Source: Deltaproteobacteria bacterium
Lineage (GTDB): Bacteria; Myxococcota_A; Polyangia; Polyangiales; JADJMO01
DNA: 64,000 nt
Assembly (NCBI GenBank): GCA_022843175.1
Contig: JALHOE010000010.1
Coordinates: 1-64,000, forward strand
Reading direction: 5' to 3'
The stretch's first letter is position 1; each line of letters starts with the position of its first letter. A program made the translations under genes and the position numbers. The notes below the pieces were generated by a model. It did not search any database. It had not been told where the DNA came from and was given only the letters and a program-made list of their open reading frames with translations. Shown here one piece after another: positions 1-64,000 of this stretch.

Positions 1-395
1 GCGCGCGCGGCCGCGGCGTCACGCTGCGCCTCGAGGGCGCGCGGGACGCGCGACGCGGTCGCACCGGCGACGAGGCGCTCCTGCAGGCCGCGGTCGACGC
101 GCTCGTGGCCAATGCGATCGACGCGAGCACCGACGGCGGAGAGATCCGCATCCGCGCCGAGGGTGGCCCGGCGTCGGTCACCCTGTCGATCGAGGACGAC
201 GGACCGGGCCTCATCGCCCCCACCCGCGGCGAGCTCGGTCACCCGTTCGCCACGTCCAAGCGCGGACGCGTCGGCCTCGGACTCTCGATCGCCCAGCGCG
301 CGGCGTTCCTCCACGGGGGAGAGCTGCGGGTCGCCACGCGCGCGCCGGGCGCCGGCGTCACCGCGTCGCTGTGGATCCCCACCGCTTCGAGCTAA
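1..395 (+). CDS. Sensor histidine kinase, C-terminal fragment (HATPase domain)
   Basis: The gene enters from the left edge; reading starts in frame at base 3 and only the last ~130 residues are present. The fragment is the ATP-binding domain of a GHKL-type kinase: an N-box (LVANAIDAS), a G1 box (DDGPGL) and a G2 box (GLGLSIAQ) appear in the expected order and spacing. Such domains phosphorylate a conserved His in the preceding DHp domain and feed a response regulator; neither is visible here. The stop codon overlaps the stop of the convergent gene by 3 bases. The input signal cannot be judged because the sensor part lies outside the window. Confidence 0.88.
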   Translation, partial: ARGRGVTLRLEGARDARRGRTGDEALLQAAVDALVANAIDASTDGGEIRIRAEGGPASVTLSIEDDGPGLIAPTRGELGHPFATSKRGRVGLGLSIAQRAAFLHGGELRVATRAPGAGVTASLWIPTASS

Positions 396-1942
396 TCGAC
401 GCGGACGAGCACGAAGCCGCTGTTGCCGGAGCTGCCGGGCGAGCGCACGAGGATCGGGCCCTTGAGCGCGAGGCGGTCGAGCTTCACCGCCCACGTCGCG
501 ACGTAGACCGGGCCCCTCGTGCGTGCGTCGCGGATCCAGCTGCTCGCGCGCGGATCGTCGAGGAGGCGGCGGTCGAAGCGATGGCGGTCGACGCCACTCA
601 GGAGCTCCACGGTCGGCTCGTCGCAGAAGATCTGGCCGTCGAGGTCGCGGAGCTTGTTGGCGATCTCGCGGCGGTCGGGCCACGCGCCCTGGCTCGCGTT
701 GCGCCAGTCGCGCATCCACACGTCGAGGATGCTCCAGGTGTTGCCGATCACCGCGCACGCGAGCCCGGCGATCGCCGCGGCGCGGAGGGCGCCGGAGACG
801 CCGAAGGCGTGCACCGAGACGCGCAGGGGTTTCTGCGTGAACCGATCGATGAGGTCGCCGATCGTCACGATGCCGTTGGCGATCATCGTCGCGTAGAACG
901 GCACCAACACCACGAAGTGGCGGTCGAGGCCGAGCGACGAGCGCATCAGCCAGGTGAGCGTAATGAACGAGAGGGCCGCGCCGAAGATGGCGAAGAAGCG
1001 GAGCCCGTCGCGGCGGAACGTGCGCACGATGCCGAGCGGAACGAGGAGCATCGGGTACCCGACGACTCGCCACGGGACGTGGATCGCGTAGTACTGCAGG
1101 TCCTCGATCACCTGCTTGCGGCCGAGCTGGAACGAGCTCTTGGCGCCGAGCGCGCCGTTGGCGAACTCACGCGTGGCCTTGAGGAACACGAACCATCCGC
1201 CGTCGACGTCGCGACGGATGTAGGCCCAGACGAGGATCGCCGCCGCGGGGGCGAGCACGGGCGCCCACGCCGCGAGCCCCGTGATGTTCTGCTCGTGAGG
1301 GCGGAGACGCGCGCGCACGAACGGGACCCGCGCGAGCAGCAGGTAGACCGCGAGCGCCGGCGGGATCGACCATGCCTCGTAGCGCAGCAGGACCGCGACC
1401 GAGAGCGCGATGGCTGCGACGGCGTGGCTCCCGCGGGCGAGCGCGAGGGCCACGACCAGCACGAGGAGCGCGAACAGCGGCTCGGTCTGTCCGGTCGTCG
1501 CCATCTGCATGCTGATCGGCGAGAGCCCCGTCAGGAGCGCGGCGATCGTGGGCGCCGGGTCGAGCGGGCGGACGTCGCGACGATGGAGGCGAAGGAGCGC
1601 GTAGAGCGTGAGGGGGATCGCCGCGCCGAGCACCACGTTCAGCAGACGAATCGTCTGCATGGTGGCCCCGATGGCGATCGCGCCGGCCTGGAAATAGTGC
1701 CAGAACGGCAGCCACACCCAGTGCACGGTGAGATCGCGCGGCGCCACGAGGATCTGCCGCGCGATGGCGTGGTGACCGTACGCGTCGCTGTCGGGGTCGA
1801 CGCCGCCGAGAACGAACGCCAGGCGCCACAGCGCGAGGCCGAGGACGGCCACCGCGACGAGCGTCGCGCCGCGCCCGGCGATCAGCGCGGAGAGCAGCGA
1901 CGGCCGCTCCAACGGCCTGGTCTCGGCGGGGGACGTCGCCAT
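392..1942 (-). CDS. Polytopic membrane glycosyltransferase-like protein (GT-C/GT39 type)
   Basis: A 516-residue integral membrane protein with about ten hydrophobic segments. The first extracytoplasmic loop after TM1 carries an acidic pair (DPDSDAYGHH), which fits the catalytic loop of GT-C enzymes such as ArnT and the protein mannosyltransferases that use polyprenyl-phosphate sugars; a C-terminal soluble region of ~110 residues follows the last TM. By family, it would transfer a sugar from a lipid carrier to a surface glycan, lipid or protein at the periplasmic face. It is divergent from the next membrane protein with 89 bp between them. Its closeness to the 4584-10800 sugar operon suggests a shared pathway, but this is inference. 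Exact substrate unknown. Confidence 0.7.
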   Translation of the reverse strand: MATSPAETRPLERPSLLSALIAGRGATLVAVAVLGLALWRLAFVLGGVDPDSDAYGHHAIARQILVAPRDLTVHWVWLPFWHYFQAGAIAIGATMQTIRLLNVVLGAAIPLTLYALLRLHRRDVRPLDPAPTIAALLTGLSPISMQMATTGQTEPLFALLVLVVALALARGSHAVAAIALSVAVLLRYEAWSIPPALAVYLLLARVPFVRARLRPHEQNITGLAAWAPVLAPAAAILVWAYIRRDVDGGWFVFLKATREFANGALGAKSSFQLGRKQVIEDLQYYAIHVPWRVVGYPMLLVPLGIVRTFRRDGLRFFAIFGAALSFITLTWLMRSSLGLDRHFVVLVPFYATMIANGIVTIGDLIDRFTQKPLRVSVHAFGVSGALRAAAIAGLACAVIGNTWSILDVWMRDWRNASQGAWPDRREIANKLRDLDGQIFCDEPTVELLSGVDRHRFDRRLLDDPRASSWIRDARTRGPVYVATWAVKLDRLALKGPILVRSPGSSGNSGFVLVRVD

Positions 1943-2031
1943 CGCGGCGTGCCATTACCACGGGTCGCATCAAGCCGGTTGCGGTTGCACCGCACGCGCC
2001 ACGTGCGCTACAGGAGCGTCGGCGGAGCGAA

Positions 2032-3669
2032 GTGGCAGTCCCGGACAGCACGCCCATCGACCTGGCGGAGGCGACAGCCCCGGCCGAGGGCAGCGCGCGC
2101 ACGCTCGACCTCCTGAAGCTCGACACCGCGCGGGCCACGTTCGTTTATTGGGCCTCCGTCGCGCTCGTATCGCTGTCGATGTTCGTCCCGCGGCTGGTCC
2201 CGCTCATCGACTACCCGCAGCACCTCGCGCTCGCCGACGTCGCCCGCCGCCTCTCGGACCCGTCCGCGCCCGAGGCGGTGACCCATCAGGTCAACTACTT
2301 CACCTACAACGGGCTCTTCCACATTCTCGTCGCCAAGCTGAGCCGGCTCATGCCGATCGAGCTCGCGGGGCGGCTGGTGGTCGCGCTGTCGCTCGCGCTG
2401 CTCGGCGGCGCGGTCCTCGCGCTCGTGCGGGTGCTCAAGCGCCCGCCGGAGTACGCCGCCCTGGCGACGCCGGTGCTGTTCTCGTTCGCCGTCGGCTGGG
2501 GCTTCGTCAACTACGCGCTCGGCACCGCCCTCGCCTTCACGACCGCCGCGTTCGTCGCCCGCTCGCTCATGAGGCCCACGGCCGCGAGCGTCGCGTTCAC
2601 GGCGCTCTTCGCGTGGTTGTGCGCGATGACACACGTGCTCGCGATGCTGCTGCTTTGTCTGTTCGCGGCGTCCCTCGCGCCCGAGGTCGCCTACCGCGCG
2701 ACCCGCAATTGGCTGCGCGGTCTGCTGCGCTCGGTCGTGGCGCTCGCCCCGCTCCTCACCGGCGCCATCTGGTGCATCGCGGTCTACCGCGAGCAGTACG
2801 CGTGGGCGCCCGAGATGTACAAGGACGCGACGCTCGAGGGCACGTCGCCGCCGCTGTGGCAGAAGTTCGCGTTCTTCGGCTCGTGGGCGACCGGCGTGCA
2901 CAGCGACTTCACCGATCAGGGGCTGGTCGGGATCGCGATGATCATCTTCGTGATCACGGCGATCGTCGGGTTCCGGCAGCGCGACCGCGAGGACGCGCCG
3001 CTGTACCTGCCGATGCTCGCGATGCTCGGCGCGTACCTGGCCACGCCGATGGTGTTCATCGGCACCCACCTGATCTTCCCGCGCCTCACCCAGGCCGTCG
3101 TCATCGCGGCGGTGCTCGCGTGCCCGCGGGTTCTCGGCGTCGGTCGCTCCCGGGTGCGCGTCGCGGCGCTCACCGTGGGCGCAATCGCCGGCCTCAACCT
3201 CTTCGCCCATTCGGTGCTCTTCGCCTACGAGACCAACGACGCGTCCCGCGTCCTCGACGATCTCCCCGAGGGCCGACGCGCGACCGCGGTCGTGTGGGGC
3301 TCGAGCACGTTCTCGTTCCGCCACGGCACGCTCGTGCACTACGCCGCGTACTACGCCGCTCGAAAGCACGGCGACTGGGCGTTCTCGTTCGCGCGGTACC
3401 TCTCGGTGCCGGTTCGCTTCAAGCCCGGCGGCGGTCCGGCGTGGCCGCTCAAGGGCTGGGAGTTCGCGCCTGCCGACTACAACCCCCGCTGCAAGTACGC
3501 GCGACACTTCGACCTCGTGCTGGTCAAGGCGCCACGCGGCTACCCGGGCGAGCAAGAGGTCCGCGAGCTCGTCTTCGGGCGTGACGCGGGGGCCGTGCGC
3601 CTCGCCTCGCATCACGGAAATTACTGGGCGTTCGACACCAAGGGGCTGCCGGACGACGGCACGTTCTAG
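2032..3669 (+). CDS. Polytopic membrane protein, possible GT-C-like enzyme
   Basis: A 545-residue protein starting at GTG, with GGAG about 7 bases upstream. There is a ~35-residue cytoplasmic N-terminus, then roughly ten membrane spans and a ~110-residue soluble C-terminal domain. The loop after TM1 (LIDYPQHLALADV) has an Asp and His in the place where GT-C glycosyltransferases carry their catalytic acid. The overall architecture parallels the divergent neighbour, but I do not recognise a defined family. It is likely to work on surface sugars or lipids together with that neighbour. Confidence in the coding call is high; confidence in function is low. Confidence 0.6.
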   Translation: MAVPDSTPIDLAEATAPAEGSARTLDLLKLDTARATFVYWASVALVSLSMFVPRLVPLIDYPQHLALADVARRLSDPSAPEAVTHQVNYFTYNGLFHILVAKLSRLMPIELAGRLVVALSLALLGGAVLALVRVLKRPPEYAALATPVLFSFAVGWGFVNYALGTALAFTTAAFVARSLMRPTAASVAFTALFAWLCAMTHVLAMLLLCLFAASLAPEVAYRATRNWLRGLLRSVVALAPLLTGAIWCIAVYREQYAWAPEMYKDATLEGTSPPLWQKFAFFGSWATGVHSDFTDQGLVGIAMIIFVITAIVGFRQRDREDAPLYLPMLAMLGAYLATPMVFIGTHLIFPRLTQAVVIAAVLACPRVLGVGRSRVRVAALTVGAIAGLNLFAHSVLFAYETNDASRVLDDLPEGRRATAVVWGSSTFSFRHGTLVHYAAYYAARKHGDWAFSFARYLSVPVRFKPGGGPAWPLKGWEFAPADYNPRCKYARHFDLVLVKAPRGYPGEQEVRELVFGRDAGAVRLASHHGNYWAFDTKGLPDDGTF

Positions 3670-3722
3670 TCTGGGCGCTCGCGTGCGCGCGCGCCGATTC
3701 GGCCGTGCTCCCGACGGACGGG

Positions 3723-4490
3723 TCAGTCGCCGCGGAGCGCTGCGTCGATTTCTTCGGGCGTGCGACCCACGCCGTCGGCGGCGCGATAGTCGGTGAACAG
3801 CGACGCGAGGATCGTCGACGCGCCGGTGAGCACGTGTAGCGCGGCGACAGCCGGATCCCGCTTCCAGTAGCCGAGGACGAACGGTGCTGCGATCGCGGCC
3901 AGGCCCCACACGTGGTCGATGGCTTCGTGGGCCTCGATGGGGATCAACTTCACGGCGCTCAACCGGTAGTCCGTGAGCGCCGAGACGCAGAGCACCGAGC
4001 TGCCGAGCATCGCGCCGGCGACGCGCGCGCTCGTCGACTCGGCCCACAGCGCCGTGGCGAGGCAGGTGGCGGCCGCCGCGTAGTCCATGACCGAGTGAAC
4101 GTCCTGCGGGATCACTCGCGCGAGGGGGAGCGCGCCGAGGAGCGGCTTGGCCGGCAGCTCGAGCGACGGCGAGACCGAGTCGAGGTCGCGCCCGAGGCGC
4201 GCGGAGAGCGCACGGAACGACTCGATGGCCTCGTGATAGCGCGCTCGCACCTCGGGGCCGATGCGATCGGTGAAGCCCGCGAGCTCGTCGAGCATGCGCA
4301 CGAGGTCCGGCACGATCGGGAGGACCGAGCGGCCACCGCCGAGCGCCCGGTCGGCATGCACGAGCGCCGTCCGCAGGCCGTCGAGGACCTGCGCGATCGG
4401 CTCGTGCTGACTCTCGTGGGCCGAGCGGCTCAGCTCGTCGGCCCGATAGATCGCCTCCCGAACGTCCCGCTGCATCGTCATGGTTCCCAT
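3723..4490 (-). CDS. Conserved membrane protein of unknown function
   Basis: 255 residues. The first ~125 are soluble and mostly helical (an Asp/Glu/Arg-rich region with SARLGRDLDSVSPSLELP near its end). The second half has four hydrophobic stretches, with a His-containing motif (DVHSVMDYAAAATC) at the start of the first and EAHEAIDHVWGLAAI between the second and third. This arrangement resembles small SPW/DUF-type four-TM proteins. The open frame continues upstream, but the ATG at 4490 is the first start that leaves the divergent epimerase gene its own leader; ATGs at 4481 and 4475 are alternatives. No function is proposed. Confidence 0.6.
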   Translation of the reverse strand: MGTMTMQRDVREAIYRADELSRSAHESQHEPIAQVLDGLRTALVHADRALGGGRSVLPIVPDLVRMLDELAGFTDRIGPEVRARYHEAIESFRALSARLGRDLDSVSPSLELPAKPLLGALPLARVIPQDVHSVMDYAAAATCLATALWAESTSARVAGAMLGSSVLCVSALTDYRLSAVKLIPIEAHEAIDHVWGLAAIAAPFVLGYWKRDPAVAALHVLTGASTILASLFTDYRAADGVGRTPEEIDAALRGD

Positions 4491-4583
4491 TGACCATTGG
4501 AGGGACGGCGCCGGGCCGGGTTGCTCATCGCTGGCGCTCCCCCCGGTTGGGACTCCCGGTCGAGACGTGCTAACCCGCGCGCC

Positions 4584-5606
4584 ATGCACGTGCTCGTCGC
4601 CGGTGGCACCGGCTACATCGGTTCGGTCCTCTGCCCGTTGCTCGTCGAGAAGGGGCACAAAGTGACCGTGCTCGACCGCATGTATTTCGGAAACCCCTTC
4701 ACCAAGACGCCCGAAATCACCGCGGTTCGTGGCGACGTCCGCAGCTTCGACCCGGCGATCCTCCGGGGCGTCGAGGCCGTCGTGGACGTGTCCGGCATCT
4801 CCAACGACCCGTCGTGCGAGCTCGAGCCCGAGCTCACCAAGGGCGTGAACGTCGACGGCGGAAAGCGCCTCGCCCGCTACGCCAAAGAGGCCGGCGTCCG
4901 CCGCTACGTCTACTCGTCCTCCTGCTCGGTCTACGGGCACGGCGAGGGGATGGGCCTCACCGAGACGAGCGGCCGGCACCCGGTCTCCCTCTACGCCCGC
5001 GCCAAGGCCGAGATGGAGGACGTGCTGTTCGGCGAGCTGAAGAGCGCGTCGTTCGAGGTCACCGCCCTCCGCCTCGCCACCGTGTTCGGCCTGGCGCCGC
5101 GCATGCGCTTCGACCTCGCGGTCAACGTGATGACCAAGAACGCCTACGTCAACCGGCGCATCACCGTCGACGGCGGCGGTCGGCAGTGGCGTCCGTTCGT
5201 CCACGTGCGCGACGTGGCCGACGCGTTCGCGCTCGCCATGGTGTCCGACGCCAAGCTGGTCAACGGCGAGGTCTTCAACGTCGGCTCCACGAACAACAAC
5301 GTGCAGATCCTCAACCTCGCGTTCCGCGTCCGCGACGCGATCCCCGGCACCGAGGTCGTCCACGCCCCGACCGACCCGGATCTCCGCGACTACAACGTCA
5401 ACTTCGACAAGATCCAGCGCGTGCTCGACTACTCGACCAAGCGCACGATCGACGACGGCATCAAGGAGATCCTCGAGGCCCTCAAGGACGGTCGGCTCGA
5501 TCCCGACGACCGCCGTTGGTACACGCTCAAGCAGTACCTCTTCCTCCGCGAGGCCGAGCGCGTTCACGCCGAAATGGCGCTCGAGGGTCGTCTGCTGTCG
5601 TCATGA
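4584..5606 (+). CDS. NAD-dependent sugar-nucleotide epimerase/dehydratase (SDR extended family)
   Basis: 340 residues, first gene of a six-gene coupled operon. The Rossmann motif GGTGYIG lies at the N-terminus directly after the ATG, which is why this start is preferred to the in-frame ATG 87 bases upstream. A Ser-rich strand (YSSSCSVYG) and the active-site pair Tyr-x-x-x-Lys (YARAK) follow, then the SDR substrate segment FVHVRDVADAF. The family epimerises, dehydrates or decarboxylates NDP-hexoses such as UDP-glucose. With a DegT aminotransferase directly downstream it likely supplies the keto- or epimerised NDP-sugar for amination, as ArnA does in the Arn pathway. The specific sugar cannot be told from sequence. 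Confidence 0.85.
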   Translation: MHVLVAGGTGYIGSVLCPLLVEKGHKVTVLDRMYFGNPFTKTPEITAVRGDVRSFDPAILRGVEAVVDVSGISNDPSCELEPELTKGVNVDGGKRLARYAKEAGVRRYVYSSSCSVYGHGEGMGLTETSGRHPVSLYARAKAEMEDVLFGELKSASFEVTALRLATVFGLAPRMRFDLAVNVMTKNAYVNRRITVDGGGRQWRPFVHVRDVADAFALAMVSDAKLVNGEVFNVGSTNNNVQILNLAFRVRDAIPGTEVVHAPTDPDLRDYNVNFDKIQRVLDYSTKRTIDDGIKEILEALKDGRLDPDDRRWYTLKQYLFLREAERVHAEMALEGRLLSS

Positions 5607-6781
5607 GCGAGCGGGTCGAGTTCTATCGCCATCAGCTCGGCGAGTCGGAGGCGGCGTCGTGGCGCGGCGTCCTCGACACGCTGTTCCTCACGCTCGGCCC
5701 GCAGGTCGCCGCGTTCGAGAAGGAGCTCGGCGAGTACCTCGTGCGGGGCACCCCCCACACGGCGCCGCACGTCGTCGGCACCTCGTGCTGCTCGATGGGG
5801 CTTCTCCTCGCGCTCCGCGCGTTCGACGTCGGCCCCGGCGACGAGGTCATCACCACCGCGATGACCTTCGCCGCCACCGCCAATGCGATCCTCCACCTCG
5901 GCGCCACGCCGGTGCTCGTCGACGTCGAGCCGCAGACGGGCCTCATCGATCCGGACGCGGTGCGCGCGGCGATCACGCCCCGCACCAAGGGCATCCTGCC
6001 CGTCCACCTCTATGGCCAGCTGTGCGACATGCCCGCGCTCCGCGCCATCGCCGACGAGCACAAGCTCTTCATCGTCGAGGACTCGGCGCACGGCATCGAG
6101 ATGGAGCGCGACGGCGTCCGCGCCGGCCAGCTCGGCGACGCCGCGGTGTTCTCGTTCTACGCCACCAAGAACCTCACCAGCGGCGACGGCGGCGCGGTCT
6201 CGACCAAGCACGCCCACGTCGCCGAGCGACTCCGCAGGCTGCGCAACCACGGCGTCTCCAAGTCCGCGACCGACCGGCACGGCGGGATCTACCAGCACTG
6301 GGACCTCGTCGAGCTCGGCTACAAGGCCAACCTCACCGACCTCGACGCCGCGCTCCTCCGCCCGCAGCTCCCGCTCGCCGACGCCAAGCGCGACCAGCGC
6401 GAGCGCCTGGTGCTGCGCTACGAGTCCCGCCTGCGCCAAGCGCTCGGCTCGCGCGCGCCCACCATCTCGCGGCGCGGCGTGCCGTGGCTCGTCGAGCGCC
6501 GCGGCCGGTCCACCCATCACCTGTTCACGATCCAGCCGCCGGCCGAGCTCCGAGACGAGATGCTCGTGAAGCTCGGCAAGGAACAGATCGGCACCGCGGT
6601 GAACTACCGCGCGATCCACACGCTCACCTATCTCGTCGAGCGCCTGAAGATGCCGCGGGGGTCGCTCCCGGTCGCCGAGGAGATCGGCGATCGCACCATC
6701 TCGCTGCCGCTCTACCCGACGCTCGACGAGGCGTCGCAGGACCGAGTCATCGAAGCGGTGGTGCGTTCGTGGACGGCCTGA
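5603..6781 (+). CDS. DegT/DnrJ/EryC1/StrS-type PLP aminotransferase
   Basis: 392 residues. The ATG overlaps the preceding stop (ATGA), so translation is coupled. Family hallmarks are visible: the TSCCSMGLLLAL phosphate-binding region, MTFAATANAI, the cofactor Asp in IVEDSAHG, and the PLP-binding Lys189 in FYATKNLTSGDGG. These enzymes transfer an amino group from glutamate onto a keto-sugar nucleotide; ArnB and PseC are known members. The segment LPLYPTLDEAS near the end is the usual C-terminal motif (SLPLYP). It probably makes the aminosugar used by the downstream glycosyltransferase. Confidence 0.9.
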   Translation: MSERVEFYRHQLGESEAASWRGVLDTLFLTLGPQVAAFEKELGEYLVRGTPHTAPHVVGTSCCSMGLLLALRAFDVGPGDEVITTAMTFAATANAILHLGATPVLVDVEPQTGLIDPDAVRAAITPRTKGILPVHLYGQLCDMPALRAIADEHKLFIVEDSAHGIEMERDGVRAGQLGDAAVFSFYATKNLTSGDGGAVSTKHAHVAERLRRLRNHGVSKSATDRHGGIYQHWDLVELGYKANLTDLDAALLRPQLPLADAKRDQRERLVLRYESRLRQALGSRAPTISRRGVPWLVERRGRSTHHLFTIQPPAELRDEMLVKLGKEQIGTAVNYRAIHTLTYLVERLKMPRGSLPVAEEIGDRTISLPLYPTLDEASQDRVIEAVVRSWTA

Positions 6782-7851
6782 ACCGACCCACCTACTCGAT
6801 CGTCGTCCCGGTCTTCAACGAGGAGGGCAACGTCGAGCAGCTCGTCGCGCGGGTCGTCCCGGCGATGGAGCGCGTCGGCGAGACGTTCGAGATCTTGTTC
6901 GTCGACGACGGCTCGCGCGACAAGACCCCGCTCCTGCTGCGTAAGCTCGCCGCCGCCGACGCGCGCGTGCGGGTCATTCGCTTCACCCGCAACTACGGGC
7001 AAGAGGCCGCCGTCGAGGCGCTCTACCTCAACGCGCGCGGTCGCTACCTCATCCAGATGGACGGCGATCTCCAGAACCCGCCCGAGGAGATCTCCAAGCT
7101 CATCGCCAAGAAGGACGAGGGCTTCGACGTCGTCTACGGGATCCGCGAGGGGCGGCAGGACTCGCTCTTCCGCGTCGCAGCTTCGCGCACCATGCAGTGG
7201 GGCATGCGGTCGCTCATGGAGATCGAGCTGCCGGAGGACGTGTCCACGTTCCGCCTCATGAGCGCGCACATCGCGCGGCTCGTCGCGGCCCTCCCCGAGC
7301 GCCGCAAGTTCTTCAGCGCGCTCATCGTGTGGAGCGGCGCGCGCATCGGTGTGGTGAAGGTCAAGCACGCGGCCCGCGCCGCCGGCACCACCAAGTACAA
7401 CTTCACCAAGCTCCTCAACCACACGTTCGACCTGGTCGTCGGCTTCTCCAGCAAGCCGCTCCGCTACATCGGCGTGATGGGGTTCGTGTTCGCGTTGGCC
7501 GGGTTCGTCCTCGGCGGGTGGACCATCCTCCGCAAGCTGATCTGGGGCTACGGCGCCATGGGCTGGTCGTCGATTTTCGCCGCGGTCGTCGTGCTCTCCG
7601 GCGTGCAGCTGATGGCGCTGTCGATGATCGGCGAGTACATCGCGCGCATCTACGTGCAGGCCCAGGCGCGGCCGCTCTACAACATCGCCGAGCGACTGAA
7701 CTTCGAGGCCGAGGAGCAGGCACAGGACGAGCTGCAGCGGCACTCGCTCGAGCCGCCGGTCGTCGCGGTGCCGCGCGTGGACAGCTCGATCGACACCGCC
7801 GCCAAGCGCGGGCTCGCGCCCGCTGCCCTCAAGCCGGAGTCCACGACGTGA
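6769..7851 (+). CDS. Glycosyltransferase family 2, polyprenyl-phosphate sugar transferase (ArnC/GtrB-like)
   Basis: 360 residues starting at GTG 6769, overlapping the aminotransferase by 13 bases. The GT-A fold is clear: VPVFNEEGN at the N-terminus, Asp46-Asp47-Gly48 (FVDDGSRD), and the metal-binding Asp98-x-Asp100 (QMDGDLQNPPEE). Two long hydrophobic helices around residues 234-300 and a short cytoplasmic tail match ArnC, GtrB and DPM1-like enzymes, which load a sugar from its nucleotide onto undecaprenyl or dolichyl phosphate on the inner membrane face. In this operon the acceptor lipid would receive the aminosugar made by the two upstream enzymes. The tail after residue 300 is longer than in ArnC. 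Confidence 0.88.
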   Translation: MDGLNRPTYSIVVPVFNEEGNVEQLVARVVPAMERVGETFEILFVDDGSRDKTPLLLRKLAAADARVRVIRFTRNYGQEAAVEALYLNARGRYLIQMDGDLQNPPEEISKLIAKKDEGFDVVYGIREGRQDSLFRVAASRTMQWGMRSLMEIELPEDVSTFRLMSAHIARLVAALPERRKFFSALIVWSGARIGVVKVKHAARAAGTTKYNFTKLLNHTFDLVVGFSSKPLRYIGVMGFVFALAGFVLGGWTILRKLIWGYGAMGWSSIFAAVVVLSGVQLMALSMIGEYIARIYVQAQARPLYNIAERLNFEAEEQAQDELQRHSLEPPVVAVPRVDSSIDTAAKRGLAPAALKPESTT

Positions 7852-9056
7852 AGCGGGTCCTCATCGTTGGGTGCGGGTTCCCGCAGCTCTCGCTGATCCG
7901 CCTCGCGCGGCGGCTCGGGCACCACGTCATCGGCGCGGACTTCAACCCGCGCGCGCCGGGCGTCGGGGAGTGCAGCGAGTTCATCGAGGTGTCGACGAAC
8001 GACGTCGAGGGCCTGTGCGGCGCGATGCAGAAGACCCGCGCCGACGCGATCACCACCAGCGGGAGCGAGGTCTCCCTCAAGGCCACCGCCGCCGTCGCCG
8101 CGCGGCTGGGGCTCCCGTTCCACGCCGACCCGGAGACGATCCGTCGCTGCCAGGAGAAGGACGCGATGCGCGCCGGCTACGAGGCCGGCGGCGTCCCGGT
8201 CCCGCCGTTCGGCCGCTGCGAGACGCTCGCCGATGCGCGCGCGTTCGCCGAGAAGCACGGCTTCCCCGTGGTGATCAAGCCGTCGCGCGGGTGGGGCCAG
8301 CGCGGCGTCGCCCGCGTCGACGACGAGAGCGAGCTCGCCCCGGCGTTCGAGGGCGCGATGGCGCAGTCCAAGAGCGCGGGCCTCGCCATGGTGGTCATCG
8401 AGGCGTTCCTCGAGGGCGGCGAATACTCGGTCAACGGCTGGATCGAAGAGGGCCGCTTGGTGAGCTACTGCGTCACCGAGCGGCTCACGGTCCCCGGCAA
8501 GCGTCCGCTCGGGGTGATGGTCGCGGAGCTGTATCCGTCGGGCCTCTCCGCCGCAGACGAGGCGCGCGTCGTCGACGCCGCGCGCGCCGGCGCGCACGCC
8601 CTCGGGCACACCCGCGGCCCGTGTTACTCGCAGGTGATGCTCGGCCCACGGGGCGCCTACCTCCTCGAGACCGCGGCGCGCATGGGCGGGGGCTTCGACG
8701 CAGACGTCACCCGGCTCGCGAGCGGCGTCGATCTCTACGAGCGCGTGCTCGGCGTCGCGCTCGACGACGGCGCGCTCGAGCGGGCGGGCAGGTCGCACGA
8801 GGCCCACCCCGCCGCCGTCGCCAAGTTCCTCATCGGCAAGCCCGGAATCGTTCGCCGCGTCGAGGGCGTTGATCGTGCGCTCGCGCGCCCCGGGGTCGTC
8901 GAGGCGGGCGTGTTCATCCCGGTCGGCGGCGAGGTGCACCCCCTCACCGACAGCGCCAAGCGCGCCGGATACGTGCTCGCGCACGGAAGCAGTCGCAACG
9001 ACGTGATCGCGACGGCCGACGCCGCGCTCTCCGACATCACCCTCGAGACCACATGA
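7848..9056 (+). CDS. ATP-grasp ligase
   Basis: 402 residues, GTG start in a GTGA overlap with the previous stop. The N-terminal pre-ATP-grasp Rossmann-like domain begins VLIVGCGFPQLSLIRLA. The ATP-grasp core follows: FPVVIKPSRGWGQRGV supplies the ATP-binding Lys and glycine-rich loop, VVIEAFLEGGEYSVNG the hinge and second strand, and LLETAARMGGGFDADV the metal-binding Glu/Asn-like site. The family couples a carboxylate to an amine or thiol via an acyl phosphate (carbamoyl phosphate synthase, PylC and carnosine synthase relatives). Its place between a sugar glycosyltransferase and a methyltransferase suggests it aminoacylates or otherwise decorates the aminosugar; this is inference. Confidence 0.85.
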   Translation: MKRVLIVGCGFPQLSLIRLARRLGHHVIGADFNPRAPGVGECSEFIEVSTNDVEGLCGAMQKTRADAITTSGSEVSLKATAAVAARLGLPFHADPETIRRCQEKDAMRAGYEAGGVPVPPFGRCETLADARAFAEKHGFPVVIKPSRGWGQRGVARVDDESELAPAFEGAMAQSKSAGLAMVVIEAFLEGGEYSVNGWIEEGRLVSYCVTERLTVPGKRPLGVMVAELYPSGLSAADEARVVDAARAGAHALGHTRGPCYSQVMLGPRGAYLLETAARMGGGFDADVTRLASGVDLYERVLGVALDDGALERAGRSHEAHPAAVAKFLIGKPGIVRRVEGVDRALARPGVVEAGVFIPVGGEVHPLTDSAKRAGYVLAHGSSRNDVIATADAALSDITLETT

Positions 9057-9856
9057 CCAACGGCCACGGCAGCACCTCGATCTGGCAGCTCTTCAAGGAG
9101 CGCGGCAACCGCAGCGCGATTTACCACGCGAGCGACTACTGGGACGCGCGCGCCTCGGCCCGCGAGGGCATGGCGCGCTCGCTGTGGCCGTCGAACGTGT
9201 TCAACGAGGTGTGGGACGTTCGCCAACGCGAGCTGATCATCCGCATGCTCGGCGACGTGCGCGGCCGCCGCGTCGTCGACGTCGGGTGCGGCACCGGCCG
9301 GATGTCGCGGTTCTTCGCCGCCGCCGGCGCGCGCGAGGTGGTGGGCGTCGACTTCTCGCCGAGCACCGTCGTCGCCGCGCGGGAGGAGACCGCGCGGACC
9401 GCGCAAGCCACAGCGCCGATCAAGTTCGCCGAGGGCGACGTCGTCGCCGGCCTCGACCACCTCGGCACGTTCGACGACGCGATCGTGCTCGGCTGCTTCT
9501 CGGTCGCCTGCCGCGACGAGGCCTCGCTCGAGAAGGCGATGCGCAACGTCGCGAAGATCGTCCGCCCCGGCGGCCGCGTGCTGATCATGGAGCCGATCCA
9601 CCGCTCGCCGCTCCTCAAGCGCGTCCTCCACCTCGGCCTCGAGGAGTGGATCGCGGCGGCCAACCGCGCGGGCCTGGTGCTCCAGGGGGCCGACCGCATG
9701 GGCTTCGTCCCGGTGCGCTTCTTCTGCTCGGTGCGCGATCTGCCGCGCGCGGTCGTCACCCCGGTGTTCCGCGCCGGCGAGTGGCTGCTCGATCGAGCGC
9801 CCTACCTCTCGCCGCTCGCGGACTACAAGATGCTGCTCTTCACCACCGCCACGTGA
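9053..9856 (+). CDS. SAM-dependent class I methyltransferase
   Basis: 267 residues, coupled by ATGA to the ATP-grasp gene. Motif I is VVDVGCGTGRM, followed by the acidic residue after strand 2 (GVDFSPST), and VRPGGRVLIMEP as the post-motif. The N-terminal ~60 residues are rich in aromatic residues (YHASDYWDARA), as often seen in sugar or lipid methyltransferases. By context it would N- or O-methylate the aminosugar or its substituent, while target specificity is not readable. The stop overlaps the GTG of the flippase-like gene. Confidence 0.85.
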   Translation: MTNGHGSTSIWQLFKERGNRSAIYHASDYWDARASAREGMARSLWPSNVFNEVWDVRQRELIIRMLGDVRGRRVVDVGCGTGRMSRFFAAAGAREVVGVDFSPSTVVAAREETARTAQATAPIKFAEGDVVAGLDHLGTFDDAIVLGCFSVACRDEASLEKAMRNVAKIVRPGGRVLIMEPIHRSPLLKRVLHLGLEEWIAAANRAGLVLQGADRMGFVPVRFFCSVRDLPRAVVTPVFRAGEWLLDRAPYLSPLADYKMLLFTTAT

Positions 9857-10800
9857 GCGCGCGCGCGCGCACGGCGCTCAAGGCGGCGCTCACCGTCGCG
9901 ATCCTCGCCGTCGTGTTGTGGAAGGTGCCGCTCCGCGACCTCGGCGCGCGGATGGCACGGCTGCGGGCGTCGGACATCGCGCTCCTCACCGCGCTCACCG
10001 TCGCCCAGGTCAGCTTCGCGGTGGTGCGCTGGCATCGCCTGCTGGCGCGGCTCGGCGAGCGCCCGCGGTTCCTCTCGCTCTACGGCGACGCGCTCGTCGG
10101 CCTCACCTACAACATGTTCCTGCCCACGACCGTGGGCGGCGACGTCGTCCGCGCGTTGCGCGCGCGCCGACGGGTGAGCAAGCCGCACCGCGCGTGGTCG
10201 TCGTCGCTCTTCGAGCGGATCGCCGGCCTGCTGGCGATGGCCGCGAGCGGCGCGATCGCCGCCTCGATCGGCCTCGGCGCAGACGTCCGCGTCCCGAGCC
10301 AGGTGCGTGTGCTCGCGATCGTCATCGCGGTCGCCCTCCTCGGCGTGTTCTTTTTCGCCGCGGCGCCGTTCCGCGTGCTCCTCCGGTTGCTCGAGCGTCG
10401 GCTCCCCGGCGCGGCCGACGACGTGCGAGGGATCGTCGACGACCTCGAGGGCCCGCTCTCCCGCAAGGGCGCGCGGATGGAGGCCCTCGCGTGGTCGATC
10501 CTGGTGCAGGTCCTCGGCCTGCTGTTCGTCATCGCCGGCGCCCGCGGGCTCGACGCCCCCGGCCACGAGCTCGCCCTGCTCATCGGCGTCCCGGTCGTCC
10601 ACGTCCTCTCGATGGTGCCGATCACCCTGGGCGGCCTCGGGCTGCGCGAGGGACTGTTCGTGGGGATCCTGGGCATGCTCGCCGTCCCCCGCGACGTCGC
10701 GCTCGGGCTCGCCGCCCAGTGGTTGGCCTCCAGTCTCGCCTTCGCCATCGCGGGCGCGATCGTGGCGGTGACCGACCCCGGCCCCGTCACCGAGCCCTGA
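9853..10800 (+). CDS. Flippase-like membrane protein (LPG synthase TM / AglD-like family)
   Basis: 315 residues from a GTG that overlaps the previous stop (GTGA). It has about eight predicted spans. Family signatures are visible: LTYNMFLPTTVGGDVVRALRA and, near the C-terminus, SMVPITLGGLGLREGLFVGI; both recur in the lysylphosphatidylglycerol synthase transmembrane region family (old name UPF0104), which includes flippase-like partners of glycosyltransferases. It is the last gene of the operon. The likely role is moving the lipid-linked sugar across the inner membrane, functionally like ArnE/F, though not homologous to them. Confidence 0.8.
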   Translation: MSARARTALKAALTVAILAVVLWKVPLRDLGARMARLRASDIALLTALTVAQVSFAVVRWHRLLARLGERPRFLSLYGDALVGLTYNMFLPTTVGGDVVRALRARRRVSKPHRAWSSSLFERIAGLLAMAASGAIAASIGLGADVRVPSQVRVLAIVIAVALLGVFFFAAAPFRVLLRLLERRLPGAADDVRGIVDDLEGPLSRKGARMEALAWSILVQVLGLLFVIAGARGLDAPGHELALLIGVPVVHVLSMVPITLGGLGLREGLFVGILGMLAVPRDVALGLAAQWLASSLAFAIAGAIVAVTDPGPVTEP

Positions 10801-10904
10801 CCGCCGGCATCTCCTCTTGCTCGGCGCGCCCCTGCGTGTCATACGGCAGCGCCGCGCCGGCCCCCCGGGCCGAGCTCGGCAGGACACTGAAGGAGAAGAT
10901 TCGG

Positions 10905-11123
10905 ATGAGTCGTGGTGATTTGCTGGAGATGGAAGGCACGGTTGTCGACGCGCTCGGCGGCGGTTTCTACGCGATCAAGTGCGACGTCGGGTCGACCGTG
11001 CGCGCGCAGCTCTCGGGCCGCATGCGCCGCTTCCACATCCGCGTTCTCCCCGGCGACCGGGTGCGCGTGGCCGTCTCGCCGTACGACCCGACGCACGGGC
11101 TGATCGTCTTCCGCGGCAAGTGA
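10905..11123 (+). CDS. infA: Translation initiation factor IF-1
   Basis: 72 residues, exactly the family length. It is a single S1/OB-fold domain: MEGTVVDALGGGFYAIKCDVG, then GRMRRFHIRVLPGDRVRVAVSPYD. The strong ribosome site GAAGGAG lies 9 bases before the ATG. IF-1 binds the 30S A site during initiation. Residues diverge a little from the canonical E. coli version (HISGKMRKNYIRIL becomes LSGRMRRFHIRVLPG), as is common in Myxococcota, where several IF-1 paralogues may occur. A weak promoter-like pair (TTGCTC, then ATAC) is present about 60-90 bases upstream. A hairpin follows the stop. Confidence 0.93.
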   Translation: MSRGDLLEMEGTVVDALGGGFYAIKCDVGSTVRAQLSGRMRRFHIRVLPGDRVRVAVSPYDPTHGLIVFRGK

Positions 11124-11133
11124 GCTCGGCGAA

Positions 11134-11159
11134 TCTCTCTGAGGTGAACCTCTGAGAGA
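11134..11159 (+). terminator. Hairpin after infA
   Basis: Inverted repeat: TCTCTC, a T-T mismatch, GAGGT, a 2-base loop, ACCTC, a T mismatch, GAGAGA. It starts 10 bases after the infA stop. There is no T-run after it, so if it terminates transcription it may need Rho or act as an mRNA 3' stabiliser. Confidence 0.5.
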
Positions 11160-11218
11160 GCGACTCGCGCACCTCCACGCCCTCGACATTCGCGCGCGCT
11201 GTACTGCCCCTCACCCTG

Positions 11219-11290
11219 CCCTCTCCCGCAAGCGGGAGAGGGTTACTGCTTTTTGCGTCGGGCTCCCCCTCTCCCGCTCGCGGGAGAGGG
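11219..11290. repeat. Two tandem 24-bp palindromes
   Basis: Two nearly identical perfect palindromes at 11219-11242 and 11267-11290. Each has a CCCTCTCCCG arm and the matching CGGGAGAGGG arm; they differ only at the centre (CAAG versus CTCG). They sit between the convergent infA and argD genes, 24 bases apart. They may act as a bidirectional terminator or be a REP-like dispersed element; no T-run is present on either side except TTTTT in the spacer. Confidence 0.7.
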
Positions 11291-11365
11291 CTGGGTTGAG
11301 GGTCCGAGGGCAAGCTTGCGCTGTTGGGCGAGATACGCCGGCGGGGCGTGTCCCCGAAACGGGAC

Positions 11366-12637
11366 TCACCCGCTCCGCAGCGTCGACTCCGAGCTCGGGG
11401 CGTCGAGCGTGGACGCCGCCGCGTCGACGAGCGAGCAGGCCTCGTCGACCAGCGCGTCGGTGATCGTCAGCGGCGGAGTGAAGCGGAGCACGCGCTCGCT
11501 CGCGACCGACAGCAGCACGCCCTTGCTGCGCGCCGCGACCAGCATGGTGCGCGCCTCGACGCCGGGCTTCATGAGCAGGCCACGGAGCAGACCGAGCCCG
11601 CGCTCTCCCTCGAAGATCTGCGGGTGCGCTGCGGCGACCTCGCGCAAGCGGGCGCCGAGCCGTTCGCCGAGCGCGGCGGAGCGCTCCACCAGGCCCTCGC
11701 TCTCGATCGCGTCGAGGACGGCGAGCGCGGCCGCCGTGGCGAGCGGGTTGCCGCCGAAGGTGCTGCCGTGCGAGCCGGGGGTGAGGACCGCGTTGAGCTC
11801 CTCGCGCACCAGCATCGCGCCGATCGGAACGCCGCCGCCGAGGCCCTTGGCGAGCGCGATGGCGTCGGGCTGCACGCCCTCGTGCTGGTAGCCGAACCAC
11901 TTGCCGGTGCGCGCGATGCCGGTCTGCACCTCGTCCACGATAAGGAGCGCGCCGTGGTCGGTCGTCAGCGAGCGCAGCGTCGAGAGGAAGCCGGGCGGCG
12001 CCGGGAGCACCCCGCCCTCGCCCTGCACGGGCTCGACGACGATCGCGCAGTACTCGCCGGGCTTGGTGTCGAGCGCGATGCGCACGGCGTCGGTGTCGCC
12101 GTAGTTGACGTGGGTGACGCGCTCGACGTCGCAGCCGAACCCCTCCCAGTATTTCGGCGTGCCGGTGAGCGCGAGCGCGCCCATGCTGCGGCCGTGGAAC
12201 GCCTGGTGGAACGCGAGGAAGCGGGTGCGACGGCTCTCGCCGGCGAGGAACGCGCGGCGGCGCGCGAGCTTGACGCACGCCTCCATCGCCTCGGTGCCAC
12301 TGTTGCAGAAGAAGGCGCGCGTGAGCAGCGGCGCGGCGCCCGACGTCTGTCGCGTGCGCGCGACGAGCTTCTCGGCGAGCCGGATGCTCGGCTCGTTGAA
12401 GACGAGGTTGGTGGTGTGGAGGATCGACGCCGCCTGGTCGGCGATCGCCTTGGTCAGCCCGGGGTGCGCGTGGCCGAGCGTGGACACGGCGATGCCCGCG
12501 TACATGTCGATGTATCGCTTGCCGTCCGCGTCCCACAGCTCGGACCCGCGACCGCGCGCGAGCGCGATGGGAGCCTGACGATAGTTGGACAGGAGCACAC
12601 GGGACGCAGCGCTGGCGATCTCGGCGTTCGAGGACAT
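11366..12637 (-). CDS. argD: Acetylornithine/ornithine-type class III aminotransferase
   Basis: 423 residues, a full-length PLP fold-type I class III aminotransferase. Visible motifs: NSGTEAMEACVKLAR (phosphate loop), FHQAFHGRSMGALALTG, VVEPVQGEGG, LIVDEVQTGIARTGKWFG (cofactor Asp) and the PLP Lys in IALAKGLGGGVPIGA; HGSTFGGNPLATAAALAVL follows. It transfers the delta-amino group of N-acetylornithine to 2-oxoglutarate in arginine synthesis, or acts on ornithine or succinylornithine; these cannot be separated from sequence alone. A small membrane protein gene lies 33 bases upstream on the same strand. Confidence 0.88.
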   Translation of the reverse strand: MSSNAEIASAASRVLLSNYRQAPIALARGRGSELWDADGKRYIDMYAGIAVSTLGHAHPGLTKAIADQAASILHTTNLVFNEPSIRLAEKLVARTRQTSGAAPLLTRAFFCNSGTEAMEACVKLARRRAFLAGESRRTRFLAFHQAFHGRSMGALALTGTPKYWEGFGCDVERVTHVNYGDTDAVRIALDTKPGEYCAIVVEPVQGEGGVLPAPPGFLSTLRSLTTDHGALLIVDEVQTGIARTGKWFGYQHEGVQPDAIALAKGLGGGVPIGAMLVREELNAVLTPGSHGSTFGGNPLATAAALAVLDAIESEGLVERSAALGERLGARLREVAAAHPQIFEGERGLGLLRGLLMKPGVEARTMLVAARSKGVLLSVASERVLRFTPPLTITDALVDEACSLVDAAASTLDAPSSESTLRSG

Positions 12638-12670
12638 GTCGCTCCGCTCTACCGTTCGTCGCGCCGGGCG

Positions 12671-12898
12671 TCACTTCCCCGCGTCGGCGGCGAGCGGCGC
12701 GGCCTTCTTCACCTCGTCCACCACGTCCTCGCCGGTCTTCTTCAGCTCCCGGCCGAGCTCACCCGCGGCCGGCGTCGAGAAGATCGCACGCAGGTGTTGG
12801 AACAGCGTCTTGTCGCCGAGGGGCACCAGAAAGAAGGTGACCGCGGCGAGCACGACCACGACCAGGTTCACGACACGCTTCGCCAGATCGCCGAGCAC
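12671..12898 (-). CDS. Small single-span membrane protein
   Basis: 75 residues: one hydrophobic helix near residues 9-28 (VVNLVVVVLAAVTFFLVPLG), then an amphipathic, charged tail rich in Lys/Glu/Asp (GRELKKTGEDVVDEVKKAA). It reads in the same direction as argD with a 33-base gap, so the two may be co-transcribed. No family recognised. Clean codon use and a conserved-looking TM-plus-tail layout support a real gene. Confidence 0.6.
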   Translation of the reverse strand: MLGDLAKRVVNLVVVVLAAVTFFLVPLGDKTLFQHLRAIFSTPAAGELGRELKKTGEDVVDEVKKAAPLAADAGK

Positions 12899-12962
12899 AG
12901 CGCCCGCGACGATGCCGCGAGGGACGCACGACGGCCAAGAACCCTGATAGCGTCTTGAGCTG

Positions 12963-14090
12963 GTGCATCACGTCTACCTGATCCCCGGGTTCTTCGGCTT
13001 CGCCAACCTGGGAGAGGTCCACTACTTCCGCGCCGTCCGCGAGACGCTCGAGCGCCACTTCGAGGCCGCCGGCGAGCCGGTCGAGATTCGCGGGGTCAAG
13101 ACCTTCCCCACCGGGAGCTTGCGGCGACGCGGGCGTCGGCTGCTCGAGACCATCGTCGAGAACGGCAGCCTCGAGCACGCCGAGCACATCCACCTCATCG
13201 GGCACTCCACCGGCGGCATCGACGCGCGGCTGCTCGCGTCGCACACGCGAGACCTGGGCTTCGATCGCGAGCGCGAGATCCTGCGGCACAAGCTGAAGAC
13301 GGTCGTCAGCGTCGCCTCGCCCCATTACGGCACGCCGCTCGCCAACTTCTTCACGACGCTCTACGGCAAGAAGCTCCTCTACTTCATCACGCTCCTGGTC
13401 TTCGTCGGCCTGTGGCGCCGCCCCATCTCGGCGGCCGCGGGCCTGCTCGGCATGGGGTTCCGCATCTACGATCTGCTCGGCCTCAACGAGGGCATGCTCC
13501 GGCAGATCACCAACCAGCTCCTCCGCGACTTCAGCCCCGAGCGAGAGAAGGAGGTGCGGCTCTTCCTCAACAGCATCCTCGAGGACGTCTCGCTGATGGT
13601 GCAGCTGACGCCCGAGTCGATGGACGTGCTCAACCCGGCGATCGAGCCGCTCTCGGGCATCCGCTACGTCAGCTACGCCACGGTCTCGCCCCCGCCGCTC
13701 CTCGCCATCAAGCGCTCGCGCTGGAAGGAGCTGCTCACGCCGCTCGAGGCGATGCTGTACTCGACGCTCTACGTCATCACGGCCCGCCCCGAGCCGGGCT
13801 TTCACTACCACCTCCCGATCGACCCGATCGAGGCGGTCACTCGGAAGCCGCTCCCTTTCGGCCTCGACGCCTCGTCCAACGACGGCGTCGTCCCCACGCT
13901 CTCGATGATCCACGGCGAGTTCCGCGGCTTCGTGCTCGCCGACCACCTCGACGTCGTCGGCCACTACCTCCGCGGCCCGCTCGAGAAACGCGACGGCGCC
14001 GACTGGTTCCTCTCCGGCGCGAAGTTCGACCTCGAGCAGTTCGAGGCGCTGTGGGGCGACGTCAGCGGAGTGCTGATGCGACGGCGTTAG
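12963..14090 (+). CDS. Alpha/beta-hydrolase, lipase-like
   Basis: 375 residues from GTG. It starts with the oxyanion-type motif PGFFG (residues 8-12), followed by the nucleophile elbow GHSTGG with Ser82. The segment SVASPHYGTPLANFF is typical of triacylglycerol lipases and PHB-depolymerase-like hydrolases. The SNDGVVPT segment supplies the probable catalytic Asp, and DHLDVVGHY the His. No signal peptide is visible, so it is probably cytoplasmic or exported by another route. The stop overlaps by 3 bases that of the convergent lipoprotein gene. Substrate not known. Confidence 0.82.
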   Translation: MHHVYLIPGFFGFANLGEVHYFRAVRETLERHFEAAGEPVEIRGVKTFPTGSLRRRGRRLLETIVENGSLEHAEHIHLIGHSTGGIDARLLASHTRDLGFDREREILRHKLKTVVSVASPHYGTPLANFFTTLYGKKLLYFITLLVFVGLWRRPISAAAGLLGMGFRIYDLLGLNEGMLRQITNQLLRDFSPEREKEVRLFLNSILEDVSLMVQLTPESMDVLNPAIEPLSGIRYVSYATVSPPPLLAIKRSRWKELLTPLEAMLYSTLYVITARPEPGFHYHLPIDPIEAVTRKPLPFGLDASSNDGVVPTLSMIHGEFRGFVLADHLDVVGHYLRGPLEKRDGADWFLSGAKFDLEQFEALWGDVSGVLMRRR

Positions 14091-14833
14091 TCCGAGCCCG
14101 CGTCGGGTGCGCCCGCGTCGGTCGCGCCCGACCAATCGCCGTTGTCCCGGCACGCGCCGCGGTAGAACCGCAGGAGCTCCTCCTTCGAGGCGACGAAGCA
14201 GGGGGCGAAGCGCGGCTCCTCACGGCAGGCCCGGAGCTCGAGCGACGGACCGGCGCACGGGCCGCTCGCCGTCTCGGAGGTGCCCTTGATCTGCGCGCGG
14301 CGCTCGCAGTCGTCGCGCTCGCTGGTCTTCGCGTCGGTCCCGCTGCCGGGGGTGGTGTCGCAGTCGGCGCAGACCTCGTTCAGGCACTCGGTGGTGCAGC
14401 GCCACGCCTGTCCGCAGTGGCTCTTCGGGTCGATGGCGAGGAGGCACGCGCCGCTGTTGACCTGGTTCTCGAAGATCCAGGTCTCGAGGACGCAGCGCTT
14501 GCACTCCGGGAACTGAGCCGAGGCCTTCGTGCACCGGACCGAGTCGAAGTCGACCCCGAAGCAGGTGACGAACTCCGCGAGCATCGCCTCGGTGCACGCG
14601 GCGGAGCCGGGCCGCCCCACCGCCGGTTGGCAACGGAACCCGTCGGGCACCGGGATGTCACAAGAGAGCCGCGTCGGCGGGGCGGCCGTGTCCAACGGGG
14701 ACGGGACGAAGCTGTCGACGGCGAACGCGTCCGTCGCGACGGACGCGTCCTCCACCGTGCGCTCCACCCGTTGGCCGAACCGCCCGTCGCAGCCGAGCAA
14801 CAGCGAGACGAGCAGAATGCGCACGCCGTGCAT
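14087..14833 (-). CDS. Cys-rich lipoprotein of unknown function
   Basis: 248 residues with a type II signal peptide (lipobox LLLGC, Cys15). A ~35-residue Asp/Ala/Thr/Pro linker follows, then a domain with about sixteen cysteines (CKRCVLETWIF, CGQAWRCTTECLNEVCADC), suggesting a disulfide-stabilised extracytoplasmic domain. Cysteine-rich lipoproteins of this layout are common in Polyangia, usually without a named family. It ends with an acidic GATDAGAPDAGSD tail. Confidence 0.75.
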   Translation of the reverse strand: MHGVRILLVSLLLGCDGRFGQRVERTVEDASVATDAFAVDSFVPSPLDTAAPPTRLSCDIPVPDGFRCQPAVGRPGSAACTEAMLAEFVTCFGVDFDSVRCTKASAQFPECKRCVLETWIFENQVNSGACLLAIDPKSHCGQAWRCTTECLNEVCADCDTTPGSGTDAKTSERDDCERRAQIKGTSETASGPCAGPSLELRACREEPRFAPCFVASKEELLRFYRGACRDNGDWSGATDAGAPDAGSD

Positions 14834-14839
14834 CGTCGA

Positions 14840-15427
14840 TCACGCGGCGACGGCGCGGAGCTTCTCTTCCTGCGTCATGCGGAAGAACTTCAATAGCTCC
14901 CCCCGCATCTGCAGCTGCTTGCCGGTCCACACGTACGCGCGCGAGAGCTTGTGCACGAAGCGCGCGGCGAGGTTGTTGGCGAGTCGGTAGCGATGGCCCT
15001 GCTCGCTGTTCGCGGGGTGGAGGAACTCGCCCTCGTAGAGCACGCCACGGAGGTGAGCATCGGCTTCAACATCAAGCCGCCCACCTCGCGAAAGGACTAG
15101 CCATTTGTCGACCTCGGCCTGCAGCTCGAGCTCGAGCTGCGTGGTCGTGCGCTCGGCGCGCGCGCGGTCGCACACCATCAGGAAATGGCTGGCGCCCTCC
15201 ACGACCTGACACCGCTGATCGAGGGTCAGCGTCTCCCAGGTCGCGTCCATGAGTTGGCGCGGCAGCACGAGCGCGATCTCGATCTCCTCGTCGCCCTGGC
15301 GCACCATGAGCACCTCGCGGCCCTTCGGATCCTCGTGCGCGTTGAGGAAGCTGCGCACGTCCTCCGCCGGGGCGCGGTAGTACTTCTCGAGCGCGCGGAC
15401 GATCTTCGCGACGACCTCTCCGTTCAT
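14840..15427 (-). CDS. Conserved protein of unknown function (second gene of a coupled pair)
   Basis: 195 residues, soluble, no signal peptide. The ATG overlaps the stop of the upstream gene (ATGA at 15424-15427), so translation is coupled; the longer in-frame start at 15508 is unlikely. Features are an N-terminal helical part, a beta-rich centre (EIEIALVLPRQLMD), then the segment HFLMVCDRARAERTTTQLELELQAEVDKWL. No known domain recognised. It probably works with its partner as a two-protein unit. Confidence 0.65.
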   Translation of the reverse strand: MNGEVVAKIVRALEKYYRAPAEDVRSFLNAHEDPKGREVLMVRQGDEEIEIALVLPRQLMDATWETLTLDQRCQVVEGASHFLMVCDRARAERTTTQLELELQAEVDKWLVLSRGGRLDVEADAHLRGVLYEGEFLHPANSEQGHRYRLANNLAARFVHKLSRAYVWTGKQLQMRGELLKFFRMTQEEKLRAVAA

Positions 15428-16008
15428 GCCGTCCCGATGCGCGTCGTCGGCGTGAGGCCCTGGGCCATCAGCTCGCGGGCGAGCCGGTCGCTGCCCGTCC
15501 GGAGCCACTTCTCGTAGAGCTTGAGCGCGCCGGTGTTGGTGCGGGGCGAGAACGAGGTCCGCTCCGCCACCTCGGCGAGCACCTCGACGAAGGTGCGGAA
15601 GTGCTCGGCGAGCTCGCGGTAGATGTCGACCACCGAGGCGGTGCCGCCGCGGAGCATGTTGGCGGCGGTGCGGTAGGCGAAGCCGCCGATCGAGGTCACG
15701 AACCCATCGTTGACCCCGCGCGCCTCGAGGTGGTCGCCGAAGAAGCCGGCCACGTACAGTGTGCCGTCGCCGAGGTTCTTCAGCTTCTCGAACCGCTCGG
15801 GGGCTGGGGTCTGCAGCGCGTCGTCGAGCACGAGCGTCAGGGGACGCTCGAGCGTCTCGTTCAGAGCGTCCGGCCGGACGAAGTCCGCGAGGACGCCGGC
15901 CAGGTACGTCTGGGCCGCCGTGCTTGCCTCGACCTTCTGGTTCTTGCAGGCCGCCTCGACGGTCTCGAGAAAGAAGCCCTCAATCTTGCCGCTGGTGTCG
16001 ATCGCCAT
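15424..16008 (-). CDS. Conserved protein of unknown function (first gene of a coupled pair)
   Basis: 194 residues, mostly helical, soluble, starting MAIDTSGKIEGFF. It has several charged amphipathic helices (IYRELAEHFRTFVEVLAEVAER) and ends KLYEKWLRTGSDRLARELMAQG. No catalytic motif or membrane span. It is translated together with the downstream gene through a 4-base overlap and stands divergent from the groES operon. The function cannot be assigned. Confidence 0.65.
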   Translation of the reverse strand: MAIDTSGKIEGFFLETVEAACKNQKVEASTAAQTYLAGVLADFVRPDALNETLERPLTLVLDDALQTPAPERFEKLKNLGDGTLYVAGFFGDHLEARGVNDGFVTSIGGFAYRTAANMLRGGTASVVDIYRELAEHFRTFVEVLAEVAERTSFSPRTNTGALKLYEKWLRTGSDRLARELMAQGLTPTTRIGTA

Positions 16009-16274
16009 CCGGGTAAACCTCCGAGCTCACTCTGGAAAGCGGCGGAGGCAGGGCCCCGGGTCGCTTTCGCAACCCCGCGGGGGTCCGGTGAGGGGCCCGC
16101 GCGGGGCTCTACCCATCGGTATGCTGCAGCCGTGCCGACCGCACAGTTCTTCGTTTGCACAATAAGTACGCGGAGGTACGAGCGTGGCGCCGGCCGGTGG
16201 CCACGAAACCCCGCCGCTGCCATACCCGCGAAACCGCTGGGTTTCCGGGGGCATCGATGGTGCGTCCCGACGCC
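16009..16274. other. Intergenic region upstream of the groE promoter
   Basis: About 270 bases between the divergent unknown gene and the groE promoter. Base use is less regular than in the flanking genes and no convincing reading frame was found on either strand. It contains a few short GC-rich inverted stretches but nothing I can name. It may hold the promoter for the leftward gene pair. Confidence 0.5.
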
Positions 16275-16302
16275 TTGACAGGTCGCCGGGGCTACCTATT
16301 CT
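16275..16302 (+). promoter_or_regulatory. Sigma-70-like promoter of groES-groEL
   Basis: A perfect -35 hexamer TTGACA (16275-16280) is followed after 16 bases by TATTCT (16297-16302), a good -10. The predicted start lies near 16309, just ahead of the CIRCE operator, the usual layout for HrcA-repressed chaperone operons. Confidence 0.8.
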
Positions 16303-16315
16303 CCCGGCGGTCGCG

Positions 16316-16342
16316 TTAGCACTCGCCCCCGGTGAGTGCTAA
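16316..16342 (+). promoter_or_regulatory. CIRCE operator (HrcA binding site)
   Basis: A perfect consensus: TTAGCACTC, 9-base spacer, GAGTGCTAA. CIRCE is bound by the heat-shock repressor HrcA, whose folding depends on GroEL. The site lies a few bases past the predicted start of transcription and about 150 bases before the groES ATG. The hrcA gene is not in this window. Confidence 0.96.
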
Positions 16343-16494
16343 CAATCGACAAACGGCCGAGTTCCCCCTCCCCCCGCACCGACCTCGCACGAGCGGCAGC
16401 CCCGCTCGGGTGCACTCGGCCCGGGAGGAGGGTCGGGCATCGTCCGCTCAACTGTTCCGTCGCGCTGGTCGCGACGTTGTCGGAGGCACACGTC

Positions 16495-18568
<2,074 letters not shown>

Positions 18569-18576
18569 GCCGAGGC

Positions 18577-18600
18577 AGGCGCGCGCGTAAGCGAGCGCCT
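18577..18600 (+). repeat. 24-bp dispersed gene-end repeat, copy 1
   Basis: The repeat begins AGGCGCGCGCGT and ends AGCGAGCGCCT, forming an imperfect palindrome. It lies 8 bases after the groEL stop. The identical sequence occurs in reverse orientation at 21684-21707, with variants at 30811, 57555 and 57586. Confidence 0.8.
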
Positions 18601-18603
18601 TGA

Positions 18604-18642
18604 AATCGGGGCGTCCCTCGGGGCGCCCCGATTCTCTTTTTG
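18604..18642 (+). terminator. Rho-independent terminator of groESL
   Basis: A perfect 10-bp stem (AATCGGGGCG paired with CGCCCCGATT, loop of 10 bases) followed by CTCTTTTTG. It ends at the stop codon of the convergent membrane protein gene. Confidence 0.92.
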
Positions 18643-19383
18643 TCAGATCGGCAGCGCGAGCCGGTCGCGGATGGCCGCGGCGACCCGGCGGACGCCGCGG
18701 ATCTGCGCGCGCGCGACGAGCGCGGCGATCCCCGTGAGCGCGAGGGCGATCACGACCGCCCACCACGCAGCCACCGCGTCGGTCGGCGCGTACGCGAGGG
18801 CGAGCCACAGGGTTGGGGCGACGAGCGCGAGCCCCGCGGGCGCCGTGCGCCGCACGAGGCGGAGCACCTCGACCCGCTCTACCGCGGCGAGGGTTCCGAG
18901 CACCGCGCTCCGATCGGGCCCCGCGCGATAGCGATCGACGTCGCGCGGCAGGTCCCCGATGACGGCGAGGAGGCGCTTGGTCGGTCCGTCCTCGAACATC
19001 GCGGCCGTCGAGGCGGCGGTCTCGCGCGCGAGGATCCGCTCGACGATCAGCTCGGGGGTGAGCGCGACCGAGTGCTGTCGCCGCGTGATGAGGAGATAGA
19101 GCGCGGTCAGCGGGCCGGCGTAGGACGGGACGAGGGCGAAGTGGAGGGGCGGCGCGCTCGTCGCCAGGGCGACGCCGGCGAGCGTGAACGTCACGCCGAT
19201 CAGCGCCCAGGCGAACCACGACACCACGAACCGGAACGGGCTCGAGCGGATGGAGGCGGTCGCGCTGCCGCGCCCGAATGCGGAGATCTCGCCGGTGCGA
19301 AACGAGTTGCCGCACTCGTACAGGCCGTACAGCCCGCCGCTCACGACGAGCGCAGCCATGCCGAGCGCGGCGACCCCGCTCAC
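18643..19383 (-). CDS. Membrane protein coupled to a PilZ gene
   Basis: 246 residues from a GTG start overlapping the PilZ stop (GTGA at 19380-19383). There is one hydrophobic segment at the N-terminus, a pair near residues 45-90 and a pair near residues 180-220, with a ~90-residue cytoplasmic-like region between (ARETAASTAAMFEDGPTKR). The open frame runs much further upstream in antisense-like sequence, but only the GTG at 19383 fits the coupling. No family recognised. Coupling suggests it may be an effector or partner for the PilZ protein. Confidence 0.6.
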   Translation of the reverse strand: MSGVAALGMAALVVSGGLYGLYECGNSFRTGEISAFGRGSATASIRSSPFRFVVSWFAWALIGVTFTLAGVALATSAPPLHFALVPSYAGPLTALYLLITRRQHSVALTPELIVERILARETAASTAAMFEDGPTKRLLAVIGDLPRDVDRYRAGPDRSAVLGTLAAVERVEVLRLVRRTAPAGLALVAPTLWLALAYAPTDAVAAWWAVVIALALTGIAALVARAQIRGVRRVAAAIRDRLALPI

Positions 19384-19787
19384 GTCGTCGCGATGCGCAT
19401 CACCTCGCGCGCGTAGTCGAGGCGCGGCGCGCGCTTCGTCACCACCGGCGCGAGCTCGAGCATCCGCGCCAGCGCGCGGAGCGACTCGTCGTCGAGCGAG
19501 GTGAACGTGATCCCCATCGTCATCCCGAGATCGCCGCGACGGCGCCCCTCCATCCGCCGGGTGACGATGCCGACCGCGTCGACGTACTCGTCCCGCCCGG
19601 TCTTGAACGAGACGATGACCTCGTCGCCGATCTCGGCGTCGTACGTGCACTGAACCAGCATGCCGGTCAGCGACACGTCGAGGGTCCCCCGCCCGATCAC
19701 ACGAAAATCGCGCTCGCGCACCACCTGACAAGCGATGTGGACGCCGAACCGCGCGACGGACCGATCGGCGGAAGAAAGAAGAAGCAT
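19380..19787 (-). CDS. PilZ domain protein (c-di-GMP receptor type)
   Basis: 135 residues. The c-di-GMP binding signature is complete: Arg-x-x-x-Arg (RSVAR, residues 10-14) and Asp-x-Ser-x-x-Gly (DVSLTGM). The domain continues with the typical beta-barrel strands (GDEVIVSFKTG, YVDAVGIVTRR). The C-terminus has a short extension ending in LDYAREVMRIATT, shared with the PilZ proteins at 21719 and 22188. It is coupled with a membrane protein gene downstream. By family, it binds cyclic di-GMP and relays the signal to motility or envelope functions. Confidence 0.88.
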   Translation of the reverse strand: MLLLSSADRSVARFGVHIACQVVRERDFRVIGRGTLDVSLTGMLVQCTYDAEIGDEVIVSFKTGRDEYVDAVGIVTRRMEGRRRGDLGMTMGITFTSLDDESLRALARMLELAPVVTKRAPRLDYAREVMRIATT

Positions 19788-19891
19788 GGCGCGATCGTGC
19801 GGACCGCGAGCACGGGCGGCCAAATCTTTGGTGCGCACGCAACCGGCGGCGGGTGGCGGTCGATGAGGAGCCACCCAGCAGGAGAGACCCC

Positions 19892-20722
19892 ATGTTCGCC
19901 CGACTCGCAGCAGCCCTCGCCTTCCTCACCCTCACCACGACCGCCTCGGCCGCCACTGTCGTCCTCAAGAGCGGAGAAATCCTTGAGGGAGAGGTGGTCG
20001 AAATGGTCAGCGGCGAGCGCGTGGTCGTCCGTCTCCCCGGCGGTGCCCTCCGTCCGATCGCGTGGAGCGATGTGTTCGCCCTCAGGTCGGGCGCGCCAGC
20101 GAGCGCGCCCGTGGCTCAGCCCTTCGCCCCACCGCGCGACGTCGAGTCCGACGGAAAGCCCTCGTCGGCCGCCCTCGAGCTCGGCGCGCGGGTCGGCGCG
20201 AACATCCCCGGGGGAGATCTCCTGCGCGACGTGCCGGCTTCGAATCTGCTCCGCCCCGGTCCGACCCTCCAGCTCCACGCCGGCGTGCGCTTCTCGCCGT
20301 CCTGGACCTTCTTCGGCGGCTACGAGTACGGCTCCTTCGAGCACGGTTCGCGGTGGAGCAGCGCTGCGGATGCTCCGTCCACCCACGCAGTCACCGTCGG
20401 CTTCCGCGGGGTCACCACGCCGCGCGGGTCCGTGGGTTTCCTATTCGAGATTGGCGGCGGGTGGCGATGGCTCAACTTCACCGCGGGCAACAACAAGAGC
20501 GTCGCCGGCGGGCCGATCCTGCTTCGCACCGCGTTCGGCGTCTCGCTCTCCGCCGGCAGGACGCGCTTCGATTTGGCCTACTCCACCTCGGTGGGGATGC
20601 TCACGTCGTTCGATCTGAGCAAGGGCTGCGTGAGCTCGAACGCGGATACGTGCGACACGATCGGCGGCGACGATCGCGCCATCCACACCGTGCACGCCAT
20701 CACGCTCGGTACACGTTTCTAG
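19892..20722 (+). CDS. Outer-membrane beta-barrel-like protein, paralogue A
   Basis: 276 residues with a cleavable signal peptide (ALAFLTLTTTASAA). A short N-terminal part reads VVLKSGEILEGEVVEMVSGE, like an SH3-type strand pair. From residue ~95, alternating hydrophobic beta-strands predict an 8-strand barrel (FGGYEYGSFEHG, VGFRGVTTPRG, FLFEIGGGWRWL), and the protein ends in an aromatic residue (ITLGTRF) as outer-membrane proteins do. It is related to the protein at 20971 (compare VGFILEMGAGYRVL). Role unknown. Confidence 0.75.
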   Translation: MFARLAAALAFLTLTTTASAATVVLKSGEILEGEVVEMVSGERVVVRLPGGALRPIAWSDVFALRSGAPASAPVAQPFAPPRDVESDGKPSSAALELGARVGANIPGGDLLRDVPASNLLRPGPTLQLHAGVRFSPSWTFFGGYEYGSFEHGSRWSSAADAPSTHAVTVGFRGVTTPRGSVGFLFEIGGGWRWLNFTAGNNKSVAGGPILLRTAFGVSLSAGRTRFDLAYSTSVGMLTSFDLSKGCVSSNADTCDTIGGDDRAIHTVHAITLGTRF

Positions 20723-20765
20723 GCCGGCGCGGTCGCCTTTCGGTCAATCGCCGGCGACGAGCACT

Positions 20766-20919
20766 CCGATCCGAATTCCGATCTACTCGCTATACGCGTT
20801 AGATCGGCATCGACAGCCGCCGCGCCGAGGTCCGGGCCGCGCATGCCGACGACGGACCGGCTACGTCGCGGTACGTGCGCATCTAACGCGAATAGCGAGT
20901 AGATCGGAATTCGGATCGG
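20766..20919. repeat. 154-bp element bounded by 39-bp inverted repeats
   Basis: The left arm 20766-20804 and right arm 20881-20919 are reverse complements over 39 bases with one mismatch (TATA versus TATT). The arms are strikingly AT-richer than the surroundings and contain GAATTC and GATCTACTCGC. The 76-base centre has a smaller pairing (GGTCCG with CGGACC). It sits between two paralogous outer-membrane protein genes. It may be a MITE-like insertion, a strong cruciform or a recombinase/regulator site; no flanking duplication was seen. Confidence 0.85.
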
Positions 20920-20970
20920 GCCTTCCCGAGGGGCCGCAACTGGCGGCGGGCTTTGGTCGATGGGGCAGGC

Positions 20971-21669
20971 ATGACCCGCTCCGCAATCCTCGCAGGGCTC
21001 CTCTCGCTGACCCCACGCGCCGTGCTCGCCGCCGATGCGGCCTCGCCGCCGCCCCCGTCCTCCTCGGCGTTCGAGCGTTCGTTCTCGTTCGGGGTGCAGG
21101 CCGGGACGCTCGCCGGCAACGGGGAGCTGCCGGTCGTCACCCGCACGTACTTCACCAACGGCACGCCCGCTGCACGTCGCGAGCACCTCGCGTGGGAGTC
21201 GAGCGGGCAGGCGGTCTCCGGGAACGTCGGCTATCACTTCGCCCCGGCCTGGACCGCGTTCGCCGGCTACGAGTTCGGCCGCATGGACGGAGACCACGCC
21301 GGCTCGGTGACGTTCTTCAGTCACGCGCCGCACGTCGGGGTTCGGCTCACCACCAACCGTCAGCGCGCGGTCGGGTTCATCCTCGAGATGGGCGCCGGGT
21401 ATCGCGTGCTCGCCATGGACCGCGGGCCGGTCGTGCACAAGGCGATGGGCTTCGACCCCTTCCGCGTCGGCGTCGGCGCGACGATCCTCGCGACGCGGTC
21501 TCTGCGCATCAACGTCATGTTCTCCGTCGCGGTGGGGCAGCTGACGACGCTCGACTCGCACGACCTATGCGTGAACCCCGACGCGAATCGCTGCCAGGAC
21601 ATCCCCGGCGGTCAACGACGGCTCCATGCCTTCCGCACGCTCACCGTGGGCGGGACGTTCGATCTCTAG
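20971..21669 (+). CDS. Outer-membrane beta-barrel-like protein, paralogue B
   Basis: 232 residues with a signal peptide (LAGLLSLTPRAVLAA). A Pro/Ser linker follows, then amphipathic strands: FSFGVQAGTLAG, GYHFAPAWTAFAGYEFG, VGFILEMGAGYRVLAM and a final GGTFDL. The strand pattern and the phrases AxSWT/AxAWTxFxGYExG and IHTxHA/LHAFRT are shared with the gene at 19892, so the two arose by duplication. It lacks that protein's SH3-like N-terminal part. The start at 20971 is preferred to an upstream TTG. It likely lies in the outer membrane; function unknown. Confidence 0.75.
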   Translation: MTRSAILAGLLSLTPRAVLAADAASPPPPSSSAFERSFSFGVQAGTLAGNGELPVVTRTYFTNGTPAARREHLAWESSGQAVSGNVGYHFAPAWTAFAGYEFGRMDGDHAGSVTFFSHAPHVGVRLTTNRQRAVGFILEMGAGYRVLAMDRGPVVHKAMGFDPFRVGVGATILATRSLRINVMFSVAVGQLTTLDSHDLCVNPDANRCQDIPGGQRRLHAFRTLTVGGTFDL

Positions 21670-21683
21670 GGCGACCTGCGGGC

Positions 21684-21707
21684 AGGCGCTCGCTTACGCG
21701 CGCGCCT
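21684..21707 (-). repeat. 24-bp dispersed gene-end repeat, copy 2
   Basis: Exact reverse complement of copy 1 (18577-18600). It lies 14 bases after the stop of the barrel protein and 11 bases before the stop of the convergent PilZ gene, so it may terminate both. Confidence 0.8.
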
Positions 21708-21718
21708 AGTTGTGTCGA

Positions 21719-22141
21719 CTAGATCACCGAGATCATCCGCACGATCGCGGCGTAGTCCATGCGGGACTGGCGCTTCGGCTTCGCCTGCGGGAGGCGGCGG
21801 AGGGCGGTGCGCAGCGTGATGAACGAGGCGCGGTCCAGCTCGGTGAAGAGGATGCCGATCGCCGGGCCGTTGTCTCCGCGGCGGCGGCCGCCGATGACGC
21901 GGACGATGATGCCGCAGGCGTCGACGTAGCGTGCCGTCTGCGGCGGGCGGAACGTGATGACGACCTCGTCTCCGACGCTGACGTCCTCGCGGAGGCTCTC
22001 GATCATCATGCCCGTGAGCGAGAGATCGAACAGCTCGAGCCCCACGGTCTTGAAGTCGCGGTCACGCACGACCTCGCAGGGGATGTGGGCCGCATGCCGG
22101 GGAGAGACCCGCTCGCGATCGGCAGGGAGGAAATCGAACAT
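21719..22141 (-). CDS. PilZ domain protein
   Basis: 140 residues. PilZ motifs: the first Arg-rich segment RERVSPRHAAHIPCEVV (spacing slightly shifted from a strict Arg-x-x-x-Arg) and DLSLTGM as the Asp-x-Ser-x-x-Gly box. Strands GDEVVITFRPP and YVDACGIIVRVIGG follow the family pattern. The C-terminal SRMDYAAIVRMISVI matches the tail of the PilZ proteins at 19380 and 22188. It reads in the same direction as the next PilZ gene, 46 bases away, so the two likely form one unit. Confidence 0.85.
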   Translation of the reverse strand: MFDFLPADRERVSPRHAAHIPCEVVRDRDFKTVGLELFDLSLTGMMIESLREDVSVGDEVVITFRPPQTARYVDACGIIVRVIGGRRRGDNGPAIGILFTELDRASFITLRTALRRLPQAKPKRQSRMDYAAIVRMISVI

Positions 22142-22187
22142 GTAGGTAATGGTGCGCAACGGCCTGCCGCGCGGCCAAGTTCGTCTC

Positions 22188-22610
22188 CTACAGCCCGGAG
22201 ATCTTGCGAACCGTCGCGGCGTAATCGACACGGGCGCCGCGCTTCGGGACCGTGGGCGGGCACTTCAGCAACTGCTTGCGGAGGATGGTGCGCAGCTCGT
22301 CGGGGAGGCTCGAGAAGTGCACCGCCATCGACGCTCCGAAGTCCATCGTGCGACGACCGTGGACCACGCGCGACACGGTCCCCTCGGCGTCGATCCAGAC
22401 CTTCGCCCCGGGCGCGCGAAACGCGAGGATCACCGGTTCGCCGGTCAGCGCGTGATCGAGCGCGGCGAAGCGGATCCCGCTGGTGGAGAGGTCGAGCGCC
22501 TTGCGCCCGAGGAGCTTGAACCCGCGCTCACGAACGACCTCGCACTCGAGGCGAACGAAGCGGCGAACGGAGCGGCGTTCGGTGGCGGCGACGAGGAACG
22601 GGACGTCCAT
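22188..22610 (-). CDS. PilZ domain protein
   Basis: 140 residues. RRSVRRFVRLECEVV supplies Arg-x-x-x-Arg, and DLSTSGI is the Asp-x-Ser-x-x-Gly box. Further strands are EPVILAFRAPG and KVWIDAEGTVSRVVHG, and the tail RVDYAATVRKISGL is shared with the neighbours. The open frame extends far upstream over the divergent lipoprotein gene; the ATG at 22610 is chosen because it places the PilZ motif ~14 residues in, as in the paralogues. Predicted c-di-GMP receptor. Confidence 0.87.
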   Translation of the reverse strand: MDVPFLVAATERRSVRRFVRLECEVVRERGFKLLGRKALDLSTSGIRFAALDHALTGEPVILAFRAPGAKVWIDAEGTVSRVVHGRRTMDFGASMAVHFSSLPDELRTILRKQLLKCPPTVPKRGARVDYAATVRKISGL

Positions 22611-22661
22611 CCGCGGAGGGTCGCGGGCGTCGACTCGGCGGGCCAAGTACACTGAGCCGCG

Positions 22662-23828
22662 ATGCGTCGCGCCGCGCTCTGCGTCCTCTTGCTCGCGTGC
22701 AGCGGCTCGGAAGACGGAGCGGCTCCGATCGCAGAGCTCGACAGCAGCGTCGACACCGCGCAATCGCCCGTCGACACGACGACGCCGGACGACACCGCCG
22801 CGACCGACGGCGCAGTCGATACGACCCCCTCCCCGGAGACCGCGACGGACGCCGCGCCCGATGTGAGCCCCGACGCCCCCTGCTCTCCCTGCGGTACGGG
22901 CTGCTGCACCGCGACCGAGACGTGCCTCTTCGGTATGTGCGTCAGCTGCGGTGCGATGCTCGCGTGCGAGGGCGCCTGCGTCGATCACCAGAACAACCCC
23001 GAGCACTGCGGCGCGTGCAGCAAGAAATGCGGCGCGGGCGAGGTGTGCGTCGCCGGCGCGTGCGTCGCCGACTGTCCGAGCGGCCGTACCGAGTGCAGCG
23101 GATGGTGCCGCGATACGAAGCTCGATCCCAACCACTGCGGCGCGTGCATGAGCACGTGCCCGGTGCGGCCCGGGTCCTCGATCGCCTGCGTCGACGGGAA
23201 GTGCGCGCTCTCGTGCTACCCGGGCTACGCCGACTGCAACGGCGTCGAGAGCGACGGCTGCGAGGTGCGGACCACCTCGCACAAGAACTGCGGCGAATGC
23301 GGCAAGGCGTGCGGCGCCACGGAGGTCTGCCTCGCGGGTGGCACCTGTGCCCCGGGCAAATACCTCTTCGCGACGAAGGCCGTCACCTCGGGCTCGCTCG
23401 GCGGCTACTCCGGCGCGGACGCGAAGTGCCAGGCCGCCGCGGTCGCCGCGGGCTTGCCGGGCACCTACCTCGCGTGGATGAACGTCCCGGCGACGCGCTT
23501 CGCCAAGTCGTCGTCGCCGTACGTGCTCGCCAACGGCGCCGTGGTCGCGAGCAACTGGACCGACCTCGTCGACGCAAAGCTCACGCGCGCGCTCAACCTC
23601 GACGAGTACGGAGCGGGACTCACCGGCAGCGCCCAGGTGTGGGCGGACGCCGACGCGAAGGGGCTCGCGTTCTTCACGTCGAAGAACTGCGCCGGCTGGA
23701 ACAGCGGGTTCGCGTCGTCGCGGGGGAGCTTCGGCATCTCGACCGCGACCGACGAGTCGTGGGCCGGCCGGATCAGCCAGGATTCGGAGTGCCTCGCGAT
23801 GCGGCACCTCTACTGCGTGCAGCAGTAG
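22662..23828 (+). CDS. Cys-rich lipoprotein with DUF1554-like C-terminal domain
   Basis: 388 residues. Type II signal peptide with LLLAC (Cys13), then an ~60-residue Asp/Thr/Pro/Ala linker. Residues ~75-225 contain short Cys-rich modules (CGACSKKCGAGEVCVAGACV, then NHCGACMSTCPV) like the Stigma-type repeats of myxobacterial surface proteins. The C-terminal ~165 residues (KCQAAAVAAGLPGTYLAWM, ending CLAMRHLYCV) match the DUF1554/endostatin-like fold also seen in Leptospira lipoproteins. It is probably displayed on the cell surface, in binding or adhesion. Confidence 0.8.
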   Translation: MRRAALCVLLLACSGSEDGAAPIAELDSSVDTAQSPVDTTTPDDTAATDGAVDTTPSPETATDAAPDVSPDAPCSPCGTGCCTATETCLFGMCVSCGAMLACEGACVDHQNNPEHCGACSKKCGAGEVCVAGACVADCPSGRTECSGWCRDTKLDPNHCGACMSTCPVRPGSSIACVDGKCALSCYPGYADCNGVESDGCEVRTTSHKNCGECGKACGATEVCLAGGTCAPGKYLFATKAVTSGSLGGYSGADAKCQAAAVAAGLPGTYLAWMNVPATRFAKSSSPYVLANGAVVASNWTDLVDAKLTRALNLDEYGAGLTGSAQVWADADAKGLAFFTSKNCAGWNSGFASSRGSFGISTATDESWAGRISQDSECLAMRHLYCVQQ

Positions 23829-23831
23829 AGG

Positions 23832-26800
23832 CTAGAGCGCAGGCGGGAACGTCGCGTCGTCGATCAGCGGCACCGTGGGCGCGTTGCCGACGAGCTGGAA
23901 CGGGCTCGTGCCGAAGCCGAGCTGGACGTCGGTCTTCTGGATCTTCGAGGCGCAGCGGAGGACGAAGATCTCGATCGGGATCTCGCCGGCGGCGAGCGTG
24001 GTGGAGGGCTCGTCCGGGGTGCTGTCGGCGGCGGCCTTGCCGTGCACCTCGAGGAAGAGATCGCTCAGCGCGAGGCCGACGCCCGCCTTGGCGCCGAGGA
24101 TCGCCCACACCGCGTCCTTCACGTCGTCGTCGAGCTCGCGCATGCGGAGCGCGCCGCCGGGGTGCTTCACCTTGCCCATGTAGCGAACGATGAAGTTCGC
24201 CTGATCGGTGAGCTCGGTGCCGCCGAGGGTGCGGAAGCCGTCGACGTCGGTGACGGCGAAGTTGTCGCCGGCGGTGGTGTCGATCCACGTGAGGAGCTTC
24301 GCGCCCGCGACGACGTCGCTCGCACGCGGCTTCTCGGTGCTCTTGCCACGCGCGAACTCCCACAGCGCGGCGCGGTCGATCGAGCTGAACGAGCCGGAGC
24401 CGCAGAACGCGTCGTTGATCTTGCCCGTGGCGGAGAAGACGTTGACGAACGCGGTGAGGCCCGTCGTGGGCTTGGGCCACGGGTTCTCGCTGAACGTCTC
24501 GGTCTTGCCCGCCGCGGTGATCTTCAGCTGGCGCGGCGTCGAGGTGGTGAGCTCGAAGGTGAAGGTCTCCATCTTCCCGTTGTCCGGATGGGTGGGCCAG
24601 CCGGACGGGGTGAGGATGGTGCTCCGCACGGTCTTGCCGTCGGCGTCGACGGTGAACGAGCGATAGGTGCGGAGGCGCGCGGGCCCGTACGGGTTGCGGA
24701 TCTCGCCCCACTCGAGGGTGCTCGCGCGGAACCGGAGCTCGATCGCCCGCATCTTGCCGGCGCGCGTCTGCATCGCGCTCCACACGGAGTCGCCGAGCGC
24801 ATCGAGGAACTTCGCCGCAGGGCTCCCGGTCTCGGGGAGCATCACCTCGGGGCGCGTGTCGGGCATCGCGGTGTCGAGCGGCATCGTCGAGTCGATCGGT
24901 TCGCTCCCGTCGATCGGCTCGGTGCCGGTGTCCTCCTCGACGATCGCGGAGTCGGCCTCGGCGTCCGGCGCGCTGGTCGTCGACTCGGGCGAGCTGCAGC
25001 CCACGAGCGTCACGGCGAGCGCCGCGAAGCGACGGCGCGCGAAGAACGCGCCGAGGAGCGCGGCGACGGCCCAGGCCGCGCCGCCGGAGCTCGATGCGTG
25101 GGTGTGGCAACCGCAACCGCCCGCGTCCGCAGTGGGCGCCAGCCTCGCGCCGGGATCGGCATCGGGATCGGACGGCGCTCCGCCGTCGTCACCGGGGGTG
25201 GGTCCCGCGTCGTCGCCGGGGGTGGGTCCCGCGTCCTCCACCGGCATCTCCGGCGGCTCGGGCAGACCGGGGATGGCGAGGAACTTACACTTCGGCTTGG
25301 TGCCGAGCTCCGGCGGGTACGCGCGGGTGAGCGAGCCGAGCTTGCTCGTCATGAGCGCGCTCAGGCCCACGAGCTTGCACGTCTCGGCGGTGGGGGTGGC
25401 GGCGAAGGCGGTGAGCGAGCCGCTATGGCACTCGATCGGCGCGTCGGCGGTGATCTTGGCGGCCGCGTCGCCGATCGAGAACAGCGCCTTCACATCGAGG
25501 CCGAGCGGGAAGATCGCCGGCCGGAGGTAGTCGCACACGCCGGCCTGCATCCACGACGGCGTGTACGACGCGTCGAAGGTGGCGGGCCCGACGTCCCCCG
25601 GGTCGGGGAGCACCAGCGCGTGCTTCGCGATCGCGGCGGCCGCGATGTTGAACGAGTGCGCCCACAAACCGCTGTCGTAGAGGTTGGCGAGGATGGTGCC
25701 CTTGCTCGACGCCGCGGCGTTGATCCGCGTGGTGAACTCGCCCGAGGTGGTGGAGAAGTTCTTCTTGTACTCGTCGATCAGCGTGCCCACCCGGGCCTCG
25801 GCCAGGTCGATCACGTAGCTCTTGATCGAGTCCTTGATCGGCTGCACGACCGGCTGCATCAGCGCGGCGACGATGTCCGGGATCTTCACCGAGACCCCGG
25901 CGGTGCTCATCAGATCCTCGAGGCGCTGCAGCCAGTCGGGGACGAGCGCCCTGCTGATCGCCTCGTAGTCGATGGAGGTGAGGTCGTTGGACCAGTCCTT
26001 CATCGGCGTGAACGCGATCGCGACGTCGGCGCGGGTGAGATCGAGGCCGTCGGAGGTGGGCGAGAGCGGGCCGTTGAGCTTGTTGGAGACGTTCTCGATC
26101 GTCGACACCAGCGCGGGCGAGAAGCCGCGCAGATCGGTGCCGAGCTCGTCGCTGATCTTGTCGAAGGCGCTCGGGAGCGCCATGCCCGAGGCGTCCTTGC
26201 GCGGCTTGAGGATGCTCACGTAGACGAAGTACTTCGCGTAGAGCGAGCCACAGCTCACGCTGCACGCGGTCTTGTCGTCGAGCGTGCCGAGCACGCCGTC
26301 CGCGCCGGCGGTGACCTTGAGGCGCGCGCCGTCGGTCGTCGTCGGGTCCTGCATCGCCTTCACCGCGGCCTCGATGTCGGTGCGGAGCTTCTTGCGACCG
26401 GCCTCGATTTCCTCGATGTAGTACGGCGCCATCATCACCTGCTCGTACGGCGCGAGCCCGGCGCTCGAGACGAGCGTCGTGAGCGAGGCACCCGGCTTGG
26501 CCGCGCGCGCGGCCTCGAACTTGTCGCGGGCGTGCTTGCTCGCGAGCTGCCAGAGGGGGCTCTTGGTGTCGAAATACGCGCGGAGCACGAAGCTCTTGGG
26601 GATCGCGTGGCCGAGCGGGCCAGCGCCGAAGTTCGCCGGTTTGAGCGTGTAGGCCGCCTTCTGCAGCATCGACTCCGCCGTCATGTGCCGCACCACATTG
26701 GACCAGCTCGACATGCGGCCCGACGTGATCGGGTTGAGCGTGAACGTCTCGCCCGTCATGTAGTTGACGTAGTGGTGGGCGATCGCGTCGGTGGAGCCGT

Positions 26801-27173
26801 GGAGGAAGCAGCCCATCGCGTAGGCCTTCTCCTCGGCGGTGACGGCCATGTCGTAGAGCATCTGGCACTGCTGGAACGGCTGCTGCTCGATCGCGTGCGA
26901 CGCGTCGGTCATCCCGGGGAAGATGACGTTGTCGGGGCCGATCGCGCCGGCGCGGAAGGCGAGCGGTTGATCGATGATCGCCTTCGCGTCGACGTCGGCC
27001 AACGTGACCGTGTAGGGGCCGAGCTTGAGCGCGACGGTCTTGCCGCCGCCGGCGACGATCGCCGTGCGCACATCGTTGGCGAGCACGATGTGTACGCGCG
27101 TGGTGAAGGCTTCGGCGGTGGCGGCGTGCGCGAGGACCGCGGCGACGCCGGCGAGGAGGACCCCCTTGTTCAT
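23832..27173 (-). CDS. Fused ORF: zinc-dependent phospholipase C-like MYXO-CTERM protein joined to a lipoprotein
   Basis: One uninterrupted frame of 1113 residues holding what look like two secreted proteins. Part 1 (1-~719): signal peptide; a His/Asp-rich region (H93, H125, D129, H133, H134 in HGSTDAIAHHYVN) like zinc-dependent phospholipase C; a Pro/Asp/Gly linker; then a MYXO-CTERM-type tail: Cys687-Gly-Cys689, a hydrophobic helix and an Arg cluster. Part 2 follows at once: FAALAVTLVGC with lipobox Cys726, an acidic Asp/Thr/Pro linker and a ~320-residue domain I do not recognise. There is no ATG or GTG ahead of the second signal-like helix to start it alone. It could be a fusion by loss of an overlapping stop/start, or an assembly error. 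Confidence 0.75.
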   Translation of the reverse strand: MNKGVLLAGVAAVLAHAATAEAFTTRVHIVLANDVRTAIVAGGGKTVALKLGPYTVTLADVDAKAIIDQPLAFRAGAIGPDNVIFPGMTDASHAIEQQPFQQCQMLYDMAVTAEEKAYAMGCFLHGSTDAIAHHYVNYMTGETFTLNPITSGRMSSWSNVVRHMTAESMLQKAAYTLKPANFGAGPLGHAIPKSFVLRAYFDTKSPLWQLASKHARDKFEAARAAKPGASLTTLVSSAGLAPYEQVMMAPYYIEEIEAGRKKLRTDIEAAVKAMQDPTTTDGARLKVTAGADGVLGTLDDKTACSVSCGSLYAKYFVYVSILKPRKDASGMALPSAFDKISDELGTDLRGFSPALVSTIENVSNKLNGPLSPTSDGLDLTRADVAIAFTPMKDWSNDLTSIDYEAISRALVPDWLQRLEDLMSTAGVSVKIPDIVAALMQPVVQPIKDSIKSYVIDLAEARVGTLIDEYKKNFSTTSGEFTTRINAAASSKGTILANLYDSGLWAHSFNIAAAAIAKHALVLPDPGDVGPATFDASYTPSWMQAGVCDYLRPAIFPLGLDVKALFSIGDAAAKITADAPIECHSGSLTAFAATPTAETCKLVGLSALMTSKLGSLTRAYPPELGTKPKCKFLAIPGLPEPPEMPVEDAGPTPGDDAGPTPGDDGGAPSDPDADPGARLAPTADAGGCGCHTHASSSGGAAWAVAALLGAFFARRRFAALAVTLVGCSSPESTTSAPDAEADSAIVEEDTGTEPIDGSEPIDSTMPLDTAMPDTRPEVMLPETGSPAAKFLDALGDSVWSAMQTRAGKMRAIELRFRASTLEWGEIRNPYGPARLRTYRSFTVDADGKTVRSTILTPSGWPTHPDNGKMETFTFELTTSTPRQLKITAAGKTETFSENPWPKPTTGLTAFVNVFSATGKINDAFCGSGSFSSIDRAALWEFARGKSTEKPRASDVVAGAKLLTWIDTTAGDNFAVTDVDGFRTLGGTELTDQANFIVRYMGKVKHPGGALRMRELDDDVKDAVWAILGAKAGVGLALSDLFLEVHGKAAADSTPDEPSTTLAAGEIPIEIFVLRCASKIQKTDVQLGFGTSPFQLVGNAPTVPLIDDATFPPAL

Positions 27174-27244
27174 GCGGGGAGCTTATCCGTTTTTCGAGTT
27201 GGGGCTCCCTGCCCCGGGTCGATCGCGCGCCTATCCGTGACGAG

Positions 27245-28684
27245 TCAGCACCACTTCACGCGCACCCGATAGGTCACCTTCACCTCGCCCTTCTTCGGCA
27301 CCCTCGGGCTGAAGGTGAAGGTGTGAGCGTCCTTCTTGGTGTGCGGGTGCGAGGACTGGGTGATCTCCCAATCGCCGCCGATCGGCTCGACGATCTCGAC
27401 GACCTCGTCGACGTCCTTGTGGTTGCGCACATGGATCTGCCACTCGCTCTCGGAGGTGCAGGAGCCGAACGGCTTCCACGACATCTGCTTGCGGTCGGCG
27501 ACGATGTCGAACGCCTCGCCCATCTTGATGCGGAGCTTCTCGTCGCGCGGCGTGTGGTCGATGCGGTCCTCACCGATGAACTGCTTGGCGCCGGACTTGT
27601 CGGCCTTGTAGACGCGGACCACGCCCTTGGGCAGCGGGATGCCGAGCTTGTTGTTCTCTTTGTTCTCGATGTCGATGTAGACGCCGACCTTCTGGTTCGA
27701 CATCACCTGCCCGTACGAGCCGCGGTAGTAGTAGCTGTTGCCGAAGAAGATGAGCTTCTTGGTGAGGCCGATCCCCTCGGCGTCGAGCAGGGTCACCTGC
27801 TTCTGCTCGTTCTGCAGGACGTTGGTCGGCTTCTGCAGCGTGTAGAGGTGGTACTCGAACAGGCCCTCTTCCTTGAACGGCTTGGCGCCGCCCATCGGCG
27901 CGGCCGGCGCGGACTTGGACGGGTAGTCGTACGCCGGGTACTCGGCCACCTTGTTGACGTCGCCCGCGACGAGCTTGAGCTTCGCGTTCTCGTAGCTCGC
28001 GCCGGTGCCGTTGCTCAGGGTGACCCAGCCGGTGAGGTCGCCCTTCTGGTCCTTGTCGTCGATCGAGAGGACGTAGTCGGCCTTCCAGGTGATGCCGCGG
28101 GTGAGGTAGGTGACCTCGAGCTTCTGCTTCGGGCCGTTGGAGTCCACGAGCCACACCAGCGTGGGCTTGGCGATGAGGTTCGCCGGCACCTCGGGGAACG
28201 CGAGGCGGCCGGGGAAGCCGTAGGTGATCTCGCCGTTGATCTTCATGACCGGCGAGCCACCGTTGACGGCGAGGACCTCGGCGTCGAAGCCGTCTTCCTT
28301 TCCGAGCTTCTCGTTCCAGCGATAGACCTTCACCTTCTTGCCGACGTACTTCTCGAGGAGCGTGCCGGGCGAGAGCAGGTCGTAGCGGTAGTTCTGCTCG
28401 AGGACGCTGATGCCGTTCGCCGCGGTGAGCGACTTGATCGACACCGTCTCGGGCTGGATCTGCGAAGCGACGTCGCGGAACTCGAGGGCCACCCTGCCCT
28501 TGCCGAGATCGATGTCGCGAACCTCGCGCACCAGGCCGAAGTTCTGGTTGTAGACCGTGATCGAGACCTCGGTGCGGTCCTTGGCGGGCGAGACCCTCGC
28601 GACGGCCACGGGCTGCTGCTGCGCGACGGCGGGCGCCGAGAGCGCGAGGACCACGGCGACCAGCGACAGACGTTTCAGCACCAT
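27245..28684 (-). CDS. DUF4139 family secreted protein, copy 2
   Basis: 479 residues with a Sec signal peptide (VALVLALSAPAVAQ type). The N-terminal ~110 residues (VSITVYNQNFGLVREVRDIDLGKG) resemble DUF4140, and the rest is DUF4139, a family of mucoidy-inhibitor A-like beta-rich proteins of unknown function. It ends in VTYRVRVKWC with a terminal Cys. The ATG overlaps the 3' end of the upstream paralogue by 10 bases, so both are co-translated. The paralogues are very similar throughout, but this copy has no lipobox and should be periplasmic. Confidence 0.8.
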   Translation of the reverse strand: MVLKRLSLVAVVLALSAPAVAQQQPVAVARVSPAKDRTEVSITVYNQNFGLVREVRDIDLGKGRVALEFRDVASQIQPETVSIKSLTAANGISVLEQNYRYDLLSPGTLLEKYVGKKVKVYRWNEKLGKEDGFDAEVLAVNGGSPVMKINGEITYGFPGRLAFPEVPANLIAKPTLVWLVDSNGPKQKLEVTYLTRGITWKADYVLSIDDKDQKGDLTGWVTLSNGTGASYENAKLKLVAGDVNKVAEYPAYDYPSKSAPAAPMGGAKPFKEEGLFEYHLYTLQKPTNVLQNEQKQVTLLDAEGIGLTKKLIFFGNSYYYRGSYGQVMSNQKVGVYIDIENKENNKLGIPLPKGVVRVYKADKSGAKQFIGEDRIDHTPRDEKLRIKMGEAFDIVADRKQMSWKPFGSCTSESEWQIHVRNHKDVDEVVEIVEPIGGDWEITQSSHPHTKKDAHTFTFSPRVPKKGEVKVTYRVRVKWC

Positions 28685-30123
28685 TTGACCCTCACGCGAT
28701 AAGTGATCTTGAGATTGGTGCGCGCCGGCACCTTCGCGTCGAACGTGAAGGTGTGCGCGTCGAGCTTCTTGTGGGGGAGGGACGACTTGAGGACCTCCCA
28801 GTCGCCGCCGATCGGCTCGAACACCTCGACGGCGACCGGCGTGTCCTTGTGGTTTCTGAGCTCGACCTCCCAGTCGCTCTCCGACGCGCAGGTGCCGAGG
28901 GTCGTCCAGTTCATTTGGCGGCGGTCGCCGACGACGTCGAACGCGTCGCCCATCTTGATGCGAAGCTTCTCGTCGCGCGGCGTGTGGTCGATGTTGTCCT
29001 CGCCGATGAACTGCCGCGCGCCCGAGGAGTCCGCCTTGTAGACGCGGACGACGCCCTTCGGGAGCGGGATGCCGAGCTTGTTCTGCTCTTTGTTCTCGAT
29101 GTCGAGGTAGACGCCGATCTTCTGGTTGCTGGCGATCTGACCGTAGTGGCCGCGGTAGTAGTGCGCGGCGCCGAAGAAGATCAGCTTCTTGTGGACGGCG
29201 ATGCCCCGGCCCTCGAGCAGCGTGGCCTGCTTCTTCTCGTTGTTGAGGACGGTGGTCGGGCGGCCGAGCGTGTAGAGGTGGTACTCGAAGAAGCCCTCCT
29301 CCTTGAAGCCCGCCGCCTCGTCCTTCTTCGCGTACTCCTTCTCCATGCCGTCGAGGTCGTCGTCGTAGGACACGGTGTTGGCGACCTTGTTGACGTCACC
29401 GGCGACGAGCTTGAGCTGCGCGTTCTCGAACGAGGTGCCGCTCCGGTTGTCGAGGGTGACCCAGCCGGTGAGGTCGGCTCTCGCGTCGTCGGCGTCGACG
29501 TCGAGCACGTAGTCCGAGCGCCAGGACATCTGACTCGTGAGGTAGGTGAGCTCGACCTTCTGCTTCTCGCGGGTGCTGCCGAGGAGCCACACCAGCGAGG
29601 GCTTCGCGATCAGGTTGGCCGGGACCTCGGGGAACGCGACGCGGCCCGCGAAGCCGTAGGTGACCTCGCCGTTGATCTTGTAGACGGGCGAGCCGCCCTC
29701 GACCGAGAGGACCTCGGCGTCGAACGCGTCCTCGGCGTTGGTGGCCTCGTTCCAGCGATAGAGGCGCACCTTCTTGCCGACGTATTTCTCGAGCAGCTTG
29801 GCCGGGGTGAGCAGGTCGTAGCGGTAGTTCTGCTCGAACACCGTGAGCGCGCTCGCGTCGTCGAGCGACTTGATCGACACCGTCTCGGGCTGCACGTGCG
29901 CGGCGACGTCGCGGAATTCGAGCTCGACCCGCCCGCTCCCGAGGTCGATGTTGCGCACCTCTCGCACGAGGCCGAAGCCCTGGTTGTAGACGGTGATCGA
30001 CACCTTCTCGCGCTGCGCGCTCGTGGACGCACGCTTGGCGGTGGGGCCGTCGGACGACGGCGTGGCGGCCTTGGGCTTACCGCCGCAGCCCGCGAGGAAG
30101 ATCAGGAGGAGGATTCGCTTCAT
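28675..30123 (-). CDS. DUF4139 family lipoprotein, copy 1
   Basis: 482 residues, lipoprotein signal (LIFLAGC, Cys13), then a Lys/Ser/Pro linker and the same DUF4140-like plus DUF4139 layout as the next gene: VSITVYNQGFGLVREVRNID, then YGFAGRVAFPEVPANLIAKP, ending ITYRVRVKWC. The upstream in-frame extension to 30384 overlaps the divergent small gene and is rejected in favour of the ATG at 30123. Tandem duplication has given one membrane-anchored and one soluble version. Possible partners in one envelope complex. Confidence 0.82.
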   Translation of the reverse strand: MKRILLLIFLAGCGGKPKAATPSSDGPTAKRASTSAQREKVSITVYNQGFGLVREVRNIDLGSGRVELEFRDVAAHVQPETVSIKSLDDASALTVFEQNYRYDLLTPAKLLEKYVGKKVRLYRWNEATNAEDAFDAEVLSVEGGSPVYKINGEVTYGFAGRVAFPEVPANLIAKPSLVWLLGSTREKQKVELTYLTSQMSWRSDYVLDVDADDARADLTGWVTLDNRSGTSFENAQLKLVAGDVNKVANTVSYDDDLDGMEKEYAKKDEAAGFKEEGFFEYHLYTLGRPTTVLNNEKKQATLLEGRGIAVHKKLIFFGAAHYYRGHYGQIASNQKIGVYLDIENKEQNKLGIPLPKGVVRVYKADSSGARQFIGEDNIDHTPRDEKLRIKMGDAFDVVGDRRQMNWTTLGTCASESDWEVELRNHKDTPVAVEVFEPIGGDWEVLKSSLPHKKLDAHTFTFDAKVPARTNLKITYRVRVKWC

Positions 30124-30198
30124 CGGGTACCCGAGCGCCAACGGGGCGAGGGTACGCGTTCTTACGCGTCGGCGAGGGTAACGATCTAGTCTCTCGGA

Positions 30199-30372
30199 AT
30201 GAGCGCAGGCGTCTGGAACCTGGTGATGGGGCTGCTGGCCATCGGAGCCGCTGTGGGCGGAATGCACTTCCCGATGTTGGGCCAGTACGGCAACGTCGCG
30301 CTCTACGCGATCGGCGGCGTTTTGGCCGCCGTCGGGCTCTACCAAATCGTTCGGAGCCGTCGCGCGTCGTAA
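30199..30372 (+). CDS. Small two-span membrane protein
   Basis: 57 residues starting MSAGVWNLVMGLLAIGA. Two hydrophobic segments, residues ~4-22 and ~31-50, are separated by a short FPMLGQYG turn; the tail is RSRRAS. The frame is clean, and the gene is divergent from the DUF4139 operon with 75 bases between. The next small membrane protein gene starts 38 bases later, so the two may form a unit. No family recognised. Confidence 0.6.
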   Translation: MSAGVWNLVMGLLAIGAAVGGMHFPMLGQYGNVALYAIGGVLAAVGLYQIVRSRRAS

Positions 30373-30410
30373 CGGGAACAACAACGCCCCTACGAAAGTT
30401 TCGAGAGCTC

Positions 30411-30809
30411 ATGCACCACCGCCCCTCCGTCGCCTCCTGGATGGCCTCCGTCGTCGTCGGCAGCTACGCCGGCGCCTGGGGCTTCGCCACGCTCAGCGCG
30501 ATGATGCGCGGTGGGCTCGTGAAGTGGGTCGTGCTCATGGCCTTCTGCAGCGCGCTCGCCGCCGCGCAGGTCGTCATCCTCGGCGCGATCGACACGCTCC
30601 TGTTGTGGGCGCGCATTCGCATGCTGCCCAACGGCCGCAAGGCGTGGCTCGGGTCGATGCTCTCGATGGTGCTGGTGCTCGGCCTCGGCATGGGCTGGCC
30701 GTTCGCCAAGTACTTCGGGCCCTCGGGGCTCGTGCTGTCGATCCTCGCGCCGCTCGTGCTGGTGCCGCTCGTCGTGCGGCTGATCCTCGGCGAGCGCTGC
30801 GACGCCTGA
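30411..30809 (+). CDS. Polytopic small membrane protein
   Basis: 132 residues with four hydrophobic segments (around 8-30, 38-62, 80-96, 104-124). A short basic loop RIRMLPNGRKAW lies between spans two and three. It follows the 57-residue membrane protein in the same direction. A dispersed 24-bp repeat starts 1 base after the stop. Function unknown. Confidence 0.65.
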   Translation: MHHRPSVASWMASVVVGSYAGAWGFATLSAMMRGGLVKWVVLMAFCSALAAAQVVILGAIDTLLLWARIRMLPNGRKAWLGSMLSMVLVLGLGMGWPFAKYFGPSGLVLSILAPLVLVPLVVRLILGERCDA

Positions 30810-30810
30810 C

Positions 30811-30834
30811 AGGCGCACGCGTCAGCGAGCGCCT
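30811..30834 (+). repeat. 24-bp dispersed gene-end repeat, copy 3
   Basis: AGGCGCACGCGT followed by CAGCGAGCGCCT, two differences from copy 1. It lies between convergent stop codons (30809 and 30841). Confidence 0.75.
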
Positions 30835-30840
30835 CACGAC

Positions 30841-31455
30841 TCACAACCCCGACTGCATCTTGAACGTCCACTCCCGGCCCCGGCCGCCGACGGTCGAGAG
30901 GTGGATCCACAACATCGCCAGGTTCTCGAGCACCGACGCGTTGCGCAGCGGGCCCGCGTCCACCGGGTGAAAGCCCGCGCGCGTCGCGAGCTCGCAGAGG
31001 GCGCTCTTGGCCGCCGCGTCGTCTCCGGCGAAGAACACGTCGCAGCCGCGCGGGTTGTCGTGGAACTCCGCGCCGAAGGTGTTGAAGCCCTTGATCACAC
31101 GCGCCCCCGGCGCGGCCGCCGCGATCGCCGAGGCGAGCGAGCCCTCGGCGGGCGGATTCCACACCGGGCCGTCCTTCCACACGAGGGGGTTGTTGCAGTC
31201 GACGACGATCTTCCCCTCGAGCTCTTTGCTCAACGAGCGGGCGACCTCGACCGCCACCGGCCCCGGGACAGCGAGGATCACCACGTCGCCCCACGCCGCG
31301 GCTTCGGCGGGCGCGCTCGCGGACGCGCCCCTCGCGCGCGCGAGGAGCTCCGGCTTGCTCTCGCGGACACCGAACCGCACCTCGAGCCCGGAGAGGGCGA
31401 AGCGCGTGCCGAGGTTTCCGCCGACGTGGCCTGCGCCGATGACCGCGATCTTCAT
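30841..31455 (-). CDS. NADPH-dependent F420 reductase-like (NpdG/NADP oxidoreductase family)
   Basis: 204 residues, a single Rossmann domain starting KIAVIGAGHVGGNLG, with a basic residue after strand 2 (VRFGVRESK) suggesting NADP(H). The conserved segments VILAVPGPVAVEVA, VVDCNNPLV and VIKGFNTFGAEF fit the NADP oxidoreductase, coenzyme F420-dependent family (Pfam F420_oxidored). Many members act without F420, on small carbonyls or as ferric reductases, so the real substrate is unclear. The ATG overlaps the stop of the upstream SRPBCC gene (ATGA). Confidence 0.82.
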   Translation of the reverse strand: MKIAVIGAGHVGGNLGTRFALSGLEVRFGVRESKPELLARARGASASAPAEAAAWGDVVILAVPGPVAVEVARSLSKELEGKIVVDCNNPLVWKDGPVWNPPAEGSLASAIAAAAPGARVIKGFNTFGAEFHDNPRGCDVFFAGDDAAAKSALCELATRAGFHPVDAGPLRNASVLENLAMLWIHLSTVGGRGREWTFKMQSGL

Positions 31456-31907
31456 GAGCCCTCCCTTTCGCATGCTTGCTTGGTGACGTGATGACGATAC
31501 TCGAAGAGCCGCTCGAGCTGCCTCTGCGCGATCGGCGCGCCGAACACGCGGCCGAGCGCCCCGAGCGGGAGCTCGTATTCGACGTCGTCGGTCAGCGTGC
31601 ACCGCGCTTCGTCGATCGGCGTGACGATGTGGCGGTGCAGCCAGGACTTGAACGGCCCCCGCACGAGCCGGTCGGCGAACATGCGGCCGGGCTCGTACTC
31701 GACGTGCTCGGCCTCGAGCACCTGCCACACCGGACCCACGCGCGTGCGGAGGACGACGCGCGTGCCGACCGCGAGCGAGGTGGGCGGCTTGACGATCTCC
31801 GTCTTCTGCCAGGGCGGGGTGAGCCTCTGCAGCGCGTCTTTCTCCTCGTGAAACGCGAAGACCCGGGAGGCCGGGGCCTCGATCTGCGTCGTCCGGATGA
31901 AGCGCAT
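31452..31907 (-). CDS. SRPBCC (START-like) family protein
   Basis: 151 residues. Starts RFIRTTQIEAPASRVFAFH, a classic START-like first strand and helix, with CTLTDDVEYELPLGALGRVF in the C-terminal half and the family-type LERLFEYRHHVTK terminal helix. Such proteins bind small hydrophobic ligands or assist SDR enzymes. It is translated together with the NADP oxidoreductase downstream. Confidence 0.82.
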   Translation of the reverse strand: MRFIRTTQIEAPASRVFAFHEEKDALQRLTPPWQKTEIVKPPTSLAVGTRVVLRTRVGPVWQVLEAEHVEYEPGRMFADRLVRGPFKSWLHRHIVTPIDEARCTLTDDVEYELPLGALGRVFGAPIAQRQLERLFEYRHHVTKQACEREGS

Positions 31908-31966
31908 GAGAGCTACGGATGCAGCGAGCCTCGTCGCCGTCGCAAAGGTGCGCTACCGATCGCGTC

Positions 31967-32761
31967 ATGGACCTCGATCACAGCGTCAAAGCCCTCGTCA
32001 CCGGCGCAAACGGCGGCATCGGCTGCGCGATCGCTCGCGCGCTCCGCCTGCACGGCACGAACCTCGTGCTCTCGGGGCGTCGGCCCGAGACGCTCACCGA
32101 GATCGCCGAGGAGACGAGGGCGAGCGTCGTCATCGCAGACCTGTGCAACCGCGACGACGTGCGCAAGCTCATGGCCGAAGCCGGCGACGTCGACGTGCTG
32201 ATCCTCAACGCCGCCCTGCCCGCGAGCGGCCCGCTCCTCGACTTCACCGAGGACCAGATCTGCCGCGCCATGGACGTCAACCTCACGGTGCCGATCCTCA
32301 TGGCGCGCGACTACGCCGAGCGCATGGTCGCGCGCGGGCGCGGTCACATCGTCTTCATCTCGTCGATCTCCGGCAAGGTCGCGGCGCGCGGCACCTCGAT
32401 CTACTCGGCGACCAAGTTCGGCATGCGCGGCTTCGCGATGGGCCTGCGCGAGGATCTCCACGGCACCGGCGTCGGGGTGTCCACCATCTTCCCCGGCTTC
32501 ATCCGCGACGCCGGCATGTTCCACAACACGGGCGTGAAGCTCCCCGCCGGCGCCGGCACGCGGACGCCGGGCGACGTCGCCGACGCGGTGGTCCGCGCCA
32601 TCCGCGACAACCCCGCCGAGATCAACGTCGCTGCGTTCGAGCAGGTGGCCGGCGCGTACCTCGCGGGCGTGGTGCCCGAGCTCGTCGCGAGTCTGACCCG
32701 GATCAGCGACGGCGAGCGAATGGCGAAGGAGATGGCTGCCGCGCAGAAGCACAAGCGCTAG
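31967..32761 (+). CDS. Short-chain dehydrogenase/reductase
   Basis: 264 residues. NAD(P) motif TGANGGIG, the NAA motif (LILNAALPASG), catalytic Ser in FISSISG and the Tyr-x-x-x-Lys pair in YSATK. The classical SDR layout is complete, with a C-terminal region matching type II 3-hydroxy-type enzymes of mixed specificity. The ATG at 31967 is preferred since the longer frame would overlap the divergent gene. The GFA gene follows after 9 bases. Substrate unknown. Confidence 0.87.
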   Translation: MDLDHSVKALVTGANGGIGCAIARALRLHGTNLVLSGRRPETLTEIAEETRASVVIADLCNRDDVRKLMAEAGDVDVLILNAALPASGPLLDFTEDQICRAMDVNLTVPILMARDYAERMVARGRGHIVFISSISGKVAARGTSIYSATKFGMRGFAMGLREDLHGTGVGVSTIFPGFIRDAGMFHNTGVKLPAGAGTRTPGDVADAVVRAIRDNPAEINVAAFEQVAGAYLAGVVPELVASLTRISDGERMAKEMAAAQKHKR

Positions 32762-32770
32762 AGCGGGAGC

Positions 32771-33133
32771 ATGGACAAGACCCATCAGGGCGGCTGTCAC
32801 TGCGGGGCCGTTCGCTACGAGGTGACGGGCCTCGATCTCTCGAAGCCCGTCATCGCCTGCAACTGCTCGATGTGCCAGAAATCCGGCACCCTGCTCGCGT
32901 TCGTGCCCGCCGCGAGCTTCACGCTGAAGTCCGGCGGCGACCACCTGCAGGACTACTTCTTCAACCACAAGGTCATCGACCACAGCTTCTGCCGAACCTG
33001 CGGCGTCAAATCGTTCGCCCGCGGCAAGAACCCCGACGGCACCGAGATGGCGGCGATCAACGTGCGCTGCCTCGACGACCTCGAGGACGTGCGCAAGCTC
33101 GACGTCAACTGGTTCGACGGGCGGAGCCGGTAG
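32771..33133 (+). CDS. GFA/CENP-V family zinc protein
   Basis: 120 residues. The zinc ligands of the GFA family are in place: Cys9-x-Cys11 (GGCHCGAV), Cys30-x-Cys32-x-x-Cys35 (CNCSMCQKSG) and Cys74-x-x-Cys77 (FCRTCG). The family includes glutathione-dependent formaldehyde-activating proteins, although most members have no proven activity. It follows an SDR gene and is probably transcribed with it. Confidence 0.9.
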   Translation: MDKTHQGGCHCGAVRYEVTGLDLSKPVIACNCSMCQKSGTLLAFVPAASFTLKSGGDHLQDYFFNHKVIDHSFCRTCGVKSFARGKNPDGTEMAAINVRCLDDLEDVRKLDVNWFDGRSR

Positions 33134-33353
33134 CTACCCGAGCAGCGACTCGAGCGTGCGTGAGATGTCCACGATCGGTGGCTGTCGTCGTGGTCGTTCT
33201 CGCCGCCGTCGACGACCTCGTGGGCGCGCGTGAAGTGCCGGGGCGCGCCGTCCCTCACCGGGCAAGGTTATCAGCCTGACGCGCTGCGTTCTGCGAACGC
33301 GGAATCGCTCGGGAATTGACGGCACGCCCGCGGCGAGCGAAACACCCCGCGCC
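33134..33353. other. 220-base intergenic region with a possible broken small gene (minus strand)
   Basis: On the minus strand a GTG at 33258 opens a frame with strong third-position GC for ~29 codons (VRDGAPRHFTRAHEVVDGG). It then loses that character, while the neighbouring frame continues as IVDISRTLESLLG to a stop at 33134. This looks like a small coding region with one frameshift near 33175. No other feature seen; the promoter of the HAD gene should lie here. Confidence 0.25.
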
Positions 33354-34010
33354 GTGCCTGCCAGCTATTTCGACGTCGACGGGACCCTCGTGCGGACGAA
33401 CCTCGTCCACCCGACGGTCTTCTATCTCGCGAACCAATCCAACCCGTGGCGGAGCCTCAAGTTCCTCGGCCGGGCGGTGGCGCTCGCGCCGCAGATGATC
33501 GCCGCCGAGATGCGCGACCGGCGCATGTTCAACGAGCTCCTGTTCTCGAACTACGAGGGCATCTCGGAGGACCGGCTGCTCGTCCTGGCCGACGAGGCGT
33601 TCGACACCGTCCTCAAGCGGGCGCTGCACCCGCACGCGAAAGATCTCGTCAAGCGCTGCATCGACGAGGGCCACGAGGTGGTGCTCGTCTCGGGCGCGCT
33701 CGACTTCCTCATGACCCGGCTCGCCGAGCACCTCGGCGCCCACCACGTCATCGCCAACCGCCTCGAAATCAAGGACCGCCACGCCACGGGGCGCCTGCTT
33801 CGTCCGGTCGTCGCGGGCCCCGAGAAGGCGCGCTTGATTCGCGAGCACGCCAAGGAGCGCGGCCACGACCTCAACGAGTGCTTCGCGTACTCCGACAGCT
33901 ACTCCGACGTGCCGATGCTCTCGGTCGTCGGTCACCCCGCGTGCGTGAACCCGGACACGAAGCTGCGACAGCTCGCGCAGGCGTACTCGTGGCCGATCGT
34001 GTCCCTCTGA
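33354..34010 (+). CDS. HAD subfamily IB phosphatase (elb-associated)
   Basis: 218 residues, GTG start. HAD motif I is YFDVDGTLV (nucleophile Asp7, Asp9), motif II is VVLVSGALDF, and motif IV is AYSDSYSDVPML. HAD-IB enzymes such as SerB dephosphorylate small phosphate esters or lipid phosphates. Together with the LarA-like gene, ElbD and an epimerase downstream it matches the gene complement I recall for the ether-lipid (elb) cluster of Myxococcus, suggesting action on a lipid phosphate intermediate. That role is inferred, and I do not assign an elb letter. Confidence 0.85.
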   Translation: MPASYFDVDGTLVRTNLVHPTVFYLANQSNPWRSLKFLGRAVALAPQMIAAEMRDRRMFNELLFSNYEGISEDRLLVLADEAFDTVLKRALHPHAKDLVKRCIDEGHEVVLVSGALDFLMTRLAEHLGAHHVIANRLEIKDRHATGRLLRPVVAGPEKARLIREHAKERGHDLNECFAYSDSYSDVPMLSVVGHPACVNPDTKLRQLAQAYSWPIVSL

Positions 34011-34073
34011 CCCTCGCTCAACCTCTCGCTTCTCGCCGGTCGACGGTTCTCGGTCGACGATAGACCTCTCCAC

Positions 34074-35654
34074 ATGACCCACCCCCTCGTCGTCACCCTC
34101 GATCGCAAGAGCGCTCCGCGCACCATCTTCGCCGGCGACAAGCTCGTCGAAGTCGACATGCCGCCGGGCACGCGCGTGCTCTACCCGCGGCCGCCGCTCG
34201 CGCCGCTCAAGGACGTCGACGCGGCGATCCGCTACGCGCTCAACCACCCGCACGGCAGCGAGCCGCTCCACGCGCTGCTCCGCCCGGGCATGCGGGTGTT
34301 CATCGCGATCGACGACATCTCGCTGCCGCTCCCGCCGATGAAGCGGCCCGACGTGCGCGAGAAGGTGCTCACCATCGTCATCCAAACGCTCAAGGACCAC
34401 GGCGTCGAGGACTTCGACCTGTGCATCGCGACGAGCGTGCACCGGCGCATGACCGCCGAAGAGGTGCGCTGGGTCGTCGGCGACAAAATCTTCAACGCCT
34501 ACTGGCCCGACCGCCTCTACAACCACGACGCCGAAGACGCGGCGAACATGCTCGAGATCTGCACGACCGAAGAGGGCGAGGTCGTCGAGATCAACAAGAA
34601 GGCCGCCACCAGCGACCTCATCATCTACGTGAACCTCAACCTGGTTCCGATGGACGGCGGGCACAAGTCGGTGACCGTCGGCCTCTGCGGCTACAAGAGC
34701 CTGCGCGCGCACCACGAGCCGCGCACGATGCGCAACTGCCACTCCTACATGGACCCGAAGACGTCGGCGCTGGCGACGAGCGTCGAGCGCATGGGGCGCG
34801 CGCTGCAGAAGCACGTGAAGGTGTTCACCATCGAGACCACGGTGAACAACAACATGTTCGACAAGTCGCTCCAGTTCCTGCACAAGAACGAGGACGACCT
34901 CACCGGCACCGAGAAGGCCGCGCTCAAGGCGCTCACCTTCACGCTGAGCAAGCTGCCGCAGCAGGCGCGCCAGGCGATCTTCCAGAAGGTGCCCTCGCCC
35001 TACGGCGTCACGGGCGTGTTCGCGGGAGCGACCGAGGCCGTCCACGAGCTGACGCTGGCGAAGTGCTACGAGCAGTACGCCGTCCCGATCAAGGGACAGG
35101 CCGACATCCTGGTGTCGGGCATCCCGTACATCAGCCCGTACAACGTGAACTCGTTCCTCAACCCGCTGCTCGTCTCGGTGATGGCGCAGGGGTACCTGTT
35201 CAACCTGTATCGCGGCGCGCCCCTCCTCAAGAAGGGCGGCACGATGATCATCACCCATCCCTGCAGCGACATCTTCGACAAGGAGCACCACGCTCCGTAC
35301 ATCGAGTTCGTGCACAACCTGCTCCCCGAGACGCGGGACGCGATGGAGCTGCACAAGCGCTACGAGGCGAAGTTCGCCAAGAACCCGGCGTACATCCAGA
35401 TGTACCGCACCGGGCACGCGTACCACCCGGCCCATCCCTTCTTCATGTGGTACTGGGGCGAGGCCGGTCGGCAGCACATCGGTCGCGTGATCGTGGTCGG
35501 CGCCGACAACGAGTACATCCCCAAGCTGCTCGGCTACGAGACGGCGCGCTCCATGCCGGAGGCGCTCGAGATGGCGAAGGACGGGCTGTCGCACGACCCG
35601 TCGATCACCATGACGCACATCCCGCCGATCCTGATGGCGGACTGCACCGCCTGA
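34074..35654 (+). CDS. LarA-like (DUF2088) protein, elb-associated
   Basis: 526 residues, longer than LarA (~420). The nickel-pincer racemase N-domain pattern is recognisable: IDDISLPLPPMKRPDV, then TSVHRRMTAEE (His123, matching GTHRPMT) and NHDAED (His151). Lys198 in DGGHKS takes the place of the cofactor-linked Lys of LarA, but the His usually ten residues before it is missing. The C-terminal half (FLNPLLVSVMAQGYLFNLYRG, GGTMIITHPCSD) is also family-like. Whether it binds the nickel-pincer cofactor is open; the lar maturation genes are not in this window. It likely works in the same lipid pathway as the HAD phosphatase 63 bases upstream. Confidence 0.78.
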   Translation: MTHPLVVTLDRKSAPRTIFAGDKLVEVDMPPGTRVLYPRPPLAPLKDVDAAIRYALNHPHGSEPLHALLRPGMRVFIAIDDISLPLPPMKRPDVREKVLTIVIQTLKDHGVEDFDLCIATSVHRRMTAEEVRWVVGDKIFNAYWPDRLYNHDAEDAANMLEICTTEEGEVVEINKKAATSDLIIYVNLNLVPMDGGHKSVTVGLCGYKSLRAHHEPRTMRNCHSYMDPKTSALATSVERMGRALQKHVKVFTIETTVNNNMFDKSLQFLHKNEDDLTGTEKAALKALTFTLSKLPQQARQAIFQKVPSPYGVTGVFAGATEAVHELTLAKCYEQYAVPIKGQADILVSGIPYISPYNVNSFLNPLLVSVMAQGYLFNLYRGAPLLKKGGTMIITHPCSDIFDKEHHAPYIEFVHNLLPETRDAMELHKRYEAKFAKNPAYIQMYRTGHAYHPAHPFFMWYWGEAGRQHIGRVIVVGADNEYIPKLLGYETARSMPEALEMAKDGLSHDPSITMTHIPPILMADCTA

Positions 35655-35683
35655 GCGGCGCCGGAGCCGCGAGCGTCAGCGAG

Positions 35684-35747
35684 CGGGTTGTCGGGCGCGT
35701 TGTCGGGCGCGTTGTCGGGCGGGTTGTCGATCAAGACAACCCGCTCC
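35684..35747. repeat. Four 12-bp tandem repeats followed by a hairpin arm
   Basis: Units 35684-35695, 35696-35707, 35708-35719 and 35720-35731 read GCG(G/C)GTTGTCG(G/A). The arm GACAACCCGCTC at 35736-35747 is the reverse complement of the first unit's core and, with a 6-base loop, of the fourth (10-bp stem). The array lies between the convergent LarA-like and PilZ genes. Likely a terminator-like structure expanded by slippage. Just before it, CGAGCGTCAGCGAGCG is a partial match to the 24-bp dispersed repeat. Confidence 0.7.
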
Positions 35748-35781
35748 CTTACGGTCGCGGCTCTGGGTCACTCCGGATTGG

Positions 35782-36189
35782 CTATGCCGTGAGGGCGTCT
35801 TCGACGGCGGGGTAGGTGTCGCCGGACTCCGAGCGGCGCGGGAGGACCGGCGGGAGCTTCGACAGCCGGCCGCTGAGAGAGGCGCGGACGTCGTCCTCGA
35901 GGAGCGTCCATTCGACCGAGACGACACGCACGTTGCGGGACTTGTCGAACGACAGCTGCCCGATCACCGCCTCGGCGTCGACCACGCCGACGCCCGGCAA
36001 CGAGAACGAGACGAACAACGTCTCGCCCGGCACGACGCGCTCGTCGAGCTCGAGCGTCGCGCCCTCGGCGCCGAGATCGACCAGGCGCCCTCCGACGCGC
36101 TGGAAGTCTTCTGCGCTCACCACCTCGGCCTCGAGCCTCACCCACCGGCGTTTGCTATCGGGCGTCACGGAACCTCCGATGCGCGGCAT
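35782..36189 (-). CDS. PilZ domain protein with altered second motif
   Basis: 135 residues. RRWVR gives the Arg-x-x-x-Arg motif, but the second box reads DLGAEGA (Asp-x-Gly-x-x-Gly), so Ser is replaced by Gly. Strands TLFVSFSLPG and VVDAEAVIGQLSF follow. C-di-GMP binding may thus be weakened or lost. ATGs at 36204 and 36234 are alternative starts; 36189 is chosen by analogy with the other PilZ proteins. It sits inside the elb-like region without an obvious link to lipid synthesis. Confidence 0.75.
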   Translation of the reverse strand: MPRIGGSVTPDSKRRWVRLEAEVVSAEDFQRVGGRLVDLGAEGATLELDERVVPGETLFVSFSLPGVGVVDAEAVIGQLSFDKSRNVRVVSVEWTLLEDDVRASLSGRLSKLPPVLPRRSESGDTYPAVEDALTA

Positions 36190-36347
36190 TTTGGCGACGT
36201 TCATCGCGGCGCGGTGCGGCATTCGGCGGGCCATCCGCCCTCAGCGAATCATTCTGGAGAGCCGCCGCGCCGTCAGGATCCTGACGCGCCCCGCCAATTC
36301 CCGCGGGTCTTCTCGCGGTCCGCGCTTTGCTTGGTCGCTCGCGCCCC

Positions 36348-38909
36348 ATGCGTCTTCGCATCCCGCTCGTCGTCCTCGCCGTGGTCCTCGCCACCGCGCC
36401 GCTCGCCCCCGCGCAGCCCCCCGCCCCCACGACGATCACCGCGCGCGTCGATCCAGCGCTGCGCGCGCTGTTCGGATTCCGCGCCAAGACCGGCCGCACG
36501 CCGCTCGCGTACCTTCCGAGCGAGCGCTTCGAGCGCGACGGGATCGCGCCGGTGGTCCTCCGCTTTCACGGCGCGCCCGATCCCGCGGGTCTCGCGCGGT
36601 ACGCGCGCGCCGGCGTCGAGGCGCTCACGCCGCTGTCCTCGGGCGCGTTCGCCGCGAAGATCGGCGAACCGCAGCTGGCGATGCTCGAGCGCGATCCGGC
36701 CGTCGCGTCGATCGTCGTCGATCTCCCGCGCCGCGCGCCACGTCCGCTCGACGCGTCGGCCAAAGAGACCGGCATCGCCACGGCGCAGCGCGCGCTCCGC
36801 AAGAAGGACGGCACGCTGCTCGACGGCAAGGGCGTGCGAATCGCCGACATCGACTCCGGCACCTTCGTGTTCCACCCCGCGTTCTACCGCGCCGACGGCG
36901 GCACCTTCGCGTGGCTCGACGCCAACGGGGACGGCCGCCTCACGCCCGGCGTCGACGGCGTCGATCTCGACGGCTCGGGCACCATCGACGAGAACGAGCA
37001 CGTGCAGCTGCTGGTCTCCGAGCTCCGCGAGCGTCCGAGCGGCTTCGACGCGTCGCTCGACTACGTCTACGTCGACACCAACAACAACGGCGCGCGCGAC
37101 TACGGCCCGGGCTTCGCCGAAGACGTGCCGGCGCACGGCGAGCCGATCTTCGTGGTCGACGACGTCGATCGCGACGGCAAGATCGCCCTCTCCGAGAAGC
37201 TCCTCCGCCTCTCGACGAGCAAGGTCGCGGCCGCGCGCTCGTCGCGCACGTACACGCGCGGCGGGGCGTCGTTCGGCATCTCCGCCTACGGCAACTCGCT
37301 CCTCAAGAACCCGAGCCTGCTCGAGTACTCGTCGCACGGCACCGGCGTCGCCGGCATCCTCGCGGGCGGCGTCCCCGACCGCTCGAAGCTGGTCGGCCTC
37401 GCGCCGGGCGCCGACCTCCTCGTGGTCGGTTACGGCGGCAACGATCCCGACGGCACGACCGCCTCGGTGCAGTGGGCGATCGATCAGAAGGCCGACGTCA
37501 TCCTCACCGAGTACGCGCCGTACACCGGCTACCCGCTCGACGGCTCCACCGAGGAGGAGACGCTGCTGAGCGCGGCGGTGGACAAGGGCATCGCGGTCGT
37601 CAACCCGGCGGGCAACCTCGCCCGCGGCTACAAGCACCTGAGCACCCGACTCGTCGCCGGCGCCAACGAGATCAAGCTGCAGACCGACAAGGCCTTCGAC
37701 GGCGCGCCCTACATCTCGATCAGCCTGCTCTATCGCGGCGATCCGCGGACGCTCGGCCTCAAGTGGAACCTCGCCGACGGCACCGTCCTCGACGTCCCCG
37801 CGGAGTCCACGGGCTCGCCGACCGACGTCGGCAAGGACCGATTGCTCGAGGTGGTGCGCCGCACGACGTCGCGCGGCACCCACGAGATTCACCTCTCGCT
37901 CTACGCGTGGAACGGCAGCGACTACGGCACGCTCCCCTCGGGCAAATACAGCCTCTCGGTCAGCGCCGACGCGGCGTTCGACGCAGATCTCTACTGCGGC
38001 GACTCCAACAACTCGTGGGCCTACGGGTTCACGTTCCTCGAGAACACCGCGACCAAAACCATCTGTCATCCGGCGACGAACGACCGCGGCATCGCCGTCG
38101 CGGCGTACACGCTCCACGGCGACGATCCGTTCGGCGGCGGCACGCCGGGCACGCTCGCGAGCTACAGCTCGATCGGCCCGCGGATCGACGGCAACCCGGG
38201 GATGGATCTCGCCGCGCCGGACAACCCGATCTCGACCGGCGTGCCGGGGAGCGCGAGCGACAAGGGCGTCGTGTACGACCAGTTCGGCGGCACCTCGGGC
38301 GCCGGCCCGCACGTCGCCGCGGCGATCGCGCTCCTCAAGCAGCTCGATCCGACGGCGAGCGGCGAGTCCCTGCAGAAGAAGCTCCTCGAGAAGGCGCGCC
38401 GCGACGGCGTGAGCAGCGACGAAGCCCGCTGGGGCAAGGGCAAGCTCGACGTCGCGGGCGCGCTCGGGCTCGTCCGCAAGGAGGGCGTCGCGCCGAAGGT
38501 GAAGCTCGTGGTCGGGGCGGCCGTGATCGGCAAGCCGGTCGAGGTGAAGCTCGAGGTCGAGGACGACGGGGGCGAGCTCCTCGCGCGGTGGGACCTCGAC
38601 TACGACGGCAAGCCCGACACGGCGTGGGAGCCGATCGGACCGAAGACCTTCACCGCGGACACACCCTCGTTCCGCGACGTGAAGGTCGAGGTGCTCGACG
38701 CCGACGGCTACCTCGCCGGCGCGTCCGCGCGCATCGTCTTCGCCGAGCCCGGGCCCGAAGCGCCGCTTACGCCGGCCAACGACGAGGCGAGCGACGGCGG
38801 CTGCGGCTGCCACAGCGCGCCCGCCTCGGCCCCGACCTGGTGGTGGCTGCTCGCCATCGCTCCCTTCGCCCGGCGCATGCGAAAGCCATTACGCACTGTG
38901 AGTCGTTGA
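36348..38909 (+). CDS. Subtilisin-like (S8) protease with MYXO-CTERM tail
   Basis: 853 residues: Sec signal peptide, then an inhibitor-like prodomain to ~140. The S8 triad is visible: Asp169 (IADIDSGTF), His330 (SSHGTGVAGI) and Ser650 (GGTSGAGPHVAAAI). Between Asp and His is a ~150-residue insert with calcium-loop-like repeats (DANGDGRLTPG, DLDGSGTIDENE, DVDRDGKIALSE). A PKD-like beta domain (~710-800) precedes Cys819-Gly-Cys, a short hydrophobic helix and Arg residues, the MYXO-CTERM sorting signal. It should be exported and surface-anchored or released; a role in predation or processing is inference. It lies between the two halves of the elb-like gene set. Confidence 0.9.
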   Translation: MRLRIPLVVLAVVLATAPLAPAQPPAPTTITARVDPALRALFGFRAKTGRTPLAYLPSERFERDGIAPVVLRFHGAPDPAGLARYARAGVEALTPLSSGAFAAKIGEPQLAMLERDPAVASIVVDLPRRAPRPLDASAKETGIATAQRALRKKDGTLLDGKGVRIADIDSGTFVFHPAFYRADGGTFAWLDANGDGRLTPGVDGVDLDGSGTIDENEHVQLLVSELRERPSGFDASLDYVYVDTNNNGARDYGPGFAEDVPAHGEPIFVVDDVDRDGKIALSEKLLRLSTSKVAAARSSRTYTRGGASFGISAYGNSLLKNPSLLEYSSHGTGVAGILAGGVPDRSKLVGLAPGADLLVVGYGGNDPDGTTASVQWAIDQKADVILTEYAPYTGYPLDGSTEEETLLSAAVDKGIAVVNPAGNLARGYKHLSTRLVAGANEIKLQTDKAFDGAPYISISLLYRGDPRTLGLKWNLADGTVLDVPAESTGSPTDVGKDRLLEVVRRTTSRGTHEIHLSLYAWNGSDYGTLPSGKYSLSVSADAAFDADLYCGDSNNSWAYGFTFLENTATKTICHPATNDRGIAVAAYTLHGDDPFGGGTPGTLASYSSIGPRIDGNPGMDLAAPDNPISTGVPGSASDKGVVYDQFGGTSGAGPHVAAAIALLKQLDPTASGESLQKKLLEKARRDGVSSDEARWGKGKLDVAGALGLVRKEGVAPKVKLVVGAAVIGKPVEVKLEVEDDGGELLARWDLDYDGKPDTAWEPIGPKTFTADTPSFRDVKVEVLDADGYLAGASARIVFAEPGPEAPLTPANDEASDGGCGCHSAPASAPTWWWLLAIAPFARRMRKPLRTVSR

Positions 38910-38946
38910 CGTCACGCGCTCGCCGCGGGAAAAGCCGCGTCCCGCG

Positions 38947-43622
<4,676 letters not shown>

Positions 43623-43623
<1 letters not shown>

Positions 43624-44630
43624 TGATGGCGCGATATCTCGTAACAGGCGCGACGGGTTTTCTGGGCACGCACCTCGTGCGGTCGTTGCTCGAGCACGGG
43701 CACGAGGTCGTCGCGCTCGCGCGGTCGACCGAGGGCTTGCCCGAGGGGGCGATCGCCCGCCGGGGGGACGTGCTCGACGAGGCGAGCGTGCGCGACGCCG
43801 CGGCCGGGTGCGCGGGCGTGTTCCACTGCGCCGGCAAGGTGTCGCGCAAGCCCGAGGACGCCGAGGAGCTGCACCGCGTGCACGTCCAGGGCACCAAGAC
43901 TGTGCTCGCGGCGGCGCGCGACGCCGGCTGCACGCGCGCCGTCCTCGCGTCGACGAGCGGCACCGTCGCCGTGAGCGACGATCCCGATCACATCGCCACC
44001 GAGGCAGATCCCACGCCGATCGGCATCATCAACCGCTGGCCCTACTACCGCGCCAAGCTGTTCGCGGAGCGCGCGGCGCTCGAGATGAACAGCGAGTCGT
44101 TCGCGGTCATCTCGGTCAACCCCACGCTGCTCCTCGGTCCGGGCGACGTGCGCGGCTCCTCGACCGAGGACGTGCGGCTGTTCCTCGAGAAGAAGATCCC
44201 CGCCGTCCCGCCGGGTGGCATGTCGTACGTCGACGCGCGCGACGCCGCCGAGGCGATGCGCCTGGCGATGGAGAAGGGCACCCCCGGCGAGCGGTACCTC
44301 GTCGGCGCGTGCAACGTCACGCTGCGCGAGTTCTTCGGCCGCCTCGAGCGCGTCTCCGGCGTGCGCGCGCCGTGGATCCCGATGCCCCGAATCGGCGCCG
44401 AGCTGTCGCGCGTCGGCACCAAGCTCCTCGACGACGTCGCGCGGCGCATCGGCCTCGCGATGCCGGTCGACGCGCAGAGCCTCGATATGGCGCAGTTCTA
44501 CTGGTATCTCGACGCCTCGCGCGCCGAACGGGTGCTCGGCTGGCAGGCCCGCGATCCGATCGTGACGCTGCTCGACACCGTCGAGGATCTCCGCGCGCGC
44601 GGCGTGGTCTGGCCCGAAGTCGACGGCTGA
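43623..44630 (+). CDS. NAD-dependent epimerase/dihydroflavonol-reductase-like SDR (elb-associated)
   Basis: 335 residues, ATG sharing a base with the elbD stop (TGATG), so it is coupled. Rossmann motif TGATGFLG, ASTSGTVAVS strand and Tyr-x-x-x-Lys in YYRAK. The sequence NPTLLLGPGDVRGSS, then GGMSYVDARDAAEAM, places it with dihydroflavonol 4-reductase and hopanoid-associated sugar epimerase relatives. A protein of this kind is part of the Myxococcus elb cluster, as far as I recall; likely it reduces a keto or enol-ether intermediate. Exact step unknown. Confidence 0.85.
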
Positions 44631-44671
44631 GCCACGGCTGCTACGGTTATCTCCTTGCTTGGGAGGTAACG

Positions 44672-45988
44672 ATGCATCGCGTGCCCTTGCTCGTGGCGGC
44701 GGTTCTCAGTGCGGCGTGCTCGAGCGCCAGCTTCGAGGTCTCGGGCGCCGGCGCTGACGCAGAGCCAACCGCGGACAGCGCGGCGGTGGACGCATCGGGC
44801 TCCGACTCCTCCGCGCCGGTCGACGACTCCGGCACGGTGACCACCGACAGCGCGAACAACCCCGTCGACACCGCCGCTCCCCCGGGGGTCGACGCGAGCT
44901 GCCCCGGCGTCGAGCACAGCAGCACCGACGTCTACGTCGACGCCGCGGCGGCCATGGGCGGGCGCGGCACGATCGGCTGTCCGTTCCGCACGCTCGCCCA
45001 AGCGGCCAACGCGCCCTACGGCGGCACGGTCAACCGCGTGGTGCACGTGAAGGCCGGCACCTACAACGAGGTCGGCGCGATCCGGGTGCGCCCGCGCGAG
45101 ACGTATCGCGGCGAGCTCGGCATCCCGAAGATCGTCGTCTCCGCGAGCGCACCGAGCTGCGCGACGATCGGCTCGTGCGTGTTCAACCTCGAGACGAACA
45201 CCGTGCTCGACAGCTTCCTCATCGATGGTGGCGGCGTCGCGCACGGGATCATCGCCGCCAACGCGGTGAGCCCGGCGCCCAAGGTGCTCAACGTGACGGT
45301 GAAGGGCATGGCCAAGGACGGCATCGTCGTCGTCGGCTCCGCCGGCCTCACGCTCGGCCCCAACGCCCACTCCAACGCCAACGGCGGCGACGGCCTGCAG
45401 GCGCGCCTCGGCAAGATCTTCATCAACCTCGGCCCCAACGGCTTCGACGACAACGCCGGCGCGGGCGTGCACATGCTGGCCGGTTCGCTGTTCATCGACA
45501 ACGGCGTCACCGCCAACAACAACCAGGTCGGCGTGCTCTTCGACCGCGCGGGCCTGTCGTCGCTCGAGCAGGTGCTCAGTCAGATCGAGATCCTCAGCAA
45601 CAAGACGCACGGCGTCGTCATCGGCAAGAACTGGTCGAAGCTGCAGATCCGCAAGGCGAACATCAACAAGAACGCGCTGACCGGCGTGTTCATGGAGTTC
45701 AACGAGGCGGTCACCAACACGTTCGACCTCGGCTCGACGGGCAACGGCGGCAACACCTTCGGCGCGCCGTCCACCAAGAACGGTAAGGCGGGCCTGTTCC
45801 TCTGCAAATCGGGCGCGACCGGCTTCTTCGACGCGACCGGCAACAACTGGAGCGCGTGCCCGCCCACGCAGGGGTCGGTCGCCGACTGCGAGACCTGGCC
45901 GGGGAGCTACGTCGATGTCGCGTTCGTGCCCGCGGGCGGGGGCTCGAACCCGTTGCGTGCGCCGACCTCCTGCAGCGCGATGTTCTGA
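44672..45988 (+). CDS. Lipoprotein with right-handed beta-helix (DUF1565-like)
   Basis: 438 residues. Lipobox LSAAC (Cys16), then an ~70-residue Ala/Asp/Ser/Thr linker. DVYVDAAAAMGGRGTIGCPFRTLAQA is cut here to note its type: a DUF1565/pectate-lyase-like first coil beginning VYVDAAA. Repeating short strands (FNLETNTVLDSFLIDGGG, NVTVKGMAKDGIVVVG) suggest a right-handed parallel beta-helix, and the C-terminus has a disulfide pair. GGGAGG lies 6 bases before the ATG. Surface-exposed; possible polysaccharide or adhesive role. Confidence 0.8.
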   Translation: MHRVPLLVAAVLSAACSSASFEVSGAGADAEPTADSAAVDASGSDSSAPVDDSGTVTTDSANNPVDTAAPPGVDASCPGVEHSSTDVYVDAAAAMGGRGTIGCPFRTLAQAANAPYGGTVNRVVHVKAGTYNEVGAIRVRPRETYRGELGIPKIVVSASAPSCATIGSCVFNLETNTVLDSFLIDGGGVAHGIIAANAVSPAPKVLNVTVKGMAKDGIVVVGSAGLTLGPNAHSNANGGDGLQARLGKIFINLGPNGFDDNAGAGVHMLAGSLFIDNGVTANNNQVGVLFDRAGLSSLEQVLSQIEILSNKTHGVVIGKNWSKLQIRKANINKNALTGVFMEFNEAVTNTFDLGSTGNGGNTFGAPSTKNGKAGLFLCKSGATGFFDATGNNWSACPPTQGSVADCETWPGSYVDVAFVPAGGGSNPLRAPTSCSAMF

Positions 45989-46066
45989 GCCGGCCGGAAG
46001 CGACGCCGCTGTGCACGACAGCACCAGTCTCGGTGGAACGAGCATTGCTGAACCACCGAGGACTCG

Positions 46067-46414
46067 ATGAACGACCGCATCACTCGCCCGAGCCTCCGCG
46101 TCCCGCGGGCAGCCGCCGCCGACCGCATTCCGCAGCGCGCGCAGAGACCCCGCTTCATGCTCGGCGCGCTCGAGTCCCGTGTGTTCGCGCAAGTCGACGG
46201 CCGAGCCAGCGTGCACGGCATCGCCCGGATCGTTGGCTTCGCGCCGAGCGAGGTCATGTCCGTCCTCGAGCTGCTCGAGCGGGTAAACGCCGTGCGGTTC
46301 CTCGACGCGGCCGATCCCCATCGCGAGGAGGTCGATGAGAACGACCGAGCGACGAGCCCCGACCTGACCTTCGATCGCCCGACGCTGCCCAACCCGCAGA
46401 CGATGGGCCGGTAA
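46067..46414 (+). CDS. Small protein of unknown function
   Basis: 115 residues. Residues ~32-80 (ALESRVFAQVDGRASVHGI, then GFAPSEVMSVLELLERVNAVRF) resemble the winged-helix-like segment found in DUF4388-type and related regulatory proteins of Myxococcota. Both ends are low in complexity and basic or Pro-rich. No signal peptide or span. Clean reading frame between two lipoprotein genes. No function proposed. Confidence 0.55.
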   Translation: MNDRITRPSLRVPRAAAADRIPQRAQRPRFMLGALESRVFAQVDGRASVHGIARIVGFAPSEVMSVLELLERVNAVRFLDAADPHREEVDENDRATSPDLTFDRPTLPNPQTMGR

Positions 46415-46486
46415 CGCCGAGACCGCGGGCGGAACAGTGCGCGCGCGGGCTCGCCGCCGGGCCTCGGTTCGCGGTAGTGGAGCGGG

Positions 46487-47278
46487 ATGCGCTCGCTTCT
46501 CCTTGCCCTCGGGCTCTCGCTCGCCGCTTGCTCTTCCGCAACGACCGAACCCGGTCCCTCGACGACCGGCGGGGGCACCGACAGCGGCACGACCGCGGCG
46601 CCGCTGAAGTTCAAGACCCACCTGATCCTCGGCGACTCGATCTCCGACGGCGGCGGCGAGGGTCCGTTCTTCTATGCGCTCCTCGATCAGCAGCTCGGCG
46701 ACGACGTGAAGGTGGTCAAGGCCTCGAAGGCCGGCGCGCGCGCGCAGAACCTCGGCGGGCAGGTCGGCACGGTCGCCGGGCCGCTCGAGGGACCGGTGCT
46801 CGTCACCATCACCATCGGCGGCAACGACGTGACCGCCGCACTCGGCAAGATCCTCAGCGGCGGCGACGACTCGAAGGAGCGCGGCGACTTCCGGGAGTTC
46901 CTCGAGGGCGCGCTCGACGAGCTGCAGAAGCCCGATCGGTTCGGCCCCGGCGTGAAGGCCGTCATCTACATGACCAACGTCTACGACCCGAGCGACGGCA
47001 CGGGGAACTTCAAGTTCCAGTCCGGCGCCAAGTGCGGCGGCGCGCTCGGCTTCTACCCCGCCGGCAGGCCGACGGCGCCCCAGCTCGACCCGTGGGGGCA
47101 GATCTTCGTCGACGTCGCCGCCAAGCGGCAGGACGTCCACGTGCTCGATCTGCGCGGCAAATACCAGGGGCACGGCGTCCCCTCGGCGGAGACCTGGTTC
47201 GTGCCCGACTGCATTCACCCCAACGCCAAGGGCCACGCGGCGATCAAGGAGCTGTTCGCGTCCGCCCTGGCGAAGTGA
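46487..47278 (+). CDS. SGNH/GDSL-type hydrolase lipoprotein
   Basis: 263 residues. Type II signal peptide (SLAAC, Cys15) and a Gly/Thr/Ser linker. The SGNH blocks are present: block I LILGDSISDGG (nucleophile Ser), block II Gly in the KASKAGARAQN segment, block III ITIGGNDVTAA, and block V DCIHPNAKGH with catalytic Asp and His. The family hydrolyses esters of lipids or acylated sugars. Likely anchored on the outer membrane facing the outside. Confidence 0.87.
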   Translation: MRSLLLALGLSLAACSSATTEPGPSTTGGGTDSGTTAAPLKFKTHLILGDSISDGGGEGPFFYALLDQQLGDDVKVVKASKAGARAQNLGGQVGTVAGPLEGPVLVTITIGGNDVTAALGKILSGGDDSKERGDFREFLEGALDELQKPDRFGPGVKAVIYMTNVYDPSDGTGNFKFQSGAKCGGALGFYPAGRPTAPQLDPWGQIFVDVAAKRQDVHVLDLRGKYQGHGVPSAETWFVPDCIHPNAKGHAAIKELFASALAK

Positions 47279-47344
47279 CCGGCGGGGTCGTCACCTCCCC
47301 GTGACGTTTGCGCCCGGCCGTGGGCGGATCATGATTCGGGGTCA

Positions 47345-49666
47345 ATGAGCTTTCTTACCCGTCTCGCCACGGTCGCGCTCTTCGCGGTCGTAGGCGCCTG
47401 CACCGCCGAAGGGGGCGAGGCCCCGCCCAAGCAAAGGCCCGACACCGGCACCTACGTGCCGCCCTGGGACGAGGACACCTTCTTCGAGGAGGACGTCGAT
47501 CCCGACTCGATGCTCGGGCCGCCGGCGTGCGCCAACGGGATCCTCGACGGCGAGGAGAGCGACATCGACTGCGGCGGCACCTGCGCCAAGTGCGGGGACG
47601 GCCGCACGTGTCGCGCGGGCACCGATTGCATAAGCACCGTATGCACCGGCGGCGTGTGCGGCGCGCCCTCGTGCACCGACAAATCGAAGAACGGCAACGA
47701 GACCGACGTCGACTGCGGCGGCGACGCGTGCCCCAAGTGCGCCGACGACCTCGCCTGCAAGGGCCCCACCGACTGCGCGAGCGGCACCTGCACCGGCGGC
47801 AAGTGCGTGTCCCCGTCGTGCACCGACAAGGTGCAGAACGGCGAGGAGAGCGACATCGACTGCGGCGGCGCCAAGTGCGTCAAGTGCATGGACGGCAGCA
47901 AGTGCGGCTCGGCGTTCGACTGCCAGTCGGGCCGCTGCACGGGCGGCGTGTGCGTCTCGGCGAGCTGCAGCGACCTCATCAAGAACGGCACCGAGACCGA
48001 CATCGACTGCGGCGGCGGTTCGTGCCCCAAGTGCGGCACGAGCAAGCTGTGCAACGTCGCGAACGACTGCGCGTCCCTCAAGTGCACGGCCGGCAAGTGC
48101 TCGGCGTCCTCCTGCAGCGACGGCCTCAAGAACGGCTCCGAGAGCGACATCGACTGCGGCGGGTACTGCTCGAACAAGTGCGCGAACGGCAAGACGTGCG
48201 ACTCCAACCCCGACTGCCGCAGCGCGTTCTGCAGCACCGCGGGGCTGTGCGCGTCGTCGTGCGGCAACATCAAGCTCGACGGCACCGAGACCGACGTCGA
48301 CTGCGGCGGCCTCTGCACCCCGTGCGCGAACGGCAAAAAGTGCAAGCTCGCCGCGGACTGCACGAGCGGCGTGTGCTCGCTCGGCACCTGCCGGGCTCCG
48401 AGCTGCACCGACCTCATCAAGAACGGCACCGAGACCGACGTCGACTGCGGCGGCACCTGCACGACCAAGTGCGCGGTCGGCAAGGTGTGCGGCGTCGACG
48501 GCGACTGCGTCACCGGCATGTGCAGCGGCGGCCTGTGCCGCGCCCCGAGCTGCACCGACAGCATGAAGAACGGCGCGGAGACCGACGTCGACTGCGGCGG
48601 CGCCTCGTGCCCGAAGTGCACGACCGGCAAGGCGTGCAAGGTCGGCACGGACTGCTCGAGCGACACCTGCACGTCGCTGATCTGCGCGGCTGCGAGCTGC
48701 AGCGACACCGTCAAGAACGGCACCGAGACCGACGTCGACTGCGGCGGCGCCTCGTGCGCGAAGTGCGGCGCAGGGAAGTCGTGCGCGATCAACGCTGACT
48801 GCAAGGCCAACCGGTGCACCAGCGTCGGCGCCGCCCCGCCGGCGTGCGTCGGCGACTGCCCCAACTCGGCGAAGGACGGCGCCGAGACCGACGTCGACTG
48901 CGGCGGCGGCTCGTGCGCGAAGTGCGGCGACGGCAAGGCGTGCTCCGCGGCGAGCGACTGCCTCGTCAACCAGTGCGTGTCGGGCCTGTGCCGCGCCAAG
49001 AGCTGCAAGGCGATCAAGGACGCGATCCCGACCGCCACGAGCGGCGCGTACATCATCTCGCCCGACGGCGTGTCGAGCATGCAGGTCTACTGCGACATGA
49101 CGACCGACGGCGGTGGCTGGACGCTCCTCACCATCAACGGCGACACCACGACCGAGGACGGCACCTGCCTCCATCGCCTCAAGAGCGACGCCCCGGCGTG
49201 CGGCTCGAGCACCCCGAGCCTCACCGCCGATTGGCAGCTCCCCGGCGCCTCGCAGAACCAGATCTCCTTCAAGGAGATCTTGTTCGCCGCCTACACCACG
49301 CCGGGCATCCTCGCCGCGGGGACCAAGCTCACGCTGGCCACCAACACCACCGTGGGCACCGGCGTCTTCACCGTCACGCCCACCAGCGTGCTCGGCTCGC
49401 CGCTCTCGTGCGCCGGCAGCGAATCGACGCTCAGCGCCCGCACCCGGGTCGCCGTCGCCAACGGCTACACGCTGTGGGGCGAGCCCTCCACCACCTGCAC
49501 CGCGACTGGCGGCGTGAACAACAACCTCGGCCTCAACGTCGCGCAGGCAGACGGGTATCACTTCGATCCCGGCTACGACACCGCCGACGACGGCGCCTGC
49601 GGTTGCCTCGGCCTCTACGAGCCGAGCGACCTCGGGACCCGCAAGGGCTTCATCGCGGTGCGCTGA
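47345..49666 (+). CDS. Cys-rich repeat lipoprotein with fibrinogen-like C-terminal domain
   Basis: 773 residues. Lipobox VVGAC (Cys19); Asp/Glu linker to ~60. Residues ~60-555 hold ten tandem modules of ~48 residues, each with about eight Cys and the core Asn-Gly-x-Glu-(Ser/Thr)-Asp-(Ile/Val)-Asp-Cys-Gly-Gly. The last ~215 residues start AYIISPDG and contain YCDMTTDGGGWTLL, the mark of fibrinogen-like or collagen-C-type lectin domains. The whole looks like a stalk with a terminal binding domain, an extracellular adhesin. The repeats show clear internal duplication at DNA level. Confidence 0.85.
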   Translation: MSFLTRLATVALFAVVGACTAEGGEAPPKQRPDTGTYVPPWDEDTFFEEDVDPDSMLGPPACANGILDGEESDIDCGGTCAKCGDGRTCRAGTDCISTVCTGGVCGAPSCTDKSKNGNETDVDCGGDACPKCADDLACKGPTDCASGTCTGGKCVSPSCTDKVQNGEESDIDCGGAKCVKCMDGSKCGSAFDCQSGRCTGGVCVSASCSDLIKNGTETDIDCGGGSCPKCGTSKLCNVANDCASLKCTAGKCSASSCSDGLKNGSESDIDCGGYCSNKCANGKTCDSNPDCRSAFCSTAGLCASSCGNIKLDGTETDVDCGGLCTPCANGKKCKLAADCTSGVCSLGTCRAPSCTDLIKNGTETDVDCGGTCTTKCAVGKVCGVDGDCVTGMCSGGLCRAPSCTDSMKNGAETDVDCGGASCPKCTTGKACKVGTDCSSDTCTSLICAAASCSDTVKNGTETDVDCGGASCAKCGAGKSCAINADCKANRCTSVGAAPPACVGDCPNSAKDGAETDVDCGGGSCAKCGDGKACSAASDCLVNQCVSGLCRAKSCKAIKDAIPTATSGAYIISPDGVSSMQVYCDMTTDGGGWTLLTINGDTTTEDGTCLHRLKSDAPACGSSTPSLTADWQLPGASQNQISFKEILFAAYTTPGILAAGTKLTLATNTTVGTGVFTVTPTSVLGSPLSCAGSESTLSARTRVAVANGYTLWGEPSTTCTATGGVNNNLGLNVAQADGYHFDPGYDTADDGACGCLGLYEPSDLGTRKGFIAVR

Positions 49667-49687
49667 CGAGCGCTATCATCGCGCGCC

Positions 49688-50659
49688 ATGCGCGCCATCC
49701 GCATCCATCAACTCGGCGGTCCCGACGTCCTGCAGCTCGACGAGGTCGACGAGCCGCAGCCGGCGCCGGGCGAGGCCGTGCTCGCGGTGCGTGCGGCCGG
49801 CGTGAACTGGGCCGACACCCACTTCCGCAACGGCAGCTACTTCATCAAGGCGCAGTTCCCGCAAATCATGGGCATGGAGGCGGCGGGCGAGATCGTCGCG
49901 CTCGGCGAGGGCACCACCGGGCTCGCCCTCGGCGACCGCGTCATGGCGCTCGGCGCCAACGCCTACGCCGAGAAGATGCTCGTGAAGCCCGCCTACTGCT
50001 TCCCGATGCACCGCGACCTCGACTTCGTGCGCGCCGCGGCGCTGCCGGTGCAGGGGCTCACCGCGCATCACTGCCTGTCGCTGTGCGGTCGACTCCAGAA
50101 GGGCGAGAGCGTGCTCATTCACGCTGCGGCGGGCGGCGTCGGCACGCTCGCGATTCAGCTCGCGCGCTCGATGGGCGCCGGCAGGGTCATCGGCACCGCC
50201 AGCGGCGACAAGCAGGCGCTCGTGCGCGAGCTCGGCGCCGAGGCCGTCGACGCGCGCTCCGAGGGCTGGGCCGAGCAGGTGAAGAACCTCACCGACCGCA
50301 AGGGGGTCGACGTGATCCTCGAGATGATCGGCGGCACCGAGCACTACCGCAAGAACCTCTCGGTGCTCGCGCACCTCGGTCGCATGGTGGTGTACGGCGC
50401 GGCGAGCAACGACATGAAGGGCACGATCGACGCGGTGCCGCTGATGGGCAAGAACCAGTCGGTCATCGGTTACTACATGACGTCGCTGCTGAGTCGTCGC
50501 GAGCTCTGCGCGCCGGCGCTCGACGACCTGCAGGAGCGGGTGGTGCGCGGCGACGTGAGGGTGATCGTCGGCCGCGAGGCGCCGCTCGCCATGGCCGCCG
50601 ACGTGCACCGCGAGATGGAGTCGCGCGCGACGACCGGAAAGCTCGTGCTGCTGCCGTGA
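49688..50659 (+). CDS. Zinc-less quinone oxidoreductase (MDR/QOR family)
   Basis: 323 residues. GroES-like N-domain: AGVNWADTHFRNG, MGMEAAGEIVALGEG. Rossmann NADPH domain: LIHAAAGGVGTLAIQLARSMGA (the AxxGxVG signature). No structural or catalytic zinc cysteine set, as in E. coli Qor. The family reduces quinones or enones with NADPH. The stop overlaps the GTG of the RNase HI-like gene. Confidence 0.88.
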   Translation: MRAIRIHQLGGPDVLQLDEVDEPQPAPGEAVLAVRAAGVNWADTHFRNGSYFIKAQFPQIMGMEAAGEIVALGEGTTGLALGDRVMALGANAYAEKMLVKPAYCFPMHRDLDFVRAAALPVQGLTAHHCLSLCGRLQKGESVLIHAAAGGVGTLAIQLARSMGAGRVIGTASGDKQALVRELGAEAVDARSEGWAEQVKNLTDRKGVDVILEMIGGTEHYRKNLSVLAHLGRMVVYGAASNDMKGTIDAVPLMGKNQSVIGYYMTSLLSRRELCAPALDDLQERVVRGDVRVIVGREAPLAMAADVHREMESRATTGKLVLLP

Positions 50660-51126
50660 GCGGGCGGCGCGAGTACCTCTGCTACACCGACGGCTCCTGC
50701 AAGGCAGGCGACGGCGCGCCCGGCGGATGGGGGTTCTGCATCAAGCCGCCCACCGGCGAGCCGATCGAGGGCTACGGCAGGGCCGAGGACACGCTCGCCA
50801 AGGTGATGGAGTATCGAGCCGTCGCCGAGGCGCTCGCGGCGCTGCCCGGGGGCGCGCGCGCCATCGTGTTCTCCGACAACCAGTCGCTCGTCGAGAACCT
50901 CGGCAAGAAGCTCGACTCGTGGCGCGCCGCAGCGTTCGCCAGGGTCGATCCGCTCATCGTCGACTGCGTGCGGCGCATCGACGCGGCGATCACCGGCAAG
51001 CAGCTCTCGGTGCAGTTCCAGTGGGTGCGCGCGCACAACGCCAACGCGGGCAACGAACGCGCCGACGCGCTCGCCGCCCGGGGCGCGCGCGAAGCGAAGG
51101 CGGAGCTCGCGGCGCGTCGGCGCTGA
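50656..51126 (+). CDS. rnhA: Ribonuclease HI
   Basis: 156 residues, GTG start overlapping the qor-like stop (GTGA). The DEDD catalytic residues are visible: Asp12 (YTDGSC), Glu52 (VMEYRAV), Asp74 (FSDNQSL) and Asp at ~137 (GNERADALA). It also keeps the His-containing VRAHNANAGNERAD segment. It cleaves RNA in RNA-DNA hybrids. A basic handle region is short. Coupled with an oxidoreductase for no obvious functional reason. It could be a paralogue if a more typical RNase H exists elsewhere. Confidence 0.87.
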   Translation: MSGRREYLCYTDGSCKAGDGAPGGWGFCIKPPTGEPIEGYGRAEDTLAKVMEYRAVAEALAALPGGARAIVFSDNQSLVENLGKKLDSWRAAAFARVDPLIVDCVRRIDAAITGKQLSVQFQWVRAHNANAGNERADALAARGAREAKAELAARRR

Positions 51127-51130
51127 GCGG

Positions 51131-51988
51131 CTACCCGAACAGCGCGCGGAACAGCGGGTCGATGCCGGGGGTCTGCTCGTCGAGGATCTGCTTCATGCGG
51201 TGCTCGACGCCCGGCTTCATCTCGGGGTGGGTGAAGATGTAGAAGCGCTTCTCGCGGAGCGCGCGGACGATCTCCTCGGCGACCTTCTCGGCGGCGATGC
51301 CGCTGTCGACGAGCTGGCGGAGCGCGCCGCCGAACTTCGCCGCGAGCGGGTTGTCCCCGGCGCCCGGCGCGGCTTCGGGGCGGTTGCGCTCGGAGGTCGC
51401 GATGTTGGTGCGAACGAAGCCGGGGCACAGGACCGACACCGCGACCTTCGCGTGGGCGAGCTCGAGCTCCTTGGCGAGGCACTCCGAGAGCGCGACGACC
51501 GCGTGCTTCGTCGCCACGTAGGGCGCCATGAACGGGGGCGAGGTGACGCCGGCGATCGAGGCGGTGTTGACGACGTGCCCCTCTTCGCCGCTCGCGATCA
51601 GCGCGGGGAGCAGCAGCCGGATGCCGTGGACGACGCCGTGGAGGTTGACGTCGATGGTCCACTTCCAATCGGTCTCGGACATCAGCCACATCGGCCCGCC
51701 GCCGCCCCCCACCCCGGCGTTGTTGCAGACGATGTGGACGACACCGAACGCCTCGAGCGCCCGGGCCGCGGCCGCCTTCATCGCCTCGGCGTTGGAGACG
51801 TCGGCGCGGATGGCGAGCACGGTCGCGCCCTTCGCGCGAAGCGCTGCCTCTGCCTGTTGCAGCGCAGCCTCCTCGACATCGACGAGCGCGAGCCGCACGC
51901 CCTCGTCCGCGAGGCGATGCGCGAGCGCGAGCCCGATCCCGCTCGCCGCCCCGGTGATCCACGCCGCGCGCCCCGAGAGTTGCTCCAT
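51131..51988 (-). CDS. Short-chain dehydrogenase/reductase
   Basis: 285 residues. TGAASGIG cofactor motif with Asp after strand 2 (LVDVEE) pointing to NAD(H); NNAGVGGGGGP; catalytic Ser in NTASIAG and Tyr-x-x-x-Lys in YVATK. The C-terminal RFYIFTHPEMKPGVEHRM is a pattern I recall from SDRs found next to acyl-metabolism genes. The ATG at 51988 fits the family N-terminus better than the start at 52024. Convergent with rnhA, 4 bases apart. Confidence 0.87.
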   Translation of the reverse strand: MEQLSGRAAWITGAASGIGLALAHRLADEGVRLALVDVEEAALQQAEAALRAKGATVLAIRADVSNAEAMKAAAARALEAFGVVHIVCNNAGVGGGGGPMWLMSETDWKWTIDVNLHGVVHGIRLLLPALIASGEEGHVVNTASIAGVTSPPFMAPYVATKHAVVALSECLAKELELAHAKVAVSVLCPGFVRTNIATSERNRPEAAPGAGDNPLAAKFGGALRQLVDSGIAAEKVAEEIVRALREKRFYIFTHPEMKPGVEHRMKQILDEQTPGIDPLFRALFG

Positions 51989-52083
51989 GGAGGCAGGGTC
52001 GCCGCCGCGCGGGCCCCTCGTCAACGCGCCCCATACAATCCTCGCGGCGACACGCTAAGGTCTGGAGGAACAACGGGTAGACG

Positions 52084-52677
52084 ATGTGGACCCTGCCGTT
52101 CGAGGCGCGCCCCGCCGCCTTCCACCACTTCCTCGCGTGGCAGCTCGCGCCGGGCGAGCCGATTTACCACGCGGCCTATGGCACCAGCGTCACCACCTTC
52201 ACCCGGGCGAAGGCGTGGGGCTCGCTCAAGTCGCTCGGACGCGCGATCAAGCAGCGGGGCGTCGCGCGCACGCTCGCCGAGGTCGCCGTGACCGCGGCGG
52301 CGGTGGCGGTGCTCCCCTCCGCGCTCGCCGAGGCCGAATGGGGCGGGGACGAACGCGAGGGTTGGTCGCCACCGGAGCTCGAGGGCGTGATGGTGGGGCT
52401 CACGCCCCATCGTCTGATCCTGCTCGCCATCGCTCGCTCGAAGTCGCCGGACAACCTCCGCCACGCCTACGCCCCGCTGTGGGTCGCGAGCCTCGGGCCC
52501 GAGCAGCTCGGCGAGCTGCGGGTGCGCATGCGCGAGAAGACGATCCTCAAGAACACCTTCGTCGTGCTCTCGATCGGCGAGGGCGAGGCCGAGGAGACCT
52601 TCTGGCTGGAGAAGGCGTTTCACCCGGACAACTTCGCGCAGGCGAAGGCGATTGAGGCGCGCCTCTCGGCCCTGTGA
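52084..52677 (+). CDS. Protein of unknown function upstream of a lipid kinase
   Basis: 197 residues. A mix of helices and strands, with a hydrophobic Ala/Val-rich segment at ~67-80 (AEVAVTAAAVAVLPSALA) that may be a buried helix rather than a span. GVMVGLTPHRLILLAIARSKSP and KTILKNTFVVLSIG look like strands of a small PH-like barrel. The stop overlaps the GTG of the diacylglycerol kinase-like gene (GTGA), so it likely belongs to the same function. No family recognised. Confidence 0.65.
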   Translation: MWTLPFEARPAAFHHFLAWQLAPGEPIYHAAYGTSVTTFTRAKAWGSLKSLGRAIKQRGVARTLAEVAVTAAAVAVLPSALAEAEWGGDEREGWSPPELEGVMVGLTPHRLILLAIARSKSPDNLRHAYAPLWVASLGPEQLGELRVRMREKTILKNTFVVLSIGEGEAEETFWLEKAFHPDNFAQAKAIEARLSAL

Positions 52678-53642
52678 GCGTGTATCCTCGCGGCCGCATG
52701 CTCGACGTCCCCGGTCGTCCGCTCCTCATCGTGAACCCCGCCTCGGGTGGCGGAAAGACGGGCAAGAACTTCGACTCGCTCCGCGGCACCATCGGCGACG
52801 CGCTCGGCCCGGTCCGGGTCGCGTTCACCGAGGCCCGCGGTCACGCGATCGAGCTCACCAAGCAGGGCGTCGCCGACGGCCACCAGCTGATCATCGCCGT
52901 CGGCGGCGACGGCACCTTCCACGAGGTGGTCAACGGCGTCATGGACGCGGGCGGCAAGGCGCGGGTCGGCCTCATCGCGCAGGGCACCGGCGGCGACTTC
53001 CGCAAGACGCTCGGCATCGACCATCGCCTCGACCGCTACCTCGAGGTGCTCAAGGCCGGCCGCACCCGCGCGATCGACGTCGGCCGGGTGCGCTACCGCG
53101 ACGCCGACGGCAGCGAGAGCTCGCGCTGGTTCGTCAACATCCTCTCCGCTGGTATGGGCGGGCTCGTCGACCGCTACGTCGCCGATTCGCCGGGCTACCT
53201 CACCGGCAAGGCCGCGTACTTCGGCGCTTCGGTGCGGGCGCTCGCGCGCTGCGCCGAGGGCCGCCTGAACATGCGCATCGAGAACGGCGAGGAGAAGCAG
53301 GAGCGCACCCTCCGCACCTACATGATCGCGATCTGCAACGGCCGCTTCTTCGGCGGCGGCATGAAGGTCGCGCCGATGGCCTCGCTCGACGACGGCAAGT
53401 TCGAGGTCGTGAGCATCGGCGCCTCGAGCAAGCTCGCGTTCGCCATTCACGCGCAGAAGATCTACGACGGCAGCCACCTGCGAGCGCCGAACGTCGAGCA
53501 CTTCCAGTGCACGAAGATCGACCTCGCGCTCGACAACACCGACGTGACCGACCGCTTCCTCAACGACGTGGACGGCGAGCCGCTCGGGGGCCTGCCGATC
53601 CATGTCGAGATCCACCCGCGAGCGCTTACGCTGCAGGCATGA
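52674..53642 (+). CDS. Diacylglycerol/sphingosine kinase family lipid kinase
   Basis: 322 residues from GTG 52674, with ATG 52698 as an alternative. Nucleotide-binding signs of the DAGK catalytic family: IVNPASGGGKTGK, GGDGTFHEVVNGV and GTGGDFRKTLGI. The C-terminal beta-sandwich (FEVVSIGASSKLAFA, HLRAPNVEHF and VDGEPLGGLPI) is complete and closes with the usual EIHPRALTL. It transfers phosphate from ATP to a lipid such as diacylglycerol. It is coupled at both ends with the unknown gene and a methyltransferase. Confidence 0.9.
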   Translation: MSVYPRGRMLDVPGRPLLIVNPASGGGKTGKNFDSLRGTIGDALGPVRVAFTEARGHAIELTKQGVADGHQLIIAVGGDGTFHEVVNGVMDAGGKARVGLIAQGTGGDFRKTLGIDHRLDRYLEVLKAGRTRAIDVGRVRYRDADGSESSRWFVNILSAGMGGLVDRYVADSPGYLTGKAAYFGASVRALARCAEGRLNMRIENGEEKQERTLRTYMIAICNGRFFGGGMKVAPMASLDDGKFEVVSIGASSKLAFAIHAQKIYDGSHLRAPNVEHFQCTKIDLALDNTDVTDRFLNDVDGEPLGGLPIHVEIHPRALTLQA

Positions 53643-54256
53643 GCTGGTGGTTCGCGCCGTTCTACGACGGCTTCATGCGCAAGTCCGAGGAAGCGTGCGT
53701 GCGGGAGTGGCGCAGGGCCCTCCTCGCCGACGTCGGCGGCGACGTCCTCGACCTCGGCGCCGGCACCGGCGCGAACCTGCCCTTCCTCTCGCGCGACGCG
53801 CGCGTCGTCGCCGCCGAGCCCGATCCGGCGATGTCCAAGCAGCTGCGCCTCCGCGCGCGCGAGCTCAACCTCTCGGTCGACGTGGTCACCACCGACGCCG
53901 AGGCGCTGCCCTTCGCGAGCGAGAGCTTCGACACGGTCGTCTCGACGTTGGTGCTGTGCACGGTCCGCGATCCCGAGCGCGCGCTCGCGGAGGCGAAGCG
54001 AGTCCTTCGCCCCGGCGGTCGCTTGGTCTTCCTCGAGCACGTCGCCGCCGAAGATCCCGGTCGCTACCGGCTTCAGCGTTGGCTCGAGCCGGTGTGGACA
54101 CCGCTCGCGGGCGGCTGTCACGTCACCCGACGCACCCACGAGTCGATCGAGCGCGCGGGGTTCACCATCGAGTCGCTTCAGCGCGAGAGCATGCGGAAGG
54201 CAGTCCCCATCGTGCGACCGAGCATCCGCGGCGTGGCTCGCCCGCGCTCCTCGTAG
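53639..54256 (+). CDS. SAM-dependent methyltransferase (METTL7/UbiE-like)
   Basis: 205 residues, ATGA overlap with the lipid kinase stop. Motif I is VLDLGAGTGAN, then VVAAEPDP, DAEALPFASESFDTVVST as motif II, and LRPGGRLVFLEHV. The aromatic N-terminus (SWWFAPFYDGFM) and the C-terminal WTPLAGGCHVTRRT are typical of METTL7-like and phospholipid or thiol methyltransferases. Context suggests a lipid substrate. Confidence 0.86.
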   Translation: MSWWFAPFYDGFMRKSEEACVREWRRALLADVGGDVLDLGAGTGANLPFLSRDARVVAAEPDPAMSKQLRLRARELNLSVDVVTTDAEALPFASESFDTVVSTLVLCTVRDPERALAEAKRVLRPGGRLVFLEHVAAEDPGRYRLQRWLEPVWTPLAGGCHVTRRTHESIERAGFTIESLQRESMRKAVPIVRPSIRGVARPRSS

Positions 54257-54267
54257 AGTAGACCGGC

Positions 54268-55671
<1,404 letters not shown>

Positions 55672-55721
55672 CTGTTCGCGCGTCCGGGCGGAGGCCGCAA
55701 CCGCCGAGTAGACTGGCCGTC

Positions 55722-57542
55722 ATGCGCGGACTCGCGGCCCGGGTGGCAGTGGTGGCGATCCTCGGCTGCTCGGCCAGCAAGGACGCGGGCGACGACAACC
55801 TCGATCCCGACGCGCGGAGCGCCGACGGGAGCACGATCGAGGGCGGGATCGACATTGACGGCGGCCTGATCACCGACTCCGCGCTCGACGGCAGCAAGAC
55901 CGGACCGCTCGGATGCAGCGGCGATCTGCAGAGCGTGACCGACGAGAAGGGGGTCGTGCAGAAGAAGTGCCCCTCCGATCAGGGCTGCTTCAAGGGCGAG
56001 TGCATCCCGGCCTGCGAGGCCGCGGCCAAGAGCAAGGGCAACGTCGGCTGCGACTTCCTCGCCGCGACGCCGTCGTTCTATCCGAGTATCACGCCGCCGT
56101 GCTTCGCGGTGTTCGTCGCGAACAACTGGTCGAAGCCGGTGAAGATCACGGTCAGCCGCGCGGGCACGAGCTACGACGTGACCTCGTTCGGCCGCATCCC
56201 GAACAGCGGCACCGACGCGGCCGCGTGGCCCACGGTGCCGGCCACGGGCGTGCCCGAGGGCCAGGTCGCCGTGCTGTTCATGTCGAGCGATCCGTCGTCG
56301 ACCAACGCCGGCTTCCCGCTCAAGTGCCCGGTGCCCCAGGCGGTCGCCGGCGGCACCGCGGTCACCGGCTCGGGCAAGGGTCAGGCGTTCACGATCAGCA
56401 CCGACGCGCCGGTGAGCGCGTACGACATCCTCCCGTACGGCGGCGCGCGCTCGTTCCTCCCGAGCGCGCAACTGCTCCTGCCCACGACGGCGTGGGGCAC
56501 CAACTACGTCGCGGTGGTGCCGCCGATCGTCGGCATGGGCGGGCCACAGTGGGGCCAGGTCGTCGCCTCCGCCGACGCCACCACCATCAAGATCAACCCG
56601 ACCCAGAACCTCCCGGCCGCGGGCGGGGTGCCGGCGGCCGCGAAGGGCGTCGTGTCGACGTTCACGCTCAACCGCGGCGAGGTCGTGCAGTGGCAGCCGT
56701 CGCTCGAGATGAGCGGCAGCATCATCAGCAGCGACAAGCCGATCGCGTTCGTCGGCGGCACCGGTTACCTCTGCCTCCGCAGCGGCACGTCCAGCGGCGG
56801 CGGCTGCGACTCGGGGCACCAGATGATCCCGCCCATCTCCGCGCTCGGCTCGGAGTACGCGCCGACGCCGTTCGTCACGCGCCGCGCCGATCTCAAGGAC
56901 GAGGCGATCCCGTATCGCATCGTCGGCATGGTCGACGGGACGTCGCTCAAGTACGAGCCCGCGGTCCCCGGCGCGCCGACCACCCTCGCGCGCGGCGCGG
57001 TCGCGTCGTTCGAGGCGACCGGCCCGTTCATCGTGAAGAGCCAGGACGCAGACCACCCGTTCTACGTCGGGCAGATGATGCCCGGCTGCAAGGTGACGGG
57101 CGGCAGCCGCCCCGGCGCCACGGTCTCGATCTTCGGCAGCATGACCGAGCTCGGCGACGAGGAGTTCGTCAACGTGCTGCCGCCGATGCAGTTCCTCACC
57201 AAGTACGTCTTCTTCACCGACCCGACGTACTCCACGACCAACCTGGTGCTCACGCGGGTGAAGGGGCCGGCCGGCTTCAAGGACGTGAAGGTCGGCTGCT
57301 CGGGCACCGTGTCGGGCTGGAAGCCGATCGGCTCGAGCGGCCAGTACGAGTGGGCCGAGGTCGAGCTCGTGCGCAAGGCCGTCGGCGTCGGCTCGTGCAA
57401 GAACGGCCCGCAGGTCGCCGAGAGCGAGGGCCAGTTCGGCCTCGTGGTCTGGGGCACCGACACCTACGCGAGTTATGCGTACCCCGGTGGCGGCAATGTT
57501 GGTTCGATCAACACCGTCGTGGTCGATCCGGTTCCGAAGTGA
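55722..57542 (+). CDS. IgGFc-binding-like lipoprotein
   Basis: 606 residues. Lipobox AILGC (Cys16) then an Asp/Gly/Ser linker. A short Cys cluster (CPSDQGCFKGECIPACEAA) is followed by a large beta-rich region with the IgGFc-binding N-terminal domain features: AYDILPYGGARSFLPSAQLLL, TNYVAVVPP, SGSIISSDKPIAFVGG and the closing YASYAYPGG. In Myxococcota these proteins are common as surface-attached factors of unknown partners. A stem-loop pair of dispersed repeats follows the stop. Confidence 0.83.
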   Translation: MRGLAARVAVVAILGCSASKDAGDDNLDPDARSADGSTIEGGIDIDGGLITDSALDGSKTGPLGCSGDLQSVTDEKGVVQKKCPSDQGCFKGECIPACEAAAKSKGNVGCDFLAATPSFYPSITPPCFAVFVANNWSKPVKITVSRAGTSYDVTSFGRIPNSGTDAAAWPTVPATGVPEGQVAVLFMSSDPSSTNAGFPLKCPVPQAVAGGTAVTGSGKGQAFTISTDAPVSAYDILPYGGARSFLPSAQLLLPTTAWGTNYVAVVPPIVGMGGPQWGQVVASADATTIKINPTQNLPAAGGVPAAAKGVVSTFTLNRGEVVQWQPSLEMSGSIISSDKPIAFVGGTGYLCLRSGTSSGGGCDSGHQMIPPISALGSEYAPTPFVTRRADLKDEAIPYRIVGMVDGTSLKYEPAVPGAPTTLARGAVASFEATGPFIVKSQDADHPFYVGQMMPGCKVTGGSRPGATVSIFGSMTELGDEEFVNVLPPMQFLTKYVFFTDPTYSTTNLVLTRVKGPAGFKDVKVGCSGTVSGWKPIGSSGQYEWAEVELVRKAVGVGSCKNGPQVAESEGQFGLVVWGTDTYASYAYPGGGNVGSINTVVVDPVPK

Positions 57543-57554
57543 GTCGCGGCGACT

Positions 57555-57609
57555 AGGCGCTCGCTGACGCGCGCGCCTGTCGAATAGGCGCGCGCGTTAG
57601 CGAGCGCCT
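57555..57609. terminator. Paired inverted 24-bp dispersed repeats (hairpin between convergent genes)
   Basis: Copy 4 (57555-57578, reverse orientation) and copy 5 (57586-57609, forward) of the 24-bp repeat are inverted with a 7-base loop (GTCGAAT). They pair over 24 bp with one mismatch. Placed between the stops at 57542 (plus) and 57618 (minus), they form a likely two-way terminator or mRNA end stabiliser without a T-run. Confidence 0.85.
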
Positions 57610-57617
57610 GGACGCCG

Positions 57618-58271
57618 CTAACACTTATTCGTGCACATGCACGACGGACCGCAGTCGAGCTTGGCGATGCCGGAGCCGACGGCGGTGCACTGCGCGCTGC
57701 AGGCGCCCGCGCCGCACGCGACCTGCGTGCCGTTGCACGACGAGAGCCCGCCGCAGGTCAGCGCGCACGGCGCGTTCTTGGGGCAGCGCATCTGCACGGT
57801 GCCGCAGCTGCTCGTGCCGGTGCACTGGAGCGCGCACGACGAGCTCTCGGGGCAGCGCAGGTCGAGGTTGCCGCAGCTCGACAGACCCGAGCACTCGACG
57901 AGGCACTTCATGCCCGGGGGACAGTCGACGCGACGCGCGCCGCACGACGAGAGGCCGTTGCAGAGGATGCGACACGCGTCGGCGGCGCAGCCTCCGTTGC
58001 AGATCTCGGGGCACTTGGGCGGCGGCGCAGTGGTGCCGCCCGGACAACCGGGGGCCGGCGCGTCCTCCTTCGGGGGCGGCGCCCCGTCGGCCTTGCTCGC
58101 GTCGATGTTGCCCGTCTCCGCGCTCGGCACGTCTCCGGTGTCGTCGACCACCGCGCCGTCGCGCTGCTCGGCCGCTGTATCGGGTCCGTCGATCGGCTCG
58201 GCAAACGCGCCCGCTCGATCGGCGCCGCCGCAGGCCATCAAGGTCCCCAGAAGCAAGAGCAGGCCCTTCAT
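57618..58271 (-). CDS. Cys-rich repeat lipoprotein
   Basis: 217 residues. Lipobox LMAC (Cys14), an Asp/Ala/Pro-rich linker to ~95, then four or five short repeats around Cys-x-Gly-Leu-Ser-Ser-Cys-Gly (CNGLSSCGARRVDC, CSGLSSCGNLDLRC, CTGTSSCGTVQMRC, CGGLSSCNGTQVAC). A disulfide-laddered small repeat is likely. It ends MCTNKC. Surface lipoprotein of unknown function, convergent with the IgGFc-binding-like gene. Confidence 0.8.
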   Translation of the reverse strand: MKGLLLLLGTLMACGGADRAGAFAEPIDGPDTAAEQRDGAVVDDTGDVPSAETGNIDASKADGAPPPKEDAPAPGCPGGTTAPPPKCPEICNGGCAADACRILCNGLSSCGARRVDCPPGMKCLVECSGLSSCGNLDLRCPESSSCALQCTGTSSCGTVQMRCPKNAPCALTCGGLSSCNGTQVACGAGACSAQCTAVGSGIAKLDCGPSCMCTNKC

Positions 58272-58321
58272 GGACGGGCACTATGTCACGCGCCCGAGAA
58301 TATGGCAGCGTCCCTCCGACG

Positions 58322-58651
58322 ATGGTCGTGAACCCGCTCGCCACCGGCGCGGTGTACCTGTGTCTGGCGCTGCCGCCCGCCGCCTACGCCGTGCGCCATA
58401 CGCGGAGACCGTGGGCCGCCGGGCTCTTTGGCGCGGTGATCGGCATGGCCGCCTCCGTGATCCTCAACCCATGGCTCCCGTTCAACTTCTGGGTCCACGC
58501 GCGCGACTTCATCATCGAGCCGTTCCTCGAGGGAAAATTGTTCCGTCACCCGAAAGAGGGCCTGGCGACGCTCGCGTTCCACGTGGGGGTGCCGGTGCTG
58601 TTCGCGATGGTGCTCTACCGCGTGCGCCCGCCGCGCGAGGAGTGGGAGTGA
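58322..58651 (+). CDS. Three-span membrane protein of unknown function
   Basis: 109 residues from ATG 58322, or 122 if the ATG at 58283 is used. Hydrophobic segments near 6-25, 37-55 and 84-102 of the shorter form, with FNFWVHARDFIIEPFLEGK as an amphipathic loop. No family recognised. The stop lies 7 bases from the convergent FIST gene. Confidence 0.6.
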   Translation: MVVNPLATGAVYLCLALPPAAYAVRHTRRPWAAGLFGAVIGMAASVILNPWLPFNFWVHARDFIIEPFLEGKLFRHPKEGLATLAFHVGVPVLFAMVLYRVRPPREEWE

Positions 58652-58658
58652 GCAGGGC

Positions 58659-59807
<1,149 letters not shown>

Positions 59808-59833
59808 CCGACTTGTGCTAACGCGTCGTGACC

Positions 59834-60901
59834 ATGTCGGACAAGCCCCGTGTTCTGGTCGTCGGCTGCGGCGGGATTGGCGGCGTCCTCACCGGGACGC
59901 TCAACGAGCACGCGCAGGGCCTGGTCGACGTCACGGCGCTCACCACCAACGAGGGCATCGCCGCGGCCGTCACGGCGCAGGGTTTCCGCGTGCGCGGCAT
60001 CGATGGCGAGCAGGTCTCGCGCGGCCCGATCGTCACGGCTCCCCCCACCGGTGCGTCCTTCGACTGGATCCTCCTCGCGACGCAGCCGCCGCAGGTCGAG
60101 GAAGCGGCGCGCTCGGTCGAGCACCTCCTCGCTCCGCACGGCGCGATGGTCTGCCTGCAGAACGGCCTGTGCGAGTCGCGCATCGAGCGGCACTCCAGAG
60201 ACGGGCGCGATCGCGTCGTCGGCGCGGTCGTCGCGTGGGGCGCGTCGATGCCCGAGCCGGGTCTTTACGAGCGCACCTCCGCCGGCGGCTTCACGATCGG
60301 CCGCATGGATGGCGCCGCGGACGAGCGCCTCGAACAGCTCGCCACCATCCTCGAGCCGGTCGGCCCGGTGACGATCACGCGAAACCTCGCCGGCGCTCGC
60401 TGGAGCAAGCTCGCGATCAACTGCGCGATCTCGACGCTCGGCACCCTCGGCGGCGCGCGCCTCGGCCAGCTGATGACCCACCGCCTGGTGCGGCGCCTCG
60501 CGCTCGAAATCATGACCGAGGTCGTCGCGGTCGCGCGGGCCGAGCGCGTGCGCCTCGAGAAGGTGTCGGGCACGATCGACCTCGACTGGATCGCGCTCAC
60601 GCCCGAGGAGCGCCGGAGCCGCGGCTCGGCGTCGCTCGTCGCCAAGCACTCCATGCTGCTCGCCGTCGGCGCGCGCTACCGCCGCATGCGCTCGTCGATG
60701 CTCGCGGCCATCGAGCGCGGTCGCACCCCCGCGGTCGACTTCCTCAACGGCGAGGTCGTCACCCACGGCGCGCGCCACGGCATCCCCACGCCGGTGAACG
60801 CCGAGTGCCAACGCCTCGTCCACGCCCTCGCCCGCAAAGAGCTGCAGCCGGGGTTCCCGGTGTTGCAGGCGCTCTCGGAGCACGTCGCTTCGCTGCAGTA
60901 G
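59834..60901 (+). CDS. Ketopantoate reductase (ApbA/PanE)-like NADPH enzyme
   Basis: 355 residues from ATG 59834 (a GTG at 59828 is also possible). NADPH motif VLVVGCGGIGGVLTG. The family core is present: LLATQPPQVEEAARS, LQNGLCESRIE, then the catalytic-Lys region RWSKLAINCAISTLG and the later EVVAVARAERVRL. The length is above that of true PanE (~300) due to the C-terminal segment. Many ApbA/PanE homologues act on 2-ketoacids other than ketopantoate. Not linked to other coenzyme A genes here. Confidence 0.82.
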   Translation: MSDKPRVLVVGCGGIGGVLTGTLNEHAQGLVDVTALTTNEGIAAAVTAQGFRVRGIDGEQVSRGPIVTAPPTGASFDWILLATQPPQVEEAARSVEHLLAPHGAMVCLQNGLCESRIERHSRDGRDRVVGAVVAWGASMPEPGLYERTSAGGFTIGRMDGAADERLEQLATILEPVGPVTITRNLAGARWSKLAINCAISTLGTLGGARLGQLMTHRLVRRLALEIMTEVVAVARAERVRLEKVSGTIDLDWIALTPEERRSRGSASLVAKHSMLLAVGARYRRMRSSMLAAIERGRTPAVDFLNGEVVTHGARHGIPTPVNAECQRLVHALARKELQPGFPVLQALSEHVASLQ

Positions 60902-61329
60902 TCCGCCGATCGTGAGCTCGAGTGGCTCAGCGATACTTGCCTTCGATCTGCGGGGCCGCGTGGCAGGCAGGAGGGTCCGGTGTCGGCCCCCGCAGTAGAA
61001 TGATGAAGCGGCGCACAGCGATCCGCGACGGAGCCTGAAAACGACCTGCGTCGCGGGGGCACCACGCGGTGACGGTGCAGTAGGTGCCCAACAGCGTGAG
61101 ACCGACGATGCGCTGCGATTTCGCCCTCGGGCTCGTTCCCCGTACCCGCGGCGTCCGGCTTCTTGCAGTCCGTGACGATCGCGCCCACGACCGTGTGCGC
61201 GACAATGACGCGCTCTCCCCCAACGTTCCGGACGGTCGGGAGAACTTTCGCGAACGACGGACGTCGAATGCTCCCAAGATGATTGGGGCGGCCGGTTTCT
61301 CACCCAGTCGCTCGAAGGGTGGAGGTCGC
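60902..61329. other. 428-base intergenic region with degraded minus-strand coding trace
   Basis: No intact gene was found. On the minus strand one frame reads GGERVIVAHTVVGAIVTDC to ~61110 with strong third-base GC, then the signal moves to a second frame (KSQRIVGLTLLGTYCTVTAWC) that reaches a stop at 60927. This suggests a frameshifted remnant of a small protein, perhaps a pseudogene spanning about 60927-61255. GC content is somewhat lower than in neighbours. The plus strand ends with GGAGG just before the next gene. Confidence 0.35.
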
Positions 61330-62505
61330 TTGGCTCGACGGCTCGCCGCGCTGGGGGTGGTGTTCTTTCCGATGGCCTGCGCGCCCGCCGCGGGGCCGGT
61401 GCCCACGACCGCGCGCGCGCCGGCCGCCGTCGAACCCGCGAGCGAGCGGCCGGCCAACGCCCCGATCGACGGGGTCGTCGAGCTCGCCCTCGCCTACGAG
61501 CGCAGCTGCGCGCGCCTCAAGAGCGGCGCGGTCAAGTGCTGGGGTCTCGGGTTCGACGACGCGGCGCACCCCTTCCCCACCTCGGTCGCCGGCGTCACCG
61601 ACGCCGGCCAGATCGCCCTCGGCCCGACCCACGCGTGCGCGCGCCTCCGCAATGGGCAGCTTCGCTGCTGGGGCAGCAACGAGCGCGGCGCGCTCGGCGA
61701 CGGCACGCGCGAGGCCACGGTGCTCGGGGCGACCGATCCGGGGCTCGAGAACGTGAGCAACATCGCCGTCGGCGCGCACTTCACGTGCGCCGTCCTCGGC
61801 GGCGGCGGCGCGAGCAGGGACGTCGCCTGCTGGGGCGACAACCACCGCGGCACGCTCGCCCTCGGTCTCGTGCACGACGGCGAGCTGCGTCCGACGAAGG
61901 CGCCGATGCTCTCGCACGTGCAGGCGCTCGCGCTCTCCGGTCGTCACGCGTTCGCGATCGCGACCGACGGCTCGGTCCTCGGCTGGGGCGACGGCGGCGC
62001 CGGTCTGTTCGGCGCGCCCGCCCCCAAGCCCGCGCCGTTCAAGCTCGCCGCGCTCGGCAAGGTGCGCGAGATCGCGTCGTCGCAGGGGCACGCGTGCGCG
62101 CTGCTCGAGGGCGGCTCGGTGGTGTGCTTCGGCAACAACGACGACGGTCAGCTCGGCGACGGCAGCACCGCCGCGCACGACGGTCTCGTCGTCGCGCTCG
62201 GCATCTACGACGCAGTGCAGATCGCGGTCGCCGACCGCACGAGCTGCGCGCGGCACGCGAGCGGAGCGGTGTCGTGCTGGGGCGCCAACGAGTTCGGTCA
62301 GCTCGGCGACGGCAGCACCGAGGGGCGCGGCAAGCCCGCGCGCGTACCGGGGCTCGGGCACGCCACTTCCGTGGCAGTCGGCGGCTCGCACGCGTGCGCG
62401 CTGCTCGACGACGGCAGCGTCCAGTGCTGGGGTTCGAACGGCGCCGGCGAGCTCGGCGATCGCACGCGCGCTTCCCGAAGCATCCGCGGCCCAGTACTCT
62501 TTTGA
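61330..62505 (+). CDS. RCC1-repeat lipoprotein
   Basis: 391 residues from a TTG start that has GGAGG five bases upstream; the frame runs further back but only this start gives a clean type II signal (VVFFPMAC, Cys17). After a Pro/Ala linker come seven or so RCC1/beta-propeller blades, each with Cys-Ala-(Arg/Leu/Val)-Leu and Trp-Gly motifs (CWGSNERGALGDGT, CFGNNDDGQLGDGS, CWGANEFGQLGDGS). In bacteria these lipoproteins are mostly of unknown role, common in Myxococcota. Only 4 bases separate it from the rhodanese-like gene, so both belong to one unit. Confidence 0.85.
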   Translation: MARRLAALGVVFFPMACAPAAGPVPTTARAPAAVEPASERPANAPIDGVVELALAYERSCARLKSGAVKCWGLGFDDAAHPFPTSVAGVTDAGQIALGPTHACARLRNGQLRCWGSNERGALGDGTREATVLGATDPGLENVSNIAVGAHFTCAVLGGGGASRDVACWGDNHRGTLALGLVHDGELRPTKAPMLSHVQALALSGRHAFAIATDGSVLGWGDGGAGLFGAPAPKPAPFKLAALGKVREIASSQGHACALLEGGSVVCFGNNDDGQLGDGSTAAHDGLVVALGIYDAVQIAVADRTSCARHASGAVSCWGANEFGQLGDGSTEGRGKPARVPGLGHATSVAVGGSHACALLDDGSVQCWGSNGAGELGDRTRASRSIRGPVLF

Positions 62506-62509
62506 GAGC

Positions 62510-62944
62510 ATGCGTGCATTCGCGTTGATGGTGGTGGTCGCGGCCCTCGGCTGCGCGAAGAAAGAAGCAGCCCCGTCGCCCGCCGCGTCGACCTCTCCCA
62601 CAGCGGAGAAGGCGCCGTTCAAGGAGCTGACGGTGGACGAGGTCGAGAAGAGGCTCGCCGCGAAGGACGGCAAGACCTTCGTCTTCGACGCCAACCCGCG
62701 CGAGGTCTTCGACAAGCGCCACGTACCCGGCGCCGTGTACGTGCCCGACGAGGGCGTCACCGCCTCGCTGCTCCCGCCCGACAAGAGCGCGGCGCTCATC
62801 TTCTACTGCGCCAACCCTCACTGAACGGCCTCCCACACCGCTGCGGTCGCAGCGGCAAAGCTCGGCTACTCGGACGTCTACGTCATGCCCGCGGGCATCA
62901 AGGGCTGGGAAAAGGCGGGCAAACCGATGGAGCCGCGACCGTAA
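62510..62944 (+). CDS. Rhodanese-like lipoprotein with in-frame TGA, candidate selenoprotein
   Basis: 144 residues if the TGA at 62822-62824 is read as selenocysteine (position 105); otherwise translation stops after 104 residues. Lipobox AALGC (Cys15), a Ser/Ala/Pro linker, then a rhodanese domain: VFDANPREVFDKRHVPGAVYV before the active loop. Cys100 opens that loop (FYCANPH), the TGA follows, and the same frame continues TASHTAAVAAAKLGYSDV, then GIKGWEKAGKP to TAA 62942. Relatives have a second Cys where the TGA stands. A perfect hairpin starts 13 bases downstream. A nonsense mutation would be the alternative, but the intact remainder and the hairpin argue for recoding. No sel genes are in the window. 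Confidence 0.85.
62822..62855 (+). promoter_or_regulatory. Predicted bacterial SECIS element
   Basis: UGA codon at 62822-62824, 13-base spacer, then stem CCGCTGC (62838-62844), loop GGTC, stem GCAGCGG (62849-62855): seven perfect pairs. Counting the UGA as bases 1-3, the GGTC loop lies at 24-27. In the E. coli fdhF SECIS, GGUC is in the loop at about 22-25, and the loop G and U contact SelB. The element lies inside the coding frame, as bacterial SECIS elements do. Confidence 0.8.
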
Positions 62945-63074
62945 GCGAGGGGGTTGATCCGTCCGGATCGATGCCTAGCTTGGTCCGTGCGCAACGGACT
63001 CGGAAGTCGAGCCGAGCGCCTGAACCGTAAGAGGCGTCCTATGGAGGGCCGTCCTCGAGGGGGAGAGATCTGCC
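62945..63074. other. Leader region of clpB
   Basis: 130 bases between the rhodanese-like gene and clpB. GGGGGAGAG before the ATG is a strong ribosome site. I see no clear CIRCE copy and no hairpin with T-run. A weak TTGATC element is present at 62953, with no clear -10 partner. Confidence 0.4.
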
Positions 63075-64000
63075 ATGCGTTACGACCGCCTCACCACCAA
63101 GTCCCGTGAAGCCATCCAGGAGGCCCAGGGCCTCGCCTCGCGCCGCGGGCACCCGGAGATCCTCCCCGAGCACGTCGTCGCCGTGCTGCTCGGCCAAGAG
63201 GGCGGCGTCGCCCGGCCCATGCTGCAGAAGTCGGGCGCCGATATCGAGGCGCTCGAGCGCGCGGTGAGCGAGCACCTCGACAAGCTCCCCAAGCTGCAGG
63301 GCGGAAGCGAGCCCGGCCTCGGCCGTCGCACGCTCAACATGATCAACAAGGCCGAAGAGCACGCCAAGTCCATGAAGGACGACTTCGTGTCGGTCGAGCA
63401 CCTGCTCATCGCGCTGCTCAAGGACGACAAGGACTCGGCGGCGCTGTTCGAGCGCGCGCGGGTGCGCCCCGACGCGTTCCTCAAGGCGATCAAAGAGGTG
63501 CGCGGCAGCCAGCGCGTGCAGGACGCCGATCCCGAGGGCAAGTACCAGGCGCTCGACAAGTTCACCCGCGACCTCACCGCCGCCGCGCGCGCCGGCAAGA
63601 TCGATCCGGTCATCGGCCGCGACGAGGAGATCCGTCGCGTGATGCAGGTGCTCTCGCGCCGCACCAAGAACAACCCGGTGCTCATCGGCGAGCCCGGCGT
63701 GGGTAAGACCGCGATCGTCGAGGGCATCGCGCGACGCATGGCCGCGGGCGACGTGCCCGAGTCGCTGAAGGACAAGCGCCTCCTCGCCCTCGATCTCGGC
63801 GCGATGGTCGCCGGCTCCAAGTTCCGCGGCGAGTTCGAGGACCGCCTCAAGGCCGTCATCAAGGAGATCGAGTCCGCGCAGGGCCAGATCATCCTCTTCA
63901 TCGACGAGCTCCACACCCTGGTCGGCGCCGGCGCCGCCGAGGGCGCCATGGACGCCGCCAACATGCTCAAGCCCGCGCTGGCGCGCGGCGAGCTGCGCTG
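63075..64000 (+). CDS. clpB: ATP-dependent chaperone ClpB (5' part)
   Basis: The first 308 residues are present; the gene runs past the right edge. The N-domain has two Clp-N repeats ([18 protein letters not shown], then [10 protein letters not shown]). The first AAA+ domain begins with [13 protein letters not shown], Walker [14 protein letters not shown] and Walker [16 protein letters not shown], plus the pore segment [12 protein letters not shown]. ClpB disaggregates proteins together with DnaK. A good GGGAGA site stands 9 bases before the ATG. The start matches the typical ClpB N-terminus. Confidence 0.93.

Follow-up and report, generated by a model that had tools for sequence, protein, structure and literature searches.

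The window, a 64,000-nucleotide stretch of DNA, carries a gene that very probably encodes a selenoprotein (probability about 0.88). The UGA at 62822 would be read as selenocysteine, and the product would be a full rhodanese, exported and probably lipid-anchored, with a Cys100/Sec105 pair. The assignment of the TGA to selenocysteine is very probable because 24 relatives keep a TGA at the active site, each with a matching hairpin, in genomes that bear the machinery. The same reading had been put forward in the first-pass annotation of this DNA, and it gained support from the Cys found in relatives, the TGA conserved in 24 genes, the sel genes and a hairpin of the SECIS model. The selenocysteine reading is strongly supported, as the computations showed that the UGA is conserved, that Cys and Sec exchange at this codon, and that a hairpin and the genomic machinery are present; insertion itself is inferred from these findings. 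The features of the gene are listed below.

62510–62944, + strand: predicted gene for a rhodanese-domain selenoprotein of 144 residues via the TGA (translation with TGA as U; PF00581 match; same-genus relative with TGA)
62510–62572, + strand: putative signal peptide with a lipobox-like end (MRAFALMVVVAALGC, Cys15) and the start of a short linker (judged by eye)
62807–62809, + strand: codon of Cys100, the rhodanese catalytic-loop Cys and the first residue of C-x4-U (invariant in alignment A1; structure model)
62822–62824, + strand: TGA, predicted selenocysteine 105 (column with TGA in 24 genes and TGC/TGT in 27 relatives)
62838–62855, + strand: SECIS-like hairpin CCGCTGC-GGTC-GCAGCGG (7-bp perfect stem, GGUC loop)

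Reading Frame and Architecture of the Protein

The gene started at ATG 62510, and its internal TGA (62822–62824) lay directly after FYCANPH. The earlier description of a frame that halts at this TGA and runs on for 39 more codons to the TAA at 62942–62944 was borne out, as was the expectation that a standard gene caller would take the TGA as the stop and give a product of 104 residues; in annotation practice, genes of such kind get cut short at the TGA. PF00581 matched the read-through product with 54.5 bits (gathering score 22.2; E 1.8e-14), from profile position 1 to 101 of 102 at residues 41–135, and the domain was complete only when the TGA was read through. The tail had been described as the missing half of the rhodanese domain; it was indeed the rest of the domain, but it amounted to the last third, which is lost when the protein ends at residue 104.

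The openness of the tail alone was uninformative, as 43% of the base-shuffled versions of this 117-nt segment were also open. The GC contents at the three codon positions were 0.64/0.56/0.85 in the tail past the TGA and 0.68/0.65/0.63 after the TAA, so coding base composition runs on past the TGA and ceases after the TAA. The tail is informative because this composition extends past the TGA and because the tail is conserved in relatives keeping the TGA. Decay of the tail in close relatives had been named as a point against selenocysteine, but the tail was conserved: of 34 codons after the TGA that were compared with a same-genus relative (62% identical, TGA kept), 19 were identical, 7 were synonymous and 8 had changed.

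The 144-residue product was laid out as a signal-like N terminus ending in AALGC, a linker and the rhodanese domain. Cys15, the lipobox-like residue, was near-invariant in alignment A1 and conserved in most relatives, which supports the lipoprotein reading given on first inspection, and the window protein is probably exported, putatively through Sec as first proposed, and lipid-anchored, as judged from its N-terminal sequence. Among the TGA relatives, a clear signal peptide was not seen in L082 (genome G490) and L085 (genome G488), and L065 had a plain signal peptide. Cys100 was invariant across alignment A1 (24 rows), being the loop Cys in the catalytic position.

The open reading frame upstream (61084–62505), an RCC1-type repeat protein by its look, ended with a TGA at 62503–62505, 5 bases before ATG 62510, and the two genes may share a transcript because of this 5-base gap. 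Downstream, after a gap of 130 bases, the open reading frame at 63075–64000 resembled a ClpB-type chaperone. Across the 51 family loci, no conserved neighbour gene was found except within close lineages or as shadow frames of the gene itself, and none pointed to a pathway.

Sec/Cys Exchange among Relatives

The search for relatives covered 184 genomes from the order of the window's genome and 379 genomes sampled evenly across the phylum. In 24 genes from several family-level groups, codon 105 itself was a TGA in frame, and 23 separately assembled genomes carried the TGA form. The 27 Cys relatives compared had TGC (24) or TGT (3) at the same column, in agreement with the earlier statement that the TGA stands where relatives have the second Cys of a Cys-x4-Cys loop. 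The motif of the family was FYC-xxxx-U/C. Most TGA relatives read UxxC, with a further Cys three residues on, and the window has Ser at this position (U-T-A-S).

A protein tree of the family was built without the TGA/Cys column. The Sec and Cys labels were intermixed on it, with at least 9 changes, 4 of which were forced by well-supported branches, and one supported sister pair within a single genus consisted of L037 (Cys) and L040 (Sec). Real selenoproteins, unlike decaying genes, would be expected to show this exchange pattern. Moreover, such matched Sec and Cys relatives, sometimes within one genus, provide a natural experiment on the contribution of Sec to a rhodanese site.

Genome G490 held three family members (L082, L086 and G490:C276:17449-17835), two with the TGA and one without it. 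A distant relative, G474:C1:3133914-3134249, had one internal TAG in place of the TGA. The protein scan of the contigs of the window's genome returned one remote rhodanese only, which lacked the C-x4-C/U loop.

SECIS-like Hairpin

The perfect 7-bp hairpin with a GGTC loop, reported in the first reading of the sequence, was found at 62838–62855, with its stem starting 13 nt and its loop 20 nt after the TGA. GGUC is also present in the loop of E. coli fdhF. The hairpin of the window (7 bp, GGUC, 20 nt) agrees with the bacterial SECIS model, which comprises a loop of 3–9 nt, a stem of 4–16 bp, a G within the first two nucleotides of the loop and a distance of 16–37 nt from the UGA (PMC13188914). 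All 24 TGA genes had a stem of at least 6 bp with a G-containing loop 20–26 nt after the TGA, and the G was in the first two loop positions; the loop started at 20 nt in 14 genes, at 21 nt in 5, at 22 nt in 1 and at 26 nt in 4. Only 5 of the 27 Cys genes had such a stem, over a scanned range of loops 16–30 nt after the codon. The hairpin energies of the TGA and Cys genes differed with a Mann–Whitney p of 2e-9, and of 2e-6 with one gene per lineage.

In five relatives in the register of the window, both partners of two of the six core pairs had changed, from C-G to T-A, and the changes fell on third codon positions where they were synonymous. Over five sequences, this signal of compensatory change was modest, 24 of 500 shuffles doing equally well. 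When the pairing partner was shifted in register by up to 3 bases, much of the pairing was gone. Resampling of synonymous codons found the hairpins mildly unusual per gene (median p 0.16), with a Fisher combined value of 3e-5 over genes that are non-independent. Single hairpins are only mildly unusual because Ala, Val, Arg and Gly codons pair easily in GC-rich DNA; what gives the hairpin its weight is therefore the contrast with the Cys genes, together with the constancy of its position. The folding energies of whole segments against shuffles were not decisive. In lineage f3 (L035, L040, L041 and L042), the hairpin was placed otherwise than the GGTC type, with an AGGC loop region 26 nt after the TGA, which suggests that SECIS elements arose or moved separately.

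Selenocysteine Machinery

The window's genome is a draft of 470 contigs (9.75 Mb). The search for selA, selB, selC and selD, which had been proposed along with the selenocysteine reading, found all four genes in it, so selB and selC are not absent. The scores were 342 bits for selA, 279 bits for selB (above the cut-off), 65 bits for selC (tRNA-SeC(tca) by ARAGORN) and 359 bits for selD; selA and selB each lay at the edge of a small contig. Furthermore, selD was itself interrupted by an in-frame TGA at its glycine-rich active site, HGAGUACK (L048:1480-1700, contig C44 of genome G000), which makes it a second, classical selenoprotein gene of this genome, with SelD as a predicted selenoprotein. 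For FdhA-type enzymes as other users of Sec, no internal TGA was found in the PF00384 regions, outside which the usual Sec site may fall.

A tRNA-Sec of at least 59 bits was found in all 23 genomes with a TGA rhodanese. A strong selB was found in 19 of them and went undetected in the other 4 (three fragmented drafts and one genome that was 64% complete). Within the order only, selB was present in 13/14 TGA genomes vs. 11/42 Cys-only genomes (Fisher p 1.4e-5, hand-counted and with kinship ignored).

Alternative Explanations and Proposed Mechanism

The TGA could be a true stop, leaving a rhodanese gene that is broken or truncated, either by a nonsense mutation or as a deliberate short product. 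TGA is an ordinary stop in the window's genome and gene callers end there; this explanation is nevertheless very unlikely, given the conservation of the tail against the 62%-identical gene of the same genus, the retention of the same TGA in 24 genes and the loss of the active-site helix and the remaining fold that the structure model would predict. Slightly less probable still is the decoding of the UGA as another residue, by a near-cognate Trp or a suppressor. Any read-through would yield the full rhodanese domain, but the relatives carry Cys and not Trp at this codon, TGA still terminates other genes of the family, and tRNA-Sec in 23/23 TGA genomes and the bSECIS-like hairpin point to selenocysteine. 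An error of sequencing or assembly from TGC to TGA would need a single base, in a draft of 470 contigs. Its probability is nearly nil, as the same codon was TGA in 23 separately assembled genomes, each with a hairpin that was mostly absent from the Cys genes.

For the selenocysteine reading, the following mechanism is proposed. The ribosome would read UGA 62822 as selenocysteine via tRNA-Sec, SelB and the downstream hairpin, giving the full rhodanese domain, and the protein would be exported and probably lipid-anchored. Cys100 is at the position of the invariant loop Cys of rhodaneses, and the sixth loop position is Arg or Thr in many rhodaneses. The predicted Sec105 is this sixth residue, and Cys is found there in family relatives. 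From the single-sequence structure model, a weak one (mean pLDDT 61), only the succession of strands and helices was taken; Cys100 ended the strand before the active-site loop and residue 106 started a helix in this model, so Cys100 and Sec105 would flank the active-site loop. Cys100 would be the sulfur-carrying residue, with Sec105, five residues on, as its partner. In the most probable chemistry, Sec105 would resolve a sulfane sulfur or an oxidised thiol on Cys100 by way of a selenenylsulfide, to be opened by a thioredoxin-like reductant in the periplasm. The chance that the Cys/Sec pair works outside the cytoplasm in the reduction of persulfides or in thiol redox reactions is put at about even. 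A selenoprotein whose Cys/Sec pair does something other than resolve sulfane sulfur, e.g., acts as a thiol peroxidase or reduces arsenate or metalloids on a rhodanese/Cdc25-type fold, is a more tentative possibility; the closest solved C-x4-C relatives (3nhv, 3o3w, BH2092) bear no functional name, and against it, the gene neighbourhood gave no pointer to arsenic or peroxide. Evenly poised is the broader proposal of an undescribed subfamily of exported, lipid-anchored Cys-x4-Sec rhodaneses, widespread among these bacteria with large genomes, in which the loop would have been turned from a sulfurtransferase site to a Cys/Sec redox pair with repeated Sec/Cys switching.

Comparison with Known Rhodanese Selenoproteins

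A Sec-containing rhodanese as such is already known, as had been noted in the first-pass annotation: a catalogue of 2026 lists five forms, namely UxxS, UxxG, CxU, UxxG and UxxxxU (PMC13188914). The best NCBIfam match of the window protein was TsoB (NF045694; UxxxxU in PMC13188914), with 56.8 bits over residues 4–141 and profile positions 8–157 of 572. Both have a rhodanese domain and two chalcogen residues spaced x4, and both are apparently exported. However, the cut-off of TsoB is 805 bits, TsoB is a 572-residue rhodanese/DsbD fusion whereas the window protein has 144 residues without the DsbD part, and the window has CxxxxU, in which the first residue is Cys and not Sec. Across the 379-genome phylum sample, no protein passed the TsoB cut-off. 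Members of the rhodanese_LYCAU family (NF041203) are likewise rhodanese-related (seleno)proteins in which Cys and Sec lie near each other, but their motif is CxU vs. CxxxxU, and the window protein, at 36.9 bits, fell short of the 115-bit cut-off. The motif of form 1 (UxxS, WP_010941598.1; PMC13188914), compared by listed motif only, is compatible with U-T-A-S of the window, but most TGA relatives of the gene have UxxC.

The predicted exported single-domain Cys-x4-Sec form matches none of the five forms by listed motif or NCBIfam cut-off, form 1 being judged by the motif listing alone. It would be a new variant among rhodanese selenoproteins, because the cut-offs of TsoB and LYCAU were not reached and no TsoB above its cut-off turned up in the phylum sample. 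Literature searches on myxobacterial selenoproteins gave no relevant hit, and the gene adds a well-supported, probably exported Cys-x4-Sec selenoprotein to a bacterial group of large genomes (judged by these sizes, probably Myxococcota) for which no selenoprotein study was found in the literature. In addition, the loop layout was shared with the C-x4-C protein BH2092 (PDB 3nhv, 3o3w), which reads YCWGPACNGA vs. FYCANPHUTAS of the window and has Cys where the window has Sec, at remote homology only (E about 1e-5).
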